In this document: piece by piece, positions 1-64,000 of the stretch | Layout: each line of letters begins with the position of its first letter | How positions within the stretch are numbered: the first letter of the stretch is position 1 | DNA from: Polaribacter sp. | Lineage (GTDB): Bacteria > Bacteroidota > Bacteroidia > Flavobacteriales > Flavobacteriaceae | NCBI GenBank assembly: GCA_018663625.1 | Contig: JABJPX010000046.1 | Coordinates: forward strand, 1 to 64,000 | DNA length: 64,000 nucleotides | Direction of reading: 5' to 3' | The notes under the pieces: generated by a model | The model's database searches: none | What the model was told of the DNA's origin: nothing | Seen by the model: only the letters and a program-made list of their open reading frames with translations | Translations under genes and position numbers: made by a program

Positions 1-87
1 AAAACCGCTTAAAATTCAACACAACAAACAAATCAATGAACTTCACTAAACTCTATAATCAGTCTGCTGATTTTCTATTAGCGGCTG

Positions 88-115
88 CAAAGATACAACC
101 TATTTATACTCCCAA
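88..115 (-). promoter_or_regulatory. Minus-strand promoter facing out of the left edge
   Basis: Read on the minus strand, TTG (113-115) is followed after 17 bases by TATCTTTG (95-88), an exact Bacteroidota -33/-7 pair. The transcript would begin near position 82 and leave the window. Its leader contains TTCATTGA (minus strand, about 33-40), which resembles the antitermination-like box in flavobacterial rRNA leaders. An rRNA operon beyond the edge is an inference. Confidence 0.7.
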
Positions 116-283
116 CACTAATTATTTTGTTTCTTTTTCTTACTTTCTTTTATGGCAGTTTAAAACACTGGAAATTCGTGGGTTAGGATTGGGGAAATAC
201 TGAATCGAATGCATAGTAATAGGACTTCGCTTGTGAAATCGGGAGAATTAGGATGTCATATATGCTTCAGACGACTCTCTGTG

Positions 284-377
284 TTAGGGATTGAGGGGTA
301 TGTTTGAGTTCTTTTATGAGGTAGGAACAAAAAACGAGTACGGAAAGCCCGACCATGCCTTTCGCATGGAAACACCC
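284..377 (+). ncRNA. Candidate flavobacterial structured RNA (Flavo-1-like)
   Basis: This gene-free stretch is richer in G and C than its surroundings. It starts with TTAGGGATTGAGGGG and ends with GGAAAGCCCGACC, a perfect 6-bp hairpin (353-358 CCATGC, loop CTTTC, 364-369 GCATGG) and AAACACCC. From memory, the GGGATTG...AGCCCGACC-hairpin-CCC architecture resembles a recurrent flavobacterial intergenic RNA, the Flavo-1 motif. An inner stem GTTTgaGTTC / GAACaaAAAC can form at about 303-339. The family assignment rests on recall and the fold, not on a covariance search. It lies 90 bases upstream of thrS on the same strand. The rest of 1-467 shows nothing else beyond the two promoters. Confidence 0.45.
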
Positions 378-413
378 AAAAAAAGACGATACTATAATAA
401 GTGCACATATATA

Positions 414-444
414 TTGTGTGAAAAATTGTTTTCTAATATCTTTG
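414..444 (+). promoter_or_regulatory. Promoter of thrS-infC-rpmI-rplT
   Basis: TTG at 414-416 and TATCTTTG at 437-444 are 20 bases apart, matching the Bacteroidota sigma-A consensus. The thrS ATG is 23 bases past the -7 element. Confidence 0.7.
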
Positions 445-467
445 CGGACTCAAATTATACACATTAA

Positions 468-2408
468 ATGATTAAAATCACTTTACCTGACGGAACTATT
501 AAGGAGTTTGCACTAAACAGCACTCCGATGGATGTTGCAAAAAGCATTAGCGAAGGGTTTGCTAGAAACGTTATTTCTGCAAACTTTAATGGTACAACGG
601 TTGAAACCAGCACGGCATTAACCTCGGATGGTTCTTTGATATTGTATACATTTAATGATGCGAATGGTAAGAAAGCTTTTTGGCATTCTTCAGCACATGT
701 TTTGGCGGAGACTATTTTAGCGTTTCATCCTTCTGCTAAATTAACAATTGGTCCTGCTATTGATAATGGGTTTTATTATGATGTTGATTTGGGCAAGGAA
801 ATACTTTCTGAAAAAGACTTTAAAAAGCTTGAAACTAAGTTTTTAGAGATTGCTCGTGGAAAACATGAGTTTTCTATGCGATCGGTTTCTAAGGCCGATG
901 CATTGTCTTTATATAAAGGTGAAGAAAATGAGTATAAAGTTGAACTTATTGAGAATTTGACGGATGGTGATATTACATTTTGTGATCACAGTAATTTTTC
1001 TGATTTATGTAGAGGAGGACATGTTCCGAATACTGGAATCATTAAAGCAATAAAAATAATGAACGTTGCCGGTGCTTATTGGCGTGGTGACGAGAAGAAT
1101 AATCAATTGACGCGTGTTTACGGAATCTCTTTTCCAAAACAAAAGATGCTTACGGAGTATCTAGAACTCTTGGAGGAAGCTAAAAAACGTGACCATCGAA
1201 AGCTAGGAAAGGAATTGGAATTATTCACTTTTTCTCAGAAAGTGGGTGCTGGGTTGCCGTTATGGCTGCCAAAGGGTGCTGCTTTAAGAGGACGATTGGA
1301 GGATTTTTTGAAGAAAGCACAGAAGAAGGCTGGATATGAAATGGTAATGACGCCCCATATCGGTCAAAAGGAACTGTATGTGACTTCTGGTCATTATGAA
1401 AAGTACGGTGCCGATAGTTTTCAAACGATTAAGACTCCGAAAATGGATGAGGAATTTTTATTGAAACCAATGAATTGTCCACATCACTGTGAGGTTTATA
1501 ATTTCAAACCGTATTCTTATAAGGATTTACCAAAGCGCTTTGCTGAATTTGGTACCGTGTATCGATATGAACAAAGTGGAGAATTGCATGGATTGACTCG
1601 TGTAAGGGGGTTTACGCAAGATGATGCGCATATTTTTTGTACTCCTGAACAGTTGGATCAAGAGTTCAAGGAAGTCATTGACTTGGTATTATATGTCTTT
1701 AAATCTTTAGGTTTTGAAGACTTTACAGCTCAAGTTTCTGTTAGAGACTCTAAAAACTCAGACAAGTACATTGGTGATGTTGCTACTTGGGAAATTGCAG
1801 AAAACGCAATTATAAATGCTGCAAAGGACAAAGGATTGGACTTTGTAATTGAAGAGGGTGAAGCTGCCTTTTATGGTCCTAAATTAGACTTCATGGTAAA
1901 GGACGCTTTAGGCAGAAGTTGGCAACTTGGAACCATCCAGGTAGACTATAATTTGCCTGAAAGGTTTGATTTGACTTATAAAGGTGCCGATAATCAACTA
2001 CACAGACCGGTAATGATTCACAGGGCTCCTTTTGGTTCTATGGAACGCTTCATTGCAGTACTGCTGGAGCATACAGGCGGAAATTTCCCACTTTGGTTGA
2101 CTCCAGATCAGGTTATCTTATTGCCAATCAGTGAGAAATATCAAAAATATTCAGAAAAAGTTTTAGAATCGTTAGAAAATTCCGAAATTCGCGCCCTCGT
2201 AGACAACCGAAATGAAAAAACGGGTCGTAAGATTCGAGATGCAGAAGTTAACAAGATCCCATTTATGGTTATTGTTGGCGAAAAAGAGGAACAAGAAGGT
2301 ACTGTTTCTGTAAGGAAACATGGTGAAGGAGATATCGGAACTTTTACGATAGAATCATTTATTGCCCTAATAAAAAAAGAAGTAAGTAAGACTTTCGTTG
2401 AGTTTTAA
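468..2408 (+). CDS. thrS: Threonyl-tRNA synthetase
   Basis: Class II aminoacyl-tRNA synthetase that charges tRNA-Thr in the cytoplasm. At 646 residues it is full length. An N-terminal TGS domain (about 1-60) is followed by the editing domain with HSSAH (His73, His77) and CRGGH (Cys181, His185). The catalytic core carries the zinc ligand Cys337 in MNCPHH, His388 in DDAHIF, and a late HRAPFGSMERF motif 3, followed by an anticodon-binding domain from about 540. ATG 468 sits just downstream of an exact promoter. It heads the thrS-infC-rpmI-rplT translation operon, a conserved bacterial order. Confidence 0.98.
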   Translation: MIKITLPDGTIKEFALNSTPMDVAKSISEGFARNVISANFNGTTVETSTALTSDGSLILYTFNDANGKKAFWHSSAHVLAETILAFHPSAKLTIGPAIDNGFYYDVDLGKEILSEKDFKKLETKFLEIARGKHEFSMRSVSKADALSLYKGEENEYKVELIENLTDGDITFCDHSNFSDLCRGGHVPNTGIIKAIKIMNVAGAYWRGDEKNNQLTRVYGISFPKQKMLTEYLELLEEAKKRDHRKLGKELELFTFSQKVGAGLPLWLPKGAALRGRLEDFLKKAQKKAGYEMVMTPHIGQKELYVTSGHYEKYGADSFQTIKTPKMDEEFLLKPMNCPHHCEVYNFKPYSYKDLPKRFAEFGTVYRYEQSGELHGLTRVRGFTQDDAHIFCTPEQLDQEFKEVIDLVLYVFKSLGFEDFTAQVSVRDSKNSDKYIGDVATWEIAENAIINAAKDKGLDFVIEEGEAAFYGPKLDFMVKDALGRSWQLGTIQVDYNLPERFDLTYKGADNQLHRPVMIHRAPFGSMERFIAVLLEHTGGNFPLWLTPDQVILLPISEKYQKYSEKVLESLENSEIRALVDNRNEKTGRKIRDAEVNKIPFMVIVGEKEEQEGTVSVRKHGEGDIGTFTIESFIALIKKEVSKTFVEF

Positions 2409-2490
2409 ATAATTTAGATTTAACTTTACAAAAGTTTGTAAGAATAAGGTTGTGAAAAACAACTGCTGTTTAATTTTAAATTTATAAGTC

Positions 2491-3051
2491 ATAGCAATCA
2501 GGAGATCAAGGTCTAAAAGACCTTTACGAGTAATCAAAGAAGACCAACACAGAATAAACGACAAAATTAAGTACGTTAATGAAGTTCGTTTAGTTGGCGA
2601 AAATATAGAAGTGGGTGTTTATTCATTAGACAAAGCGAAGGAACTTGCCAAAGAGCAAGAACTAGACTTGGTTGAAATTTCACCAAAAGCGGTACCCCCT
2701 GTTTGTAAAATTATCGATTACAAAAAGTTCATGTACGAGCAAAAGAAACGCGAAAAGGTTTTAAAATCAAAAGCCACTAAGGTGATTGTAAAAGAAATTC
2801 GTTTTGGACCTCAAACTGATGAGCATGATTATGATTTTAAGAAAAAACATGCAGTCAAATTTTTACAAGAAGGCGCTAAATTAAAAGCTTTTGTTTTCTT
2901 TAAAGGAAGATCTATTATCTTTAAAGAACAAGGACAAATTCTTTTATTAAAGTTAGCCCAAGAATTAGAAGAATATGGTAAGGTGGAGCAATTACCAAGA
3001 TTAGAAGGTAAGCGTATGATTATGTTTATCGCTCCCAAAAAAGTAAAATAA
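2491..3051 (+). CDS. infC: Translation initiation factor IF-3 (AUA start)
   Basis: IF-3 binds the 30S subunit, prevents 50S joining and checks the start codon and initiator tRNA. No ATG opens this gene. A GTG at 2611 would delete most of the N-terminal domain. Reading back in frame gives the conserved residues [15 protein letters not shown] and then AIRRSRSKR immediately after ATA 2491-2493, with a TAA stop at 2485. The only sensible start is therefore ATA, giving 186 residues, the normal IF-3 length. The C-terminal IF-3 domain (about 95-180, with [15 protein letters not shown]) is intact. In E. coli infC begins at AUU and IF-3 represses it through start-codon discrimination; by analogy this AUA suggests the same autoregulation. 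Confidence 0.93.
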
Positions 3052-3084
3052 CTATCTATAAGCAAGATATAAAAACGAAGGAGA

Positions 3085-3279
3085 ATGCCTAAAATGAAAA
3101 CCAAATCTAGTGCCAAGAAACGATTTAAAGTTACTGGTTCTGGAAAAATCAAAAGAAAGCACGCGTTTAAGAGTCACATCTTAACAAAGAAGTCTAAGAA
3201 ACGTAAGCTAAGATTGACTCATGATACTTTGGTACATAAGTCAGATGTTGCAAACATCAAACAACAATTAGCTATTTAA
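3085..3279 (+). CDS. rpmI: 50S ribosomal protein L35
   Basis: This 64-residue, very basic protein begins [18 protein letters not shown] and contains the L35 signature [16 protein letters not shown]. It binds 23S rRNA in the large subunit. It lies 33 bases after infC and 93 bases before rplT in the standard infC-rpmI-rplT order. An internal ATG (codon 4) exists, but MPKMKTK is the family's usual N-terminus. Confidence 0.97.
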
Positions 3280-3372
3280 TTAGTTAATTAGGGAATTTAA
3301 TCATTAACCATGGAGTTTGGCAATTAAAGTGTTTGTAATACAAACCGCCAACTACAAAAAACAATTGAAATT

Positions 3373-3717
3373 ATGCCAAGATCAGTAAATTCAGTAGCCT
3401 CAAGAAAAAGAAGAAAAAAAATCTTGAAGGCAGCAAAAGGTTACTTTGGACGTAGAAAAAACGTTTATACAGTAGCAAAAAATGCGGTTGAAAAAGGAAT
3501 GCTTTATGCATACCGTGACCGTAAAAACAATAAGAGAAACTTTCGTTCTTTATGGATTGTGCGTATTAATGCCGCAGCTCGTTTACACGGAATGTCTTAT
3601 TCTCAGTTTATGGGGAAAATAAAAGCGAATAACATCGAATTAAACCGTAAGGTTTTAGCTGATTTAGCCGTAAACAACCCAGAGACTTTTAAGGCTGTTG
3701 TAGAGAAAATTAAATAA
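3373..3717 (+). CDS. rplT: 50S ribosomal protein L20
   Basis: L20 binds 23S rRNA early in 50S assembly and in some bacteria represses its own operon. The 114-residue product opens [19 protein letters not shown] and carries the conserved [12 protein letters not shown] and [15 protein letters not shown] segments, then [16 protein letters not shown]. It is the last gene of the operon and is followed at once by a strong intrinsic terminator. Confidence 0.98.
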
Positions 3718-3741
3718 ATATTAATACTTGCTTATATAAAA

Positions 3742-3769
3742 AAACCCAAACTTTTGTTTGGGTTTTTTT
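3742..3769 (+). terminator. Intrinsic terminator after rplT
   Basis: A perfect 10-bp stem (AAACCCAAAC / GTTTGGGTTT) with a TTTT loop, followed by a T run. Confidence 0.9.
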
Positions 3770-3799
3770 ATATTAACTTTATATTTCTAAAAAACCGAA

Positions 3800-4378
3800 A
3801 TGAAATCAGTTGTATTCCCCGTAGTTTTATTTTTTTTTGGCCTTATGAATGCTCAAGATACTCTTGAAAAACCAACGCCATTAGCCACGCTATTTGATTC
3901 GATTTATACCATTTCTAATAGTTACGATCGGTATAAAATTATTAAGAAAGTTTATTTTCAAGATTTAAAACGTCAATCCTTGGACAGCGTTGAAAATTAC
4001 AAGCAACAACTCATTGAAAAAGAATCACTTTTAAAGCTAGAAACACAAAACTTTGAGACTTTAAAGGCACAAGCAGACTTGACGCAAATAGCGCTTAATC
4101 AATCGCTGCAAAAAGAAAACAGCATCACTCTTTTTGGTGCTGCAATAAGCAAAAAAAATTACAATTTAATCCTTTGGTCTATCGTTCTTTTACTTCTTCT
4201 AGGTTTGTGCTACTATATTTATAAATTTAACAATAACAAGCATTTAACCAAAAAGGCACAAAATAGCTTAACTGAAATCGAACAAGAGTTAACCGCATAT
4301 CGTAAGCGGTCTTTAGAGAATGAACAAAAACTGAGAAGAAAACTACAAGACGAAATTAACAAACAGCGGAATTCATAA
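3800..4378 (+). CDS. Single-pass membrane protein with coiled coils
   Basis: I do not recognise a functional family. The 192 residues begin with a signal peptide (MKSVVFPVVLFFFGLMNAQ, cleavage after about residue 19). A charged helical segment follows (about 45-105), then a transmembrane helix at about 120-140 (LILWSIVLLLLLGLCYYIY), and a charged coiled-coil tail. The expected topology is a periplasmic N-terminus and a cytoplasmic coiled coil. Homologues next to rplT in other flavobacteria sometimes carry a tRNA methyltransferase label (from memory). Nothing here resembles a methyltransferase fold, so that label should not be copied. Confidence 0.85.
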   Translation: MKSVVFPVVLFFFGLMNAQDTLEKPTPLATLFDSIYTISNSYDRYKIIKKVYFQDLKRQSLDSVENYKQQLIEKESLLKLETQNFETLKAQADLTQIALNQSLQKENSITLFGAAISKKNYNLILWSIVLLLLLGLCYYIYKFNNNKHLTKKAQNSLTEIEQELTAYRKRSLENEQKLRRKLQDEINKQRNS

Positions 4379-4434
4379 TGTACCAATAAAATTTTGAAAC
4401 GTACGGATTGTGAAATAGCATTTTACTGAATAAA

Positions 4435-4472
4435 AAAACGCTTAAAGTTCCTATGAACTTTGAGCGTTTTTC
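4435..4472. terminator. Bidirectional terminator between 4378 and prfA
   Basis: A 16-bp inverted repeat (4435-4450 / 4455-4470, one G-T wobble) around a CTAT loop. It has A runs on the left and T runs on the right, so it can end both the plus-strand gene and prfA. Confidence 0.85.
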
Positions 4473-4496
4473 TTTGTTTACGTTGTTTTATAATGA

Positions 4497-5573
4497 CTAA
4501 AAACCGTCACTTAATTGTTTCAATTTTTCTGTATTTTCGGCCAACATCAATTCATCAATAATTTTCTGAATGTCTCCATTTACAATGTTAGACAGGTCGT
4601 ATAAGGTTAAACCAATTCTGTGATCTGTTACACGCCCTTGTGAATAGTTGTAAGTCCTGATCTTAGCACTTCGATCTCCTGATGAAACCATAGAACCACG
4701 CTTTAGCGCATCTTCTGCATTTTTCTTCGCCAACTCCATGTCGTACAAACGAGAACGCAATACTTTAAAGGCTTTCTCTTTGTTCTTATGCTGACTTTTC
4801 TGATCTTGACACTGTGCCACCAATCCAGTTGGAACGTGTGTTAGACGCACTGCTGAATAAGTTGTGTTAACGGATTGACCTCCTGGACCTGAAGAACAGA
4901 AAAAATCAATTCGGACATCTTTTGGATTTATTTCTACATCAAACTCTTCTGCTTCTGGAAAAACCATACAGGTTGCTGCTGATGTATGTACACGTCCCTG
5001 TGTTTCTGTTTGAGGAACTCGCTGTACACGATGTACTCCTGCTTCAAACTTTAAAGTTCCATATACATCGGGACCATTTACTTCAAACTGAATTTCTTTG
5101 AAACCTCCATTGGTTCCTTCAGAATAATCAACTGTAGATACTTTCCATCCTTTGCTTTCACAATATTTTGAATACATACGAAACAAATCTCCTGCAAAAA
5201 TACTCGCTTCATCTCCACCGGTACCAGCTCTTAACTCAACTACCGCATTTTTGGCATCTTCTGGATCTTTTGGAATTAATAAAAACTTTATCTCTTCTTC
5301 TAATTCAGGAATTCGAATATTGGCTTCTTCGATTTCTATTTTGGCCATTTCATTCATTTCAGCGTCAGAACCGTCAGAAAGAATTTCTTTAGCTTCCACA
5401 ATATTGTTTAGTAAAGTTTGATATTCTTCTCCCTTTTTTACAACATCTCCTAAATCTTTGTATTCTTTACTCAATTGCGCATACCGCTTTTGATTCATGA
5501 TTATTTCTGGCTGAATGATTAAATCAGAAACCTCATCATAACGTTGCTTTACAATTCTTATTTTATCTAACAT
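4497..5573 (-). CDS. prfA: Peptide chain release factor 1
   Basis: RF1 reads UAA and UAG and triggers peptidyl-tRNA hydrolysis on the ribosome. The 358 residues match the family length. The codon-reading P-x-T tripeptide is PQT (187-189) in [15 protein letters not shown], which marks RF1 rather than RF2 (SPF). The catalytic GGQ is at 231-233 in [20 protein letters not shown]. The gene stands alone, convergent with the membrane-protein gene at 3800. Confidence 0.98.
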
Positions 5574-5668
5574 TTATTGTTCTTTTCTTGGATTGCGAAT
5601 TTACAATTTTTATCGGAAAGTTAAATAGTTCGTTTTAAGTATATTTTGAATAACAATCAATTTATCTT

Positions 5669-6014
5669 ATGAAATATTACTACTTAATTTGTTGTTTATG
5701 CATCGCCACATCTTGTCAACCTACAAAAGCGATACAAAAAAACCTTCTTTTTTAATTAGAGAATAGGCAAATGAACTTTACAGGATTTGGACTTAGTTTG
5801 AAAGGAAAAAACATCCCTTTTTTTGAGCAATTGCGCATCTTTTAAAAAAATGATTCGTTGTTTTTAGAAGTTTCTGAAATTCATGAAATTCTAATGTGGT
5901 TTCAATTTACAGGGAAAACGCTAACTCCTTTTGTTTGAAAGCATCTTAGAAATGAATTCCAAAAAAGGAGAAAGTATGATATCGATAGCCTCTATTGATA
6001 GTGGAAGTTTCTAA
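5669..6014 (+). pseudogene. Decayed lipoprotein gene
   Basis: ATG 5669 opens an apparent lipoprotein signal (MKYYYLICCLCIATSC, lipobox ATSC). The frame then meets in-frame TAA stops at 5753 and 5843. Protein-like sequence continues between and after them (MNFTGFGLSLKGKNIPFF; DSLFLEVSEIHEILMWFQFT), then switches frame near 5930-5940 to read ESILEMNSKKGESMISIASI and stops at 6012. Two nonsense mutations and one frameshift fit a dead gene. I cannot name its family. It fills most of the 497-base gap between prfA and the DUF4442 gene. Confidence 0.65.
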
Positions 6015-6070
6015 TGAAAATTTTTTAAATTGATTTTGTTTTCGAAAGGTTTGAATAAGAAGTAGGAGCT

Positions 6071-6526
6071 TTAATTTTTAACGCGAAGACTCCAGTGGAA
6101 TTGGAACTTAGAAACAACAATTCCATCGGCATTCGTTCCTTCGGAGATTAAAACAACTTTTTGCCCCTCTCCTGTTTCTATCGAGCGATCAATGGCAGCC
6201 CGTATCTCGTCTCCCCCTGTACACGAAAATGTGATTTTTCCAGTCGCTTTTTTATAAAAATCGGCTTCTTGATGTGTTACCAACATGGAAATATTTCGCC
6301 CAGCGTCTTTGATAGCTTTCACTACCAAAACTCCTGTCGGCATTTCTGCAGCCATTCCTTGGGCTGCCCAGAACATGCTTTTAAACGGGTTTTGATTCTT
6401 CCATGCATGTTTGATAGTTACAATGACTTCTTTGTTTGTGATCGACTGGACTCTAACACCTCCAAAATAGGCTAAAGGTAATTTTAGGAGGTTAAAAAAA
6501 TTGACTTTTGCTGGCGTAAATTTCAT
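6071..6526 (-). CDS. DUF4442 hot-dog-fold protein
   Basis: The 151 residues resemble the DUF4442 family (PF14539), which has the hot-dog fold of acyl-CoA thioesterases. The visible pattern is VRVQSITNKEVIVTIKHAWKNQNPFKSMFWAAQGMAAEMPTG split across strands and the central helix, then a second half with TFSCTGGDEIRAAI. Substrate and activity are unknown. It is monocistronic, with no gene-specific context. ATG 6526 gives the family's normal N-terminus. Confidence 0.75.
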   Translation of the reverse strand: MKFTPAKVNFFNLLKLPLAYFGGVRVQSITNKEVIVTIKHAWKNQNPFKSMFWAAQGMAAEMPTGVLVVKAIKDAGRNISMLVTHQEADFYKKATGKITFSCTGGDEIRAAIDRSIETGEGQKVVLISEGTNADGIVVSKFQFHWSLRVKN

Positions 6527-6684
6527 TTTTAATCGTTAAAAGTTAAAATTTGAAAAAAATATAGGGATCACAAGATACTCAAAAAAACCTAAAAAAGTTG
6601 AGTATTAACAGTACTTTTAGCGTTTTTTTCTTTAAAGAATCGAAACTTGCATGTGTTAAATTTTGTTAATTTTAGTACTATGTA

Positions 6685-6716
6685 TTGCATAATACTATCT
6701 TAAAGACATATATTTG
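6685..6716 (+). promoter_or_regulatory. Promoter of the DUF4870-PadR-PspC-GIN cluster
   Basis: TTG 6685-6687 and TATATTTG 6709-6716 with a 21-base spacer. The -7 element contains the TTG (6714) that a naive reading would take as a start codon, which supports ATG 6747 as the true start of the first gene. Confidence 0.6.
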
Positions 6717-6746
6717 CATAAGAAAGTAGCAAATAAAATTCAGCTT

Positions 6747-7181
6747 ATGAAACAAAACCGAACCAATACGAATGCTTTTTTAATTCATATTTCTGCTTTT
6801 GCAGGTTTAATTTTTCCTTTTGGTCAAATTATTACGCCGTTAATTGCATGGCAAACACTGAAAGATAGAAGTCCATTTTTAGATGCACATGGTAAAGAAG
6901 CTATTAACTTTAATATTAGTTATACGTTATATGTCTTTATTTTAACTGTTTTTGTTGGTGGTCTTGTTATGGGGAATTTCTTTAGAAACCTAAACGGATT
7001 GAAGGATTTTGATACAATAAAATTCAATTTAGATTTCCAAAATATTTTCGGATTTTTAAGTGTTGGTTCAATTGCAGGAATTATTTATTTAATTGGAATT
7101 GCGCTCATAATAATTGCTTCTTTAAAAGCGAAAGAGGGCGAAAGCTATGCCTATCCTTTTACCATAAAATTTATAAAATAA
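6747..7181 (+). CDS. DUF4870 small membrane protein
   Basis: This is a 144-residue integral membrane protein of the DUF4870 type. The N-terminal part FLIHISAFAGLIFPFGQIITPL is followed by the family hallmark HGKEAINFNISY (about 55-66), then three more hydrophobic segments and a polar C-terminus ending in PFTIKFIK. Its biochemical role is unknown. It is 20 bases upstream of padR and probably belongs to the same operon with PspC. A longer reading from TTG 6714 is rejected because that codon lies inside the promoter. Confidence 0.8.
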   Translation: MKQNRTNTNAFLIHISAFAGLIFPFGQIITPLIAWQTLKDRSPFLDAHGKEAINFNISYTLYVFILTVFVGGLVMGNFFRNLNGLKDFDTIKFNLDFQNIFGFLSVGSIAGIIYLIGIALIIIASLKAKEGESYAYPFTIKFIK

Positions 7182-7201
7182 TGATTCTTAAACTCCAATA
7201 A

Positions 7202-7546
7202 ATGAAGATCGAAAACACAAAAGCACAAATGCGAAAGGGTGTTTTAGAATTTTGCATTTTATCCATCTTAAAAAATGGTGATGCATACACTTCTGAAATT
7301 CTTTCCAGTTTAAAAAAGGCAGAAATGATCGTGGTTGAAGGTACTATTTACCCCTTATTAACACGCCTTAAAAACACCGGATTATTAACATATCGGTGGG
7401 AAGAATCTACCTCTGGCCCTCCCAGAAAATATTACGTTTTAACAGAAAACGGCGCCCTATTTTTAAAAGAATTAAGTACCACATGGGGCAATTTAGTAGC
7501 AGCAGTAAACTTAGTAACTAGTACAAAATCGACAACACATGAATAA
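7202..7546 (+). CDS. PadR-family transcriptional regulator
   Basis: A 114-residue winged-helix regulator. The PadR core is clear: GVLEFCILSILKNGDAYTSEIL, then VVEGTIYPLLTRLKNTGLLTYRW and the wing GPPRKYYVLTENGALFL. PadR proteins are usually ligand-responsive repressors of neighbouring genes. It overlaps the PspC gene by 8 bases (ATGAATAA), so the two are translationally coupled. It probably controls its own operon of membrane proteins. The inducer cannot be read from the sequence. Confidence 0.92.
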   Translation: MKIENTKAQMRKGVLEFCILSILKNGDAYTSEILSSLKKAEMIVVEGTIYPLLTRLKNTGLLTYRWEESTSGPPRKYYVLTENGALFLKELSTTWGNLVAAVNLVTSTKSTTHE

Positions 7547-9233
7547 GACAATAAACATCAATTTAGGCGGATTCTTTTTCCATATAGACGAGCGTGCTTT
7601 TCAGAAATTAAGAAGGTATTTGGATGCCATTTCTAAATCTTTGAGTGACGATCCACAGGGTAAAAACGAAATCATTGCAGATATAGAAGCACGTATTAGT
7701 GAACTTTTATCAGAAAAAATTACTGATGAAAGGCAAGTTGTCAATGAAAATGACATTGACGATGTTATTACAATAATGGGACAGCCCGAGGATTATGCAG
7801 ATGCAGAAGAGTCTTACAACGACGCCAGTTATTCTTACCAAAGAAATAACAGTATAGGCAAAAAACTTTTTAGAGATGGAGAGGATAAATTTTTAGGGGG
7901 AGTTGCCGCTGGTATTGCGCATTACTTTAATGTGGACACTATTTGGATTCGTTTGGTATTTCTGGTTACCACGTTGGCGGGTTTAGGAAGTGGCATTTTG
8001 GCCTATATCATTCTTTGGATTTTGCTTCCTGAAGCAAAAACTACTGCTGAAAAATTACAAATGGAAGGCGAGGCTGTAAATATTGATAATATTGAAAGAA
8101 AAATTCGTGAGGAATTTAGTAACGTTTCTGAAACGGTAAAGCAAGCTGCAAATCAGGCATCTGACAAATTGAAAGATCGCGCAAATTTGGCTTCTGAAAA
8201 GTTGAAAAGCTCTGCAGATGAATTTTCGGAAAAAATGAAACAAAATTCCAAAAAAAATAATGGCATCCAGGATTTTCTTGACACTCTAGGTAAGATTATT
8301 ATGGCAATTTTTAAAGTTGTTCGAAAATTTATCGGAGTAATTTTAATTCTTTTTTCTACGGCTGGTATACTCTTTTCAATTTTTGGTACCTTCTCTGTTG
8401 GTAGTTTAGAGTTCTTAAACATTGACGTACAATTTTTACCTCCTTTCTTTTTTGGATCGATGTTTCCAAGATGGTTATTAACAACGTTTCTGTTTTTGGC
8501 ATTTGTGATCCCTTTTCTAATTCTTTTCGTTTTGGGATTACGAATTTTATCTAAAAGTGTCCGAAAATTACACAAAACGACTTCTTTAACGTTATTAGGC
8601 CTTTGGCTCATTGCAGCTTTTGGACTTGGTTTTGCAGGAATTGAATTTGCTACGACGCATGCCATCGACGGAATTAATATCAGTAAAAATAATCTCACAC
8701 TGGTTGCCAATGATACCTTAACGCTAAAAGTATGGAACGACGATACTGTTTTTTATAAGAACAACCTAAACAGGTATCGAAACTACAGGGAACAAATCAT
8801 AGAAGAAGTAGCTGGTAAAATAAAAGTATATAGTAATGATGTGGCGATTGATGTGGAAATGAGTTCTACGGACACTAGTTACTTTACCGTTCAAAAAACA
8901 TCTACGGGTAGAAATAGAAGGGCTGCAAAAAAGAATTCAAAAGCAATTCAATACAATTTTGAAGTGGTAGACAATACCTTAATTTTGGACGCTTTTTATG
9001 TTTCTGACTATCAAAACCTCTTTAAAGATGAGGAAATTAAAGTAACCCTCTATCTGGCAAAAGGAGTGAATATTTTCTTTGACAACTCTTCAAAAAATTT
9101 TTTATATGATGTTGATAATACCACAAACACCTACGATCGTGAAATGGCAAAACATTATTTTTTAATGACGGAAGAGGGACTGCATAGTACTGAACTAAAA
9201 GCCCTTAAAGATTCAGAAAAAAAAGAGAATTAG
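7539..9233 (+). CDS. HAAS-PspC membrane protein
   Basis: A 564-residue protein in four parts. Residues 1-75 form a HAAS-like domain (INLGGFFFHIDERAFQKLRRYL... to IITIMGQPEDYA), typical of proteins paired with PadR regulators. Residues about 108-170 form a PspC domain (LFRDGEDKFLGGVAAGIAHY, then WILLPEA). Residues 175-240 form an amphipathic coiled coil. Several transmembrane helices (about 255-365) are followed by a large soluble C-terminal region that is probably periplasmic. PspC senses envelope stress in the Psp response. The PadR coupling suggests a membrane-stress sensor, but no PspA or PspF homologue is here. Confidence 0.88.
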   Translation: MNKTININLGGFFFHIDERAFQKLRRYLDAISKSLSDDPQGKNEIIADIEARISELLSEKITDERQVVNENDIDDVITIMGQPEDYADAEESYNDASYSYQRNNSIGKKLFRDGEDKFLGGVAAGIAHYFNVDTIWIRLVFLVTTLAGLGSGILAYIILWILLPEAKTTAEKLQMEGEAVNIDNIERKIREEFSNVSETVKQAANQASDKLKDRANLASEKLKSSADEFSEKMKQNSKKNNGIQDFLDTLGKIIMAIFKVVRKFIGVILILFSTAGILFSIFGTFSVGSLEFLNIDVQFLPPFFFGSMFPRWLLTTFLFLAFVIPFLILFVLGLRILSKSVRKLHKTTSLTLLGLWLIAAFGLGFAGIEFATTHAIDGINISKNNLTLVANDTLTLKVWNDDTVFYKNNLNRYRNYREQIIEEVAGKIKVYSNDVAIDVEMSSTDTSYFTVQKTSTGRNRRAAKKNSKAIQYNFEVVDNTLILDAFYVSDYQNLFKDEEIKVTLYLAKGVNIFFDNSSKNFLYDVDNTTNTYDREMAKHYFLMTEEGLHSTELKALKDSEKKEN

Positions 9234-9332
9234 AAAACGATTCGTCCTAAAAATAAGACAGTTGAGCAACCTTTTGACTCTTAAAAGCGTCTCTTAAGGG
9301 TATCTTTATGAATCTCTAAAAAAAAAGCAATC

Positions 9333-10058
9333 ATGAAAACAAAAACCACAAAATTAGCCTTTGTATTTTTAATGACAGTTGTCTGCACGTCTTGTGTAAT
9401 AGAAGCATTTAATGGCATCAAAGGAGATCGGAATGTTGTTACTGAAAACAGAAAAATAACTGAAGATTTTACCGCAATTAGAACAAGTACAGGTTTGGAT
9501 GTCAACATCACACAAGAAAACCAGAATGCTGTAATTGTAGAAGCTGATGAGAACTTACAAAATCTTATTGTTACTGAAGTAGAAAACGGTGTTTTGAAAA
9601 TTTATTCTGAGAAAAATATCTGGAGTGCAAAATCAAAAAAAGTACACGTTTCTATAAAAACATTGAATTCATTGAAAGCCTCTAGCGGAAGTGATGTTCG
9701 GACGGTAAAAAAAATACAATCGGAAGAAATTTCTATTGGCGCGAGCAGCGGAGCATCTGTAAGAATGACCGTTGTCGCAAATAGTATAGCTACAAACACT
9801 TCTAGTGGAGCAACTATTCGAGTTTCTGGAAGCGCAGACAATCATGCGGCAAAAGCAAGTAGCGGAAGCTCAATAAAGGCCTATGATTTGATAAGCAAAA
9901 ATGTGATTGTAAATGTATCCAGTGGTGCAAATATAGACATCCATGCATCTGAAAAAATTGAAGCAAGAGCTTCTAGTGGTGGTGATATTGATTACAAAGG
10001 AACTCCTAAAAAAGTATTACGGAGATCCTCTTCTGGCGGAAGTATTTCTGATAAATAA
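9333..10058 (+). CDS. GIN-domain (DUF2807) lipoprotein
   Basis: A 241-residue lipoprotein with signal MKTKTTKLAFVFLMTVVCTSC (lipobox CTSC, Cys21). The mature part is a DUF2807 'head GIN' domain: it opens with DFTAIRTSTGLDVNITQ and then shows a ladder of [AVTS]SSG-x-x-[VI] steps about 20 residues apart (ASSGSDV, ASSGASV, TSSGATI, ASSGSSI, VSSGANI, ASSGGDI, SSSGGSI), as in a right-handed beta-helix. Its partner is unknown. It follows the PspC gene by 99 bases, and the PadR/PspC/GIN combination suggests a joint envelope function. Confidence 0.9.
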   Translation: MKTKTTKLAFVFLMTVVCTSCVIEAFNGIKGDRNVVTENRKITEDFTAIRTSTGLDVNITQENQNAVIVEADENLQNLIVTEVENGVLKIYSEKNIWSAKSKKVHVSIKTLNSLKASSGSDVRTVKKIQSEEISIGASSGASVRMTVVANSIATNTSSGATIRVSGSADNHAAKASSGSSIKAYDLISKNVIVNVSSGANIDIHASEKIEARASSGGDIDYKGTPKKVLRRSSSGGSISDK

Positions 10059-10131
10059 AACACCTATTTCAACGCTTATTAGAAATCTAACTTCTAATAT
10101 TTACTAATACTTGGTTTTATTAGTATACTTG

Positions 10132-10169
10132 GTAAATCGTCGTTTTTTTTTACAAAAAACGGCGATTAC
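10132..10169. terminator. Bidirectional terminator, GIN gene / DUF2721
   Basis: GTAAATCGTCGTTTTTT pairs with AAAAAACGGCGATTAC with small imperfections, and the hairpin overlaps the DUF2721 stop codon. A second 7-bp hairpin (TACTAAT/ATTAGTA, 10102-10125) lies just before it. Confidence 0.65.
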
Positions 10170-10576
10170 TTTTTGTCTTTTAAATATTCTTCAATATCTG
10201 CAATATGGTATTGCAATGCTTGTGCCGAAATTTGAATTTCTCGAATTAAGAGTGCTAAGGAAATTATTAAAAGTACCAGCGCAAAACCAAAAACCCAAAC
10301 AGCAATTGCTGTACTACCTACATAGATTAAAAACATGGTCAACACACAACAGAGCAAACTAGAAATTCCAAAAATCTGCATCCAACGGGTGAGGTTTAAA
10401 CGCAATTTTAGGTTCTTAATCTGTCGTAACAACGAGGCTTCTTTTCGTTCTAAATACTGACCATGTAAATTCCGAATTACAGCAGCATAGGCCAAAAATC
10501 GATTTGTGTAGGCCAGCATAATTAAAGAGATTGCAGAAAATAATAGTGCCGGAGTGGTTAATGAGAGTTCTTCCAT
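10166..10576 (-). CDS. DUF2721 membrane protein
   Basis: The 136 residues match the DUF2721 pattern. An N-terminal helix begins LTTPALLFSAISLIMLAYTNRF and continues to LAYAAVIRNLH. A charged coiled linker (ERKEASLLRQIKNLKLRLNL) leads to two further transmembrane segments (about 66-115), and a polar tail reads HIADIEEYLKDKK. The function of the family is not established. It is monocistronic, with an exact TAATTTTG -7 element only 7 bases before the ATG. Confidence 0.8.
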   Translation of the reverse strand: MEELSLTTPALLFSAISLIMLAYTNRFLAYAAVIRNLHGQYLERKEASLLRQIKNLKLRLNLTRWMQIFGISSLLCCVLTMFLIYVGSTAIAVWVFGFALVLLIISLALLIREIQISAQALQYHIADIEEYLKDKK

Positions 10577-10583
10577 AAGACGG

Positions 10584-10591
10584 CAAAATTA
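10584..10591 (-). promoter_or_regulatory. -7 element close to the DUF2721 start
   Basis: TAATTTTG on the minus strand, 7 bases upstream of ATG 10576. The predicted transcript has almost no leader. Confidence 0.55.
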
Positions 10592-10752
10592 AGGATTCCT
10601 TTTATTTTTTTGTGCTTCTTGAGGATGAAAATTAGTAGAAAATCTAGATATTATTGTCGTGCGATTGTATCGGATGGTTTTAATACATAAACAGTTCCTT
10701 TTTCCAAATGCCATTTTAGAGCACTTCCTTTTTAATTAAAAAACAATTAGTG

Positions 10753-10760
10753 TACTTTTG
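10753..10760 (+). promoter_or_regulatory. -7 element of the dipeptidase gene
   Basis: TACTTTTG ends 4 bases before ATG 10765, so transcription should start at or next to the ATG. No clear -33 TTG is visible at the usual distance. Confidence 0.55.
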
Positions 10761-10764
10761 AAAT

Positions 10765-11433
10765 ATGAAAATAATCGCTTTCGGATTGCTGTTTTTAATT
10801 CCCTTTTGTGTGAGTGCCCAAAGTTTGCCAAAAGGATTTGTATACATGTCAGACATCGATGCTTCCATAAAAAAGGAATTGCGTTATTTAAGCACTAACA
10901 ATTTTATTGGAAAACCTATAAATGGTTATCACAAAGACATGGTAATAGTATCCCAAAAAACGGCACATGCATTGCGAAAGGTACAACAGCACTTCATAAA
11001 AGATAGTCTGAGTCTCAAAATTTTTGATGCCTACCGTCCACAACAAGCTGTAGACCACTTTGTGAAATGGGCAAAAGATCTAAACGATACACTCAGAAAG
11101 CAAGACTACTACCCTAAAGTTCCGAAAAGCGAATTGTTTGCACAAGGGTATATTGCTTCAAAATCGGGACATACTCGGGGAAGCACTGTAGACCTGACAT
11201 TGGTCCATGTAAAAACAAATCAAGAAGTAGACATGGGAAGTACTTATGATTTTTTCGGAAAAGCATCACACCCATTCTATAAAAAAATCACTAAAATTCA
11301 GCAGAAAAACAGGCTGCTTTTAAGAACCGTCATGCTCGAAAATGGCTTTCAACCCTATGAAAACGAGTGGTGGCATTTCACTTTAAAAAAGGAACCGTTT
11401 CCAAAAACCTATTTTAATTTTCCAATTGAATAG
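10765..11433 (+). CDS. D-alanyl-D-alanine dipeptidase (M15D, VanX/DdpX type)
   Basis: A zinc dipeptidase that hydrolyses D-Ala-D-Ala. The metal and catalytic motifs are complete: SGHTRGSTVD (His136, Asp143) and ENEWWHF (Glu201, His204), plus the FDAYRPQQAV loop (88-96) of the family. A signal peptide (residues 1-18, ending VSA) places it in the periplasm, which argues for peptidoglycan dipeptide scavenging rather than vancomycin resistance. No vanH, vanA or vanRS genes are nearby. Length (222) fits DdpX-like enzymes. Confidence 0.92.
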   Translation: MKIIAFGLLFLIPFCVSAQSLPKGFVYMSDIDASIKKELRYLSTNNFIGKPINGYHKDMVIVSQKTAHALRKVQQHFIKDSLSLKIFDAYRPQQAVDHFVKWAKDLNDTLRKQDYYPKVPKSELFAQGYIASKSGHTRGSTVDLTLVHVKTNQEVDMGSTYDFFGKASHPFYKKITKIQQKNRLLLRTVMLENGFQPYENEWWHFTLKKEPFPKTYFNFPIE

Positions 11434-11476
11434 TTAATTTTAACAAATTCTAAACAACAACCTATAAAATCGGTAT

Positions 11477-11484
11477 TATATTTG
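11477..11484 (+). promoter_or_regulatory. -7 element before 11512
   Basis: TATATTTG, exact TAnnTTTG, 27 bases before the ATG. No TTG is evident at the -33 position. Confidence 0.5.
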
Positions 11485-11511
11485 CGTTGTACTGGTCTTT
11501 AAACCTACCCT

Positions 11512-12183
11512 ATGAAAGCTATCTTATTGCTCATTTCTGGATTTATTATTCTATTTTCTACAACATCACTGTGGGGACAAGTTGAGAACAATGGAGGCGG
11601 AAAAATACTTGGGAAAATTCGTTCTGTAATTACTACCAACGCAAAAGAGATTGAAAAACCCAACTCCATAAAAATCGACGGAGCAGACGGTTTTAAGAAA
11701 GCCTACGAAAAAGAACAGAAAAAAGTCAAGAAACTACAGCAGGAAGAGAATTTAAACAACAAAGGAATCATCTCTCAAGCAAAATTAACTGAAGAACGTT
11801 TTCTAAAATCTTTTAAGAAAATCAATGGTATGTATCAATACCCTGTAATTGATCAGGATTTAGGGAGTATCCGTACCAATGCAAAAAGTATCAATATTAT
11901 TTGTAGAGACTATCAGCATCCCGATGGTGACCGAGTTACTATCTTAATTAATGGCATTCCAATCATTGTCAATATTGTTTTACAACAACGCTATCAAAAA
12001 TTTAATATTCCATTAGAAAAAGGCATCAATAAGATTACAATTTTAGCCTTAAATCAGGGAACTTCGGGACCTAATACAGCAGGCTTTAAAGTCTTCAATG
12101 ACAACGGCATGTTACTCTCTTCAAATGAATGGAATTTAGCAACCGGAGCCAAGGCTACCATGGTCATCGCTAAAGACAAATAA
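11512..12183 (+). CDS. Secreted protein of unknown function
   Basis: I do not recognise the family. The 223 residues start with a signal peptide (about 1-23, ending SLWG). A charged helical section follows (about 55-95: FKKAYEKEQKKVKKLQQEE). The last 110 residues look like a small beta-sandwich: SINIICRDYQHPDGDRVTIL, a repeat of hydrophobic strands around LEKGINKITILALNQG, and GTSGPNTAGFKVFNDNG. The protein is probably periplasmic. It has its own -7 element and no clear partner. Confidence 0.8.
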   Translation: MKAILLLISGFIILFSTTSLWGQVENNGGGKILGKIRSVITTNAKEIEKPNSIKIDGADGFKKAYEKEQKKVKKLQQEENLNNKGIISQAKLTEERFLKSFKKINGMYQYPVIDQDLGSIRTNAKSINIICRDYQHPDGDRVTILINGIPIIVNIVLQQRYQKFNIPLEKGINKITILALNQGTSGPNTAGFKVFNDNGMLLSSNEWNLATGAKATMVIAKDK

Positions 12184-12248
12184 AGGGTTCACGAAATCGT
12201 TTGAGTTGAATTCAAAAAAACTTGTTTTTTTATTCTATATAAAACCGT

Positions 12249-12256
12249 TATTTTTG
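12249..12256 (+). promoter_or_regulatory. -7 element before pdhA
   Basis: TATTTTTG, 56 bases before ATG 12313. The nearest TTG (12222-12224) is 24 bases upstream, longer than usual. Confidence 0.45.
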
Positions 12257-12312
12257 CTGCTCGATTATTGTTGAACACAATGATCTTAAAAAACCAACAA
12301 CTAGAATTTAGA

Positions 12313-13302
12313 ATGAAGAAAATCACCAAGCAAACCTATTTAGATTGGTACAAAGACATGTTATTTTGGCGAAAATTTGAAGACAAATTAGCATCCGTAT
12401 ATATACAGCAAAAAGTAAGAGGTTTCTTACATTTATACAACGGTCAAGAAGCTATTTTAGCAGGTGCATTGCATGCAATGGATTTGTCTAAAGACAAAAT
12501 GATTACAGCCTACAGAAATCACGTACAACCGATTGGTATGGGAGAAGATCCTAAAAAGGTAATGGCGGAATTGTATGGTAAGGTTACCGGAACATCTAAA
12601 GGGATGGGAGGATCTATGCATATTTTCTCTAAAGAATTTGGTTTTTATGGAGGACATGGTATTGTTGGAGGTCAAATTCCATTAGGAGCCGGAATTGCTT
12701 TTGGAGACAAATACAAAGGAAGTGATGCTGTTACTTTAACCTGTTTTGGTGATGGTGCTGCAAGACAAGGTTCTTTGCATGAAGCTTTTAACATGGCTAT
12801 GTTGTGGAAATTACCCGTTATTTTTATTGTAGAGAACAATGGATATGCGATGGGAACTTCTGTAGAAAGAACAGCAAATCATACTGATATTTGGAAATTA
12901 GGTTTGGGATACGAAATGCCTTGTGGCCCTGTAGATGCAATGAACCCAATAAAGGTGGCAGAAGCTATTGACGAAGCAATACAAAGAGCAAGACGTGGAG
13001 ACGGTCCTACTTTCTTAGAAATGAAAACCTACAGATATAGAGGTCACTCGATGTCTGATGCACAACATTATAGAACAAAAGACGAAGTAGAAGAGTACAA
13101 AAAAATAGATCCGATTACGCAAGTAAGAGATGTTATTTTAGAAAAAAACTATGCTACCTTAGAAGAAATTGCTGCAATTGACAAAAGTGTAAAGGCAAAG
13201 GTGAGTGAATGCGAAAAATTTGCAGAAGACTCTCCGTACCCAGAACCACAACAAATGTATGACATGGTATATGAACAAGAAGATTATCCTTTTATAAGTT
13301 AA
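12313..13302 (+). CDS. pdhA: Pyruvate dehydrogenase E1 component, alpha subunit
   Basis: E1alpha binds thiamine diphosphate and decarboxylates pyruvate in the cytoplasmic PDH complex. The ThDP motif is present (CFGDGAARQGSLHEAFNMA to VENNGYAMGTS), as is the phosphorylation-loop region YRYRGHSMSDAQHYRTKDEV. The start is set at ATG 12313 (MKKITKQTYLDWYKDMLFW, 329 residues), because 15 extra codons from ATG 12268 do not match the family N-terminus. It ends 3 bases before pdhC. E1beta (pdhB) and E3 are not in this window. Confidence 0.95.
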   Translation: MKKITKQTYLDWYKDMLFWRKFEDKLASVYIQQKVRGFLHLYNGQEAILAGALHAMDLSKDKMITAYRNHVQPIGMGEDPKKVMAELYGKVTGTSKGMGGSMHIFSKEFGFYGGHGIVGGQIPLGAGIAFGDKYKGSDAVTLTCFGDGAARQGSLHEAFNMAMLWKLPVIFIVENNGYAMGTSVERTANHTDIWKLGLGYEMPCGPVDAMNPIKVAEAIDEAIQRARRGDGPTFLEMKTYRYRGHSMSDAQHYRTKDEVEEYKKIDPITQVRDVILEKNYATLEEIAAIDKSVKAKVSECEKFAEDSPYPEPQQMYDMVYEQEDYPFIS

Positions 13303-13305
13303 AAT

Positions 13306-14928
13306 ATGGCTACAATTGTGAATATGCCGCGTTTAAGCGACACCATGGAAGAAGGTGTTGTGGCAAAATGGTTAAAGAGTGTTGGAGATAAAATTGAGGA
13401 AGGCGATATTCTTGCTGAAATTGAAACTGACAAAGCAACCATGGAATTTGAATCTTTCCATGAAGGAACTTTATTATACATAGGTGTTCAAGAAGGTGAG
13501 ACATCTCCCGTTGATGTACTACTTGCCATTATTGGTGAGGAAGGTGAAGACATTTCAGCACTCATTAGTGGAGCCGCTGCACCAACAAAAGAAGAAGCAA
13601 CCGAAACTGTTACAGATACACCAACAACTACTGCAGCTGCAAAATCAGATTCAGTAAGCATTCCAGCAGGAGTGCAAGTAATTACTATGCCCCGTTTGAG
13701 TGATACAATGACGGACGGTACGGTAGCTACTTGGTTGAAAAAAGTTGGAGAAACTGTTGAAGAAGGTGATATTTTAGCCGAAATTGAAACTGACAAAGCA
13801 ACCATGGAATTTGAATGTTTCTACGAAGGAACCATCCTATACATTGGCGTGCAAGAAGGTGAAACAGCACCTGTTGATAGTTTACTAACCATTATTGGTC
13901 CAACAGGAACTGATGTTTCTGCCATTGTTACCAGTGGAGGTCTAGTCCCTGAAACAACTGATGCTCCTGCTGAAGAGAAAAAAGAAGCGATTGTAGCAAC
14001 AAAAGTTGAAGAAACACCATCGACAACAACAACTGCTAATATAACAAATGGACGCATTTTTGCATCACCATTGGCAAAGAAGATTGCTGCTGACAAAGGA
14101 TATCAATTATCAGACATTAAAGGTTCTGGAGAAAATGGACGCATTATCAAAAAAGATGTAGAAAACCATACTCCTACCGCTAAAACTGTTGAAGTAGCAA
14201 AAACGGAAACCATTGCACCTGCAATGACCTATATCGCTTCTGGAGAAGAAAAGTCAGAAGAAGTAAAGAACTCGCAAATGCGAAAAGCAATTGCAAAATC
14301 GTTAGGAAATTCTAAATTTACAGCACCTGATTTCAATTTAAATATTGAAGTTGATATGGACAATGCAATGGCCTCAAGAAAGACCATCAATGCAATTCCA
14401 GATACCAAAGTATCATTTAATGACATGGTTGTAAAAGCATGTGCGATGGCATTGCAAAAACATCCACAAGTAAATACTTCTTGGACCAATGACAACACTA
14501 TTTATCACAGTCACATTCACGTAGGTGTTGCGGTTGCAGTTGATGAAGGTTTGGTTGTACCCGTGGTGAAACACACTAACCAGTTGAGTTTAACTCAAAT
14601 TGGTGCAGCTGTAAGAGATTTAGCAGGAAAAGCAAGACATAAGAAAATATCGGTTGCAGAAATGCAAGGAAGTACCTTTACGGTATCTAATTTAGGAATG
14701 TTTGGAATCGAAAACTTTACCTCGATTATCAACCAACCGAACTCCGCCATTTTATCTGTAGGTGCAATTGTTGAAAAACCAGTGGTTAAAAACGGACAAA
14801 TTGTTGTTGGTAATACCATGAAGTTAACTTTAACTTGTGATCACAGAACTGTTGATGGTGCCGTTGGTGCTCAATTTTTACAAACATTAAAAACATTTAT
14901 AGAAAACCCCGTTACCATGTTAGCGTAA
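13306..14928 (+). CDS. pdhC: Pyruvate dehydrogenase E2 (dihydrolipoyl acetyltransferase)
   Basis: This is the core of the PDH complex, transferring acetyl groups from lipoyl to CoA. The 540 residues comprise two lipoyl domains (about 1-78 and 125-203, each with EIETDKATMEFE, where K is lipoylated), a peripheral-subunit-binding domain (about 248-287, SPLAKKIAADKGYQLSDIKG) and the CAT-like catalytic domain (310-540) with active-site His513 in DHRTVDG. Flexible Ala/Pro/Thr-rich linkers join them. A 37-bp identical direct repeat lies within the lipoyl domains. It follows pdhA by 3 bases and ends at a terminator. Confidence 0.97.
   Translation: MATIVNMPRLSDTMEEGVVAKWLKSVGDKIEEGDILAEIETDKATMEFESFHEGTLLYIGVQEGETSPVDVLLAIIGEEGEDISALISGAAAPTKEEATETVTDTPTTTAAAKSDSVSIPAGVQVITMPRLSDTMTDGTVATWLKKVGETVEEGDILAEIETDKATMEFECFYEGTILYIGVQEGETAPVDSLLTIIGPTGTDVSAIVTSGGLVPETTDAPAEEKKEAIVATKVEETPSTTTTANITNGRIFASPLAKKIAADKGYQLSDIKGSGENGRIIKKDVENHTPTAKTVEVAKTETIAPAMTYIASGEEKSEEVKNSQMRKAIAKSLGNSKFTAPDFNLNIEVDMDNAMASRKTINAIPDTKVSFNDMVVKACAMALQKHPQVNTSWTNDNTIYHSHIHVGVAVAVDEGLVVPVVKHTNQLSLTQIGAAVRDLAGKARHKKISVAEMQGSTFTVSNLGMFGIENFTSIINQPNSAILSVGAIVEKPVVKNGQIVVGNTMKLTLTCDHRTVDGAVGAQFLQTLKTFIENPVTMLA
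13417..13816 (+). repeat. 37-bp in-frame direct repeat in the two lipoyl domains
   Basis: The bases at 13417-13453 and 13780-13816 are identical over 37 positions, covering the lipoyl-lysine motif EIETDKATMEFE. The copies are offset by exactly 363 bp (121 codons). Recombination between them would delete one lipoyl domain in frame. Confidence 0.9.
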
Positions 14929-14954
14929 GTTTTTTAAAAATAGTATATCTTTAG

Positions 14955-14981
14955 AAACTCGCATTAAATGCGAGTTTTTTT
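14955..14981 (+). terminator. Intrinsic terminator after pdhC
   Basis: Perfect 10-bp stem AAACTCGCAT / ATGCGAGTTT with a TAA loop and a T run. Confidence 0.88.
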
Positions 14982-14993
14982 ATACACCAGAAA

Positions 14994-15680
14994 ATGATCT
15001 CTATAGAAGAAAAATTAAAAAACCCTGTATGGTACTCCTTACAAGAAACGCATAAAAAGTTTCTAATAACACACCACGACGTTCATTTTTATGATCCAGA
15101 CATTTGTATTTTTGGTGCTTTTTATGACACCTCTAAAACCAGTATGGCTTTAAATGAATATGGGAGAACTGTTGAAAAATTCTTCTTAGTATCAGAAAAC
15201 CAAACAGCAGAAATTGACACAAATACAACAGTTTTAGAAAAAAAGATATCGGGTTGTCAAATGGTTTTAGAAAACCTGATTGACATCGAAACTACTGAAG
15301 AAATTGTCGTTCTCACCGAAAAACATATTGATGAAATTTACGATTTAATATGGTTGGTCATGCCTGGTTTTTATCGTAAAAATGGTTTTAAAATGGGGAA
15401 ATTTTTCGGCATCTTTAAGAACAGAAAACTCATTGCTATTTCTGGACAACGTATGCAAGCTGATGATTTCATAGAGATAAGCTCTGTGGTTACCCATCCT
15501 GACCATACACGAAAAGGCTATGCAAGACAACTCATAACACACACTACTAAAGAAATATTAAAGGAGAATAAACTCCCTATTCTTCATACAAATAAAGGAA
15601 ATGTAGCCATTTCTTTGTATGAAAAAATCGGTTTTAAATTAACCAGAGATATGAATTGGTGGTTGTATTCAAGAAAATAA
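14994..15680 (+). CDS. GNAT-family N-acetyltransferase
   Basis: A 228-residue acetyl-CoA-dependent acetyltransferase. The GNAT core is in the second half: FIEISSVVTHPDHTRKGYARQL (about 157-178) holds the acetyl-CoA pyrophosphate loop R/Q-x-x-G-x-A, and NVAISLYEKIGFKL (about 202-215) is motif B. The N-terminal 110 residues are a poorly conserved substrate domain, as in FR47-like enzymes. The acceptor cannot be predicted. It starts 12 bases after the pdhC terminator and ends at its own terminator, so it is probably transcribed alone. Confidence 0.88.
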   Translation: MISIEEKLKNPVWYSLQETHKKFLITHHDVHFYDPDICIFGAFYDTSKTSMALNEYGRTVEKFFLVSENQTAEIDTNTTVLEKKISGCQMVLENLIDIETTEEIVVLTEKHIDEIYDLIWLVMPGFYRKNGFKMGKFFGIFKNRKLIAISGQRMQADDFIEISSVVTHPDHTRKGYARQLITHTTKEILKENKLPILHTNKGNVAISLYEKIGFKLTRDMNWWLYSRK

Positions 15681-15687
15681 ATATCAT

Positions 15688-15718
15688 AAAAAAACTCAGA
15701 TAAAATCTGAGTTTTTTT
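15688..15718. terminator. Bidirectional terminator, GNAT / E2
   Basis: Stem AAACTCAGA / TCTGAGTTT with a TAAAA loop, an A run before it and a T run after it, between two converging genes. Confidence 0.85.
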
Positions 15719-15738
15719 ATAATATCAAATGGTTTGTT

Positions 15739-17034
15739 TTAAAAATCCTGATTTACATCCCAAGCTTCTATTATTTCTTTTAGGGTTTTGATAAACATTC
15801 CTCCCAAAGCTCCATTGACAACTCGGTGATCGTAAGAATGTGAAACAAACATTTTTTGTCTGATACCGATAAAATCTCCTTCAGAAGTTTCAATAACTGC
15901 TGGTACTTTGCGAATGGCTCCTAAAGCCAAAATTGCTACCTGAGGCTGATTGATAATGGGTGTTCCCATGACAGAACCAAAACCTCCTACATTGGTGACC
16001 GTGTATGTTCCATCTTGAATTTCATCTGGCTTCAATGCGTTGTTTCTTGCTCTGTTTGCTAAATCATTCACCGATTTTGTCATTCCAACAAGATTCAATT
16101 GATCTGCATTTTTTATAACAGGCACAATTAAGTTCCCATCTGGTAAAGCCGCAGCCATTCCTAAGTTTATGTTTTTTCTTTTGATAATGTGATCGCCATC
16201 AATTGCGATATTAATCATTGGAAACTTTTTAATAGTCGCAGCAACAGCATGCATTAAAATAGGTGTGAATGTTAATTTCTCTCCTTCTCTTTTGAAGAAA
16301 TCTTCTTTAACTTTGGTTCTCCATTTTACGATATTGGTTACATCTATTTCAATAAAAGACTGCACATGTGCAGCAGTTTGCACCGAATTGACCATGTGCT
16401 TGGAAATCAATTTTCCCATTCGAGTCATTTCTATTATCTCATCTTCACCATTTACAGAAACTGGCGTTGCTTTTTGAATTACTTTTTGGATTGGTTGTAT
16501 CGCTTTTTCTTCCTTGATTTTTATTGGATCTGATTTTCTATTTTCAAGAAAAGACAGAATATCATTTTTAGAAACTCTTCCATCTTTTCCTGAACCAGAT
16601 ATTATTTCCAATTCAGCCATCGTAATGCCTTCCGTTTTGGCAATATTACGAACTAGGGGTGAATAAAATTTTCCGGTTTCTGATGTTTTTGATATTGAGG
16701 GCGCAACAACTTCTATTGCTTTTTCGATGGTTTTTTCTACAGCTGTAACTTGTAATACTTCTTCTTGAATTCCTGCATCACTTACAGCATCTACAGCAGT
16801 TTCAATAATAGCAATAGTAGCACCTACAGCAACGACTTCGTCTTTTTCAAATAAAACCTCTACTAAAGTACCTTCTACTTCTGATGGAACTTCCGAATCT
16901 ACTTTATCTGTAGCAATTTCTACAATAGCTTCATCCAATTCTATCGTATCACCAACTTCTTTTAACCAAGATGTGATCGTTGCTTCTGCAACACTTTCTC
17001 CCATTTTAGGTAATTTCAATTCGAATCTTGCCAT
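15739..17034 (-). CDS. 2-oxoacid dehydrogenase E2 (lipoyl acyltransferase)
   Basis: A second E2 with a single lipoyl domain (1-80, MARFELKLPKMGESVAEATI and EIATDKVDSEVPS), a subunit-binding domain (about 130-170, SPLVRNIAKTEGITMAELE) and a CAT-like domain with DHRVVNG near the C-terminus. The start is ATG 17034, since MARFELKLPKMGES is the family N-terminus and the 17 upstream codons are not conserved. The lipoyl sequence suits branched-chain or 2-oxoglutarate-type complexes; I cannot decide which. It is monocistronic and its E1 is not nearby. Confidence 0.9.
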   Translation of the reverse strand: MARFELKLPKMGESVAEATITSWLKEVGDTIELDEAIVEIATDKVDSEVPSEVEGTLVEVLFEKDEVVAVGATIAIIETAVDAVSDAGIQEEVLQVTAVEKTIEKAIEVVAPSISKTSETGKFYSPLVRNIAKTEGITMAELEIISGSGKDGRVSKNDILSFLENRKSDPIKIKEEKAIQPIQKVIQKATPVSVNGEDEIIEMTRMGKLISKHMVNSVQTAAHVQSFIEIDVTNIVKWRTKVKEDFFKREGEKLTFTPILMHAVAATIKKFPMINIAIDGDHIIKRKNINLGMAAALPDGNLIVPVIKNADQLNLVGMTKSVNDLANRARNNALKPDEIQDGTYTVTNVGGFGSVMGTPIINQPQVAILALGAIRKVPAVIETSEGDFIGIRQKMFVSHSYDHRVVNGALGGMFIKTLKEIIEAWDVNQDF

Positions 17035-17055
17035 TACTATTTTTTTTATCGGATA

Positions 17056-17063
17056 CAAAAATA
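17056..17063 (-). promoter_or_regulatory. -7 element of the E2 gene
   Basis: TATTTTTG on the minus strand, 21 bases before ATG 17034. The rest of 17064-17322 is very AT-rich and I see nothing else in it. Confidence 0.5.
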
Positions 17064-17322
17064 CTAAAAACGGATGGTTTTTCACTAGTAATTTGAATAG
17101 AATAATCGTGTTAAATTTTCTCTTCTTTAAATTATTCTTAATAAATTCTTAAATAATCTAAATATTATTAAATATATTTAAATTTTTAACACTTATATTA
17201 TTGATTCAGTAATTAATTGATTGTTTAAGCTTCATAAAAAACTCAGAAAAGAGCAAAACGTACTACTGTCTTTTTCTCAATTCAAGTACATTTTAATATT
17301 GAAACTAATTGCTAGGTAAAAA

Positions 17323-17351
17323 AAATACAAAACCGAATCTGTTTTGTATTT
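17323..17351 (-). terminator. Terminator of the hem operon after hemF
   Basis: Perfect 11-bp stem (AAATACAAAAC / GTTTTGTATTT) with a 7-base loop. On the minus strand it is followed by eight T residues, directly after the hemF stop codon. Confidence 0.9.
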
Positions 17352-17363
17352 ATCTATTTGTTT

Positions 17364-18266
17364 TTAAATCCAATCTTTAGGCTCCTCTAAAACCTTAATA
17401 AGTCTTTCTTCTTCAGAATTTTCTTCTGGTTGATGATTGTATTTCCATTGAACAATTGGCGGTAAACTCATTAAAATACTTTCTATACGCCCATTGGTTT
17501 TCAATCCAAACAAAGTCCCTCTGTCATGCACTAAATTAAATTCTACATAGCGACCTCTTCGAATTTCTTGCCAATCTTTTTGAGTTCTTGTGAATGAAAG
17601 CTCTTTTCTCTTTTCAACGATTGGAACATAACTGTCTAAAAAACTATTTCCAACTTCTGTAACAAAATTATACCGATCTTCTATGGTGAATTCCGCTGTC
17701 TCTTTTAAATAATCAAAAAACAACCCTCCGATTCCGCGCGCTTCCTCTCGATGTGCATTCCAAAAATAGTTGTCACAGGTTTTTTTGAACTTTGGATAAA
17801 ATTCTAAATGATGTTTGTCACATGCCAACTTACAAACGGTATGAAAATGGATTGCATCTTCATCAAATAAATAGTAGGGCGTTAAATCTTGTCCGCCACC
17901 AAACCATTGAGTTACAATTTCTCCTGATGCATTGTACATCTCAAAATAACGCCAATTGGCATGTACTGTTGGCAAAAACGGGTTTATAGGATGCAATACT
18001 AGACTCAAGCCACAGGCAAAAAAATTTCCTTCTTCTACCCCAAACTGTTTTCTTAATGGTGCTGGTAATTCGCCAAAAACTTTCGAAATATTAACACCTC
18101 CTTTTTCAAAGATGGCTCCATTTTCAATAACACGAGTTCTACCTCCTCCACCTTCTTTACGCTGCCATAGATCTTCTTGGAAAATTGCTTTTCCATCGAG
18201 AGCTTCTATTTTAGAAGTAATTTGATTTTGTAGGTTTTCAATGTAAGCGTAGAACTGTTCTTTCAT
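17364..18266 (-). CDS. hemF: Oxygen-dependent coproporphyrinogen III oxidase
   Basis: Converts coproporphyrinogen III to protoporphyrinogen IX using O2. The 300 residues are typical for the aerobic enzyme. The signature segments are FQEDLWQRKEGGGGRTRVIE, GLSLVLHPINPFLPTVHANW, and WFGGGQDLTPYYLFDEDAIHFH split around residue 125-145, followed by GRYVEFNLVHDRGTLFGL. It is the last gene of the hemA-to-hemF operon and implies aerobic heme synthesis. Spacing to hemE is 36 bases. Confidence 0.97.
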   Translation of the reverse strand: MKEQFYAYIENLQNQITSKIEALDGKAIFQEDLWQRKEGGGGRTRVIENGAIFEKGGVNISKVFGELPAPLRKQFGVEEGNFFACGLSLVLHPINPFLPTVHANWRYFEMYNASGEIVTQWFGGGQDLTPYYLFDEDAIHFHTVCKLACDKHHLEFYPKFKKTCDNYFWNAHREEARGIGGLFFDYLKETAEFTIEDRYNFVTEVGNSFLDSYVPIVEKRKELSFTRTQKDWQEIRRGRYVEFNLVHDRGTLFGLKTNGRIESILMSLPPIVQWKYNHQPEENSEEERLIKVLEEPKDWI

Positions 18267-18302
18267 AAATTATATCCCAATTTTATTTTATTGCTCCAAA
18301 AA

Positions 18303-19334
18303 TTAAGAAGGTTTTTTGTATTCCTTTACAGCGTCTACAAAGGCCTTTGCATTCTCTAAAGGAATGTTTGGCAGAATACCATGTCCTAAATTAACAATGT
18401 ATTTATCTTTTCCAAATTCGTTGATCATTTGATGCACCATTTTCTTAATTTCTGCAGGTGGTGACAACAATCTTGACGGATCAAAATTTCCTTGTAAAGT
18501 AATATTTCCACCCGATAAATAACGTGCATTTCTTGCAGAACAGGTCCAATCTACGCCCAAAGCCGAAGCACCCGATTTAGACATTTCATTCAATGCAAAC
18601 CAACATCCTTTTCCAAAGGCAATAACTGGAGCATCGTCTTTTACGGCATCTATAATTTGTTGAATGTACTGCCAAGAAAATTCTTGATAATCTACTGGTG
18701 ACAGCATACCTCCCCAAGAATCAAAAACTTGAACAGCATTTACGCCTGCTGCAACTTTTACTTTTAAATAAGCAATAGTAGTATCTGTAATTTTTTGCAA
18801 CAATTCGTGGGCTGCCGTTGGCTTTGTAAAACAAAATTCTTTTGCTTTGTCAAAGTTTTTAGACCCTTGTCCTTGAACCATATAACATAAAATAGTCCAT
18901 GGAGATCCTGCAAAACCGATTAAAGGAATCTCATCATTCAATTTTTCTTTGGTCGCTTTTATAGCCTGGTATACGTAATCTAATTCCATATGTACATCTG
19001 GAACAATGACATTATCAACGTCTTTTTGGGTACGAATTGGGTTGGGTAAATAAGGTCCAAAATCTGGTTTCATTTGTACCTCTACATTCATTGCTTGGGG
19101 AATTACCAAGATGTCTGAGAATAAAATAGCCGCATCCATTCCGTATCTCCTAATAGGCTGTACAGTAATTTCTGACGCCAATTCTGGAGTTCTACAACGG
19201 GTAAAAAAATCATATTTCTTTTTGATGACTTGAAACTCTGGTAAATAACGTCCTGCTTGACGCATCATCCAAACAGGTGGCCTATCTACTGTTTCTCCTT
19301 TTAAGGCTCTTAAAAATAAATCGTTTTTTATCAT
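18303..19334 (-). CDS. hemE: Uroporphyrinogen decarboxylase
   Basis: Removes four carboxyl groups from uroporphyrinogen III to give coproporphyrinogen III. The 343 residues contain the two family signatures, [18 protein letters not shown] (about 18-35) and [20 protein letters not shown] (about 140-160), and the catalytic [13 protein letters not shown] segment. It lies between hemL and hemF in the minus-strand heme operon. The 100-base gap to hemL holds short repeats. Confidence 0.97.
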
Positions 19335-19434
19335 CTTATAACTTTTGGCTATTAGTTGTTAGCTTTTGGCTTCGACTATTAGCTGTTTTTAATTTTTCTT
19401 TCGAACCCTGCGGATTCCTTTTGCGTCTTTGCAG
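19335..19434 (-). repeat. Degenerate short repeats between hemE and hemL
   Basis: The spacer carries shuffled copies of minus-strand GCCAAAAGCTAA / AACTAATAGCC words, followed by GCAAAGACGCAAAAGG. Related words recur in the hemL-hemB spacer. They look like the simple degenerate repeats that accumulate in Bacteroidota spacers. No gene or terminator is visible in them. Confidence 0.5.
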
Positions 19435-20733
19435 TTACTTTTTATTCATTTTTGAAACTACTAATATTGCTTTATCTATGGCCACTGCTATATTCTTTAT
19501 ATCTTTGTCTGAAATTGCTGAAGATAAAAACCAAGCTTCAAATTGACTTGGTGGTAAAAACACCCCATTTTTTATCATTTCCCAGAAGAAAACAGCAAAT
19601 TTTTTCTGATCGGATGTTTGCGCTTCTTCAAAATTAGTCACCTTAGTGTTTGTGAAAAATGGATTCAACATGGACCCAAAACGGTTTACAACAAGGGGCA
19701 CATTGTACTTCTTGGCTGTATCGATTAATATGGTTTCTATTGTACTTCCAATTTTATCAAATTTCTGATAGGGATCCTGTCGCTTTAGCTCTGTAAGAGT
19801 AGCGATTCCTCCTGCCATGGCAATAGGATTTCCACTTAATGTCCCTGCTTGATACATTCCACCTAAAGGGGCAACTTGCTCCATGATTTCGTTTCTTGCT
19901 CCATAGGCTCCTACTGGAAAACCTCCTCCAATTACTTTTCCTAAACAGGTAATATCTGCAGTAACACCCATCAACTCTTGTGCACCTCCAAATTTCGATC
20001 TAAAACCAGTCATTACTTCATCAGCAATCAACAAAGCACCTTTCGATTTTAGAAAATCTTTTAATTCTTTTAAGAAATTATGTTGCGGAATAACCACGCC
20101 CATATTTCCACAAATAGGTTCTATAATAACTCCTGCAATATCGTCATGTGCTTCAAAATGTTTTTTAACACTTTCTAAATTATTGTATTCTGCAATGAGC
20201 GTATTCTTTACTGCTCCTTCTGGCACTCCTTTAGAACCTGGAATACTTAAGGTTGCTAAACCAGAACCTGCTGCTACTAATAAGGAATCTTGATGCCCAT
20301 GATAACACCCTGAAAACTTGATGATTTTATCTTTTCCTGTAAAGGCTCTTGCCAAACGAACACCACTAATTACAGCTTCGGTTCCTGAGTTTACAAAACG
20401 AACTTTGTCCATTTCTGGAAATGCATCGCACACAATTTTTGCAAGCTTGATTTCATTTTCTGTAGAAGCACCAAAAGAATACCCATTTTTCAATGCTTTT
20501 GCTACCCCTCTTTGTACTTTTCGATGGCGATGTCCAATGATCATAGGGCCGTAAGACAAGACCAAATCTATGTATTCGTTTCCATCTACATCGGTAATTT
20601 TACTTCCTTTTGCTTTTTTGATAAACAAAGGGTTTCCTCCTACTGAGATAAAGGCTCTTACAGGAGAATTCACGGCTCCAACAAGGTGAACTAATCCTTC
20701 TTTATATAATTCTTCTGATTTTTTGAATTTCAT
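19435..20733 (-). CDS. hemL: Glutamate-1-semialdehyde 2,1-aminomutase
   Basis: A PLP enzyme that makes 5-aminolevulinate from glutamate-1-semialdehyde, the product of HemA. The 432 residues are full length. Lys266 in CLGKVIGGGFPVGAYG binds PLP. Other family features are VNSGTEAVISGVRLAR, FSGCYHGHQDSLL and LLIADEVMTGFR. Together with HemA it confirms the C5 (glutamate) route. Flanking spacers of 100 and 64 bases contain degenerate repeats rather than promoters. Confidence 0.98.
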   Translation of the reverse strand: MKFKKSEELYKEGLVHLVGAVNSPVRAFISVGGNPLFIKKAKGSKITDVDGNEYIDLVLSYGPMIIGHRHRKVQRGVAKALKNGYSFGASTENEIKLAKIVCDAFPEMDKVRFVNSGTEAVISGVRLARAFTGKDKIIKFSGCYHGHQDSLLVAAGSGLATLSIPGSKGVPEGAVKNTLIAEYNNLESVKKHFEAHDDIAGVIIEPICGNMGVVIPQHNFLKELKDFLKSKGALLIADEVMTGFRSKFGGAQELMGVTADITCLGKVIGGGFPVGAYGARNEIMEQVAPLGGMYQAGTLSGNPIAMAGGIATLTELKRQDPYQKFDKIGSTIETILIDTAKKYNVPLVVNRFGSMLNPFFTNTKVTNFEEAQTSDQKKFAVFFWEMIKNGVFLPPSQFEAWFLSSAISDKDIKNIAVAIDKAILVVSKMNKK

Positions 20734-20797
20734 TCTTTTACGCTTTTGGCAGTCTGTTTTTAGCTTTTAGCAAATTGCCAACAGCTATTACAAAGTG
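20734..20797 (-). repeat. Degenerate short repeats between hemL and hemB
   Basis: Minus-strand words GCTAAAAGCTAAAAACAG and GCCAAAAGCG resemble those in the hemE-hemL spacer. No promoter element is seen. Confidence 0.45.
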
Positions 20798-21760
20798 CTA
20801 TTTATTCAATACTCTTGCTGCTTCTTTTGCAAAATAAGTAATAATGATATCGGCTCCTGCTCTTTTCATAGAGAGCAAGCTTTCTAGCATTACTTTTTCG
20901 CCATCAATCCACCCTTTTTCTGCAGCGGCTTTTACCATGGCATATTCTCCACTTACATTATAACATGCAATCGGTCTGTCAAAATTATTCTTTAAATCGC
21001 GAATAATATCTAAATAAGACAAAGCAGGTTTTACCATTAAAATATCAGCTCCTTCTTGATCGTCAAAAGTAGCTTCTCGCATTGCTTCATCTCTGTTTGA
21101 GGGATCCATTTGATAGGTTTTACGATCTCCAAAACTAGGAGTAGAATCTGCTGCATCTCTAAAAGGACCATAAAATGCAGAGGCATACTTTACAGCATAG
21201 GCCATAATTGGTAAGTTTGAAAAACCAGTATTGTCTAATGATTCGCGAACCATCGCAATAGTACCATCCATCATTCCAGAGGGTGCGACCATGTCAACAC
21301 CTGCTTTTGCATGAGAAATCACTTGCTTGGCTATGTTTACCAAAGTAGCATCGTTGTCTACGTCATTGTCATGAATTATTCCGCAATGACCATGTGAGGT
21401 GTATTCGCAAAAACACACGTCAGTAATCACATATAAGCTTGGGTAATTTTTTTTAATAAAACGAATTGCTTGTTGTATAATTCCGTTATCATTCCACGTT
21501 TCTGTTCCTTCTTCGTCTTTATGAGAAGGGATTCCAAACAATAAAACAGCGGGTATATTTAAGGAAACAACTTCGTCTAATTCTTTGGATATTCGATCTA
21601 AGGAAAAACGTTTGATACCTGGCATTGAAACAATATCAGTTGCTATGTTTTCACCTTCTTCAATAAAAAGTGGGTACACAAAGTCATCTACCGATAATTT
21701 AGTTTCTCGAACCAATCTTCGTATTGCTTCTGACTTCCTTAATCTTCTTGTTCTGAACAT
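20798..21760 (-). CDS. hemB: Delta-aminolevulinic acid dehydratase (porphobilinogen synthase)
   Basis: Condenses two 5-aminolevulinate molecules to porphobilinogen. The 320 residues contain the two Schiff-base lysines (Lys191 in [14 protein letters not shown]; Lys244 in [11 protein letters not shown]). A cysteine-rich zinc site is also present (Cys116, Cys118, Cys126 in [14 protein letters not shown]), so this is the zinc-dependent type rather than the Mg-only type. It is in the heme operon, separated from hemC-hemD by a palindromic repeat. Confidence 0.98.
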
Positions 21761-21774
21761 TTCCTTCCATTTAT

Positions 21775-21841
21775 GTCATTACGAGAAAGAATGACCAAGT
21801 AATCTCAATTTACAGATTGCTTCAGCGCATTCGGAATGACG
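21775..21841. repeat. REP-like palindromic intergenic element
   Basis: The element begins GTCATTACGAGAAAGAATGAC and ends with AGATTGCTTCAGCGCATTCGGAATGACG. This is the layout of the widespread GTCATTGCGAGG...AGCAATCT...AGATTGCTTC...CGCAATGACG dispersed palindrome, with some decay. The ends are inverted copies (GTCATT / AATGAC), and the core has ATCTC / AGAT. It sits between the hemC-hemD stop and the hemB start. Only one copy is in the window. Confidence 0.65.
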
Positions 21842-21842
21842 T

Positions 21843-23432
21843 TTATTCTTTTATATAATGAGAATTTACTAACGCTAAAACACTGTCAACATCGGGCATC
21901 TTTGCAACTTGTACGTTATCGAAGTGCTTTCTTGCTTTAACTGCAGTTGTTTCTCCAATGCAAAAAGCAATTTTATCGGTATTGTTGTCTTTTAAATAAC
22001 TATCAATTCCTGATGGGCTATAAAATAAAACTCCAGAAACGGAAGCAGTCATTTTTACAGAACTCAACATCGTTTTATATGCTTCTATCTCATTTACAAC
22101 TACATTATTTTCTTGTAAATACGATGGCAAAACATCCAATCGAAGATCACTACAGAAGTAGGAAACCATTTTAATGTCTGTCTCTTTTGCAATGTATTCT
22201 GCTAATTTCAAAGCATTTTTAGCAACATGCGCTACTTTTCCAATTCTATTTTCTATCAGTTTTTTGGTTCTACGCCCTACGCAGAAAATATTTTTAAACT
22301 TAATTTCGTCTTTTGTAAACGAATTCAAAATTGCTTCTACTCCATTCTGGCTAGTGATTACAACATTTTCGTGTTGCTGTTTCATCACTTTAGCAGGAAT
22401 TCTATTAAACCGAATTTTAATGAAATCGCTGTCTTTAATCCCTATTGAGCTATCAACTGTTTTCTTTTGCGCTTCCGATAATTTCTTTGTTGAATAAATT
22501 GTGTGTTTTGCAACTTCAACATCACCATCTTCAATCATCAATTCTCTTCCTCCTCTATTGAGGATATAATCCACACAGTCTTTCGCTAAATATTCATGGC
22601 TTCCCACTTTTGCTGTTTTTGCAACTGAGATCTTTTTAGAGCCGTCTGTTTTTAGCAAAACTCCTTTAAAATTTATTTCTTCTGTTTTATCGTCTATATA
22701 AGCCAATGCACCAATGGGTGCTGAACAACCGCCTTCTAACAATCTTAAAAACTCACGTTCTATACCGACACAAATTTTGGTATCTGGATGATTCAACTGC
22801 TCACAGGCATCCATTATATAATCATCTTTTTCTAAGGCAGCAATCATAATTGCACCTTGTGCGGGTGCTGGTATCATCCAAGGAAGATTGACTGCACCTC
22901 CTGGACGTTTTCCAATTCTCTCTAAACCGGCAGCTGCAAAAACAGCTCCGTTCCAATCATTTTCTTCTACTTTTTCTAAACGAGTATTTACGTTTCCTCT
23001 TAAGGGCACAACAGTGTGAGTTGGGTAGCGGTTGAGCCACATGGCTTTTCTTCGAATACTTCCAGTTGCGATAATTGCCTCTGGTTGTCCAAAAAATTCT
23101 TCGGTATCTTTTAATACTAAAATATCACTATAATTTGCTCTCTTTAAAACTGCAGCTTGTACAATTCCTTCTGGTAAACTAGTAGGTACATCTTTGAACG
23201 AATGCACTGCAATATCGATATCTCCATTAAGTAGTGCTACATCTAAATTTTTAGTAAAAACACCTGTAATCCCCAATTCATACAACGGCTTATCTAAAAC
23301 AATGTCTCCCATCGATTTTATAGGAACTAAAACGGATTCATAACCCAAAACGGCTAATTCTTTACGAACTTTATTGGCTTGCCAAAGTGCTAATTCACTT
23401 TCACGAGTTCCTATTCTAATTATTTTTTGCAT
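21843..23432 (-). CDS. hemC: HemC-HemD fusion: hydroxymethylbilane synthase / uroporphyrinogen-III synthase
   Basis: At 529 residues this is two enzymes in one chain. Residues 1 to about 310 are porphobilinogen deaminase: RIGTRESELALWQAN, VHSFKDVPTSLP, GSIRRKAMWL, PLRGNVNTRLEK, and the dipyrromethane-cofactor Cys236 in LEGGCSAPIGA. After a linker, residues about 335-529 form a HemD-like domain (VVITSQNGVEAI, IFCVGRRTKKLI, GVLFYSPSGIDSYL, AFCIGETTAVKAR). The fusion would pass the unstable linear hydroxymethylbilane straight to the cyclising enzyme. No separate hemD is present in the locus. It follows hemA by 9 bases. Confidence 0.95.
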   Translation of the reverse strand: MQKIIRIGTRESELALWQANKVRKELAVLGYESVLVPIKSMGDIVLDKPLYELGITGVFTKNLDVALLNGDIDIAVHSFKDVPTSLPEGIVQAAVLKRANYSDILVLKDTEEFFGQPEAIIATGSIRRKAMWLNRYPTHTVVPLRGNVNTRLEKVEENDWNGAVFAAAGLERIGKRPGGAVNLPWMIPAPAQGAIMIAALEKDDYIMDACEQLNHPDTKICVGIEREFLRLLEGGCSAPIGALAYIDDKTEEINFKGVLLKTDGSKKISVAKTAKVGSHEYLAKDCVDYILNRGGRELMIEDGDVEVAKHTIYSTKKLSEAQKKTVDSSIGIKDSDFIKIRFNRIPAKVMKQQHENVVITSQNGVEAILNSFTKDEIKFKNIFCVGRRTKKLIENRIGKVAHVAKNALKLAEYIAKETDIKMVSYFCSDLRLDVLPSYLQENNVVVNEIEAYKTMLSSVKMTASVSGVLFYSPSGIDSYLKDNNTDKIAFCIGETTAVKARKHFDNVQVAKMPDVDSVLALVNSHYIKE

Positions 23433-23441
23433 ACCTTTTTG

Positions 23442-24677
23442 TTAGGATTGAAATACCTTTTGAATCACTTGTAAACTTTGAGCGACAGAAGTTTCATCTT
23501 CTTTTAAATGTTTCACAAATTGAGTTGTAATTTTCTGAATAAAACGAGCCGTTAAAATCTCTGCTTGTGCTTCATCAAAATTACTTATTTTTTTCTTCTG
23601 AAAATTAATCTCATCCTTCTTTATTGTTTCTAACGATTTTTTTAATGCGGCGATCGCTGGGGTAAATCTCCTGTGATTTAACCAATCGTTAAATTCTTTT
23701 TTATGAACTTCTATAATTGCTTCTGCTGTTGGCACCTCTTCGAGACGAACCGCCAAGGTTTCATCTGTAATTTTTGACAACGCATCAACATTTACTAAAG
23801 AAATTCCTTTTATATCGGTTACATCTTTGTCCACATTCTCTGGCATCGATAAATCTAAAATCAATAACTCTTTGTTTTTAGAAATTTGCTGCTTTGTAAT
23901 GGTTGGTTTACTAGCGCCAGTAGAAACAATAAGCACGTCCGATTTCTCAATTTCTTGCGCCAAATCTTCAATAACTGCTTTTCTTATTGAATCGTGTTCT
24001 TTTACAAATTCGGCAGCTTTCTCTTCGGTTCTATTAATTAAGCAAACCGTTTTGTTTTGTGTGTACTCTGCTAAATTTTTACAGGTATGTTTTCCCATTT
24101 TACCCAAGCCAAAAACTAAAATATTTTTAGAATTGTAATCCCGTAAGTTTTTGATAATATATTGAACTGCTGCATAGGAAACAGATGTGGTTCCTGAGCT
24201 TAATTTAGTTTCATTCTTCACCTTCTTACTTGCCTGCATTACACAATTCAAAAGTCGCTCTAGGTAAGCATTTGTTGTATTCTGTGCTTTTGCCATTTTA
24301 AAAGAATGTCGCAATTGTCCAACAATTTCATAATCTCCTAAGATTTGACTCTCTAAACCAGTTCCAATTCTAAAAAGATGGTTGATGGCTTCTTGATTTT
24401 TATAGACGTTTGAAATAGTAGCGAACTCTTCTACGGTTCCTTCTGAAAAATGACACAATAATTGAATCAGTTGATAAGGATGTTCTGCAAAACCTGAAAT
24501 CTCCGTTCTGTTACATGTAGATAAAACAAAGACTCCTTCAAAGTTTTTTTCTTTCGCCATGACTAACAAAGCATTTTGATGCTCTTTTGACAAAGAATAC
24601 TTTCCTCGTGTTTTTGCATCTGCCTTTACGTAACTAACGCCAATATTATAAAAATGCTTTTGTGTTTCTTGTTGCAT
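23442..24677 (-). CDS. hemA: Glutamyl-tRNA reductase
   Basis: Reduces glutamyl-tRNA to glutamate-1-semialdehyde with NADPH, the committed step of C5 heme synthesis. The 411 residues hold the catalytic cysteine Cys55 in VLSTCNRTEISG, the Rossmann region ILVFGLGKMGKHTCKNL, and a C-terminal dimerisation helix. It is the first gene of the minus-strand heme operon, 9 bases upstream of hemC-hemD. A -7 element sits 18 bases before its ATG, back to back with the AraC-family gene. Confidence 0.97.
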   Translation of the reverse strand: MQQETQKHFYNIGVSYVKADAKTRGKYSLSKEHQNALLVMAKEKNFEGVFVLSTCNRTEISGFAEHPYQLIQLLCHFSEGTVEEFATISNVYKNQEAINHLFRIGTGLESQILGDYEIVGQLRHSFKMAKAQNTTNAYLERLLNCVMQASKKVKNETKLSSGTTSVSYAAVQYIIKNLRDYNSKNILVFGLGKMGKHTCKNLAEYTQNKTVCLINRTEEKAAEFVKEHDSIRKAVIEDLAQEIEKSDVLIVSTGASKPTITKQQISKNKELLILDLSMPENVDKDVTDIKGISLVNVDALSKITDETLAVRLEEVPTAEAIIEVHKKEFNDWLNHRRFTPAIAALKKSLETIKKDEINFQKKKISNFDEAQAEILTARFIQKITTQFVKHLKEDETSVAQSLQVIQKVFQS

Positions 24678-24695
24678 ACTTCTTTAAAGATTCGG

Positions 24696-24703
24696 CAAAA
24701 ATA
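24696..24703 (-). promoter_or_regulatory. -7 element of the hemA operon
   Basis: TATTTTTG on the minus strand, 18 bases before the hemA ATG. It faces away from the AraC-gene -7 element 95 bases further right; the sequence between them is where a shared regulator would bind. Confidence 0.55.
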
Positions 24704-24798
24704 ACAACTTCAGAATGATAAAAATGTCGCTTAAAGTACTATTAATATCGTTCTATGTTTTTTAATCACTTTTTTTTCTTTAAACTTCCGAAAAGCCT

Positions 24799-24806
24799 TA
24801 TTTTTG
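24799..24806 (+). promoter_or_regulatory. -7 element of the AraC-family gene
   Basis: TATTTTTG, 36 bases before ATG 24843. It probably also serves the downstream trmH-like, hemH and hemJ genes. Confidence 0.55.
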
Positions 24807-24842
24807 CAGTAAGACAATCGTTTTGGAAGTTTGTTATAAAGA

Positions 24843-25766
24843 ATGATTCTAAATAAAAACAAAATTATTAAATCAATTGGAATGTTTAAAAATGTCGGAG
24901 AAAGTTCTTTGGATGAAATTAGTTTAGAGAAAGGGTTTTATGTACTTCATTTTCAGAATGAAAGTAATCAGATTCAAAGCTTTGAAAGAGAAATTGACAG
25001 TTCTTTTATTCAAATGCACTTTTGCTTGAAAGGAAATTCTAAATTCTTTTTTAACAATGGTTCTTATTCTTTTGATGTATTGGACAACCGATCGATACTA
25101 CTTTACAACCCACAAAGAATCTTGCCAATCAATTTGGAAATTCAACCCAAAACAACCTTGGTTTCCTTGATGATTTCTATTGAAAAGTTTCACTCTTTGT
25201 TTTCTAAAGAATCAGGGTATATCCCTTTTTTAAGTGACGAAAATAGCAACAAGAAATATTATGATGACACTGAAATAAAACCATCGGTTTCTGTTGTATT
25301 ACAGCAAATTATAAATGCTAGTATTAACAGTTCCATAAAAGAGCTATATGTAAAAGGAAAGGTTTACGAGTTGTTAAGTTTGCATTTCCAAAAAGAAGAA
25401 AGCACCGCAGGTGAATATTGTCCTTTTTTGGTAGATGAACAGAACGTTTTAAAAATTAGAAAAGCGAAAGAAATTATCATTTCTAGAATGTCAGAGCCAC
25501 CAAGCCTACAAGAATTGGCTTCAGAAATTGGCTTGAACTTAAAGAAACTAAAAGAAGGGTTTAAGCAAATTTACGGGGATACTGTTTACAGTTTTTTATT
25601 GGACTATAAATTGGAACATTCTCGAAAACTATTAGAAAGCAATCAATTCAATGTAAATGAGGTTGGACTTCAAGTTGGATATAGCACAGCAAGTCACTTT
25701 ATAGCCGCCTTTAAAAAGAAATTTGGGACTACGCCAAAGAAATATGTAATGAGTTTGCAAAATTAA
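24843..25766 (+). CDS. AraC-family transcriptional regulator
   Basis: A 307-residue regulator. The C-terminal AraC/XylS domain has two helix-turn-helix motifs: PSLQELASEIGLNLKKLKEGF (about 219-240), and the second with VNEVGLQVGYSTASHFIAAFKKKFG split across about 272-297, ending GTTPKKYV. The N-terminal 200 residues have no match I recognise. It is divergent from hemA and upstream of hemH and hemJ on its own strand, so control of heme synthesis, perhaps by iron or heme, is a reasonable inference. Confidence 0.93.
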   Translation: MILNKNKIIKSIGMFKNVGESSLDEISLEKGFYVLHFQNESNQIQSFEREIDSSFIQMHFCLKGNSKFFFNNGSYSFDVLDNRSILLYNPQRILPINLEIQPKTTLVSLMISIEKFHSLFSKESGYIPFLSDENSNKKYYDDTEIKPSVSVVLQQIINASINSSIKELYVKGKVYELLSLHFQKEESTAGEYCPFLVDEQNVLKIRKAKEIIISRMSEPPSLQELASEIGLNLKKLKEGFKQIYGDTVYSFLLDYKLEHSRKLLESNQFNVNEVGLQVGYSTASHFIAAFKKKFGTTPKKYVMSLQN

Positions 25767-25832
25767 AAATACCGAAAAACGCCAAAGCAAGCGAAGCCTG
25801 ACAGTAATAAAAACAATTGAAACAACGATACA

Positions 25833-26354
25833 GTGAAACAACTTACTCATTACGACATCGAAAATAATCAAAAGCAATTTCCAATTACCATTGTTTGTGA
25901 TGCGATTAGAACTCCTGAAAATATTGGAATGTGTTTTCGAATTTCTGAAAGTTTTGGTGTTAAAAAGATTTATTTTCACGAAAGCTCTCCAACAATAGAG
26001 AACAGAATTGTCAAGAAAACAGCCAGAAATACCGTGAATCAAATTGAACATGCTTCTTACTCCAATTTCACGACAATCATTCAGGAATTAAAGGCAGCAG
26101 GAAATACAATAATTGGTATAGAGATTACTGATAAAAGCATCAATATTCAAGATTTTGAATTTGAAAATCATCAAAAAATCGTTTTACTTTTGGGAAGCGA
26201 AAGAAATGGTATTGAAAATATTCAACTTGTCGATCATACCGTTGCAATCCCAATGTTTGGAAGAAACTCTAGCATGAATGTAATACACAGTTTAGCAATC
26301 ACCTTGTATGAGGTGACCAATCAAATAAAATCAATAAAAAAAACACTGAAATAA
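25833..26354 (+). CDS. SpoU/TrmH-family RNA methyltransferase
   Basis: A 173-residue SPOUT methyltransferase using SAM to methylate a ribose 2'-OH on tRNA or rRNA. The three SpoU motifs are clear: DAIRTPENIGMCFRISESFG (motif 1, with the N-x-G-x-x-x-R core), VLLLGSERNGIE (motif 2) and IPMFGRNSSMNVIHSLAI (motif 3). The start is GTG 25833: an in-frame TGA lies at 25818 and no ATG intervenes. It lies 13 bases before hemH in the same direction. The target nucleotide is unknown. Confidence 0.9.
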   Translation: MKQLTHYDIENNQKQFPITIVCDAIRTPENIGMCFRISESFGVKKIYFHESSPTIENRIVKKTARNTVNQIEHASYSNFTTIIQELKAAGNTIIGIEITDKSINIQDFEFENHQKIVLLLGSERNGIENIQLVDHTVAIPMFGRNSSMNVIHSLAITLYEVTNQIKSIKKTLK

Positions 26355-26367
26355 ATTCAGAATACAA

Positions 26368-27423
26368 ATGAAAGGAGTTTTACTAGTAAATTTAGGATCC
26401 CCAGATAGTACATCAACAAAAGATGTTCGAAAATATTTGGATGAATTTTTAATGGATGAGCGCGTTATAGATGCTCCAAAATGGCTCAGAACCCTATTGG
26501 TTAGAGGTATTATTTTAAATACAAGACCAAAAAAATCTGCAAAAGCTTACAAGAAAATCTGGTGGGACGAAGGCTCTCCTTTGATTGTATTATCTGAGAG
26601 ATTGACAAAAAAAGTAAGAACCAAAACAACATTACCAGTTGCCTTGGCAATGCGTTATGGAAGTCCAAGTATAAAAACAGGTTTGCAAGAATTGCATGAC
26701 AAAGGAGTTACTGAGGTGTTAATTGTGCCTCTATATCCTCAACACGCGATGGCAACAACTGAAACGATTTTGATTTTAGCAGAAGAATTAAGACAACAAT
26801 TCTTTCCAAAAATGACCTTTTCTGATATTCCTGCTTTTTATCATAAAAAAGACTACATAAAAGTTTTAGGCGATAGTATTAAAAATCACCTCGATGGTAA
26901 AGAATGGGATAAAATTTTGTTTTCATACCATGGAATTCCAGAAAGGCATGTAAGAAAATCTGATATTACAAAAAAACACTGTAACCCCTCAGATAGCAAA
27001 AATTTTGCTTGTTGTAAAACAAGTTCTGCTGCACATGAGTTTTGTTACAAACATCAATGTTACGAAACAACCAAACAAGTTGTTGCGTATTTAGATCTAC
27101 AACCACATCAATATTTTGTTTCCTTTCAATCTAGATTGGCTGGCGATCCTTGGTTACAGCCATACACAGACAAAATGTTTGAAAAATACCCAGAAGAAGG
27201 AGTGAAAAAATTAGCGGTGGTTACCCCTGCTTTTGTTTCTGATTGTTTAGAAACTTTAGAAGAAATTGCAATGGAAGGTAAAGAGGAATTTTTAGAGGCT
27301 GGTGGTGAAGAATTTCATGCAATTCCTTGTATGAATGACAATGATGATTGGGTACAAGTTCTGGCCAATTGGATTGAAGACTGGGGATTGAAAGATGAAG
27401 TTGTTCTTGAAAAGGGAATCTAA
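26368..27423 (+). CDS. hemH: Ferrochelatase with internal cysteine cluster
   Basis: Inserts Fe2+ into a porphyrin. The 351 residues show the catalytic His188 in FSYHGIPERH and the acidic ETLEEI segment (Glu295, Glu298). Unlike E. coli or Bacillus enzymes, it has an internal cysteine-rich insert at 205-231 (Cys205, Cys215, Cys216, Cys226, Cys231) plus Cys321. This recalls the internal [2Fe-2S] ligand set known in some bacterial ferrochelatases. Cluster binding is an inference. It is followed after 20 bases by hemJ. Confidence 0.96.
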   Translation: MKGVLLVNLGSPDSTSTKDVRKYLDEFLMDERVIDAPKWLRTLLVRGIILNTRPKKSAKAYKKIWWDEGSPLIVLSERLTKKVRTKTTLPVALAMRYGSPSIKTGLQELHDKGVTEVLIVPLYPQHAMATTETILILAEELRQQFFPKMTFSDIPAFYHKKDYIKVLGDSIKNHLDGKEWDKILFSYHGIPERHVRKSDITKKHCNPSDSKNFACCKTSSAAHEFCYKHQCYETTKQVVAYLDLQPHQYFVSFQSRLAGDPWLQPYTDKMFEKYPEEGVKKLAVVTPAFVSDCLETLEEIAMEGKEEFLEAGGEEFHAIPCMNDNDDWVQVLANWIEDWGLKDEVVLEKGI

Positions 27424-27443
27424 AACTTTAAAAATAGACTACT

Positions 27444-28019
27444 ATGGATTTCTTATACGTAAAAGCATTGCACATTATTTTTGTAGTGACTTGGTTTGCC
27501 GGCTTGTTTTACATTGTTCGTTTGTTTATTTATCAAACAGAAGCGGAGCAAAAACCAGAACCTGCGAAAGAAATTTTACAAACTCAGTACAAATTAATGA
27601 GTAAAAGATTGTGGTATATTATTACTTGGCCCTCTGCAATTTTAGCAAGTGTTTTTGCTTTTTGGATGCTTTACACAAATCCATATTACCTAGAAGAGCC
27701 CTGGATGTTGATAAAACTCTCCTTTGTATTTGCACTGTACTTTTACCACGGGTATTGTCATAAAATCTTCATCAAACTACAACACAATGTAGTGAAATAT
27801 ACTGCTTTAAAATTGCGTATTTTTAATGAAGTCTCTACCATTCTTTTGTTTGCAATTGTATTTCTAGTTACTGTAAAAAGTGCCATTAATTGGATTTGGG
27901 GTGTTGTTGGCATTATCCTTTTCGGGATTTTAATGATGTTAGGCATTAAGCTATACAAGACCCTTCGAGAAAAGAAAAACTGGGAAAAGACAGAAAAAGA
28001 GGTTTTGGAGGATAACTAA
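27444..28019 (+). CDS. hemJ: Protoporphyrinogen IX oxidase, HemJ type
   Basis: HemJ is the membrane protein that oxidises protoporphyrinogen IX to protoporphyrin IX in many bacteria lacking HemG and HemY. The 191 residues contain four to five transmembrane helices and the family N-terminus KALHIIFVVTWFAGLFYIVR, whose conserved His binds heme, followed by MSKRLWYIITWPS with conserved basic residues. Its position right after hemH fills the only missing step between HemF and HemH in this locus. Confidence 0.93.
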   Translation: MDFLYVKALHIIFVVTWFAGLFYIVRLFIYQTEAEQKPEPAKEILQTQYKLMSKRLWYIITWPSAILASVFAFWMLYTNPYYLEEPWMLIKLSFVFALYFYHGYCHKIFIKLQHNVVKYTALKLRIFNEVSTILLFAIVFLVTVKSAINWIWGVVGIILFGILMMLGIKLYKTLREKKNWEKTEKEVLEDN

Positions 28020-28082
28020 TACAGCTAACTTTCAAACTCATTTTATAGTTGAATAGTTACATTGTGACTTTATATTCATTAA

Positions 28083-28700
28083 CTATTCCCGAACACTTTG
28101 TTCGAAGGGGATACGATTCACAATAGACCTCCCTAAAGTTATTTCATCGGCATACTCTAATTCATCACCCACAGAAATTCCGCGAGCTATGGTTGAGGTG
28201 GTAATGTCAAATTTTTCGATTTGTTTAAAAATGTAAAAGTTGGTCGTGTCTCCTTCCATCGTAGAACTCAACGCAAAAATCAATTCTTTAGCTTCCCCAT
28301 TTTCAACTTTATTGACCAAAGATTCAATTTGCAAATTTTGGGGTCCTATGCCTTCGATTGGGGAAATCTTCCCTCCCAAAACATGATAAACTCCGTTAAA
28401 CTGAGAGGTGCTTTCAATAGCCATTACATCTCTTATGTCTTCAACAACGCAAATAATTTCTGAGTTTCGTTTTGGATTTTTACAAATAGCACACAAAACA
28501 GTATCTGAAATGTTATGGCACTTCTCGCAGGTTTCAACATCGTTTCTTAAATGCAATAGTGCTTCCGACAAATACTTTGTATTCTCTTTTGGTTGCTTCA
28601 GTAAATGCAAAACCAAACGCAAGGCTGTTCGCTTTCCAATTCCGGGCAAACGAGAAACTTCGTTCACTGCATTTTCCAATAATTTTGATGAAAACTCCAT
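28083..28700 (-). CDS. recR: Recombination mediator protein RecR
   Basis: RecR works with RecO and RecF to load RecA at gaps. The product has 205 residues: an N-terminal helix-hairpin-helix ([20 protein letters not shown]), a four-cysteine zinc motif ([16 protein letters not shown]) and a Toprim domain ([12 protein letters not shown], then [17 protein letters not shown]). The start is ATG 28700; a TTG at 28709 lies inside the -7 element and is rejected. Confidence 0.96.
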
Positions 28701-28706
28701 AGCCGA

Positions 28707-28714
28707 CAAAATTA
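28707..28714 (-). promoter_or_regulatory. -7 element at the recR start
   Basis: TAATTTTG on the minus strand ends 6 bases before ATG 28700, predicting a nearly leaderless transcript. Confidence 0.55.
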
Positions 28715-28795
28715 CGAATTATGAATTACGAAATCCTAAAAAGAAGACAGAAAAACATATATTCGTATCTCAATAATTTACAAACAAAGTAATCC

Positions 28796-30250
28796 ATGCA
28801 ATCATATCATATTTTCCTTTTGATAATCGCCTACTTCTTGGTATTAATTACTATCGCCTACTTTACAGGAAAAGAAGATTCTAATGAGGTGTTTTTTAAA
28901 GCAAAAAGAAATTCCCCTTGGTATCTAGTTGCATTTGGCATGATTGGCGCTTCACTTTCTGGAGTAACTTTTATTTCTGTACCAGGAATGGTTAATGGAC
29001 AGCAATTTGCTTATATGCAAGGAGTCTTTGGTTTTTTCTTTGGCTATTTAATCATCGTTTTTATATTGCTACCGCTTTATTATAAACTAAACATCACTTC
29101 TATCTATCAATATTTAGAGCAACGTTTTGGAAAAACAAGTTACAAAACAGGTGCTTTCTTCTTTTTATTGTCAAGAGTTACAGGAGCTTCCTTTAGATTA
29201 TTTTTAGTTTCTATAGCAATGCAATACATTGTTTTTGAAGAACTGGGTGTTCCGTTTGAAATTACCGTAATACTTTCAATTCTTTTAATTTGGATTTACA
29301 CTTTTAGAGGCGGAATAAAAACCATTGTATGGACAGACACACTTCAAACACTTGCCATGTTAATTGCCGTAGGATTCTCTATTTATTTAATCAATGAGCA
29401 ATTAGATTGGACTTTTGTTGAATTTTTATATTCTGAAGAATTTACAATGAAAGGACAAATTTTCTTTTTTGACGATATAAATGCTAAAACATACTTCTGG
29501 AAATATTTTATAGGCGGTATTTTTATTGCAGTAGCAATGACGGGCTTAGACCAAGATATGATGCAAAAAAACTTAACGTGTAAAAACAACAAAGAAGCTC
29601 AAAAAAACATGATTACAATGGCTATTTTAATAGTGATTGTCAATTTCTTCTTTTTATCCTTAGGCGCTTTATTGTTTATATATTCTGAAAAAATAGGAGT
29701 ATCAATCCCTATTGTAGATGGAATAACAAGAACTGACTTGCTATTTCCAGAAATTGCAATGAATCAAAATTTGGGAACTGGACTGGCTGTCACATTCATT
29801 ATTGGTCTAATTGCTGCAGCCTATTCTAGTGCAGACTCTGCATTAACATCACTAACAACGTCATTTTCAGTAGATTTTTTAGAAATTGAAAAAAAACCAA
29901 TAGAGCAACAAAAGCCATTACGTAGAAAAGTACATATTGGAGTCTCTATCTTATTAATCTTAGTCGTTATTTTATTTAATAGTCTTGAAGGAAATGTTGT
30001 AGGTAACTTATTCAAATTTGCAACATTCACCTATGGTCCTTTATTAGGATTGTTTACTTTCGGTATTTTTACAAAACATCCAATTAAAGATAAATATGCT
30101 TGGATTGTTGCACTCCTTTCCATTACAATAAGCTTTATAATCACCTCTTTGCCTGAACGCATAATTGGTACATACCAATTTCATTGGGAAATTTTACCAT
30201 TGAACGGTTTGATTACTTTTATTGGATTATATTTGATCAAAAGAAAGTAA
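28796..30250 (+). CDS. Sodium:solute symporter (SSS family)
   Basis: A 484-residue polytopic membrane protein with about 13 transmembrane helices. It opens IIAYFLVLITIAYFTGK and has the SSS hallmark SPWYLVAFGMIGASLSGVTF (about 40-59), a Na+ site region. The late helix SSADSALTSLTTSFSVDFL (about 343-361) matches the second SSS signature. The substrate is unknown. It ends 2 bases before pdxH, so the two are probably co-transcribed. Confidence 0.92.
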   Translation: MQSYHIFLLIIAYFLVLITIAYFTGKEDSNEVFFKAKRNSPWYLVAFGMIGASLSGVTFISVPGMVNGQQFAYMQGVFGFFFGYLIIVFILLPLYYKLNITSIYQYLEQRFGKTSYKTGAFFFLLSRVTGASFRLFLVSIAMQYIVFEELGVPFEITVILSILLIWIYTFRGGIKTIVWTDTLQTLAMLIAVGFSIYLINEQLDWTFVEFLYSEEFTMKGQIFFFDDINAKTYFWKYFIGGIFIAVAMTGLDQDMMQKNLTCKNNKEAQKNMITMAILIVIVNFFFLSLGALLFIYSEKIGVSIPIVDGITRTDLLFPEIAMNQNLGTGLAVTFIIGLIAAAYSSADSALTSLTTSFSVDFLEIEKKPIEQQKPLRRKVHIGVSILLILVVILFNSLEGNVVGNLFKFATFTYGPLLGLFTFGIFTKHPIKDKYAWIVALLSITISFIITSLPERIIGTYQFHWEILPLNGLITFIGLYLIKRK

Positions 30251-30252
30251 CA

Positions 30253-30900
30253 ATGCCTAAAGACATAAGTAACTATCGTAAATCTTACGAGAAACAAGAA
30301 TTGCTAGAAAGTAACTGCCCAGAAAACCCAATGGATTTATTCAAAGATTGGTTTTTAAATGCAGATGCATCCAATGCAATCGAAGAGACCAATGCCATGA
30401 CTATTTCAACAATTGGAAATGATGGATTTCCCAAAAGCAGAGTAGTTTTGTTAAAAAAATATACCGAAGAAGGGTTTATTTTCTATACGAATTATGCTTC
30501 AGAAAAGGCAAAAGCAATAGCGGTAAATAATCAAATATGCCTATCTTTCTTTTGGCCCGCCTTAGAGCAACAAATCATCATTAAAGGTACTGCAGAAAAA
30601 GTATCCGAAGAAGAATCGGATGCATATTTCAACTCACGACCAACAGGGAGTAAATTAGGAGCATGGGCTTCACCTCAAAGTACAGTAGTAGCTTCAAAAG
30701 AAGATTTAAAAATACAATTAGACACTCTAGAGAAGGAATACGAAGGAAAAGAAATACCCAGGCCAGAACATTGGGGAGGTTATATAGTAAAACCTATTTC
30801 TATAGAATTTTGGCAAGGAAGACCAAATCGAATGCATGATCGAATGAGATATTCTTTAACAAAAGATTTTTTATGGAAACTAGAGCGATTGGCTCCGTAA
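30253..30900 (+). CDS. pdxH: Pyridoxamine 5'-phosphate oxidase
   Basis: An FMN enzyme that oxidises pyridoxamine- or pyridoxine-phosphate to PLP. The 215 residues begin MPKDISNYRKSYEKQELLES and contain GFPKSRVVLLKKYTEEGFIFYTN (FMN site), LSFFWPALEQQI and the C-terminal WQGRPNRMHDRMRY. ATG 30253 is chosen because 23 upstream codons are inside the symporter gene and not conserved. It starts 2 bases after the symporter stop. Confidence 0.96.
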   Translation: MPKDISNYRKSYEKQELLESNCPENPMDLFKDWFLNADASNAIEETNAMTISTIGNDGFPKSRVVLLKKYTEEGFIFYTNYASEKAKAIAVNNQICLSFFWPALEQQIIIKGTAEKVSEEESDAYFNSRPTGSKLGAWASPQSTVVASKEDLKIQLDTLEKEYEGKEIPRPEHWGGYIVKPISIEFWQGRPNRMHDRMRYSLTKDFLWKLERLAP

Positions 30901-30931
30901 ATTTTTATATTTACATATCAATAATAATAAA

Positions 30932-31420
30932 ATGAAAACCTTATACATTGTTCGTCACGCAAAATCTTCTTGGGATTATGAGGGCATTGAAGACATTGAT
31001 AGGCCTCTAAAAAGAAGGGGCATAAAAGATGCTCATTTAGTTTCTAAATTTTTAGCAACTACAATAGATAAACCTGATGTTTTTATTTCTAGTAGCGCAA
31101 ATAGAGCATTACATACTGCGGTCATTTTTTGTGAAAATTTTAAATACCCACTTTCCAATCTTTATATTCGAAAACAATTGTATAGTTTTAGTGATGGATA
31201 CTTGGTAAAGACAGTAAATGCACTCGATGATAGTTTTGATTCTGCAATTATTTTCAGTCATGACCATGGCATCAATTCTTTTGTAAACAAATTTGGAAAC
31301 AAACCCATTTCACATGTTTCCACTTGTGGAGTCGTTGGAATTCAGTTTGATGATAAACATTGGAAAAATATCAAAAAGGGAAAAACTTTTCTGATAGAAA
31401 TTCCAAAGAACCATAAATAA
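30932..31420 (+). CDS. SixA-like histidine phosphatase
   Basis: A 162-residue phosphohistidine phosphatase of the SixA branch of the histidine phosphatase superfamily. The catalytic RHG-type motif is IVRHAKSSW (His9), the second catalytic region is IIFSHDHGINSF, and the PLKRRGIKDA and SSSANRALHTA segments match SixA. It lies 7 bases upstream of ppx and in the same frame, so the two may be coupled. The target is unknown. Confidence 0.9.
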   Translation: MKTLYIVRHAKSSWDYEGIEDIDRPLKRRGIKDAHLVSKFLATTIDKPDVFISSSANRALHTAVIFCENFKYPLSNLYIRKQLYSFSDGYLVKTVNALDDSFDSAIIFSHDHGINSFVNKFGNKPISHVSTCGVVGIQFDDKHWKNIKKGKTFLIEIPKNHK

Positions 31421-31426
31421 GGCCGT

Positions 31427-32326
31427 TTGTTAGAAATAAAAAAATATGGAGCAATAGATATTGGTTCGAATGCAATTCGACTGTTAATTTCTAATGTTAT
31501 TATCTCAAAGGATAAAGAACCAAAGTTTAAAAAATCCTCATTAGTTCGAGTACCTATTCGCTTGGGTGCTGAAGTGTTTGTAGCACAAAGGATGATCTCT
31601 GAAGACAGTATTCAAAGATTAATTGATGCTTTAAATGCTTTTAAACTTTTAATGAAAACCCATCATGTAGAGCGTTTCAAAGCCTGTGCTACCTCCGCAA
31701 TGAGAGAAGCTCACAATGGTGAAGAGGTTGTACAGGAAATCTTCCAAAAAACTGGTATTCAAATCGATATTATTGGAGGGAAAGAAGAAGCTGCAATTAT
31801 ATCATCCACAGATTTAAATGAATTAATAGAGGGTGACAGCTCGTATTTATACGTAGATGTGGGAGGTGGAAGTACCGAATTTACCCTTTTTTCTAAAGGT
31901 AAAATCATAAACTCTAAGTCCTTTAAAATGGGGACTGTCCGATTGATAAACAACAAAAAATTAGTAAACAAAGAAATCTTTGCCGATGTTGAAAAGTGGA
32001 TTAAAAAAAACACAAAAGATCTAAAACGTATTTCTTTAATTGGTTCTGGAGGAAACATCAATAAACTTTTTAAAATGTCTGGAAGAACAGAAGGAAAACC
32101 CATTTCCTATATCTATTTGAGTGCACAGTATCAGTTTTTAAAACGAATGAGTTTTGAAGAACGTGTTTCTGAATTAAGTCTAAATCCAGATAGAGCAGAC
32201 GTTATTATCCCAGCAACAAAAATTTATCTTTCTGCCATGAAATGGAGTAATGCAAGAAAAATTTATGTTCCAAAAATTGGATTGGTAGATGGTATTATAA
32301 AAAGTCTTCATCTCAATAAATTATAA
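31427..32326 (+). CDS. ppx: Ppx/GppA phosphatase (exopolyphosphatase)
   Basis: An actin-fold phosphatase that degrades polyphosphate or pppGpp. The 299 residues contain YGAIDIGSNAIRLLI (phosphate-1), FKACATSAMREAHNGEEV, YVDVGGGSTEFTLFS (phosphate-2) and SLIGSGGNINKL. It is the short form, lacking the C-terminal HD-like domains of E. coli Ppx. The start is TTG 31427, because an in-frame stop ends sixA at 31418-31420 and no ATG precedes the conserved region. Confidence 0.92.
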   Translation: MLEIKKYGAIDIGSNAIRLLISNVIISKDKEPKFKKSSLVRVPIRLGAEVFVAQRMISEDSIQRLIDALNAFKLLMKTHHVERFKACATSAMREAHNGEEVVQEIFQKTGIQIDIIGGKEEAAIISSTDLNELIEGDSSYLYVDVGGGSTEFTLFSKGKIINSKSFKMGTVRLINNKKLVNKEIFADVEKWIKKNTKDLKRISLIGSGGNINKLFKMSGRTEGKPISYIYLSAQYQFLKRMSFEERVSELSLNPDRADVIIPATKIYLSAMKWSNARKIYVPKIGLVDGIIKSLHLNKL

Positions 32327-32388
32327 AGTCAGTTTGTTATAAACATTTCTTATTAAAACCAATTCCTGAGATTATAAAAATTTGTATA

Positions 32389-32418
32389 CAAAAAAAGGCA
32401 GCAATCTAAATTGCTACC
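32389..32418 (-). terminator. Terminator of the DUF349 gene
   Basis: On the minus strand GGTAGCAAT / ATTGCTGCC (one mismatch, TTAG loop) is followed by a run of T. Confidence 0.7.
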
Positions 32419-32455
32419 TTCCTGGTGTTTTCTATAAAAAATTAACTGTACCTAA

Positions 32456-34369
32456 TTAATAGTCTATTTTCTTAATATAACTCAACTTCTCTTTCCATAA
32501 AGCGAGATCTTTCTTAAAGGCTTCAACTTTAGACATCACATTCAAAACTAATGGATTATCTGGTTTTGCATTCGAAAAGAAACCTAAGTTATTTTCTAAT
32601 TGTTGAATCTCTTTAACAATCTCATCAATTTTCTTTCGTACAAAAATCTGCTCACCATCTAATTTCCTTACATCATTATTTGTAGCGAAACCATCAACAT
32701 TATTCTTAAAACGCAGCATTTCTATTTCATTCTTATCGATAGATAATGTAGAAATTAAACGGTCTATTTGTTTATTGAACTTCCCTTCTAAGTGACGAAC
32801 ACTTCGTGGAAGATACCCTAAACTTTTCCATGAATTAACAGCCTCTAATACGCCCTCTTTTGTATTAATTTCAGCAGTTTTAATATTCTCTAAAAAGTCT
32901 TTTTTTGCAGTAATAATGAGTTGATCTTCTTCACTAACTGCATTTTTATTTTTGTGATATTGATCAAAATAATGGTTACATGCACTTTTAAAACGTTTCC
33001 AAACATCATCAGAAAATTTACGCGGTACATGCCCTATTTTCTTCCAATCTGCTTGAATTTTTTTAAAGGTTTCTGTTGTATTTTCCCAATCTGTGCTATC
33101 CTTTAACGATTCGGCCAACTCAATAAGTGCAATTTTCTGATTCAAATTGTCTTGTTGACTATTTTTCTCTTCTTTGTAAAAATTGTTTTTAGCTTTATTA
33201 ATTTTTTTGGTAGCAGCTTTAAATTTTTGCCAAATCTCTTCACTCTTTGCATATGGCAATTTCCCAGCATTAAAATATGCTTGTCTTAGTATTTCTAAGG
33301 CAGCAATACTTTGTTGCCAATCATTATGGTTTTTATTTTTTGAAATATCAAAAGCCTCAATTTGAGCAACAATTTCTAATTTTTTCTGAATAATCTCATC
33401 GAACTTCGTTTTCATTGAACGATAATACTCGTATCGCCTATCATGAATTTTTTTGGTTGCTTGGCTAAACTTATTCCAAATTTCTTCTCGCATCTCTCTT
33501 GCAACAGGACCAATATCTTCTTTCCAAATTTTATGCAACTCTTGTAATTGCTTAAATGAGTCACTAATATTTTCATGTTCAGCGAGCGCTTCTGCTTTTT
33601 GAATGATTTTTAATTTTTCTTCTAAATTATTTTTAAAATCCAAATCTCTAAAATCATTACTCAAATGTAATAAATCGTAAAAACGCTCAACATGATGATG
33701 GTAGATTTTCCAAGTATCATTGTATTTTGTTTTAGAAACTGGGCCAATTGCACGCCAAGTATCTTGTAATTCTTTGAATTGCTTGTACATGATTTTTGGA
33801 TCAGCATTCGCAATTAAAGCTTTTAAAGCTTCAATAACTTCAAAACGCTTTTCTAAATTAAGTTTTTGAGATTTTTCTTGATCGCTGTAATAAGCCTCTC
33901 TCTCTTTTTTGTGTTGAGATAAGAGTGAATTATAGGTGGTCTTTATTGGACTTGAAAATTGAAAATCAATACTTTCACCTCCCGCTTCAATAAAAGCTGC
34001 TTTTTTTTCTGCTAACAGTGCCCCAAATTGCTGATTGAATGCATTTTTAATTGCATCAACTTGATTTTTCACTTTATTAGCGGGTTGCTCTGTTAAAACT
34101 TTCTCCAATTCAGCAACTAAACTTTCTAAAGGCATTTTAGAATAATCAATTTCTTTGACAACTTCTGTAACTTGATTGTTTTCTGCAGATTCTTCTGCGG
34201 TTGCAGCAATCTCTTCCTCAATTTCATTAACAGCGCCAGAAACTTCCTGATTTTCAGCTGTAGAAGTCACTTGTTGTTCTGTTTCTGGAGTCTTCTCTGA
34301 ACTCGAAACAACATCATGATCTAAATTACTTTTATTATCTTCTACTTTCTCTTGATTCTCGTCTAACAT
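32456..34369 (-). CDS. DUF349 repeat protein
   Basis: The 637 residues begin with an acidic, low-complexity region (1-120, rich in Glu, Ser and Val). Repeated DUF349 helical units follow, with motifs such as FKELQDTWRAIGPVSKTKYN, LQELHKIWKEDIGPVAREM, FKKIQADWKKIGHVPRKFSD and VNSWKSLGYLPRSVRHL. Each has the W-K-x-x-G-x-[VL]-[PA] core. The protein is helical and cytoplasmic with no signal. The molecular function is unknown. It is monocistronic and ends at a terminator. Confidence 0.9.
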   Translation of the reverse strand: MLDENQEKVEDNKSNLDHDVVSSSEKTPETEQQVTSTAENQEVSGAVNEIEEEIAATAEESAENNQVTEVVKEIDYSKMPLESLVAELEKVLTEQPANKVKNQVDAIKNAFNQQFGALLAEKKAAFIEAGGESIDFQFSSPIKTTYNSLLSQHKKEREAYYSDQEKSQKLNLEKRFEVIEALKALIANADPKIMYKQFKELQDTWRAIGPVSKTKYNDTWKIYHHHVERFYDLLHLSNDFRDLDFKNNLEEKLKIIQKAEALAEHENISDSFKQLQELHKIWKEDIGPVAREMREEIWNKFSQATKKIHDRRYEYYRSMKTKFDEIIQKKLEIVAQIEAFDISKNKNHNDWQQSIAALEILRQAYFNAGKLPYAKSEEIWQKFKAATKKINKAKNNFYKEEKNSQQDNLNQKIALIELAESLKDSTDWENTTETFKKIQADWKKIGHVPRKFSDDVWKRFKSACNHYFDQYHKNKNAVSEEDQLIITAKKDFLENIKTAEINTKEGVLEAVNSWKSLGYLPRSVRHLEGKFNKQIDRLISTLSIDKNEIEMLRFKNNVDGFATNNDVRKLDGEQIFVRKKIDEIVKEIQQLENNLGFFSNAKPDNPLVLNVMSKVEAFKKDLALWKEKLSYIKKIDY

Positions 34370-34494
34370 ATGTACAATGTTTAAGGTTCTAAATTACAGT
34401 TTATAAAGATAGTTACATCTTACAATATTTTCAAAGTAATTTTTAATTATTAATAAAAATAGTTGTTTTTAATACAGTATTGTTTTGTTAATTT

Positions 34495-35253
34495 TTATTG
34501 ATTCCAAATCCGCCAAGACTCTTCCGCTTGCAATTCTAGCATCTGTAATCCATTTTTAATTTGAGCTCCTTTCGCTTCACCTTCCTTTAAGAAGCTAGTG
34601 ATTGCAGGATTGTAAATCAAATCAAATAACAGATGTCTATCTGTAATGTGTTGATAGGGAATTTGTGGTTTTAAATGCACTGTTGGAAAAGTACCCACTG
34701 GAGAAGAATTAATAATTACGGTATATTTTTTTAAAACGCGTTCTGTGAGATCTGTGTATGCAATTTCCTTCTTTTTAAAGGGAGTACGGGAAACAAACTT
34801 ATATTTAATTCCCAATTGTTTTAAAGAAAATGAAATTGCTTTAGAAGCTCCTCCTGTCCCCAATATCAATGCATGGCTATGATGTTTTTCTAGCAATGGT
34901 TTTAGTGAGTTCTCAAAACCAAAAACATCTGTATTATAGCCTTTTAACAACCCTCTTTTTGTAAACTTAATCGTATTTACAGCACCAATTTTTCGTGCTG
35001 TTTTGTCTATTTTATCTAAATATGGAATCACGGCTTCTTTGTATGGGATGGTTACATTCATTCCATGCAATTCCGATTTGTTGTTTTCTATTAATGCATC
35101 AAAGTCTTCAATCGTAGAAATATCAAAATTCACATATTCTGAATTTTTAATTTTTAATTTCTCAAATTTCTCTGTAAAATATCCTCTCGAAAAAGAATAT
35201 CCTATGTCTTTTCCTAAAAGTCCGTATCGTCTATGCTTCTTTTTTTCTTCCAT
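34495..35253 (-). CDS. aroE: Shikimate dehydrogenase
   Basis: NADPH-dependent reduction of 3-dehydroshikimate in aromatic amino acid synthesis. The 252 residues start with YGLLGKDIGYSFSRGYF, the substrate-binding region, with catalytic Lys in MNVTIPYKEAVIPYLD and the NADP loop ALILGTGGASKAISFSLK. The C-terminal GLQMLELQAEESWRIW matches the family. Its start overlaps the end of the upstream DUF368 gene by 23 bases, implying coupled expression with an envelope lipid transporter. Confidence 0.95.
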   Translation of the reverse strand: MEEKKKHRRYGLLGKDIGYSFSRGYFTEKFEKLKIKNSEYVNFDISTIEDFDALIENNKSELHGMNVTIPYKEAVIPYLDKIDKTARKIGAVNTIKFTKRGLLKGYNTDVFGFENSLKPLLEKHHSHALILGTGGASKAISFSLKQLGIKYKFVSRTPFKKKEIAYTDLTERVLKKYTVIINSSPVGTFPTVHLKPQIPYQHITDRHLLFDLIYNPAITSFLKEGEAKGAQIKNGLQMLELQAEESWRIWNQ

Positions 35254-36241
35254 AAAAATCTAATATTAATATCAATCCAAGTCCTAGTGTAATGTAAAAA
35301 ATTGCAAACCAAGTTTCTGTTATCGAGAAATCTGGAATAAAACGCTCATAATTTTCTACAATTTTGTGTTGCTTGATATCTAAAACAAAAGTGCCCTTTT
35401 CTTTTAAAAAAATTGTTTTTTTCCAAGGCCAAACAATACCCAATGATCCCGAAATAAAACCAATAATAACCGAAATCACAATTTGATTCCAACGTTTTAA
35501 TACATATCCTAATACATGCGAAATTGACACTAATCCAAAAAGGGATCCGCCAGTAAAAACAATTATTATTTTTAAGTATTTCACTTTTACAACATCTTTG
35601 AAAGCAGAAAAATCTCCATAAAAAAGGTTTGTTAGAACACTCAAAAACACATTCACAGAATCTACCAAAAGGAGTACATAATTTCCGAGTAAAATTAAAA
35701 TAAAGGAACCTGACAGTCCTGGCAATGTCATTCCAGAAACACCAATAATTCCGCATAAAAAGACAAACCATAAATTATCATTTTCTTTTGCTGGTGTTAA
35801 AAAACTGATTCCAATTCCTACAGCTGCTCCAAGAATTAAAGAAATTATATTCTTTACATTCCAATCACCAAATCCGCTTCCAATATAAAATATAGAACCG
35901 AGAATCATACCAAAAAAACAACTCCAAACATACAATTCATGGTGTTCCAAAAAGTAATCTAGCAACAAAGAAATACTGAAATAACTAAAAATACTTCCTC
36001 CCATGACAAGAACTAAAAAGGCTCCGTTGATCTGTCTGTAAAACTGCTTAAAATCTCCTTTTAAAAGGAGTTTTAAAGTCTTGAAATTAATTTTTCTAAA
36101 AGACGCAATGAGTTCTTCATAAAAACCCAGAACAAAAGAAACGGTACCTCCCGAAACACCAGGTACTTTATTTGCAGCACCCATTGCGATCCCTTTTAAA
36201 AAAAGAGTTCCTTTTTGAAGCAGCGTCCTGTTTTGTTGCAT
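35231..36241 (-). CDS. DUF368 (PopT-type) membrane protein, copy 1
   Basis: A 336-residue polytopic membrane protein. The DUF368 signature occurs twice in inverted-repeat fashion: KGIAMGAANKVPGVSGGTVS (about 14-33) and GMTLPGLSGSFILILLGNYV (about 170-189). DUF368 proteins are now described as polyprenyl-phosphate (undecaprenyl-phosphate) translocases, PopT, which recycle the lipid carrier across the inner membrane; that role is assigned here from family knowledge. It abuts copy 2 with no gap and overlaps aroE. Confidence 0.92.
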   Translation of the reverse strand: MQQNRTLLQKGTLFLKGIAMGAANKVPGVSGGTVSFVLGFYEELIASFRKINFKTLKLLLKGDFKQFYRQINGAFLVLVMGGSIFSYFSISLLLDYFLEHHELYVWSCFFGMILGSIFYIGSGFGDWNVKNIISLILGAAVGIGISFLTPAKENDNLWFVFLCGIIGVSGMTLPGLSGSFILILLGNYVLLLVDSVNVFLSVLTNLFYGDFSAFKDVVKVKYLKIIIVFTGGSLFGLVSISHVLGYVLKRWNQIVISVIIGFISGSLGIVWPWKKTIFLKEKGTFVLDIKQHKIVENYERFIPDFSITETWFAIFYITLGLGLILILDFYGRKKEA

Positions 36242-37165
36242 TTATTGTTTTTTAATCGCCAATTTTTCCATTCCTAAAATAAGCACAAAGCCTAAAACAG
36301 CAAAAGCAATCGCCATGATCAATTGAGGGTCTTCATCAAATGAAAAAGGAGAAATACTTTGTTGATTAAAAGGCACTTCTACTCCGCGAGAATTAATACG
36401 CCACGTAAGGGTTTCCTTCCAAGGCCAAATTTTATTTAAAGAGCCAATAATAAAACCTGTTAAAAGAGCTAGCGTTAAGTTTTTATGGTTTTTAAATAAC
36501 CATTTAAGCACTCTCGAAAATGCTAGTAAACCAACGATAGCTCCGGCCATAAAAACTAAAATCGTTTTAAAATCTCGATTATTAATCGCCTCTAATACAG
36601 GCTTATAAGCACCCAGTAAAACTAAAATAAAAGAACCTGAAATCCCTGGCAAAATCATAGCACAAATTGCAATAGCTCCTGCTAAAAAGACAAATAAACT
36701 TGAAGAATTTTCTGAGACTAATGGATTTAAAGTAGTGATAAAATAGGCTAATACAGCACCTATAATCAGTATTAAAAAGGCTTCAAAATTCCAATCGGTT
36801 ATTTGTTTTGCAATGTATATAATGCTTGCAAGCACAAGACCAAAAAAGAAAGACCATAGTAGAATAGGTTGACTTTCTAAAAGGTGCTTGATGACTTTTG
36901 CTAAAGACACAATACTTACAAAAATACCAAGAAACAAGGCTACTAAAAAGGAGCCATTCAGTTGTTTCCATGCGGCTTTAATACCTGAGGTCTTTAGGGT
37001 TTTTAACAAACTTAAGTTTACATTGCTGATTGTACTTAATAGTTCTTCATAAATACCAGAAATAAATGCAATGGTACCACCAGAAACTCCTGGCACAACA
37101 TCTGCTGCTCCCATTGCCATTCCTTTCAATCCGATCACGAAATAATCTTGGAGTTTTCTAACCAT
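36242..37165 (-). CDS. DUF368 (PopT-type) membrane protein, copy 2
   Basis: A 307-residue paralogue of the adjacent gene, with KGMAMGAADVVPGVSGGTIA near the N-terminus and MILPGISGSFILVLLGAY at about 165-182. Both copies keep the paired P-G-[VIL]-S-G segments, so neither looks degenerate. It is transcribed first in the copy 2 - copy 1 - aroE unit. Two copies suggest separate substrates, conditions or a heteromer; the sequence does not say which. Confidence 0.92.
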   Translation of the reverse strand: MVRKLQDYFVIGLKGMAMGAADVVPGVSGGTIAFISGIYEELLSTISNVNLSLLKTLKTSGIKAAWKQLNGSFLVALFLGIFVSIVSLAKVIKHLLESQPILLWSFFFGLVLASIIYIAKQITDWNFEAFLILIIGAVLAYFITTLNPLVSENSSSLFVFLAGAIAICAMILPGISGSFILVLLGAYKPVLEAINNRDFKTILVFMAGAIVGLLAFSRVLKWLFKNHKNLTLALLTGFIIGSLNKIWPWKETLTWRINSRGVEVPFNQQSISPFSFDEDPQLIMAIAFAVLGFVLILGMEKLAIKKQ

Positions 37166-37260
37166 TTTTGATATATTTATTTTCTATGAACGAAGGTAAA
37201 ATAAATTTGAAGAAAAAAGGTTTTTGTTGTTGCTGTTTTCAACTTAAAAAAAAATCTTAG

Positions 37261-38631
37261 CTATTCTGTTGCTTTTTTAAAGTCACTCAATAATTTTTGA
37301 GTGCCCTCATTAAAATAAACGGATGAAAACAGTTCTTTTAAGATGATATGATAATCATAATCAATATTCATCGCTTTTATAAGATGCTCAATTCCAAATT
37401 TCTGTTTGTTAAGAAGCCAAAACAACCCTGCGAATCGGTACTCAATTTCAGCAAAATTTTTATGTCCTTTTTGTGCTTTAATTAAGATACTAAGGGCAGC
37501 ATTAAATTCACCAACAAAAGTTAGAACGTCTACTAAGGCAATGAAAACGTTTATATCTTCATCTCCTAATGATAAGCACATTTCAAAACCTTTTATCGCT
37601 TCTTCAAAGAAATTTAGTTTCAATTTAATTTCAGAATAGCGTCTCCAATAAAGCGCATCTGACTCATCAATACTCAAGGCTTTGGAAATGTAGTAAGCAG
37701 CTTTTTCATAGTTTTTTTGATCAAAATAAATATTTGTCAAATACAACCATCCTTTGGCTAATAGCGGGTCTTCATGCACTGCCTTTTTGTAATATAAAAT
37801 TGCTGCAGCAGTATTTCCTAATTGTTGATAACACTCTCCTATTCTTACAAAAGCAAATGCAGTTGCATCATCTAACTCTAAAGTAATTAAATAGTTGTCT
37901 ATCGCTTCTTGATACGCTCCTAATGCTTCTAACGTTTTTGCTTTTTCTAAATAACCTCCCACAAAGAGTTCATCTATAATAACGGCAAAATCATAAGCAG
38001 ATAAAGCTTCTTCGTGCCTTTTGATTACCGAATATTGTCTCCCTATTTGATGCCAAGCAACTTCGCAATAAGGGTTTTTATCGATGTATTTATTTAAGAA
38101 ATCTATCGCTTCTTGATGCTTTTCTTCCATATCAAAGCAATACACAACATTGTAAAGTGAAGAATAGTCTTCAATGTCTGCATTTACACAATTAATGAAA
38201 TTTAAGCGTGCATTTTCGAAATCATCTAAATACAAATACTCCATCCCTAACAAAGACCAAATGTCTTCTTTATCGTCAGTAAGTGTTAATGCTTTAATTA
38301 AGTTTTCTATTGCCTCTTTGTGTTTACCTTCTTTCGAAACAATGGTTGCTTTTTGAATAAACACTTCATCATTGTTGGGTTCTAAAATTTCTACTTGGCT
38401 TAATAATTTTTTTGCGAGTTCTAGTTTGTTTTCAAAAACACATAATTCTATTTGCAATAACTTTAAATCTATGGAATCTGGATGCTGTTCTAACCCTAGT
38501 TTTACAGCTTTTTTCGCTAAGGAATGCTTTCCAATATCTATATAATGGATTATAATTTCCTCAAATTCAGTTAAATCAAAGAAATAAACATTATTTGTTT
38601 TTAACATCGATTCAAATTTCACGAAAGACAT
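37261..38631 (-). CDS. Tetratricopeptide-repeat protein
   Basis: The 456 residues are almost entirely TPR-like helical pairs about 34 residues apart (VFIQKATIVSKEGKHKEAIE, IWSLLGMEYLYLDDFENARL, VAWHQIGRQYSVIKRHEEAL, AFVRIGECYQQLGNTAAAIL, ALYWRRYSEIKLKLNFFEEA). There is no signal peptide or membrane helix, so it is a cytoplasmic scaffold. Partners are unknown. It is divergent from pyrR. Confidence 0.92.
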   Translation of the reverse strand: MSFVKFESMLKTNNVYFFDLTEFEEIIIHYIDIGKHSLAKKAVKLGLEQHPDSIDLKLLQIELCVFENKLELAKKLLSQVEILEPNNDEVFIQKATIVSKEGKHKEAIENLIKALTLTDDKEDIWSLLGMEYLYLDDFENARLNFINCVNADIEDYSSLYNVVYCFDMEEKHQEAIDFLNKYIDKNPYCEVAWHQIGRQYSVIKRHEEALSAYDFAVIIDELFVGGYLEKAKTLEALGAYQEAIDNYLITLELDDATAFAFVRIGECYQQLGNTAAAILYYKKAVHEDPLLAKGWLYLTNIYFDQKNYEKAAYYISKALSIDESDALYWRRYSEIKLKLNFFEEAIKGFEMCLSLGDEDINVFIALVDVLTFVGEFNAALSILIKAQKGHKNFAEIEYRFAGLFWLLNKQKFGIEHLIKAMNIDYDYHIILKELFSSVYFNEGTQKLLSDFKKATE

Positions 38632-38751
38632 AGGCCATGTGGTTGTTTGTTACTTTAAATGTACTACAAGTCTTTTAGCTCATTTAAAATCTGCTGTTTT
38701 GTTTTCAACAATTTAATTAACAAAAGGAGGGTCGTTTTCTCTTATATATAT

Positions 38752-38782
38752 TTTGCTTGTACAAATTTTTACATTAGTTTTG
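38752..38782 (+). promoter_or_regulatory. pyrR promoter
   Basis: TTTG (38752-38755), a 19-base spacer and TAGTTTTG (38775-38782) are a perfect match to the Bacteroidota consensus. The predicted leader before ATG 38821 is only about 30 bases, too short for the long attenuators of Gram-positive pyr operons. Confidence 0.75.
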
Positions 38783-38820
38783 TTTTTCAATAACTGTTTC
38801 GCTAATGAATCAGGCTTCTT

Positions 38821-39360
38821 ATGAGCAAAAAAACCTTACTTAACGCTAAGGATATTGAAATTATCTTACATCGATTGGCGTGCCAGTTAATCGAAAATCA
38901 TAACGATTTTTCTAATACAGTTTTAATTGGATTGCAACCAAGGGGTTCCTTTTTAGCGAAGAGACTTTTAAGTTTGCTTGAAAATGAATACCAGATAAAA
39001 GAGATACAATTAGGCTCTTTAGACATTACCTTTTACAGAGATGATTTTAGGCGCCGTGAAATTCCATTAGAAGCAAATACAACAGAAATCGACTTTTTAG
39101 TTGAAGACAAGAAAGTAGTTTTCATTGACGATGTATTGTTTTCAGGGCGAAGTGTTCGTGCTGCGCTGACTGCAATTCAGTCGTATGGAAGACCTAAAAA
39201 CGTAGAATTATTGGTTTTAATAGACAGAAGGTTTAGCAGAGACTTACCAATTCAACCAAATTACAGAGGACGACAAGTAGATGCAATTAATGAAGAAAAA
39301 GTATTGGTTACTTGGAAAGAAACACATAAAAAAGACGCAGTCTATATAGAAATCACCTAA
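38821..39360 (+). CDS. pyrR: PyrR: pyr regulator / uracil phosphoribosyltransferase
   Basis: A type I phosphoribosyltransferase-fold protein that in Bacillus binds pyr mRNA in response to UMP and also has UPRTase activity. The 179 residues show the PRPP loop VVFIDDVLFSGRSVRAALTAI (about 98-118), the GLQPRGSFLAKRL motif and the C-terminal LVDR-like LIDRRFSRDLPIQPNYRGRQ. It has its own exact promoter and is 1 base upstream of pyrB. Confidence 0.95.
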   Translation: MSKKTLLNAKDIEIILHRLACQLIENHNDFSNTVLIGLQPRGSFLAKRLLSLLENEYQIKEIQLGSLDITFYRDDFRRREIPLEANTTEIDFLVEDKKVVFIDDVLFSGRSVRAALTAIQSYGRPKNVELLVLIDRRFSRDLPIQPNYRGRQVDAINEEKVLVTWKETHKKDAVYIEIT

Positions 39361-39361
39361 T

Positions 39362-40300
39362 ATGAAACAGCTAAGTGTAGAACATTTATTGGGCATAAAA
39401 TATCTAAAAAATACAGATATCGATCTTATTTTTGAAACTGCAGATCAATTTAAAGAAGTCATTAATAGACCCATTAAAAAAGTTCCTTCTCTAAGAGACA
39501 TAACCATTGCTAATTTATTTTTTGAAAATAGTACAAGAACTAAATTAAGCTTCGAATTGGCAGAAAAAAGACTTTCCGCTGATGTGATCAATTTTTCAGC
39601 AAGTCAATCCTCCGTAAAGAAAGGAGAAACTTTAATTGATACTGTTAACAATATTTTAGCCATGAAGGTTGACATTGTTGTCATGCGACATGCAAGTGTT
39701 GGTGCAGGTGTTTTCTTATCCAAACATGTAGATGCAAAAATCATAAATGCTGGTGATGGCACTCATGAACATCCTACACAGGCATTATTAGATTCCTATT
39801 CGATCAGAGAAAAACTAGGGAGTGTTAAAGGAAAAAAAATATTAATTGTTGGAGACATTCTTCACTCTAGAGTGGCTTTGTCTAATATCTTCGCATTGCA
39901 ACTACAAGGAGCAGAAGTAAAAGTTTGTGGCCCAACAACCCTAATTCCTAAATACATTACAAGCCTAGGAGTCACTGTAGAAACAAATCTTAAAAAAGCT
40001 TTAGAATGGTGCGATGTTGCCAATGTATTGCGAGTTCAACACGAAAGAATGGATATTAAATACTTTCCTTCAACTAGAGAATACACACAGCTTTTTGGCA
40101 TCAATCAGGAAATTCTGGAAGGTCTCGACAAAAAGATTGTGATTATGCACCCTGGCCCAATTAATAGAGGTGTTGAAATTACAAGTGATGTTGCAGATTC
40201 TAACAGTTCGATCATCTTAAATCAAGTAGAGAACGGAGTTGCAGTAAGAATGGCAGTCATTTACTTACTGGCACAACAAATTAAAAGAGAGACACTTTAA
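39362..40300 (+). CDS. pyrB: Aspartate carbamoyltransferase catalytic subunit
   Basis: Second step of pyrimidine synthesis: carbamoyl phosphate plus aspartate to carbamoyl aspartate. The 312 residues contain FFENSTRTKLSFELAEKRL (carbamoyl-phosphate site), GDGTHEHPTQALLDSYSI, and IMHPGPINRGVEI. No pyrI regulatory subunit is adjacent, as expected for PyrR-linked enzymes. It directly follows pyrR. Confidence 0.97.
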   Translation: MKQLSVEHLLGIKYLKNTDIDLIFETADQFKEVINRPIKKVPSLRDITIANLFFENSTRTKLSFELAEKRLSADVINFSASQSSVKKGETLIDTVNNILAMKVDIVVMRHASVGAGVFLSKHVDAKIINAGDGTHEHPTQALLDSYSIREKLGSVKGKKILIVGDILHSRVALSNIFALQLQGAEVKVCGPTTLIPKYITSLGVTVETNLKKALEWCDVANVLRVQHERMDIKYFPSTREYTQLFGINQEILEGLDKKIVIMHPGPINRGVEITSDVADSNSSIILNQVENGVAVRMAVIYLLAQQIKRETL

Positions 40301-40327
40301 TTCTATTTTATCCTAAAAAATTTAATA

Positions 40328-40660
40328 ATGAAGATTGAAAACAAAGACGGATATACTCTTTTTAGTACCGATGAAAATATCCTTCAGGAAGCTTTAGATA
40401 CCTTTTTCTCGACCGTAGAAAAACACAGCACCGAAAACATTTTTTTTGATATTTCTGACAATCTTAACATAACTCCAAAAGAATTTATGTTATTTTTGAA
40501 TATCGCTTCTGCTAAAAAAGAAAATGGAACTTCATTTGTAGTTATCATTAAATCGTTAGATATTGATGCATTGCCAGAAGAAATAAATGTGGTCCCAACG
40601 CTTCAAGAAGCTGAAGACATTCTTGAAATGGAAAATATTGAGAGAGCATTAGGCTTTTAA
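40328..40660 (+). CDS. Small STAS-like protein
   Basis: The 110 residues look like a STAS/anti-anti-sigma fold: IFFDISDNLNITPKEFMLFL resembles the central strand and helix, FVVIIKSLDIDALPEEINVV a following strand, and VPTLQEAEDILEMENIERAL the usual C-terminal 'pT.eeA' helix. The usual phosphorylated Ser is not obvious. In other flavobacteria this gene can be mislabelled from its RNase Z neighbour (from memory). It lies between pyrB and the sorting-domain protein in a run of closely spaced genes. Function unknown. Confidence 0.6.
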   Translation: MKIENKDGYTLFSTDENILQEALDTFFSTVEKHSTENIFFDISDNLNITPKEFMLFLNIASAKKENGTSFVVIIKSLDIDALPEEINVVPTLQEAEDILEMENIERALGF

Positions 40661-40673
40661 AAAGCAATGAACA

Positions 40674-40994
40674 ATGATAAAAAAACTACTTTTTATTTTA
40701 TTCTTATTCAACATCACGTATAGTTTTTCGCAAGAAAAATCGATTACACAGCTGTCTGCTGCGCCAAATCCATTTATAACTTCTACAGAAATTCATTTTA
40801 ATGCAAACCAAGCTGGTATTATCATTTTTAATGTTAAAAATATTTTAGGTAAAACAGTACATAAAAAACAGCTCTTCGTACAAAAAGGAGAAAACACAAT
40901 CTCTTTCTTTAAGCAGCAGTTATTACCCGGAATTTATATCTATTCTATTCAAAATAAAAAGAGCATCGTTTCAAAACGCCTTGTTATTCAATGA
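40674..40994 (+). CDS. Signal peptide plus T9SS type A sorting domain only
   Basis: The 106 residues are a signal peptide (1-19, ending SFS) followed at once by a complete T9SS C-terminal sorting domain. The hallmarks are LSAAPNPFITSTEIHF, an IIIFNVKNILGKTV strand pair ('vyd..Gk.v'), KGENTISF, LLPGIYIYSIQN and a KRLVIQ end. There is no cargo domain between them. Normally such a domain directs a large protein through the type IX system to the surface. The gene overlaps rnz by 4 bases. Confidence 0.85.
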   Translation: MIKKLLFILFLFNITYSFSQEKSITQLSAAPNPFITSTEIHFNANQAGIIIFNVKNILGKTVHKKQLFVQKGENTISFFKQQLLPGIYIYSIQNKKSIVSKRLVIQ

Positions 40995-41908
40995 GTTTAA
41001 AATTAACCATTCTGGGCTGTCATTCGGCAACTCCTCGCGCAAATGCACATCCAACTTCACAATATTTAGAGATCAACAATCGGCATTTTTTGATAGATTG
41101 TGGCGAAGGTACACAACGACAAATGCGACAGCATAAAGTTGGTTTTACAAAAATTACTCATATTTTCATTTCTCATTTACATGGAGATCATTTTTATGGT
41201 TTGGTGGGACTCCTATCTACTTTTGGAATTTTAAATCGAGAAAAAGAATTGCATATTTATGGTCCTAAAGGAATTAAAGAGGTGACTTTACTTTCTTTAA
41301 AAATATCTCAATCTCATGCAAAGTACAAGATGATTTTTCATGAGTTAGTTTCCAAAGAGAGTGAGGTTATTTTTGAGGACGAGAAGGTCTCTGTAAGTAC
41401 AATTCCATTAAGACATCGCGTTTACACAAATGGGTATTTGTTTACTGAAAAAGAAAGTTCTTTAAAATTACACATGGAGAACATCGCAAATTATGAAGAA
41501 ATTGATCGTGCAGACTATCTAAATATAAAGGCTGGAAAAGACATTCATCTACCAACAGGGGAAGTCATTCCCAATTCAGAATTAACACTGCCTCCAGCAA
41601 AACCAAAACGTTATGCTTTTTGTAGTGATACTACTTATAAACCAGATATTGTTCCATTAATAAAAAACGTAGATTTGCTTTATCATGAAGCAACTTTTCT
41701 TTCAGACAGAGAAGATTTGGCTCTAAAAACAAAACATTCTACAGCAAAGCAAGCAGCACAAATAGCAAAGGAAGCAAATGTAAAACAGCTCGTTTTAGGA
41801 CATTATTCTGGCCGCTATAAAGAGATATCAGCATTTAAAACAGAGGCTACAAAAGTCTTTAAAAACACAGATGTTGCAGTAGCAGGGAAAGTTTTTACTG
41901 TGAATTAA
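40991..41908 (+). CDS. rnz: Ribonuclease Z
   Basis: A metallo-beta-lactamase-fold endonuclease that trims tRNA 3' ends. The 305 residues carry the zinc motif FISHLHGDHFYGL, FLIDCGEGTQRQMRQHKVG near the N-terminus, the PxKxxxFCSDT segment PAKPKRYAFCSDTTY, the YHEATF loop, and a late LVLGHYSGRYKE. Length fits the short bacterial form. ATGA overlap with the preceding gene suggests coupling. Confidence 0.96.
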   Translation: MSLKLTILGCHSATPRANAHPTSQYLEINNRHFLIDCGEGTQRQMRQHKVGFTKITHIFISHLHGDHFYGLVGLLSTFGILNREKELHIYGPKGIKEVTLLSLKISQSHAKYKMIFHELVSKESEVIFEDEKVSVSTIPLRHRVYTNGYLFTEKESSLKLHMENIANYEEIDRADYLNIKAGKDIHLPTGEVIPNSELTLPPAKPKRYAFCSDTTYKPDIVPLIKNVDLLYHEATFLSDREDLALKTKHSTAKQAAQIAKEANVKQLVLGHYSGRYKEISAFKTEATKVFKNTDVAVAGKVFTVN

Positions 41909-42267
41909 TATTGGCTCGTAGCCAACAAAACTAAAGTACACGCAACATCACTTTCTATACTGTTTTCTTCAAGCAGTTTTACAAAAGTACTATTTTCTGT
42001 TCCTGGGTTAAAAATTACTCTTCTTGGTTTTAAACTGATGATGTAATCATAATATGCGACTTGTCTTTTTGGACCTAAATACAAGCTAATCGTATCGATA
42101 TGCTCATAATTTATTAGTTCAGAAACAATAGCCACATTAGAAACAATCCCTTCTTGCAAACCAAAAGCAACAACTTGTTGTTTATTTTCTCGGAGCTTTT
42201 TAATAACCTGATTGGAATATCGATCTTCTTTCAGAGAAGCACCAAAAACTAATGTGTAATTTTTCAT
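41905..42267 (-). CDS. CoA-binding (YccU-like) protein
   Basis: A 120-residue single Rossmann domain of the CoA_binding_2 type. It opens YTLVFGASLKEDRYSNQVIKKL and has DTISLYLGPKRQVAYYDYII and VIFNPGTENSTFVKLLEENSI in the family's order. CoA or nucleotide binding is expected; the cellular role is unknown. It ends tail to tail with rnz with a 4-base overlap, so convergent transcripts must overlap. Confidence 0.85.
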   Translation of the reverse strand: MKNYTLVFGASLKEDRYSNQVIKKLRENKQQVVAFGLQEGIVSNVAIVSELINYEHIDTISLYLGPKRQVAYYDYIISLKPRRVIFNPGTENSTFVKLLEENSIESDVACTLVLLATSQY

Positions 42268-42357
42268 AAAAAAGAAGCGTTGATTATAAAAATAAATATA
42301 ATCAAAAAGATACTATTAAGAAGCACATTCATATTGATTTTAAAAAATAAAAATACA

Positions 42358-42390
42358 AAAAAACTCGAAGTTTTACTTCGAGTTTTTTTT
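42358..42390. terminator. Terminator after the coiled-coil gene
   Basis: Perfect 11-bp stem AAACTCGAAGT / ACTTCGAGTTT with a TTT loop, A-rich before and eight T after. It sits between the minus-strand gene ending at 42417 and the start of the CoA-binding gene. Confidence 0.85.
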
Positions 42391-42416
42391 ATATAAATAA
42401 TCGTAAAATTAAATTA

Positions 42417-43190
42417 TTAAGAGAAAATTTTATCGATTTTTTGTTTTTCTTCTTCTGCCAAAGCTGCGTCTACTAAAATACGTCCACTGTGCTCGTCGAT
42501 AGTAATTCTTTTTCTATTTGCAATTTCTAATTGAACTTGTGGTGGTATTGTAAAATAAGATCCTCCTGATGCACCTCTTTCAATAACAACAACCGCTAAG
42601 CCATTTTTCACTTTCGTTCTTATTCTATTATAAGCCGTAAATAAATGTGGGTCTAAAGATTTTGAATACTCTTCTGATTTCTCAGCTAAGAGTTTTTCTT
42701 CTTTTTCTGTTTCTTTTAAAATGGCATCCAATTCAGATTTTTTATGCCCTAAATGCTGCTCTTGCTTATCTAATTTCTCTTTAGTTGTTGCTATTACTAA
42801 TTCTTTCTGAGCAATTTTAGCTTTAAACTCGTTGATTCTCTTGTCGGCCAATTGAATTTCTAAATCTTGAAATTCAATTTCTTTGGCTAAGGAATCAAAC
42901 TCTCTGTTGTTACGAACTTTTTGTTGTTGCTCTTCGTATTTTTTCATCAACGACTTCGATTCGTCAATTGCTAATTTCTTATTGTTGATATCTGTTTCTA
43001 AATTAGAGATATCTTCACTTAAATTTGAAACACGTGTGTTTAAACCGGCAACCTCATCAGCTAAATCTTCAACTTCTAAAGGTAATTCTCCTCTAACGTT
43101 TCTAATTTCGTCAATTCTAGAGTCGATCAATTGTAAATCGTAAAGTGCTCTTAATTTTTGTTCAACAGAAACTTCTTTCTTCTTTGCCAT
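42417..43190 (-). CDS. Coiled-coil protein with a cysteine-less zinc-ribbon domain
   Basis: The 257 residues form a long coiled-coil hairpin (about 10-180) and a C-terminal domain that aligns by eye with the C4 zinc ribbon of this family. The family usually has GACGGC...CEYCGR; here the sequence is ERGASGGSYFTIPPQ and IDEHSGRILVD. The four expected ligands are therefore Ser208, Ser211, Asp232 and Ser235, so no zinc can bind there. The fold around them (IPPQVQLEI, GRILVDAAL) is kept. Family function is unclear. It is 2 bases downstream of the NIF3 gene, a conserved pairing. Confidence 0.85.
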   Translation of the reverse strand: MAKKKEVSVEQKLRALYDLQLIDSRIDEIRNVRGELPLEVEDLADEVAGLNTRVSNLSEDISNLETDINNKKLAIDESKSLMKKYEEQQQKVRNNREFDSLAKEIEFQDLEIQLADKRINEFKAKIAQKELVIATTKEKLDKQEQHLGHKKSELDAILKETEKEEKLLAEKSEEYSKSLDPHLFTAYNRIRTKVKNGLAVVVIERGASGGSYFTIPPQVQLEIANRKRITIDEHSGRILVDAALAEEEKQKIDKIFS

Positions 43191-43192
43191 GT

Positions 43193-44287
43193 TTATATGT
43201 AATAAATTGGGTTCGTACTTTTTTGTGATAAAACGATTGCAAAATTACTAAATTTTTTCGTAAGATAATCAACCAAAAGGTTTTTTGTAAACTGTTCGCT
43301 TTCATAATGCCCAATATCTGCTAATAAGATGTCTTTTTCAGCTTTAAAAAACTCATGATATTTAAAATCGGCACTAACATAGGCATCTGCTCCTGCTCTT
43401 TTTGCATCTGAAATTGCAAAACTTCCCGCACCTCCAAGAACTGCTACTTTTTTTATTTTTTTGTGAAGCAATTCAGAATGGCGAACACATGCTGTTTGCA
43501 TCGTCCTTTTCAAATAACTTAAAAAATCCTTTTCTTCCATAGGCTCAGGAAATTCTCCAAGCATGCCCATTCCAATATCTTGATGTACATTTTCTATGGT
43601 AACAATCTCATAGGCTACTTCTTCATAAGGATGCACTGCTTGTAAACATTTCAATATCTTAACCTCATTTTTTCGTTCAAAAATGATACTTATTTTTGTC
43701 TCATTTTCAATCTGCAACACCTCTTTTCTACCCACAACTGGGTTGGAGTTTTCTGTTCCTTGAAAAGTACTTTCTCCTATTGTACTAAAGGAGCTGTGCT
43801 CATAATTTCCAATTGCACCACCACCTGCTTCAAAAAGTGAATTCCTCAAAGAAACGGCATTTTCAGAAGGCACAACCGTGGTTAGTTTTTTTATAATTCC
43901 TTTTTTGGGAATCAAAATTTTAGTGTTTTTTAGACCTAAAACTTCACACATTTTTGCAGAAACTCCATTTTTAGAATTATCTAAAGCTGTGTGTGTTGCA
44001 TAAATCGCAATGTCATTTTTAATCGCTTTTAAAACAACTCTTTCAACATAGGAATTTCCGTTTAGTTTTTTTAAACCCGCAAAAATTATCGGATGAAAAC
44101 TAACAATGAGGTTGCATTTTTTTTCAATAGCCTCATCAATTGTTGCCTCTAAAGTATCCAATGTTACTAAAACACCTGATACTTCCGAATCATAACTTCC
44201 AACCAACAAACCAACGTTGTCAAAATCTTCAGCATAATTAAGTGGCGCTAGTTCCTCTATATATCGCGTAATTTCCTTTATCTTCAT
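43193..44287 (-). CDS. NIF3-like dinuclear metal-centre protein
   Basis: The 364 residues match the long NIF3/YqfO form. The N-terminal half has YAEDFDNVGLLVG and LIVSFHPIIFAGLK with metal-ligand histidines. A PII-like insertion follows in the middle (about 125-240). The C-terminal part VAVLGGAGSFAISDAKRAGAD, DFKYHEFF and DIGHYESEQFTK completes the metal site. The substrate is not established; GTP cyclohydrolase-type annotations exist for relatives. It is co-transcribed with the coiled-coil gene. Confidence 0.92.
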   Translation of the reverse strand: MKIKEITRYIEELAPLNYAEDFDNVGLLVGSYDSEVSGVLVTLDTLEATIDEAIEKKCNLIVSFHPIIFAGLKKLNGNSYVERVVLKAIKNDIAIYATHTALDNSKNGVSAKMCEVLGLKNTKILIPKKGIIKKLTTVVPSENAVSLRNSLFEAGGGAIGNYEHSSFSTIGESTFQGTENSNPVVGRKEVLQIENETKISIIFERKNEVKILKCLQAVHPYEEVAYEIVTIENVHQDIGMGMLGEFPEPMEEKDFLSYLKRTMQTACVRHSELLHKKIKKVAVLGGAGSFAISDAKRAGADAYVSADFKYHEFFKAEKDILLADIGHYESEQFTKNLLVDYLTKKFSNFAIVLSQKSTNPIYYI

Positions 44288-44363
44288 TTTATATCATTTC
44301 AGCAAAGACCAAAGTTAGCATTTTCCACGCATCAATCCATAAAAATGCGTTATTTTCGTAGTA

Positions 44364-45398
44364 ATGAAATTTTTACGTTTTTTATTATTTCCATTTTCAA
44401 TCGCATACGACATTGTTACTTCTCTACGTAACTTAATGTTTGATATCGGTTTTTTTAAAGAAACCTCTTTTAAAATTCCAACAATTACTGTTGGAAACCT
44501 AAGTGTGGGAGGCACAGGGAAAACACCTCAAATTGAGTATCTAATTCATTTATTAAAAGACAAACATCTGCTCTCTGTTTTAAGCAGAGGCTATAAAAGA
44601 AGCACCAAAGATTTTGTTTTATTGGATGCAGCGTCTTCTGCAGAGGAAGTTGGAGATGAGCCGCTACAATACTTCAATAAATTTAAAAATATTGCTGTTG
44701 CTGTTGATGTCAATCGCGTAAATGGAATTAAAACTTTAATTACTATTAAAAATCCGGAAGTAATTTTATTAGATGATGCCTATCAACATCGAAAAGTAAA
44801 ATCAAGTTGCTATATCTTACTCACAAAATACAAAGATCTTTTTGTTGATGATTTTTTATTACCTACAGGAAATCTCAGAGAAAGCAGCGCAGGAGCAAAA
44901 AGAGCAAATGCAATTGTAGTTACAAAATGTCCAAAAAATCTTTCTATTTCCGACAGGGAAAATATTCAACAAAAACTTCAGTATTTTAAAAAACCCTTAT
45001 TTTTCTCATCCATTTCTTATGCTGAAAAAACAAAAGGAAGCAACTCCATTTTAACAAGCAACTTAAAAGACTACGATGTTTTATTGATCACAGGAATTGC
45101 GAATCCGACTCCGTTATTGCAACATTTAAGAAGTTTAAACGTTCGTTTTGAACATGAAGAATATGCCGATCACCATCATTTTTCGAAAAAAGAAATTGAA
45201 CAAATTGAGCAGAAGTTCTCAAAAATGAATATTAAAAACAGAATTCTTTTGACCACCGAGAAAGATTATACTCGATTGCACAATAGACTAGATGAATTGA
45301 ATTATCTTGAGATAGAAACTCAGTTTTTAGAGGATCAGAAAGAAGGTTTTGACAATTTAATAACCTCACATATTCAAAATTTCGCTTCAAAAAGTTAA
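44364..45398 (+). CDS. lpxK: Tetraacyldisaccharide 4'-kinase
   Basis: Phosphorylates the lipid A precursor at the 4' position at the inner membrane. The 344 residues open with a hydrophobic membrane-anchor stretch (MKFLRFLLFPFSIAYDIVTS), then the Walker A-like loop TVGNLSVGGTGKTPQIEYLI, LSRGYKR, and EVILLDDAYQHRKV (Walker B-type acidic pair). The C-terminal part with DHHHFSKKEIE and ILLTTEKDYTRL fits the family. No other lpx gene is adjacent. Confidence 0.96.
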   Translation: MKFLRFLLFPFSIAYDIVTSLRNLMFDIGFFKETSFKIPTITVGNLSVGGTGKTPQIEYLIHLLKDKHLLSVLSRGYKRSTKDFVLLDAASSAEEVGDEPLQYFNKFKNIAVAVDVNRVNGIKTLITIKNPEVILLDDAYQHRKVKSSCYILLTKYKDLFVDDFLLPTGNLRESSAGAKRANAIVVTKCPKNLSISDRENIQQKLQYFKKPLFFSSISYAEKTKGSNSILTSNLKDYDVLLITGIANPTPLLQHLRSLNVRFEHEEYADHHHFSKKEIEQIEQKFSKMNIKNRILLTTEKDYTRLHNRLDELNYLEIETQFLEDQKEGFDNLITSHIQNFASKS

Positions 45399-45424
45399 AA
45401 TTTACCACAAAAATAATAAGCATA

Positions 45425-45453
45425 AAAAAACCCGAAGTTGAACTTCGGGTTTC
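45425..45453. terminator. Bidirectional terminator, lpxK / fabH
   Basis: Stem CCCGAAG / CTTCGGG extended by AT pairs. Seven A residues on the left give a strong T run for fabH on the minus strand, and a weaker T run serves lpxK. Confidence 0.8.
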
Positions 45454-45476
45454 TTAATTTTATTTTTAAGGATTAA

Positions 45477-46484
45477 TTACCATCGAATCATCACAGACCC
45501 CCAGGTAAATCCACTACCAAAAGCAGCCAAAACAACCAAATCGTTGTCTTTTATTTTCCCCTGTTCCCATGCTTCTGTTAAAGCAATAATTACAGATGCA
45601 GCAGTTGTATTCCCATACTTCATAATATTGTTGTGCACTTTATCATCTGACAATTTAAATTTCTTCTGAATAAATTGTGCAATCCGCAAATTCGCTTGAT
45701 GCGGAATCAACATATCAATGTCTTCTTTTTGTAAACCATTCGCATCTAAGCCTTCTACAATTGCTTCAGAAAAACGAGTAATGGCATGCTTAAATACAAA
45801 TTGACCATTCATGTGCGGATAATAGGATTGATCTTCAGGATCATTTTCAGCTAATATTTCTGGAACCCATCTTCCAGTGTTGGGACCATCTAACATTAAT
45901 TCTCTTGCATGCTTTCCTTCAGAATGTAAATGGGAGGATAAAATTCCTTTTCCATTTTCTTCACTACGCGATAAAACGGCAGCTCCAGCACCATCACCAA
46001 AAATAACGGTAACTCCTCTCCCTCGGGTCGATTTCTCTAATCCTCCAGAATGATTTTCGGCACCAATAACTAAAATGTTTTTATACATACCCGTTTTAAT
46101 AAATTGATCGGCTACAGACATCGCATAGATAAAACCTGAACATTGGTTTCGAACATCTAATGCACCAATTGTGGGCATGTCTAACATGTCTTGTACACGA
46201 ACACCTCCTCCAGGGAAATACATGTCTGGACTTAAGGTTGCAAAAACAATAAAATCAATATCATCTTTAGTAAGCCCCGCTCTTTCTATTGCTATTTTAG
46301 AAGCTTTCACAGCCATTGTAGAAGTGGTTTCTCCAGTTTTAGGATCAATCCATCTTCTTTCTTTAATACCGGTCCGTTCTTGAATCCATTCATCAGAAGT
46401 TTCCATAAACTCCTTTAAATCATTATTGGTGACAACATTTTCTGGGACAAAATATCCAAGACCTGTTATTTTTGAATTATACAT
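45477..46484 (-). CDS. fabH: 3-oxoacyl-ACP synthase III
   Basis: Starts fatty acid synthesis by condensing an acyl-CoA with malonyl-ACP. The 335 residues have catalytic Cys115 in DVRNQCSGFIYAM, the His motif IPHQANLRI and the Asn motif KYGNTTAASV. The TSDEWIQERTGIKERRW region is a family hallmark. It is monocistronic here, not in a plsX-fabD cluster, and could use branched primers as in other Bacteroidota. Confidence 0.95.
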   Translation of the reverse strand: MYNSKITGLGYFVPENVVTNNDLKEFMETSDEWIQERTGIKERRWIDPKTGETTSTMAVKASKIAIERAGLTKDDIDFIVFATLSPDMYFPGGGVRVQDMLDMPTIGALDVRNQCSGFIYAMSVADQFIKTGMYKNILVIGAENHSGGLEKSTRGRGVTVIFGDGAGAAVLSRSEENGKGILSSHLHSEGKHARELMLDGPNTGRWVPEILAENDPEDQSYYPHMNGQFVFKHAITRFSEAIVEGLDANGLQKEDIDMLIPHQANLRIAQFIQKKFKLSDDKVHNNIMKYGNTTAASVIIALTEAWEQGKIKDNDLVVLAAFGSGFTWGSVMIRW

Positions 46485-46528
46485 AATATAGCGGGCTATA
46501 AATTAATTATTTGATTTATTCTAAGCAG

Positions 46529-46536
46529 CAAAAATA
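46529..46536 (-). promoter_or_regulatory. -7 element of fabH
   Basis: TATTTTTG on the minus strand, 44 bases before ATG 46484. The nearest TTG lies 24 bases upstream. Confidence 0.5.
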
Positions 46537-46678
46537 GTGAATTTTGCCTACACCGTAGTTCAATTGAGTAAGAAGTCAGAAAAGGAGTAGAAAGGCTGTC
46601 ATCTTGTCACAATAATAGGTTTGGTATTTTATTTGACTATACATGATGAAATACTAATAAAAATAAAACAGATATAAA

Positions 46679-48589
46679 ATGGCAAAAGGTAACATTAATG
46701 TATCGGTAGAAAATATTTTTCCACTGATTAAAAAATTCTTATACTCAGATCACGAGATTTTTTTACGTGAATTAATTTCAAATGGAACAGATGCAACCAC
46801 AAAATTAAAACACTTAATTTCTATTGGAGAAGCAAAGACAGAATTGGGAGATGCTAAAATTGAAATTAGCATAGACAAGGAAGCAAAAACACTTACGATT
46901 AAAGATCAAGGACTTGGAATGACAATGGACGAGGTTGAAAAATACATCAATCAAATTGCATTTTCTGGTGCTGAAGAGTTTTTAGAGAAATACAAAGACG
47001 ACAAAAATGAAACGGGTGTCATAGGACATTTTGGATTGGGATTTTACTCTGCTTTTATGGTTGCAGAAAAAGTAGACATTTTTTCAAAATCTTTTAAAGA
47101 TGCTCCTGCAGCGCATTGGACCTGTGATGGATCTCCAGAATACACGTTGGTTGAACATGACAAATCTGACAGGGGAACAGAAATCGTTTTACACATTGCT
47201 GAAGATTCATTAGACTTTTTAGAAGATGCTAAAATAGAAGGACTACTAAATAAATACAATCGTTTTAACCAAGTGCCAATTAAATTTGGAACAAAGCAAA
47301 TAAATGATCCTGAATTTACTCCAGCAACCACAAAAGATAAAGACGGTAAAGAAACCACAGAAGCTCACAAGCAAATTACGGTTGATAAAATCATCAATAA
47401 CACCAACCCAGCTTGGAACAAAAAGCCTGCTGATTTAAGTGATGAAGACTACACTAATTTTTACAGAGAATTGTATCCAACACAATTTGAAGAGTCCTTA
47501 TTTCACATTCATTTAAACGTAGATTATCCATTCAACTTAACAGGAATCTTATTCTTTCCAAAGTTAAGTCCGTCAATGGATATGCAAAAAGACAAAATCC
47601 AGTTATACCAAAACCAAGTATATGTTACGGATAATGTGGAAGGAATTGTTCCCGACTTTTTACAAATGCTAAAAGGAGTTATTGATTCTCCGGACATCCC
47701 TTTAAATGTCTCAAGATCTTACCTACAAGCAGATGGTGCTGTTAAGAAAATCTCAGGATATATTACTAAAAAAGTAGGTGATAAATTGGTGTCATTGTTC
47801 AAAAAAGACCGAGCTGATTTTGAACAAAAATGGAATGATATTAAAGTAATTATTGAATACGGAATGTTGTCTGAAGATAAATTCTTTGATAAAGCCAAGA
47901 AGTTTGCTTTATACCCAACCGTTAGCAATTCGTATTTCACCTTTGATGAGTTGATTGAAAAGACAAAAGAAAATCAAACAGATAAAGACGGAAACCATGT
48001 TATACTTTATGCTTCTAACAAAGACGCACAGCACAGTTACATTCAAGATGTAACTGCAAAAGGATATGAAGTTCTTGTATTAGATTCTCCAATTATTTCT
48101 CACTTAATGCAGAAATTAGAAGGTGGAGATGGGAAAGTAAAATTTACACGTGTAGATTCTGATCATGTAGATAATTTAATCAAAAAAGATGAAACTGTAA
48201 TTTCAAAATTATCTGACGAGGAAACAGCAACCTTAAAACCAATTATTGAAGCTGCAGTTCCAAAAGAAACCTATACAGTACAATTAGAAGCGATGGATTC
48301 TGCTGCATCTCCGTTTATGATTACCGTTCCAGAATTCATGCGAAGAATGAAAGAAATGCAAGCTTCAGGAGGTGGTGGAATGATGGGAATGGGGAATTTC
48401 CCAGACATGTACAATTTGGTAGTAAACACCAACAGTCCATTAGTTGCTGACATCTTAAACAATACCGATGAAAAAGCGCAGAAACACTTAATTTCACAAG
48501 CTTTTGATTTGGCTAAATTATCACAAAACCTTTTGCATGGTGAAGAATTGACTAATTTTATCAAACGCTCTTACGAGTTGATCAAGTAA
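46679..48589 (+). CDS. htpG: Molecular chaperone HtpG (Hsp90)
   Basis: An ATP-dependent cytoplasmic chaperone. The 636 residues include the GHKL ATP site: FLRELISNGTDATTKL (catalytic Glu and conserved Asn), IKDQGLGMTMDEV, and VIGHFGLGFYSAFMVA. The middle domain has NVSRSYLQAD with the catalytic-loop Arg, and a dimerisation domain follows. A glycine/methionine-rich stretch (GGGGMMGMGNFPDMYN, about 561-576) near the C-terminus recalls other Bacteroidota Hsp90s. It is monocistronic with a terminator directly downstream; no heat-shock element such as CIRCE is visible. Confidence 0.97.
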   Translation: MAKGNINVSVENIFPLIKKFLYSDHEIFLRELISNGTDATTKLKHLISIGEAKTELGDAKIEISIDKEAKTLTIKDQGLGMTMDEVEKYINQIAFSGAEEFLEKYKDDKNETGVIGHFGLGFYSAFMVAEKVDIFSKSFKDAPAAHWTCDGSPEYTLVEHDKSDRGTEIVLHIAEDSLDFLEDAKIEGLLNKYNRFNQVPIKFGTKQINDPEFTPATTKDKDGKETTEAHKQITVDKIINNTNPAWNKKPADLSDEDYTNFYRELYPTQFEESLFHIHLNVDYPFNLTGILFFPKLSPSMDMQKDKIQLYQNQVYVTDNVEGIVPDFLQMLKGVIDSPDIPLNVSRSYLQADGAVKKISGYITKKVGDKLVSLFKKDRADFEQKWNDIKVIIEYGMLSEDKFFDKAKKFALYPTVSNSYFTFDELIEKTKENQTDKDGNHVILYASNKDAQHSYIQDVTAKGYEVLVLDSPIISHLMQKLEGGDGKVKFTRVDSDHVDNLIKKDETVISKLSDEETATLKPIIEAAVPKETYTVQLEAMDSAASPFMITVPEFMRRMKEMQASGGGGMMGMGNFPDMYNLVVNTNSPLVADILNNTDEKAQKHLISQAFDLAKLSQNLLHGEELTNFIKRSYELIK

Positions 48590-48628
48590 TTAATTTTTTC
48601 AATCCTACGCAGGTAGTATTTAAAAATA

Positions 48629-48660
48629 AAAGCCCCTTTGTAAAAACAAAGGGGCTTTCT
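48629..48660 (+). terminator. Terminator after htpG
   Basis: Perfect 12-bp stem AAAGCCCCTTTG / CAAAGGGGCTTT followed by TCT and further T. In the rest of this 326-base gap, a second hairpin lies at 48709-48735 (AAAACCTTCAC / GTGAAAGTTTT, one mismatch), and I see no gene. Confidence 0.88.
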
Positions 48661-48886
48661 AATTTATTAAAAAAAGAGTTTGAAAAAACACTTAAAATTA
48701 TGACAAAAAAAACCTTCACGAGTAGTGAAAGTTTTCTTAGTCTTCTTTTTCATTCAATTAATGACAGTGTTTTGAATCCAAAACAATCATAATAGCATAC
48801 AAATATATTTAAATCTTAAGTTATAGATAGCCCTTTTAAAGCCCAAGATTAATTTTCAAAAACAAATACTTTAAAATTAAAACGTG

Positions 48887-48894
48887 TATATTTG
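48887..48894 (+). promoter_or_regulatory. -7 element before 48916
   Basis: TATATTTG, 21 bases before the ATG. No TTG at -33 is visible. Confidence 0.5.
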
Positions 48895-48915
48895 ATTGAC
48901 CCCAATTATAATTAA

Positions 48916-50214
48916 ATGCAGGATAATTATGCTCAGTTATTACTTGATGTTCAAAAGAAATCAAATATAACGATAAATAAAAGTAGAGACTTACGTTTTT
49001 TAAAAGAAGAAATCGAAGAAAAATCAGAGTCAGGTATTGGCTTTAATACCCTTCGAAGACTTTATGGTTTTTTAGAAAAAACAGAACCAAGCATCAGCAC
49101 ACTAAATATACTAGCAGTATATCTCGGTTTTAGCTCTTACAGTGCCTACAAGAAAAATATTATGAATTATGATAGTTGGTACTTTCAACAAAATTTACAA
49201 AGAATACAATCTGAAAATACGGTAACAACCGAAGATATTGAAACAATACGTATTGGACTTCTCAATGTTTCCAATATTGAATATTTTGCTTATTTTTTCT
49301 CCTATTTTATTGAAAGAAATAACATTTCATCATTAGAATATATTGTCAAACAAATTAAATTAAGTGATTCTTCAGGAAACCACGGTTTGAAATTTGCTAC
49401 CATCGTCTCATTAAGTCTTTATCGAATTGAAGAAAAAAAAGCACTTAACATCTACAAAAGACTTGTAAAATATGATAGTTTTCGCAATACTATTCCGCTA
49501 CTTTACATAGACTATACCCAATTACATAGTAAATATTCAAAAATACTAACAATCATTAAACAACAAAGTAAAAAAGAAGATGATATTCTTTTTGTTGAAT
49601 TAATGCGTTTTTACTGGAAATTTTATTCTTCAAAAGAATACATTCATATAGAAATCAAAAAACCTGCTAAGTTTGATACCTTTCACCCTGTATTACAGGG
49701 TAGGTACTATGCGTATTTACTTTTAAAGTCCGAAGATAGAGATTCAAACATTGAAAAGAAAATCATTTTCGATTGTAAAAAAAGTATACAGAAAAATAGC
49801 GTTTATGAAGTTTCGTTTTTATTAGAAGAAATAATACCCAGTCTTGTTTTTAAGAAATACTTTACTTTTTTAGATGAATTAATAAATGAATTTTATGAAG
49901 AAATACTTGAAATGGATCGTTGGTCTTCAAAAACTGGGCATGCACTTTCTTTGATTGCAATGGCGAATCTAAATATTACAAAAAACAACTTAACTATGGC
50001 ACAAATAAACTTAAACCTTGTCGAGCTCGAAAAAGTAGAGTTAAGCTACAGCGACTATGTGTCATTATTTTATTATCAAACGCTGTTACAAATAACCTAT
50101 TTAAAGAATGCGAAAGACGAAAATATAAAATCAAAAATTATTTTAAAAAACCTAATTAAGAAATTAAAGTTTACAAAATTTAATCAAACCCTAATCGACT
50201 TTACGATCTATTAA
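48916..50214 (+). CDS. HTH-like N-terminus with long helical C-terminus, unknown
   Basis: I do not recognise a named family for the 432 residues. The first 75 contain a pattern common in Bacteroidota proteins: GIGFNTLRRLYGFLEKTEPS followed by ISTLNILAVYLGFSSYSAY. It resembles an XRE-like helix-turn-helix with a 'TLd.LA.YLGf.S...F' tail. The remaining 350 residues are predicted helical and TPR-like, with no membrane segment. Codon use and AT content resemble the neighbours. It lies 24 bases upstream of the EamA transporter, so it may be its regulator. Confidence 0.75.
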   Translation: MQDNYAQLLLDVQKKSNITINKSRDLRFLKEEIEEKSESGIGFNTLRRLYGFLEKTEPSISTLNILAVYLGFSSYSAYKKNIMNYDSWYFQQNLQRIQSENTVTTEDIETIRIGLLNVSNIEYFAYFFSYFIERNNISSLEYIVKQIKLSDSSGNHGLKFATIVSLSLYRIEEKKALNIYKRLVKYDSFRNTIPLLYIDYTQLHSKYSKILTIIKQQSKKEDDILFVELMRFYWKFYSSKEYIHIEIKKPAKFDTFHPVLQGRYYAYLLLKSEDRDSNIEKKIIFDCKKSIQKNSVYEVSFLLEEIIPSLVFKKYFTFLDELINEFYEEILEMDRWSSKTGHALSLIAMANLNITKNNLTMAQINLNLVELEKVELSYSDYVSLFYYQTLLQITYLKNAKDENIKSKIILKNLIKKLKFTKFNQTLIDFTIY

Positions 50215-50237
50215 CAAGCAAAATATTAAACAACCTA

Positions 50238-51101
50238 ATGATCTACCTCATATTAGCGATGCTTCTATTTTCTTTTAACAATGTTTTATGGAAAAAAAAT
50301 CTATTGAACATTTCAGTTAGTTTGTTAATGACCTACAGGTCTTTTTTTACGAGTATATTGGCAATTAGTTTTCTTTTTTACTTTCACGATTTAACAGAAT
50401 TTAGTTTTATTCAAATTTCAAGAACATTAACCACAGCTATACTAGGCCTTGTTGGCCTCTTCAGTATGCTAACCCTCTACAAAAAAGCATCCTTGCAATG
50501 GGCAGCTATTTATAATTTATTAGGTATAATCTTTACAACATTATATTTATGGATTTTTAAAGAATTTGATATAAAATCTTCTTTTCTAGGTATTTTCATC
50601 ATTACAATAGGTTTTATCTTTTACATATACACCAAAAAGAAAAGTACCTTAAAAATCAATTTAAAGCAACATCTATTACTAGTTCTAATGACCCTCTGTT
50701 TCGGCACGGCTGCAATCCTTAATTGGGAAAACTTAAATCAAAAAATCCCTGTAATATTAATCATTGCAAATCAAGAAGTACTTGTTTTTATTTGTGGTAT
50801 AGTTCTTCTTTTTTTAGAAAGAAGAAAAAGAAGAAGTTCTATTCAATTACTATCAATATTTCAAAAATATTTCTATCGTGTTTTACTCATGAGTATCGTT
50901 ATTCTATTGGGCCTTTTTTTTAGTTTTTTAGGATTAGAAATTACAAACCCAATCATTTCTGGGGTTTTATTTTTAGCCAGTCCATTGACCACTATTTTAT
51001 TTAGTGCCTATTTTTTTAAAGAAAAAATAAAAGTTACCGATTGGATTGCTATTGGTGTGATTTCTTTTGGCGCTTTTTTACTTCACTTACAAACCACCTA
51101 G
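50238..51101 (+). CDS. EamA/DMT-superfamily transporter
   Basis: The 287 residues contain about ten hydrophobic helices in two halves, the EamA layout. The second half carries ITNPIISGVLFLASPLTTILF and KVTDWIAIGVISFGAFLL, typical of the last helices. The expected role is export or uptake of a small metabolite across the inner membrane. The substrate is unknown. It probably forms an operon with the unrecognised HTH-like gene. Confidence 0.85.
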   Translation: MIYLILAMLLFSFNNVLWKKNLLNISVSLLMTYRSFFTSILAISFLFYFHDLTEFSFIQISRTLTTAILGLVGLFSMLTLYKKASLQWAAIYNLLGIIFTTLYLWIFKEFDIKSSFLGIFIITIGFIFYIYTKKKSTLKINLKQHLLLVLMTLCFGTAAILNWENLNQKIPVILIIANQEVLVFICGIVLLFLERRKRRSSIQLLSIFQKYFYRVLLMSIVILLGLFFSFLGLEITNPIISGVLFLASPLTTILFSAYFFKEKIKVTDWIAIGVISFGAFLLHLQTT

Positions 51102-51159
51102 CCGAAAAGATTTAAAAATGCTGTATCTTTAAACTTTTTGTTTCAAACAACACCATCTT

Positions 51160-52485
51160 ATGAAGTACTTATACCTTTTGTTTTTATTTACCACTACAAC
51201 ACTACTAAGCCAAACAGATCAAAAAATATATGATATTATCGAAGCTGTTTCTGAAGATCGAATTAAAGCTGATGTAAAAACATTGACGGAATTTGGTACC
51301 CGAAATACTTTTTCAGATACGTTATCTGCATCTCGAGGGATTGGAGCTGCCAGACGTTGGATTAAAAATACTTTTGAAGATATTTCTAAAGATTGTGACG
51401 ATTGCATCGATGTCTTTTATCAAAAAGACCTTGTAACTACCCAAATGAGCAAAAGAGTTCCGCGTGATACTTGGGTTGTCAATGTGGTTGCCATTCAAAA
51501 AGGAACAAAATACCCAAACAAATACGTCATTATGAGTGGAGATATTGACTCCAGAAATAGTGATGGGGCTAATTTCACAAAAGATGCACCGGGAGCCAAT
51601 GACAATGCCTCTGGAATGGCAGGAACCATAGAGGCTGCAAGAGTTTTATCTAAATACCAATTTGAAAGTAGTATTATCTATGTAGGATTGTCTGGAGAAG
51701 AACAAGGCTTGTTTGGCGGAACAGGGCTGGCAAAATATGCCAAAGAAAAAGGGTGGGAAATCATTGGTATTTTAAACAATGATATGATTGGAAACATTAC
51801 CGGAGTTGATGGTGTGATCGACAATAGGGCCTTCAGAATTTTTTCAGAACCTGTTCCAGCGAATGAAACAGAAAGACAAAGAAGAATGCGCCGTTTTTAT
51901 GGCGGCGAAGTAGACGGAATCTCACGTCAATTGGCCAGATACACACATAAAACAGTTCGTACTTACATGCCCGAAATGAATCCAATGATGATTTATCGAT
52001 TAGATCGTTTTGGTCGAGGAGGACATCACAGGCCTTTCAATGATTTAGGCTATGCAGGAATTAGAATTATGGAAGCGCATGAAAACTATACACAGCAACA
52101 TCAGGATATTAGAACAGAAAACGGCATTGCATATGGCGATACCTTTGAGCATGTGAATTTTGGATATGCAAAAAAATTAACCGCTGTAAATGCAATTACA
52201 ATGGCAAGTTTAGCATTGGCACCTCCAGCACCAGAAATGGTTGCAATTGGTGGAATTGTGCAAGCCTCTGCAAAATTGAAATGGAATAAAGTCAACGGTG
52301 CCAAAGGATATAAAATCTACTGGAGAGATACCACCTCTCCTACTTGGGACCATAGCCGATATGTGGAAGAAACCAAATTTACTTTGGACGGAATTGTAAT
52401 TGATAATTTCTTTTTTGGTGTTGCTGCTGTAGGCGAAAACGGTCATGAAAGTGTTGTTGTTTTTCCAAACAAAATTATGCGATAA
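51160..52485 (+). CDS. M28-family metallopeptidase with C-terminal FN3-like domain
   Basis: The 441 residues start with a signal peptide (1-17, ending LLS). The M28 aminopeptidase domain (about 100-340) has GANDNASG (Asp148, bridging ligand), GLSGEEQGLFGG (Glu180-Glu181), NNDMIGN (Asp208) and a late EAHENYTQQHQD with the final His. The first metal ligand, usually His in GHxDS, is Asp128 in MSGDIDSRNSDG. A fibronectin-like domain follows (about 350-441, KLKWNKVNGAKGYKIYWR). There is no T9SS sorting domain, so it is probably periplasmic. TAATG links it to the next gene. Confidence 0.9.
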   Translation: MKYLYLLFLFTTTTLLSQTDQKIYDIIEAVSEDRIKADVKTLTEFGTRNTFSDTLSASRGIGAARRWIKNTFEDISKDCDDCIDVFYQKDLVTTQMSKRVPRDTWVVNVVAIQKGTKYPNKYVIMSGDIDSRNSDGANFTKDAPGANDNASGMAGTIEAARVLSKYQFESSIIYVGLSGEEQGLFGGTGLAKYAKEKGWEIIGILNNDMIGNITGVDGVIDNRAFRIFSEPVPANETERQRRMRRFYGGEVDGISRQLARYTHKTVRTYMPEMNPMMIYRLDRFGRGGHHRPFNDLGYAGIRIMEAHENYTQQHQDIRTENGIAYGDTFEHVNFGYAKKLTAVNAITMASLALAPPAPEMVAIGGIVQASAKLKWNKVNGAKGYKIYWRDTTSPTWDHSRYVEETKFTLDGIVIDNFFFGVAAVGENGHESVVVFPNKIMR

Positions 52486-53060
52486 TGCAAAAGAAGGAAT
52501 CATTTTATTTTAAAAATGATACCGAATGGCGAAATTGGTTGTCTGAAAATCATGCCACATCAGAAGGCATCTATTTGATCTTTTATAAAGTAGAGAACGA
52601 AGAAGCATCGATGCGATGGGAAGAAGCTGTAAAAGTAGCGCTGTGTTTTGGTTGGATTGATGCTACCGTTAAAAGCTTAGGAAATGGAAAACGAAGACAA
52701 TATTTCTGCAAACGAAATCCAAAAAGTGCATGGAGTGCATTGAACAAGAAACATATTCAAGAATTAAAAACAAAAAAATTACTACATCAAAGTGGCTTAG
52801 ATAGTATCAAAATCGGAAAACAAAATGGTTCTTGGACTGCTTTAGATGCTGTTGAAAAAGGAATCATTCCAGACGATTTACAAATTGAATTCAATCAAAA
52901 CAAAACGGCTTTCGATAACTACAATCGATTTGCACCTAGTTACAGAAAAAGCTACCTGTATTGGCTCAATCAAGCAAAAAGAGACACGACAAGAAAAAAC
53001 CGAATTATAGAAATAATTCGGCTTTGCTCTAAAAATATTAAATCCAGAAATACCTGGTAA
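52485..53060 (+). CDS. YdeI/OmdA-type protein
   Basis: The 191 residues match the YdeI/OmpD-associated family: FYFKNDTEWRNWLSENHATS, LIFYKVENEEASMRWEEAVK, LCFGWIDATVKSLGNGKRRQ, FCKRNPKSAWSALNKKHIQEL and the C-terminal FAPSYRKSYLYWLNQAKRD. Family members are linked to bacteriocin tolerance, but the biochemical role is not known. Its ATG shares a base with the stop of the M28 gene (TAATG). Confidence 0.88.
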   Translation: MQKKESFYFKNDTEWRNWLSENHATSEGIYLIFYKVENEEASMRWEEAVKVALCFGWIDATVKSLGNGKRRQYFCKRNPKSAWSALNKKHIQELKTKKLLHQSGLDSIKIGKQNGSWTALDAVEKGIIPDDLQIEFNQNKTAFDNYNRFAPSYRKSYLYWLNQAKRDTTRKNRIIEIIRLCSKNIKSRNTW

Positions 53061-53064
53061 ATGA

Positions 53065-54531
53065 TTATAAACCGCTCATAAAACTTCCGTAAGGATCTCT
53101 AAACTGTGTTCCTTCTGCGTATCTGTGTTTGCTTAATTTCTTAAACTCAACCAATGCCCAGAGCACAAATTCTTTTACAAAATAAGTATCTTTTTTATTC
53201 ATATTGGGCTGGTACTTCTCTAAGAAATCATTCAATGGTTTTATTTTATTGAGTTCCTTTTTGTATGCCGTATCTGTATATTCATCCAACAGCTCAAAAT
53301 CTCCATCGGCATTAAAGAACCAAGAAACAATGTCATCATAAGGGGACTCATCTTCTTGCTTTTCCAATTTCTTTATGACTGGAAAATAGGTTGGAAATAA
53401 GGTTTTGATCGCTTTCTTAATTAAAGTTTCTGCAACTACTTGCGCGCCTTCTTGTTCCCCTTCATAGACCAATTCTACTTTTCCTGTAATGGCTGGGATA
53501 ATTCCATCAAAATCACTCAAACGAAGCATTGTTTTTTCTTCACCAGAAAGCAAGGCTCTTCGTTCTGCCGTACTTAATAGATTTTCGTAAGCTGAAATAC
53601 TTAAACGAGCACTCACACCACTTTTAGGGTCGATGTATTCACTTTCTCTCGCTTCAAAAACAATTTGCTCTAACAAATCTTTGGCCAGTTCTGGAACTTG
53701 AATCCCTGCTTGTTGATCATCTCCACGATTGGCTTCTTGCTGTGTTATTTTTTTAGCAGTTTCAATATCTTCAGGATAATGTGTTAAAATTTGAGATCCA
53801 ATTCGATCTTTAAGAGGTGTTACAATACTTCCCCTATTTGTATAATCTTCTGGATTTGCTGTGAACACAAATTGCATATCTAAAGGCAATCGCAATTTAA
53901 ATCCTCTAATTTGAATATCACCTTCTTGCAAAATATTAAACAGTGCAACCTGAATTCTAGCTTGTAAATCTGGCAATTCATTAATTACAAAAATGCATCG
54001 ATTTGCTCTTGGAATCATTCCATAGTGAAGCACCCGATCATCGGCATAACTCAGTTTTAAATTCGCTGCTTTTATGGGGTCTACATCTCCAACAATGTCA
54101 GCAACCGTTACATCTGGTGTTGCTAGTTTTTCTGCAAAACGTGCCGTTCTGTGCAGCCAAAAAATAGGCGTCTTGTCTCCTTTTTCCGCAATCAACTCTG
54201 TCGCAAATCTCGAAATTGGATGCAAAGGATCGTCATTAATTTCAGAGCCCTCAACTACAGGTATATATTCGTCCAACAAATTTACCATTAACCTTGCCAA
54301 TCGTGTTTTTGCCTGACCTCGCAACCCTAATAAATTAATATTATGCTTGCTTAAAATTGCGCGTTCTAATTCTGGAATCACTGTATTTTCATACCCGTGA
54401 ACGCCCTTAAAAACAGTTTCCTTACTCATCATTTTACTAATCAGATTCTCTCTCAACTCCTCTTTAATCGATTTTGATTGATATCCTGACTTTTTTAATG
54501 CACCTAATGTTGTAATCTTACTTATGTTCAT
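53065..54531 (-). CDS. AAA ATPase of the magnesium-chelatase/MoxR kind, paired with VWA
   Basis: The 488 residues have Walker A GLRGQAKT (69-76), followed by a variant Walker B, IFVINELPDL (Asn184-Glu185 instead of Asp-Glu). FNILQEGDIQIRGFKLRLPL is the ChlI-like pre-sensor region, and VFTANPEDYTNRGSIVTP is sensor 1 (Asn226). A helical C-terminal region follows. It is 47 bases downstream of a VWA gene. Such AAA+VWA pairs act as metal-chelatase-like or MoxR-type protein-remodelling machines. There are no chlorophyll or cobalamin genes here, so chelatase activity should not be assumed. Confidence 0.88.
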   Translation of the reverse strand: MNISKITTLGALKKSGYQSKSIKEELRENLISKMMSKETVFKGVHGYENTVIPELERAILSKHNINLLGLRGQAKTRLARLMVNLLDEYIPVVEGSEINDDPLHPISRFATELIAEKGDKTPIFWLHRTARFAEKLATPDVTVADIVGDVDPIKAANLKLSYADDRVLHYGMIPRANRCIFVINELPDLQARIQVALFNILQEGDIQIRGFKLRLPLDMQFVFTANPEDYTNRGSIVTPLKDRIGSQILTHYPEDIETAKKITQQEANRGDDQQAGIQVPELAKDLLEQIVFEARESEYIDPKSGVSARLSISAYENLLSTAERRALLSGEEKTMLRLSDFDGIIPAITGKVELVYEGEQEGAQVVAETLIKKAIKTLFPTYFPVIKKLEKQEDESPYDDIVSWFFNADGDFELLDEYTDTAYKKELNKIKPLNDFLEKYQPNMNKKDTYFVKEFVLWALVEFKKLSKHRYAEGTQFRDPYGSFMSGL

Positions 54532-54578
54532 ATATTTTAGTATCTGAAATAAACTTTGCAGTTCTGTTCCTGTTTTTT

Positions 54579-55703
54579 TTATCCTTTAATATTCTTTTTC
54601 CGATTCGTTTCATAATCCTCAAAAATCATTTCTCCCAACCCTTTTAAACCTGTATAAAATGCTTTTCCTTGATTTGCTTTTGCAAATGCACTTACAAATT
54701 GCATGAGATATGGATCTTTTGCAATCATAAAAGTAGTAATTGGAATGTGTAGCTTTCTAGCTTGTTGTGCCATCGCGTAACATTTATTTACAATATGCGG
54801 ATCTAACCCGTTACTGTTTTTATAGTATTGCCCGTCGGGCAAGCGCAAACAGCTTGGTTTCCCATCTGTGATCATAAAAATTTGCTTGTTGATATTTCGT
54901 TTTCTTCGGAGTAAATCCATCGCAAGGTTTAGACCTGCAACCGTGTTTGTATGGTAGGGTCCCACTTGTAAATACGGCAAATCTTTAATCTTAATAGACC
55001 AAGCATCATTACCAAAGACAATAATATCTAAAGTATCTTTTGGGTATCGTGTCGTAATTAATTCTGCCAATGCCATCGCTACTTTTTTGGCTGGTGTAAT
55101 TCTGTCTTCGCCATACAAGATCATCGAATGACTAATGTCAATCATCAAGACAGTGCTCATTTGGCTTTTGTGAAGTGTTTCTTCTACCACCAAATCATTT
55201 TCTGTCAAATGAAAATCATCAATCCCATTGTTAATCTGTGCGTTTCGAATACTTTCTGTGATTGATACTTTGTCTAAAGCATCACCAAATTGGTAATTTC
55301 TAAAATCTCCCGTATGCTCATCACCCATTCCAGGGGATTTACTTTTATGACTTCCGGACCCACTCCTTTTTATCTTTCCAAAAATATGATTCAACGCTTG
55401 TTGACGAATAGCACGTTCTGTTTTGGGTGTTATTTTTGTAGCGCCTAATCCATCTCCATCTGTTTCCTTTTTTGTGAATCCTTTTTTCGTAAGGTCTTCA
55501 ATAAAATCGTCAATTGTATAGGCTTCGGTAGTCAGTTTATATTCTTTATCTAAAGAGCGCAACCAATCAATTGCCTCATCAAAATCACCCGAAGTATGGG
55601 TAATCAATTCTTTGAAAATTTCAAAGAGCATTTCAAAAGGAGATTGGTTTTCTGCTTCGTATGTTTTAAAAACAAACCCTTTTCTTGTTGTGTTTTTTTT
55701 CAT
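54579..55703 (-). CDS. VWA-domain protein, partner of the AAA ATPase
   Basis: 374 residues from ATG 55703; 29 more upstream codons are AT-rich and not protein-like. The N-terminal half is charged and helical with a basic glycine/serine stretch (about 110-128, KIKRSGSGSHKSKSPG). The C-terminal half is a von Willebrand A domain with an intact MIDAS: DISHS (189-193), a threonine region and ITDGKPS. A metal-dependent protein-protein interaction with the adjacent ATPase is expected. It is transcribed first in the two-gene unit. Confidence 0.88.
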   Translation of the reverse strand: MKKNTTRKGFVFKTYEAENQSPFEMLFEIFKELITHTSGDFDEAIDWLRSLDKEYKLTTEAYTIDDFIEDLTKKGFTKKETDGDGLGATKITPKTERAIRQQALNHIFGKIKRSGSGSHKSKSPGMGDEHTGDFRNYQFGDALDKVSITESIRNAQINNGIDDFHLTENDLVVEETLHKSQMSTVLMIDISHSMILYGEDRITPAKKVAMALAELITTRYPKDTLDIIVFGNDAWSIKIKDLPYLQVGPYHTNTVAGLNLAMDLLRRKRNINKQIFMITDGKPSCLRLPDGQYYKNSNGLDPHIVNKCYAMAQQARKLHIPITTFMIAKDPYLMQFVSAFAKANQGKAFYTGLKGLGEMIFEDYETNRKKNIKG

Positions 55704-55844
55704 TTCGATAAAAATACGGTTTATTCTACGCATAGAAAAAAATCGTAGGTTAAGATATAGGTAGATTTTTAAAAAAATAACCTGAATCAAAATTATTGCT
55801 ACAAACCAACAGTATTTCCATTGTAATTTATATATTTTTACAAC

Positions 55845-56729
55845 ATGGCAAACATATTGATTACTGGAGGTACCGGGTTGGTTGGCAAAAGGCTTACCGA
55901 TTTTTTATTGAAAAAGAAACACAACGTAAGAATTTTAAGTAGAAACCCTTCAGCAGAAAATGAATATAAATGGGATGTAGTCAATAACTATATTCATGAA
56001 GAAGCATTGCTAGATTTAGACTATATCATCCATCTGGCAGGTGCCGGAATTGCAGACAAGCGCTGGACTTCCGAACGTAAGAAAGTAATTATCGACAGTA
56101 GAGTAGCTACGGCCAACCTCTTGTATTCGAAAATAAAAGCATTGAAGATTCCTTTAAAGGGATTTATTTCAGCGTCTGGAAGCAATTTCTATGGTGCAAA
56201 AACAACCGATACCGTCTACACAGAGACCGACATTGCAGGTACTGATTTTCTTGGTGATGTTTGTCTTCAATGGGAAAAAGCTGCCCAACAGTTTGAGACT
56301 TTAAAAATACCCGTTACCCTTTTAAGAACTGGGATTGTTTTATCTAAAAAAGGAGGCGCACTCCAAAAAATGAAAACGCCTATCATTTCCCCTTTAGGTT
56401 CAGGAAAACAATACTTGTCTTGGATTCATCTTGATGACCTGTGCAACTTATACATTCATGTGATTGAGCAAAATACGACAGGGGTTTTCAATGCCGTTGC
56501 ACCCGATTTTCAAACCAGTAAATCCTTTTCAAAAACATTGGCTAAAAGTATCAAAAAGCCTTATCTGCCAATGGCAGTTCCAGGATTCTTACTTAAACTT
56601 GTTTTTGGAGAATTGGCCGTCATTCTTTTAGAAGGAAGTAGATTATCTTCTAAAAAAGTAAAGACAACCAATTTTCAATTTAAATTTAAAACAGTCTCAG
56701 AAGCTTTTTCCAACTTATTTCAAAAATAA
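55845..56729 (+). CDS. TIGR01777-family NAD(P)-binding oxidoreductase
   Basis: A 294-residue extended SDR, YfcH-like. It opens ILITGGTGLVGKRLTDFLLK (Rossmann dinucleotide loop), continues with YIIHLAGAGIADKRWTSERK and SASGSNFYGAK, and ends with a DUF1731-like tail (VPGFLLKLVFGELAVILLEG). The usual Tyr of SDR catalysis is in the NFYG segment. The substrate is unknown. It has no clear operon partner; the dehydrogenase genes follow after 63 bases. Confidence 0.9.
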   Translation: MANILITGGTGLVGKRLTDFLLKKKHNVRILSRNPSAENEYKWDVVNNYIHEEALLDLDYIIHLAGAGIADKRWTSERKKVIIDSRVATANLLYSKIKALKIPLKGFISASGSNFYGAKTTDTVYTETDIAGTDFLGDVCLQWEKAAQQFETLKIPVTLLRTGIVLSKKGGALQKMKTPIISPLGSGKQYLSWIHLDDLCNLYIHVIEQNTTGVFNAVAPDFQTSKSFSKTLAKSIKKPYLPMAVPGFLLKLVFGELAVILLEGSRLSSKKVKTTNFQFKFKTVSEAFSNLFQK

Positions 56730-56792
56730 TTTTTTACTCCTTTATATCAATTCAAAAAAAACGTAACTTGCTGACATAAATTTTCAGGAATT

Positions 56793-57257
56793 ATGAAATC
56801 ACTTTCAATAAACGGAAAATCTTTTTCCATTGAAGCGCAAGACGAAATGCCTTTGCTTTGGGCAATTAGAGACATTATTGGTTTAACAGGTACAAAGTTT
56901 GGCTGTGGAGTTAGTCAATGTGGTGCTTGCTCCGTATTAATCAACGGCAACTTAACAAAATCTTGCAGTATTCCTGTTTCCTATGCAGAAGGAAAAGAAA
57001 TATTCACTATTGAAGGCTCTTCAGAAAATTTAGATTTTTTACGAGCTGCTTGGAATGAGGGCAATGTACCACAATGTGGTTATTGTCAATCTGGGCAATT
57101 AATTGCCGCTACTGCACTATTAGATAACACAGAAAAACCTACAAATGAAGATATTGACAAAGCCATGAGTGGCAATATTTGTAGATGTGGAACCTATACC
57201 CGAATTAGAAAAGCAATTCACAAAGCAGTCAAACTTAAAACAAATACCCATGACTAA
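56793..57257 (+). CDS. Molybdenum hydroxylase [2Fe-2S] subunit (IorA-like)
   Basis: The 154 residues bind two [2Fe-2S] clusters. The plant-ferredoxin cluster has GCGVSQCGACSVLINGN plus a later KSC. The alpha-helical cluster has QCGYCQSGQL and NICRCGTYTRI. It transfers electrons from the molybdenum subunit encoded directly downstream. The size and two-subunit layout resemble isoquinoline 1-oxidoreductase rather than three-subunit xanthine dehydrogenase; no FAD subunit is present. It overlaps the next gene by 8 bases. Confidence 0.94.
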   Translation: MKSLSINGKSFSIEAQDEMPLLWAIRDIIGLTGTKFGCGVSQCGACSVLINGNLTKSCSIPVSYAEGKEIFTIEGSSENLDFLRAAWNEGNVPQCGYCQSGQLIAATALLDNTEKPTNEDIDKAMSGNICRCGTYTRIRKAIHKAVKLKTNTHD

Positions 57258-59469
57258 GATTCAGAACTTAAGTAGAAGAAACTTTGTAAAAGTATTTGGT
57301 TTGGCCTCAGGAGGAATTCTTTTAGGATGCAGTACAACTGGAAACAAAAAGGATTTTATTCCAAAATTGACAGCCGAAAACGGGTTTGCTCCCAATCTTT
57401 TCATCAATATTAAAAAAGATGGAAAGATCACTTTAATTGCATCTCGTTCTGAAATGGGACAAGGAATCCGAACTTCATTAGCATCCGCAATTGCAGATGA
57501 ATTAGAAGCTGATTGGAGTTATATTTCTTTGAAACAAGCAACTGGAGATGAAAAATATGGCAATCAAAATACAGATGGTTCTCGAAGTGTAAGAACAATG
57601 TTGGAACCCATGCGTAAAATGGGCGCAACTGCAAAAATGATGTTGATTGCTGCAGCGGCAAAAAAATGGAACGTTTCCAAAAACGATTGCATTGCAGAGA
57701 ATCACTACATCGTGAATACCAAAACAAAAGAGAAAATTTTCTTTGGTGATTTGGTGGAAGAAGCATCAAAAATCACCCTATCAGAATCTGAAGAAATCAC
57801 ACTAAAAGAAACTGAAAATTTTAAATACATTGGAAAAACGCTGAAAAGTATTGATCTAAAAGATTTTACACACGGAACAGCGATTTATGGAATTGACAAA
57901 AGAATTCCAAACATGAAATTTGCTGCCATTGCAAGATGCCCAGTTACTTTTGGAACCGTGAAAAGTGTCGACAAGTCTGCAGCTGAAGAAACTGCTGGTG
58001 TTGAAAAAATCATCCAAATGGATCGAATGATTCCGCCTACTGGAAAATTTTTCGGAATGTTGGGTGGTGTTGCAGTCATTGCCAATAATACTTGGGCTGC
58101 TTTTCAAGGAAAATTAAACTTAGAAATTGATTGGGATTTTGGAGACAACAAAGAGTTCAATACCGATACTTACGATCAAAAAATTAACGAGCGTTTACTA
58201 GAAAACGGAAAACTGGTTCCTGGTAGTCGTGGAAATGTTACGAATGCATTTAAAGAAAGTGAACAGGTTATTGAAGCGACATACCATGTACCACATTTGG
58301 TGCACGCTCCTATGGAAGTACCCAATGCGACGGCTTGGTTTCAAGGAGATCGTTGTGAGGTCTGGGCTCCCGTGCAGGATCCGCAAACAGCAAGAAGTGA
58401 AATCGCACATTTTTTCAATTTAGATATTCAAAATGTAAAAGTGAATGTTACTTTTTTAGGAGGTGGATTTGGACGAAAATCAAAGTCAGATTTTGTAGTT
58501 GAAGCAGTTGCAATATCCAAAGAAATAAATGCACCTGTACAAGTAGTTTGGACGCGTGAAGATGATATACAGCATAGTTTTTATCATTCATCAAGTACAC
58601 AATCGATCAAAGGTTCGCTAGACAAAAACGGGCAGGTTTCGGGTTGGTTACACAAAGTTGCCTTTCCTTCTATCGTTTCTAGCTTTAAGCCATTATCAGA
58701 TTATGCATCTGGTTTTGAATTGGGACAAGGATTTATCAACAACCCTTATCAGATTGAAAATTTCAGATTTGAGAATGCGAAAGCAGAAGCCCATCTTCGA
58801 ATTGGTTGGATGCGCTCTGTTATACATATACATAGTGGATTTGGAATCAATTCTTTTATCGATGAATTGGCTGCAAAAGCAAATAAAGACCCTTTAGCAT
58901 TCCATCTAGAACTATTAGGAAAAGACCGAATTATTCAAGGAAAATCCGCATATCCTTTTGATTCAAAACGTTTCAGAAATGTTTTAAAAACCGCTACAGA
59001 AAAAGCAAATTGGGGCATAAAATTACCGGAAGGTCATGGCTTAGGCTTGGCGGTTCATTATAGTTTTTATAGTTATGTTGCAACTGTTGTAGAGGTCTCT
59101 TCAAAAGATGATAAAATAAAAGTAGAAAATATTTGGACTGCTATTGATTGTGGATTGGTATTGAATAAAGACAATGTTAAAAATCAATTAGAAGGTGCTG
59201 CCATTTTTGGAATGTCGTTTACATTGTTTGGAAAAATCACCGCAAAAGAAGGTGCTATTGAACAGAGTAACTTTCATGATTACCCAATGACGCGCATGAT
59301 AGATGCACCAAACATTGACATTACTATTATTGACAATATGGAAACGGCACCAACTGGGGTTGGGGAACCTGGAGTTCCTGTTATTGCTCCTGCGATCTGT
59401 AATGCTATTTTTAATGCAACTGGAAAACGAGTAAGAACCTTGCCTTTAATGGACTTAGGTATGGTATAA
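57250..59469 (+). CDS. Molybdenum hydroxylase large subunit (IorB-like), Tat lipoprotein
   Basis: 739 residues from ATG 57250, which overlaps the preceding stop region by 8 bases. A twin-arginine signal (SRRNFVKVFGLA) runs straight into a lipobox (GGILLGC), predicting Tat export and a lipid anchor. The mature part is an aldehyde-oxidase/xanthine-dehydrogenase type Moco domain: SRSEMGQGIRTSLASAIADE, TFLGGGFGRKSKSDFVVEA and GVGEPGVPVIAPAICNAI, with the catalytic Glu in GEPG. The substrate is unknown. Moco synthesis genes are elsewhere. Confidence 0.93.
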   Translation: MTKIQNLSRRNFVKVFGLASGGILLGCSTTGNKKDFIPKLTAENGFAPNLFINIKKDGKITLIASRSEMGQGIRTSLASAIADELEADWSYISLKQATGDEKYGNQNTDGSRSVRTMLEPMRKMGATAKMMLIAAAAKKWNVSKNDCIAENHYIVNTKTKEKIFFGDLVEEASKITLSESEEITLKETENFKYIGKTLKSIDLKDFTHGTAIYGIDKRIPNMKFAAIARCPVTFGTVKSVDKSAAEETAGVEKIIQMDRMIPPTGKFFGMLGGVAVIANNTWAAFQGKLNLEIDWDFGDNKEFNTDTYDQKINERLLENGKLVPGSRGNVTNAFKESEQVIEATYHVPHLVHAPMEVPNATAWFQGDRCEVWAPVQDPQTARSEIAHFFNLDIQNVKVNVTFLGGGFGRKSKSDFVVEAVAISKEINAPVQVVWTREDDIQHSFYHSSSTQSIKGSLDKNGQVSGWLHKVAFPSIVSSFKPLSDYASGFELGQGFINNPYQIENFRFENAKAEAHLRIGWMRSVIHIHSGFGINSFIDELAAKANKDPLAFHLELLGKDRIIQGKSAYPFDSKRFRNVLKTATEKANWGIKLPEGHGLGLAVHYSFYSYVATVVEVSSKDDKIKVENIWTAIDCGLVLNKDNVKNQLEGAAIFGMSFTLFGKITAKEGAIEQSNFHDYPMTRMIDAPNIDITIIDNMETAPTGVGEPGVPVIAPAICNAIFNATGKRVRTLPLMDLGMV

Positions 59470-59494
59470 GTATTGTTTGTTCACAATAGGATAT

Positions 59495-59530
59495 AAAAAA
59501 AGCGCAACTTATAAAAGTTGCGCTTTTTTT
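59495..59530. terminator. Bidirectional terminator, Mo-hydroxylase / sulP
   Basis: Perfect 13-bp stem AAAAGCGCAACTT / AAGTTGCGCTTTT with an ATAA loop, A-rich on the left and T-rich on the right. Confidence 0.9.
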
Positions 59531-59552
59531 ATAGTATCTATTTTTTAAAACG

Positions 59553-61181
59553 CTAAAACTTGTATTCCGCGAGAGGTTTTGGAAAATCTTCTGGATTAGC
59601 CGCTAAGTGATATCTTGGATCATCAATCCCCTCCTCTATAATTCCTACAAATATAGGACTTGCTTTATATAGTAAAATTTTACAATCTTTACTTAAATGT
59701 TTTAGCTTTATGTTTTTGCCTTCGGCTTGGTATTTTTCAACCAAAGCAAAAATTGCTTCTATAGCAGAATGATCTGAAATACGAGCTTCCACAAAATCGA
59801 TTTCTACACTTTCTGGATCATTTTTAACATCGAATTTTTCATTGAAAGTAGCAATACTTCCAAAAAACAAAGGCCCCCAAATTTCATACACTTTGGTACC
59901 GTCATCCTTAATTCTTTTTCTTGCACGAATCTTTCTCGCATTTTCCCAAGCAAAAACCAAGGCACTTACAATGACTCCAGCAATTACAGCAAAAGCTAAA
60001 TCAAAAATTACTGTTAGTGAGGAAACTAAAATCAAAACAAAAACATCGGATTTTGGAATCTTATTCATAATTCTAAAACTTGACCATGCAAATGTTCCAA
60101 TTACCACCATAAACATTACTCCAACTAAAGCTGCAATTGGCACCTGTTCAATATAAGACGATCCAAAGAGAATAAATATCAACAAGAAAACGGCGGCTGT
60201 CAATCCAGACAGGCGTCCACGCCCACCTCCTTTTATGTTAATAATAGATTGTCCAATCATTGCACAACCTCCCATACCACCAAACAGACCAGTAATAATA
60301 TTAGCGCCCCCTTGGGCAACACATTCACGATTTGAATTTCCACGAGTTTCTGTTAAATCATCTATGAGGTTCAAAGTCATTAAAGACTCTATTAACCCTA
60401 TAGCTGCTAAAATTCCAGCATATGGAAAGATGAACCAAAAAGTATCCATATTCATCGGTATTTTAGAAAAAGTATCTAAAACCGGAACTGGAAAACTCCC
60501 TTTTAAACCTTCACCACCACCATCTCTAATAAAAGAACCAACTGTGGCAACATCTAGATTAGAGAAGATAACAATTCCAGAAACAACTATAATAGCAATC
60601 AGTGCTTCGGGTAGCTTTTTCGTTGCTTTTATTTTTGGAAGACCCCACATAATTAACATGGTCAAACCGACTAAGCCAACCATATACCACAAAGAAACTC
60701 CTTCTAACCATACTTTATCGGTACCTTCGATTTTTTTAAACATTCCTAATTGAGACAAGAAAATTACAATTGCCAAACCGTTCACAAATCCCATCATTAC
60801 TGGATGTGGAATTAACCTCACAAATTTACCTAACTTAAAAAGACCCGCTAAAACCTGAAGAACCCCCATTAGGATAACCGTTAAAAAAAGATAGTAAAGA
60901 CCTAAACTTTCATCAGGGCTTCCCATTGCGTTCCCCTCCGAAACCAATGAAACCATTACAACTGCTAATGCGCCTGTTGCACCAGAAATCATTCCAGGTC
61001 TCCCACCAAATATTGACGTGATTAATCCTACCATAAAAGCAGCATACAAACCCACTAAAGGATCTACACCAGCCACAAAAGCAAATGCTACTGCTTCTGG
61101 AACCAATGCTAAGGCTACAGTAATTCCTGATAAGACATCATTTCTTACATTATTAACTCTTTTTGTGATAAACTCGGTCAT
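59553..61181 (-). CDS. SulP-family anion transporter
   Basis: The 542 residues comprise a membrane domain of about 14 helices and a cytoplasmic STAS domain (about 430-542, VYEIWGPLFFGSIATFNEKF, VEIDFVEARISDHSAIEAI). The N-terminus DVLSGITVALALVPEAVAFAF and GRPGMISGATGALAVVM are SulP hallmarks. It may carry sulfate, bicarbonate or another anion; SulP sequences alone do not decide this. A -7 element lies 25 bases before the ATG. Confidence 0.94.
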   Translation of the reverse strand: MTEFITKRVNNVRNDVLSGITVALALVPEAVAFAFVAGVDPLVGLYAAFMVGLITSIFGGRPGMISGATGALAVVMVSLVSEGNAMGSPDESLGLYYLFLTVILMGVLQVLAGLFKLGKFVRLIPHPVMMGFVNGLAIVIFLSQLGMFKKIEGTDKVWLEGVSLWYMVGLVGLTMLIMWGLPKIKATKKLPEALIAIIVVSGIVIFSNLDVATVGSFIRDGGGEGLKGSFPVPVLDTFSKIPMNMDTFWFIFPYAGILAAIGLIESLMTLNLIDDLTETRGNSNRECVAQGGANIITGLFGGMGGCAMIGQSIINIKGGGRGRLSGLTAAVFLLIFILFGSSYIEQVPIAALVGVMFMVVIGTFAWSSFRIMNKIPKSDVFVLILVSSLTVIFDLAFAVIAGVIVSALVFAWENARKIRARKRIKDDGTKVYEIWGPLFFGSIATFNEKFDVKNDPESVEIDFVEARISDHSAIEAIFALVEKYQAEGKNIKLKHLSKDCKILLYKASPIFVGIIEEGIDDPRYHLAANPEDFPKPLAEYKF

Positions 61182-61206
61182 AATTTTTATTCCTTTTAGA
61201 AGTCGG

Positions 61207-61214
61207 CAAAGATA
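61207..61214 (-). promoter_or_regulatory. -7 element of the sulP gene
   Basis: TATCTTTG on the minus strand in the gap between the NUDIX stop and the sulP ATG, so sulP has its own promoter. Confidence 0.6.
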
Positions 61215-61223
61215 GTAGGTTTT

Positions 61224-61832
61224 TTAATTGTAACCTTGTAAGTCTAAGTATTTGTTATAAACCAATTTAATATTGGCATAACTGTTTTGTAATGCTTTTA
61301 AAGTAGCCGTTTTATCCTTGAAAACAACCTGAGTAATTCCCTCTTCCTCTTGTGGTTTTAAGATGCCTTCAAAATTGGAATGCATTAAAAACCAATGTGT
61401 TTTTTTGAGGCACTTTTCATTCCGATAAAAGTAATGGTAAGTCGTTATTAAAAATTGATCGATTGAAAGACTTTCAATACCACACTCTTCGGCAACCTCT
61501 CTAAGGGCAGTTGCATCGATGGATTCTTCTTTTTCAACCATCCCTTTTGGAAGGTCCCAAGTGTCATTTCTATAAATGAATAGTATTTCTTTTTGGGGAT
61601 TTAAAACCAGCCCTCCTCCTGCTGTAATCATCTTGAAATTTTCAAAAAAAAGTGCGCTCGATTGTTCTAAATTGGTGCATAATAGAAACACCTCAATTGT
61701 TGGATTGGCTATGATTTTCTGTAAAAAATCCTCAACACAAAGACCTTCAAACAAGTACACTGGCAACTTATTTTGTTTAGGCAAAGAATCTGTTAAGATA
61801 ATTAGGCTATCATTTACAAAAACTTTATACAT
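61224..61832 (-). CDS. NUDIX hydrolase
   Basis: 202 residues from ATG 61832 (MYKVFVNDSLIILTDSLP). The NUDIX box is complete: GMVEKEESIDATALREVAEECGIE split as G-x5-E-x7-RE-U-x-EE-x-G-U at about residues 105-127. A 90-residue N-terminal domain precedes it. The substrate is unknown. The gene is divergent from pyrE with only 7 bases between the two ATGs. Seven extra codons from 61853 would overlap pyrE coding sequence and are not favoured. Confidence 0.9.
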   Translation of the reverse strand: MYKVFVNDSLIILTDSLPKQNKLPVYLFEGLCVEDFLQKIIANPTIEVFLLCTNLEQSSALFFENFKMITAGGGLVLNPQKEILFIYRNDTWDLPKGMVEKEESIDATALREVAEECGIESLSIDQFLITTYHYFYRNEKCLKKTHWFLMHSNFEGILKPQEEEGITQVVFKDKTATLKALQNSYANIKLVYNKYLDLQGYN

Positions 61833-61835
61833 TTG
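61828..61835 (+). promoter_or_regulatory. -7 element of pyrE
   Basis: TACATTTG ends 4 bases before the pyrE ATG and overlaps the NUDIX start codon on the other strand. The predicted pyrE mRNA starts at about its ATG. Confidence 0.6.
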
Positions 61836-61839
61836 CGGC

Positions 61840-62481
61840 ATGATTTTAAACAAAGATACAGCAAAAAAAACCGCTGAACTTTTATTGCAAATTAAGGCGA
61901 TAAAACTTAGTCCAAATGAACCTTTTACATGGGCTTCAGGATGGAAATCCCCAATCTATTGCGACAATAGAATTACGCTTTCTTACCCAGCCGTAAGAGT
62001 TTTTCTAAAAGAAGAAATTGCAAAAATAGTTGAACAGCAACATGGAAAACCTGATGTAATTGCAGGAGTTGCTACAGGTGCTATTGCTATTGGTATTTTG
62101 GTAGCGCAAGAATTGGGTGTTCCTTTTATATATGTGAGACCAGAACCAAAAAGTCATGGACGTAAAAACCAAATTGAAGGATATTTGGAAAGCGGCCAAA
62201 ACGTTGTGGTAATTGAAGACTTAATTAGCACGGGCAAAAGTAGTTTGAATGCAGTAGCCTCTTTAAAAGAAGCGGGAGCAGTTGTGAAGGGAATGGTAGC
62301 TATTTTTACCTATGGTTTTGAAATTGCAGACACCAATTTTAAAGAGAAAAATGTTACTTTAACAACGTTGAGTAACTACGATAATTTACTGGAGCAAGCA
62401 TCTGACAGCAGTTACATTTCTGAAAATGAAATTGATACACTTCAAGAATGGAGAAAAAACCCAAGTAATTGGAAACAATAA
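61840..62481 (+). CDS. pyrE: Orotate phosphoribosyltransferase
   Basis: Converts orotate and PRPP to OMP in pyrimidine synthesis. The 213 residues begin MILNKDTAKKTAELLLQIKA. They have FTWASGWKSPIYCDNRITLS, IAGVATGAIAIGILVAQELG, YVRPEPKSHGRKNQIEGYLE and the PRPP loop VVVIEDLISTGKSSLNAV. ATG 61840 is the family start; an upstream extension would lie in the NUDIX gene. It is followed after 10 bases by the SRPBCC gene. Confidence 0.96.
   Translation: MILNKDTAKKTAELLLQIKAIKLSPNEPFTWASGWKSPIYCDNRITLSYPAVRVFLKEEIAKIVEQQHGKPDVIAGVATGAIAIGILVAQELGVPFIYVRPEPKSHGRKNQIEGYLESGQNVVVIEDLISTGKSSLNAVASLKEAGAVVKGMVAIFTYGFEIADTNFKEKNVTLTTLSNYDNLLEQASDSSYISENEIDTLQEWRKNPSNWKQ
61851..61858 (-). promoter_or_regulatory. 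-7 element of the NUDIX gene, inside pyrE
   Basis: TATCTTTG on the minus strand lies within pyrE codons 4-7, 18 bases before the NUDIX ATG. It interlocks with the pyrE promoter. Confidence 0.55.
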
Positions 62482-62491
62482 AAAACAGACT

Positions 62492-62881
62492 ATGAACATT
62501 GAGGGAACAAAAGTAACTACGCAGAAATCTGCCAAAGAAATTTTTACTTTTTTTATAGAATTATCGAATTTCGAAAACTTAATGCCTGAAAATATTCAAA
62601 AATTTGAAGTGGATGGCGATTCGTTTATTTTTGGCTTGAAAGGGATGCCAGAAATTAGGCTGGTTTTAAAAGGTAAAACGGAATATTCTAATATTACTTT
62701 AGGGGCAGCTAGTAGTAAATTGCCTTTTACACTTTCAGCGAACATTGAAGAGGTAACTGAAAACTCAAGTACGGTACAACTTCAATTTGATGGTGAATTT
62801 AATGCAATGATGGCCATGATGATTAAAGCACCCTTAACAAAATTCGTAAATACTCTTACCGAAAATATCGAAAAACTTTAG
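62492..62881 (+). CDS. SRPBCC-fold protein
   Basis: The 129 residues (ATG 62492, MNIEGTKVTTQKSAKEIFTF) look like a START/SRPBCC lipid- or ligand-binding fold. An N-terminal strand and helix with SAKEIFTFFIELSNFENLMP is followed by a run of beta strands and a long C-terminal helix (APLTKFVNTLTENIEKL). The ligand is unknown. It is co-transcribed with pyrE and overlaps the birA stop by 4 bases, tail to tail. Upstream codons lie in pyrE and are excluded. Confidence 0.82.
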   Translation: MNIEGTKVTTQKSAKEIFTFFIELSNFENLMPENIQKFEVDGDSFIFGLKGMPEIRLVLKGKTEYSNITLGAASSKLPFTLSANIEEVTENSSTVQLQFDGEFNAMMAMMIKAPLTKFVNTLTENIEKL

Positions 62882-63609
62882 GCAAAGGAAACTTCTTTGA
62901 TTCCGAATTCTTGAATGGAGTCATCCTCTAACAAGATTTGTAATTTTCCTTCGGGAGAAACCCCTTGAATCATTCCCATAAACAAAACGTTTTCACGATC
63001 TTTAAAAGTCGTAGGAACGTTTTTTTTGTACAAACAATCTAAAAACTGTGCTTCTAACAATTGATATTGACCTTCATTTAAAAGTGCTAATTTCGATTGT
63101 AAGTGCTTTAATAACAATTGAAGAGTATCCTCTAAATCAGTCTCTTTTTGCAGACAGTTTTTAATGGAAGTTGCCTTCCTAGAAAATACTGGAAAGGATT
63201 CTTGATTTACATTCAATCCAATTCCGATAATTGCAGCTTGTATTTTTTGCTCTTTCAACGTGTTTTCAATTAAAATACCTGCTATTTTATCATTCCCTGC
63301 CAGAATGTCGTTGGGCCATTTTATTTGTAAATTTGGAATTCTCAAGTATTTAAGTGCTTCTAAAACAGCAAGACTTACCGCAAAATTGAGGTACTTATGG
63401 CTATTTGTTTCTAACGCTAAAAAAGAGACATAAGTGCTGAATGTTAGGTTTTTACCTCTCTCAGAAACCCAAGAACCTGTTTGTTGTCCACGCCCTTTTA
63501 ATTGTTGTTTTGTGGTAACCGTTGTAAAATTCTGTAAAACAGAAGTACGTCCCAAATCTTTTAAAAAAGAATTGGTAGAATCGATGGCATCAAGTTTGAT
63601 TATTTTCAA
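62878..63609 (-). CDS. birA: Biotin--[acetyl-CoA-carboxylase] ligase
   Basis: Attaches biotin to acetyl-CoA carboxylase. The 243 residues contain the biotinyl-AMP loop KGRGQQTGSWVSERGKNLTF (about 38-57), IKWPNDILAGNDKIAGILIE with the catalytic Lys, and IGIGLNVNQ. There is no N-terminal helix-turn-helix, so it is a pure ligase, not a repressor. The start is TTG 63609: an in-frame TAA lies two codons upstream and no ATG precedes the conserved LDAIDSTNSF. Confidence 0.94.
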   Translation of the reverse strand: MKIIKLDAIDSTNSFLKDLGRTSVLQNFTTVTTKQQLKGRGQQTGSWVSERGKNLTFSTYVSFLALETNSHKYLNFAVSLAVLEALKYLRIPNLQIKWPNDILAGNDKIAGILIENTLKEQKIQAAIIGIGLNVNQESFPVFSRKATSIKNCLQKETDLEDTLQLLLKHLQSKLALLNEGQYQLLEAQFLDCLYKKNVPTTFKDRENVLFMGMIQGVSPEGKLQILLEDDSIQEFGIKEVSFA

Positions 63610-63666
63610 GTGTTAAATAATGTATAAACTAGTTCAATATTACACAAAAAAGTGACAAAAAAACAA

Positions 63667-63674
63667 TAACTTTG
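63667..63674 (+). promoter_or_regulatory. -7 element of rsfS
   Basis: TAACTTTG, 21 bases before the ATG. A matching -33 TTG is not evident. Confidence 0.5.
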
Positions 63675-63695
63675 CGTATTAATTTATAAATTTTA

Positions 63696-64000
63696 ATGAC
63701 CAAAAAGAAAATCAATACAGACGAGTTAATCGCTGTTATTATAAAAGGAATTGATAATGTTAAGGGAGAAGACATTCAATTATTAGACTTAAGAGATATC
63801 GAGAACACTGTTTGTGATTATTTCATCATTTGTTCAGGGAACTCAAACACGCAAGTAAACGCAATTTCTGGATCTGTCCAGAAAACGGTTTCTAAGGAAA
63901 TCAAAGACAAACCTTGGCATATAGAAGGTCAAAACAACTCCGAATGGATTTTAATGGACTACGTAAATGTTGTTGTACATGTTTTTCAAAAACACGTTCG
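63696..64000 (+). CDS. rsfS: Ribosome silencing factor RsfS (partial)
   Basis: ATG 63696 opens a frame that stays open to the window edge (101 complete codons). The protein starts MTKKKINTDELIAVIIKGID and shows the RsfS/Iojap core: EDIQLLDLRDIENTVCDYFI, ICSGNSNTQVNAISGSV, and WHIEGQNNSEWILMDYVNVV followed by VHVFQKHVR. RsfS binds L14 and blocks subunit joining in starvation. The last few codons are outside the window. Confidence 0.94.
   Translation, partial: MTKKKINTDELIAVIIKGIDNVKGEDIQLLDLRDIENTVCDYFIICSGNSNTQVNAISGSVQKTVSKEIKDKPWHIEGQNNSEWILMDYVNVVVHVFQKHV

Follow-up and report, generated by a model that had tools for sequence, protein, structure and literature searches.

A short protein made of a signal peptide and a type A C-terminal sorting domain (CTD) of the type IX secretion system (T9SS) is encoded directly before rnz in the window, i.e. 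the whole stretch of 64,000 nucleotides of Polaribacter sp. DNA that was analysed. This cargo-less protein appears to be maintained by purifying selection, it probably stems from a T9SS cargo gene that occupied the same slot, and we tentatively propose that the CTD itself is its working part. Our search of open-access texts found no paper on a CTD protein in the rnz slot.

Results

A cargo-less CTD protein encoded before rnz

The 106-residue protein is encoded on the forward strand at positions 40674..40994, from ATG to TGA, and is matched by two sorting domain profiles, TIGR04183 on residues 30-106 (39.4 bits, cut-off 23) and PF18962 on residues 31-105 (31.9 bits, cut-off 27). A signal peptide was read by eye at residues 1-19 (40674..40730, +), and Gln20 (40731-40733, +), invariant in 40 of the 40 aligned orthologues, is the predicted new N terminus, which fits the Q-rule of Bacteroidetes as given in the available text of two papers (PMC5837995, PMC10653852). 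Export by Sec, cleavage in front of Gln20 and folding in the periplasm are the predicted steps. In the structural model the first strand begins already at residue 24, leaving no cargo between the signal peptide and the CTD. The profiles and the model thus bear out the initial annotation, which had described a signal peptide and a type A sorting domain without cargo; the domain, given there as 85 residues long, does follow directly on the signal peptide, but the matched part counts 77 residues in a mature protein of 87. Searched by sequence, the PDB gave only two weak matches (E 0.21 and 0.36).

The ORF belongs to a row of genes that all lie on the forward strand, in the order pyrR-like phosphoribosyltransferase (38821..39360, PF00156), the putative pyrB, a conserved neighbour (39362..40300), a small gene that we named STAS-like (40328..40660; no Pfam match over the cut-off), the CTD ORF and rnz (ribonuclease Z, 40991..41908; NF000801 and TIGR02651). 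The stop codon of the ORF and the start codon of rnz share the four bases ATGA (40991..40994, +), which confirms the overlap noted initially.

Predicted fold and CTD motifs

An AlphaFold2 model built from 40 orthologues (pLDDT 92.1) shows seven strands between residues 24 and 105 (24-30, 37-44, 48-55, 61-69, 72-79, 86-93 and 98-105), so that the predicted CTD sandwich takes up residues 24-106 (40743..40991, +). Structural alignments carried out with VIA-align 2 superimposed the model on the CTDs of mirolase (8qb1; Z 11.4, 77 residues, 1.7 A), PorU (6za2; Z 11.1, 85 residues, 2.0 A) and PorZ (5m11; Z 10.6, 79 residues, 1.8 A). It should be noted that unrelated Ig-like and FnIII domains tie with the solved CTDs in this comparison, and that Foldseek placed GH3 enzymes in its top rows and PorU at rank 35. 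Because such unrelated domains score equally high, the predicted fold alone is not diagnostic and identity as a CTD is taken from the sequence profile: with an E value of 0.01 as upper limit, TIGR04183 matches all 40 members of the alignment. Single members also gave stray NCBIfam matches (E 0.0004-0.01), which look like chance.

Entropy among the 40 orthologues was low at residues 30-34 (0.41 bits), at the C terminus (0.63 bits) and in strand 6 (0.64 bits), compared to a mean of 1.51 bits for the mature protein; the loop between strands 3 and 4 (residues 55-61, 40836..40856, +) also carries a low-entropy motif (0.80 bits). The N-terminal stretch, by contrast, varies in length and in sequence (residues 21-28, 1.87 bits). 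The loop and the C terminus are important for secretion in P. gingivalis according to the available text of PMC11285876. We had considered motif conservation as a sign of contact with PorV and rejected this argument, since the type A motifs specify the fold and not an interface, a near-invariant Lys being the sole possible exception (PMC10994853, available text).

The protein ends with the strand VSKRLVIQ (residues 99-106, 40968..40991, +), with Lys at -6 and Arg at -5, a pair found in 90 of 94 slot ORFs. This Arg aligns on the place where 12 cargo CTDs have Lys; counted from the end in 34 CTDs of long ORFs, the residue is Lys in 18 and Arg in 5. In a 12-row alignment of short slot proteins with long ones that carry cargo (see below), the Arg is invariant, indicating a feature of the lineage that does not go with the absence of cargo. 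As to the other motifs, PNP is lost in three slot orthologues, L249, L250 and L051. The first two keep most of the other CTD motifs, and L051, from genome G016, is also without the loop motif; the G016 copy is nevertheless still modelled with seven strands (pLDDT 84.9).

Distribution of the slot gene in the genus and in Flavobacteriaceae

A profile search of genome contigs confirmed 118 relatives, of which 80 were kept; these come from Polaribacter, Tenacibaculum, Lutibacter and MAGs, and in all 80 loci the CTD protein lies directly before rnz. To assess the spread of the gene, an HMM of slot proteins was run on ORFs ending near rnz. The genus sample, from a GTDB genus that spans the names Polaribacter and Tenacibaculum, comprised 97 genomes with an rnz match in 94, and 93 loci were inspected, G212 being left out as its rnz is split over two contigs. 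The HMM matched in 86 of these 93 loci, and in 84 of them at 90 bits or more, i.e. as a full-length copy placed between a STAS-like gene and rnz, L184 being counted although its motifs are damaged. The two weaker matches are L196, which is 85 aa long and has lost the motifs, and L264 of genome G230, whose slot gene contains frame breaks. In G230, rnz, PorU and the slot gene all have frame breaks or stops, so that errors in the sequence are a better explanation than decay. Together with the loci without a match (L180, L203, L257, L259, L260, L261 and L263), 9 of the 93 loci are without a copy of at least 90 bits. Decayed remnants were recognised in L196 and L203 within the genus and in L042 outside it.

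In the family sample (149 Flavobacteriaceae genomes of 148 genera, rnz match in 145, all 145 loci inspected), the HMM matched in 10 loci from 9 genera, the carriers being G000, G131, G113, G047, G146, G033, G119, G025, G003 and G016. The slot of the non-carriers is empty or holds another ORF, often of 154-160 aa. An ORF of this size fills the slot in many genera without the CTD protein (e.g. L086:2059-2529, +), and the one tested matched DUF3291 (PF11695). Candidates for relocated slot orthologues were all rejected: the short matches outside the slot in G111, G007 and G130 belong to a second CTD family, the frames of L265, L270 and L271 are cut short or partial, L272 encodes a protein with a cargo part, and the ORF of L268 looks unrelated by eye.

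Across genera, 92 slot orthologues measure 100-121 aa and none has a cargo. The initial annotation had named as contrary evidence a cargo lost only here, or an ORF absent or degraded in relatives. The cargo is in fact missing in all ten family carriers and in the orthologues of the genus. The second point applies in part, absence or decay having been encountered in 9 of 93 genus loci, in most other genera sampled and in the three remnants; 84 of 93 genus loci keep a full-length copy.

Selection on the ORF

NG86 dN/dS of the ORF ranged from 0.02 to 0.47 with a median of 0.12 in 24 chosen close pairs, which are not independent of each other; the highest value comes from a pair with a dS of 0.08. 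The ratio was lower than that of the STAS-like gene in 16 of 21 pairs, equal in 1 and higher in 4, and that of rnz was mostly lower than that of the ORF (0.02-0.12 in 22 pairs). Because of these ratios and of the orthologues in the same slot, the ORF is, on sequence evidence, more than a chance frame and, judged from dN/dS, the cargo-less remnant is under purifying selection. This agrees with the initial proposal that conservation beside rnz would mean a role of its own.

The selection should not be taken for unusually strong conservation, an idea that we rejected: compared across genera, 10 slot proteins share on average 47.0% of their residues and 12 chosen cargo CTDs 47.8%, which is ordinary for a CTD. 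These 12 controls were chosen from 19, the 7 dropped being less alike. A label of the controls as M36 peptidases was also abandoned, as the NCBIfam matches fell on the CTD only (3 tested) and no Pfam peptidase domain was found in the C-terminal part of the 2 control proteins tested.

The ORF might be kept only for translational coupling to rnz, or for a short N-terminal peptide released by PorU, and the ATGA that forms the last four bases of 70 of the 94 slot ORFs would suit such a function. Coupling requires no particular protein sequence, yet dN/dS is low, and a released peptide agrees badly with the variability of residues 21-28 and with the existence of carriers without PorU. We find either scarcely credible.

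PorU and other T9SS components in carriers

PorU was found over the cut-off in 22 of 25 genomes tested, and the three genomes without it, G003, G016 and G047, are all carriers of the slot gene. PorU is present in the window genome (G000). In the family set, a PorU match (E up to 1e-50) was obtained in 102 of 149 genomes and none in 47; 7 of the 10 carriers have it compared to 95 of the 139 others (missing in 3/10 and 44/139, Fisher p = 1.0). A single contig of G047 carries porV and gldJ with no porU between them, and a clean gap is seen beside porV: gldJ (TIGR03524, E 1.8e-120, partial) starts 569 bases after PorV. PorV follows immediately on the end of PorU in G113. Conversely, PorU is retained, entire or fragmented, in 11 genomes that have no intact slot gene (G213, G243, G164, G211, G158, G216, G155, G162, G002, G058 and G116).

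These data bear on the suggestion, also made in the initial annotation, that the protein is a decoy or modulator of the PorU cleavage step. A weak profile match to the PorU CTD (E 2.5e-5) speaks for it. The gene is kept in G047, G016 and G003 without PorU, in G047 with a clean gap, PorU is kept without an intact slot gene in the 11 genomes listed, and no association between the two was found in the family set, so that a decoy or modulator role at PorU is highly improbable.

The PorU-less carriers G047 (L357) and G016 (L358) have SprA and PorV, and GldM is present in G003, G016 and G047. No SprA or PorV match was obtained in the 80% complete assembly of G003. Matches to TIGR04183 are few in these carriers (9 in G047, 8 in G003 and 2 in G016).

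The protein might also be independent of T9SS, leaving the envelope by another route or staying in it, with the sandwich as a binding domain. As reported in the available text of PMC7712824, the medium of mutants in sprA or porV contains a 112-aa CTD protein, Fjoh_0547, and the machinery is not needed for PorA to reach the surface; the motif drift with retained fold in G016 and the G003 assembly point the same way. On the other side, the CTD motifs are otherwise kept, GldM occurs in all three PorU-less carriers, Fjoh_0547 is likened to the slot protein by description and not by sequence, and the Arg near the C terminus, being common to the cargo-bearing slot relatives, no longer supports independence. 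We place independence from T9SS second among the explanations and consider it rather unlikely.

Cargo-bearing relatives and origin of the short protein

The search was extended to the order with 196 genomes, and 11 new loci were taken, of which 8 come from other Flavobacteriales families (f2, f6, f8 and f11; L395-L402). Other families also gave many further frames with about 250-310 aa, together with some that have 100-133 aa and in several cases lie at contig ends; all of these were recorded irrespective of slot position. Among the eight loci L395-L402, the CTD gene is immediately followed by rnz in six, L400 breaking off at this point and L397 having no detected rnz, and it is preceded by pyrB in six, L399 and L401 starting at contig ends. 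Six of the proteins are complete, with 255-290 aa that comprise a signal peptide, a region of about 150-190 aa and the CTD; those of L399 and L401 are cut. Our assumption that no slot homologue carries a cargo was consequently wrong. By eye, the cargo regions have motifs in common across loci. Nothing in Pfam matched them up to E 0.1 (7 tested), nor did anything in NCBIfam up to E 0.01 (6 tested), and their best match in the window is the region 42894-43055 (E 0.008).

The relatedness of the long to the short proteins was assessed with an HMM built from 10 short slot proteins. All 8 proteins of L395-L402 scored 73.7-92.2 bits, compared to 26.2-68.8 bits for the whole set of 19 cargo CTDs and 32.8-46.5 bits for six proteins of the second cargo-less family. 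In a tree of CTDs, L395 fell among the short slot proteins with modest support. A tree of rnz and pyrB, comprising 145 family loci and 6 of L395-L402 and rooted on the latter, resolved the carriers as a basal grade of Flavobacteriaceae, with supports of 0.13-1.0 and with L395 not monophyletic with the other outgroups. Parsimony on this tree gave 'present' as the root state and 5 changes, all readable as losses, one of which covers a group of 131 tips without the gene. An earlier reading, a single gain in one clade (Fitch parsimony on a midpoint-rooted tree, 9 changes), was replaced by this outgroup-rooted one.

From this tree we infer that the slot gene was ancestral and that most of Flavobacteriaceae would have lost it later; the loss has continued within the genus, as shown by the decayed remnants L196 and L203. 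The cargo is present in the outgroup and absent from all ten family carriers, which is explained most simply by a single loss near the base of Flavobacteriaceae, before the sampled carriers diverged. A later fusion of the cargo in the other families would be a less simple explanation, given the resemblance of the middle regions in four of them.

The initial annotation had suggested a relic of a lost cargo gene, which holds for the origin, given the cargo-bearing genes in the same slot elsewhere, and not for the present state of a remnant under purifying selection. That the protein is a relic on its way out, a lingering tag, could also be argued from the repeated losses, the remnants L042, L196 and L203 and the damaged motifs of L184. 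However, the median dN/dS and the narrow length range of the 92 orthologues reveal a protein too constrained for a dead tag, and we consider this very unlikely.

A second family of cargo-less CTD proteins

A second cargo-less family (A3), found in L266, L267 and L269, likewise combines a signal peptide with a CTD in 110-116 aa (e.g. L267:2524-2874, -; L269:2373-2705, +). Counted by hand, at least 64 of 149 genomes have a CTD match that starts within the first 12 positions of a frame of at most 175 aa, these matches not necessarily being all of one family. The rnz-slot family is less common than this second family. In the 30 best loci (L362-L391), the gene lies opposite an OmpR-type response regulator with an adjoining histidine kinase in 26, at a gap of 130-285 bp; no regulator was seen in the available stretch of the other 4. 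The C terminus has Arg at -6 in 29 of 30 proteins and Lys at -5 in 30 of 30. In 16 of the 30 loci, including L362, the gene has a neighbour that encodes a LuxE-like acyl-protein synthetase (PF04443 in the single case tested).

The slot protein might also be a signal or regulator, a free CTD that would inform a sensor of the state of secretion, in the way that PorXY-SigP is affected by PorA in P. gingivalis. The precedent of PorA (PMC7712824, available text) and the regulator/kinase pair opposite the second family in 26 of 30 loci favour this possibility. Nevertheless, no sensor gene is found among the neighbours in the window row and the N-terminal FimH-like domain of PorA is missing here, which makes such a role unlikely for the slot protein.

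A broader possibility, speculative and rather doubtful, is that the cargo-less CTDs of Flavobacteriaceae form a separate class of dedicated CTD ligands, with the task of controlling type IX secretion or of reporting on it. If so, at least two selected families would exist, one born by cargo loss before rnz and the other placed opposite a two-component system, and the CTD would have a regulatory function besides its use as an address tag.

Discussion

The explanation that we put first, tentatively and at somewhat less than even confidence, is that the CTD itself is the working part of the slot protein, as a putative small ligand of the PorV-SprA translocon and not a PorU substrate. An old T9SS cargo gene in the pyrB-rnz slot would have lost its cargo while the tag survived, and this CTD, as a blank substrate, may occupy, prime or pace the PorV-SprA site, or leave the cell whole. 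The domain itself is taken as the working part because there is no cargo, a PorU role is disfavoured and the N-terminal stretch varies; the translocon comes first because nearly 40% of the surface of a CTD becomes buried inside the SprA-PorV pore, where contacts are extensive (PMC10994853, available text). The persistence of the gene in the PorU-less G047 and G016, which have SprA, PorV and GldM, is counted in favour of this proposal.

Several observations count against a role at the translocon. Motif conservation is no proof of binding, as the motifs specify the fold; CTD conservation is ordinary, Arg stands in place of Lys (as it also does in the cargo-bearing slot relatives), motifs have changed in G016 and the gene has been lost repeatedly. 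G003 and the report that a small CTD protein is present in the medium when sprA or porV is mutated (PMC7712824) weigh in the same direction. It should also be noted that, in the available text of PMC12704123, no free RgpB CTD was found in P. gingivalis W50 and proteolysis was suggested, so that a free CTD may be short-lived.

A selected tag without cargo cannot be explained as an address label. With this protein, nature provides a minimal probe for the action of a CTD alone in T9SS, whether it binds PorV-SprA, leaves the cell or signals; its persistence without PorU separates a CTD role at the translocon from one at the sortase, and the cargo-bearing relatives and the short protein make up a before-and-after pair.

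Compared to known systems, the protein resembles a type A CTD (TIGR04183/PF18962) in profile score, motifs, seven-strand sandwich and Sec signal peptide, and differs in the missing cargo and in having Arg, preceded by Lys, where the 12 aligned cargo CTDs have Lys. The CTDs of PorU, PorZ and mirolase (6za2, 5m11 and 8qb1) share the fold, but form the terminal part of large proteins. PorA (PGN_0123) of Porphyromonas gingivalis is also a small CTD protein, but its 246 aa include the FimH-like N-terminal domain, for which the 106-aa window protein has no residues left. Fjoh_0547 of Flavobacterium johnsoniae (112 aa) is alike in size and make-up, as described in the available text of PMC7712824, and may belong to the second family, whose member in L266 also has 112 aa; that family ends with RK where the rnz-slot family has KR. 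The cargo-bearing slot gene of L395-L402 differs from the short protein in a cargo region without Pfam or NCBIfam match and shares with it the slot, the CTD and the Arg near the end; this gene of the other families is the likely source of the short protein.
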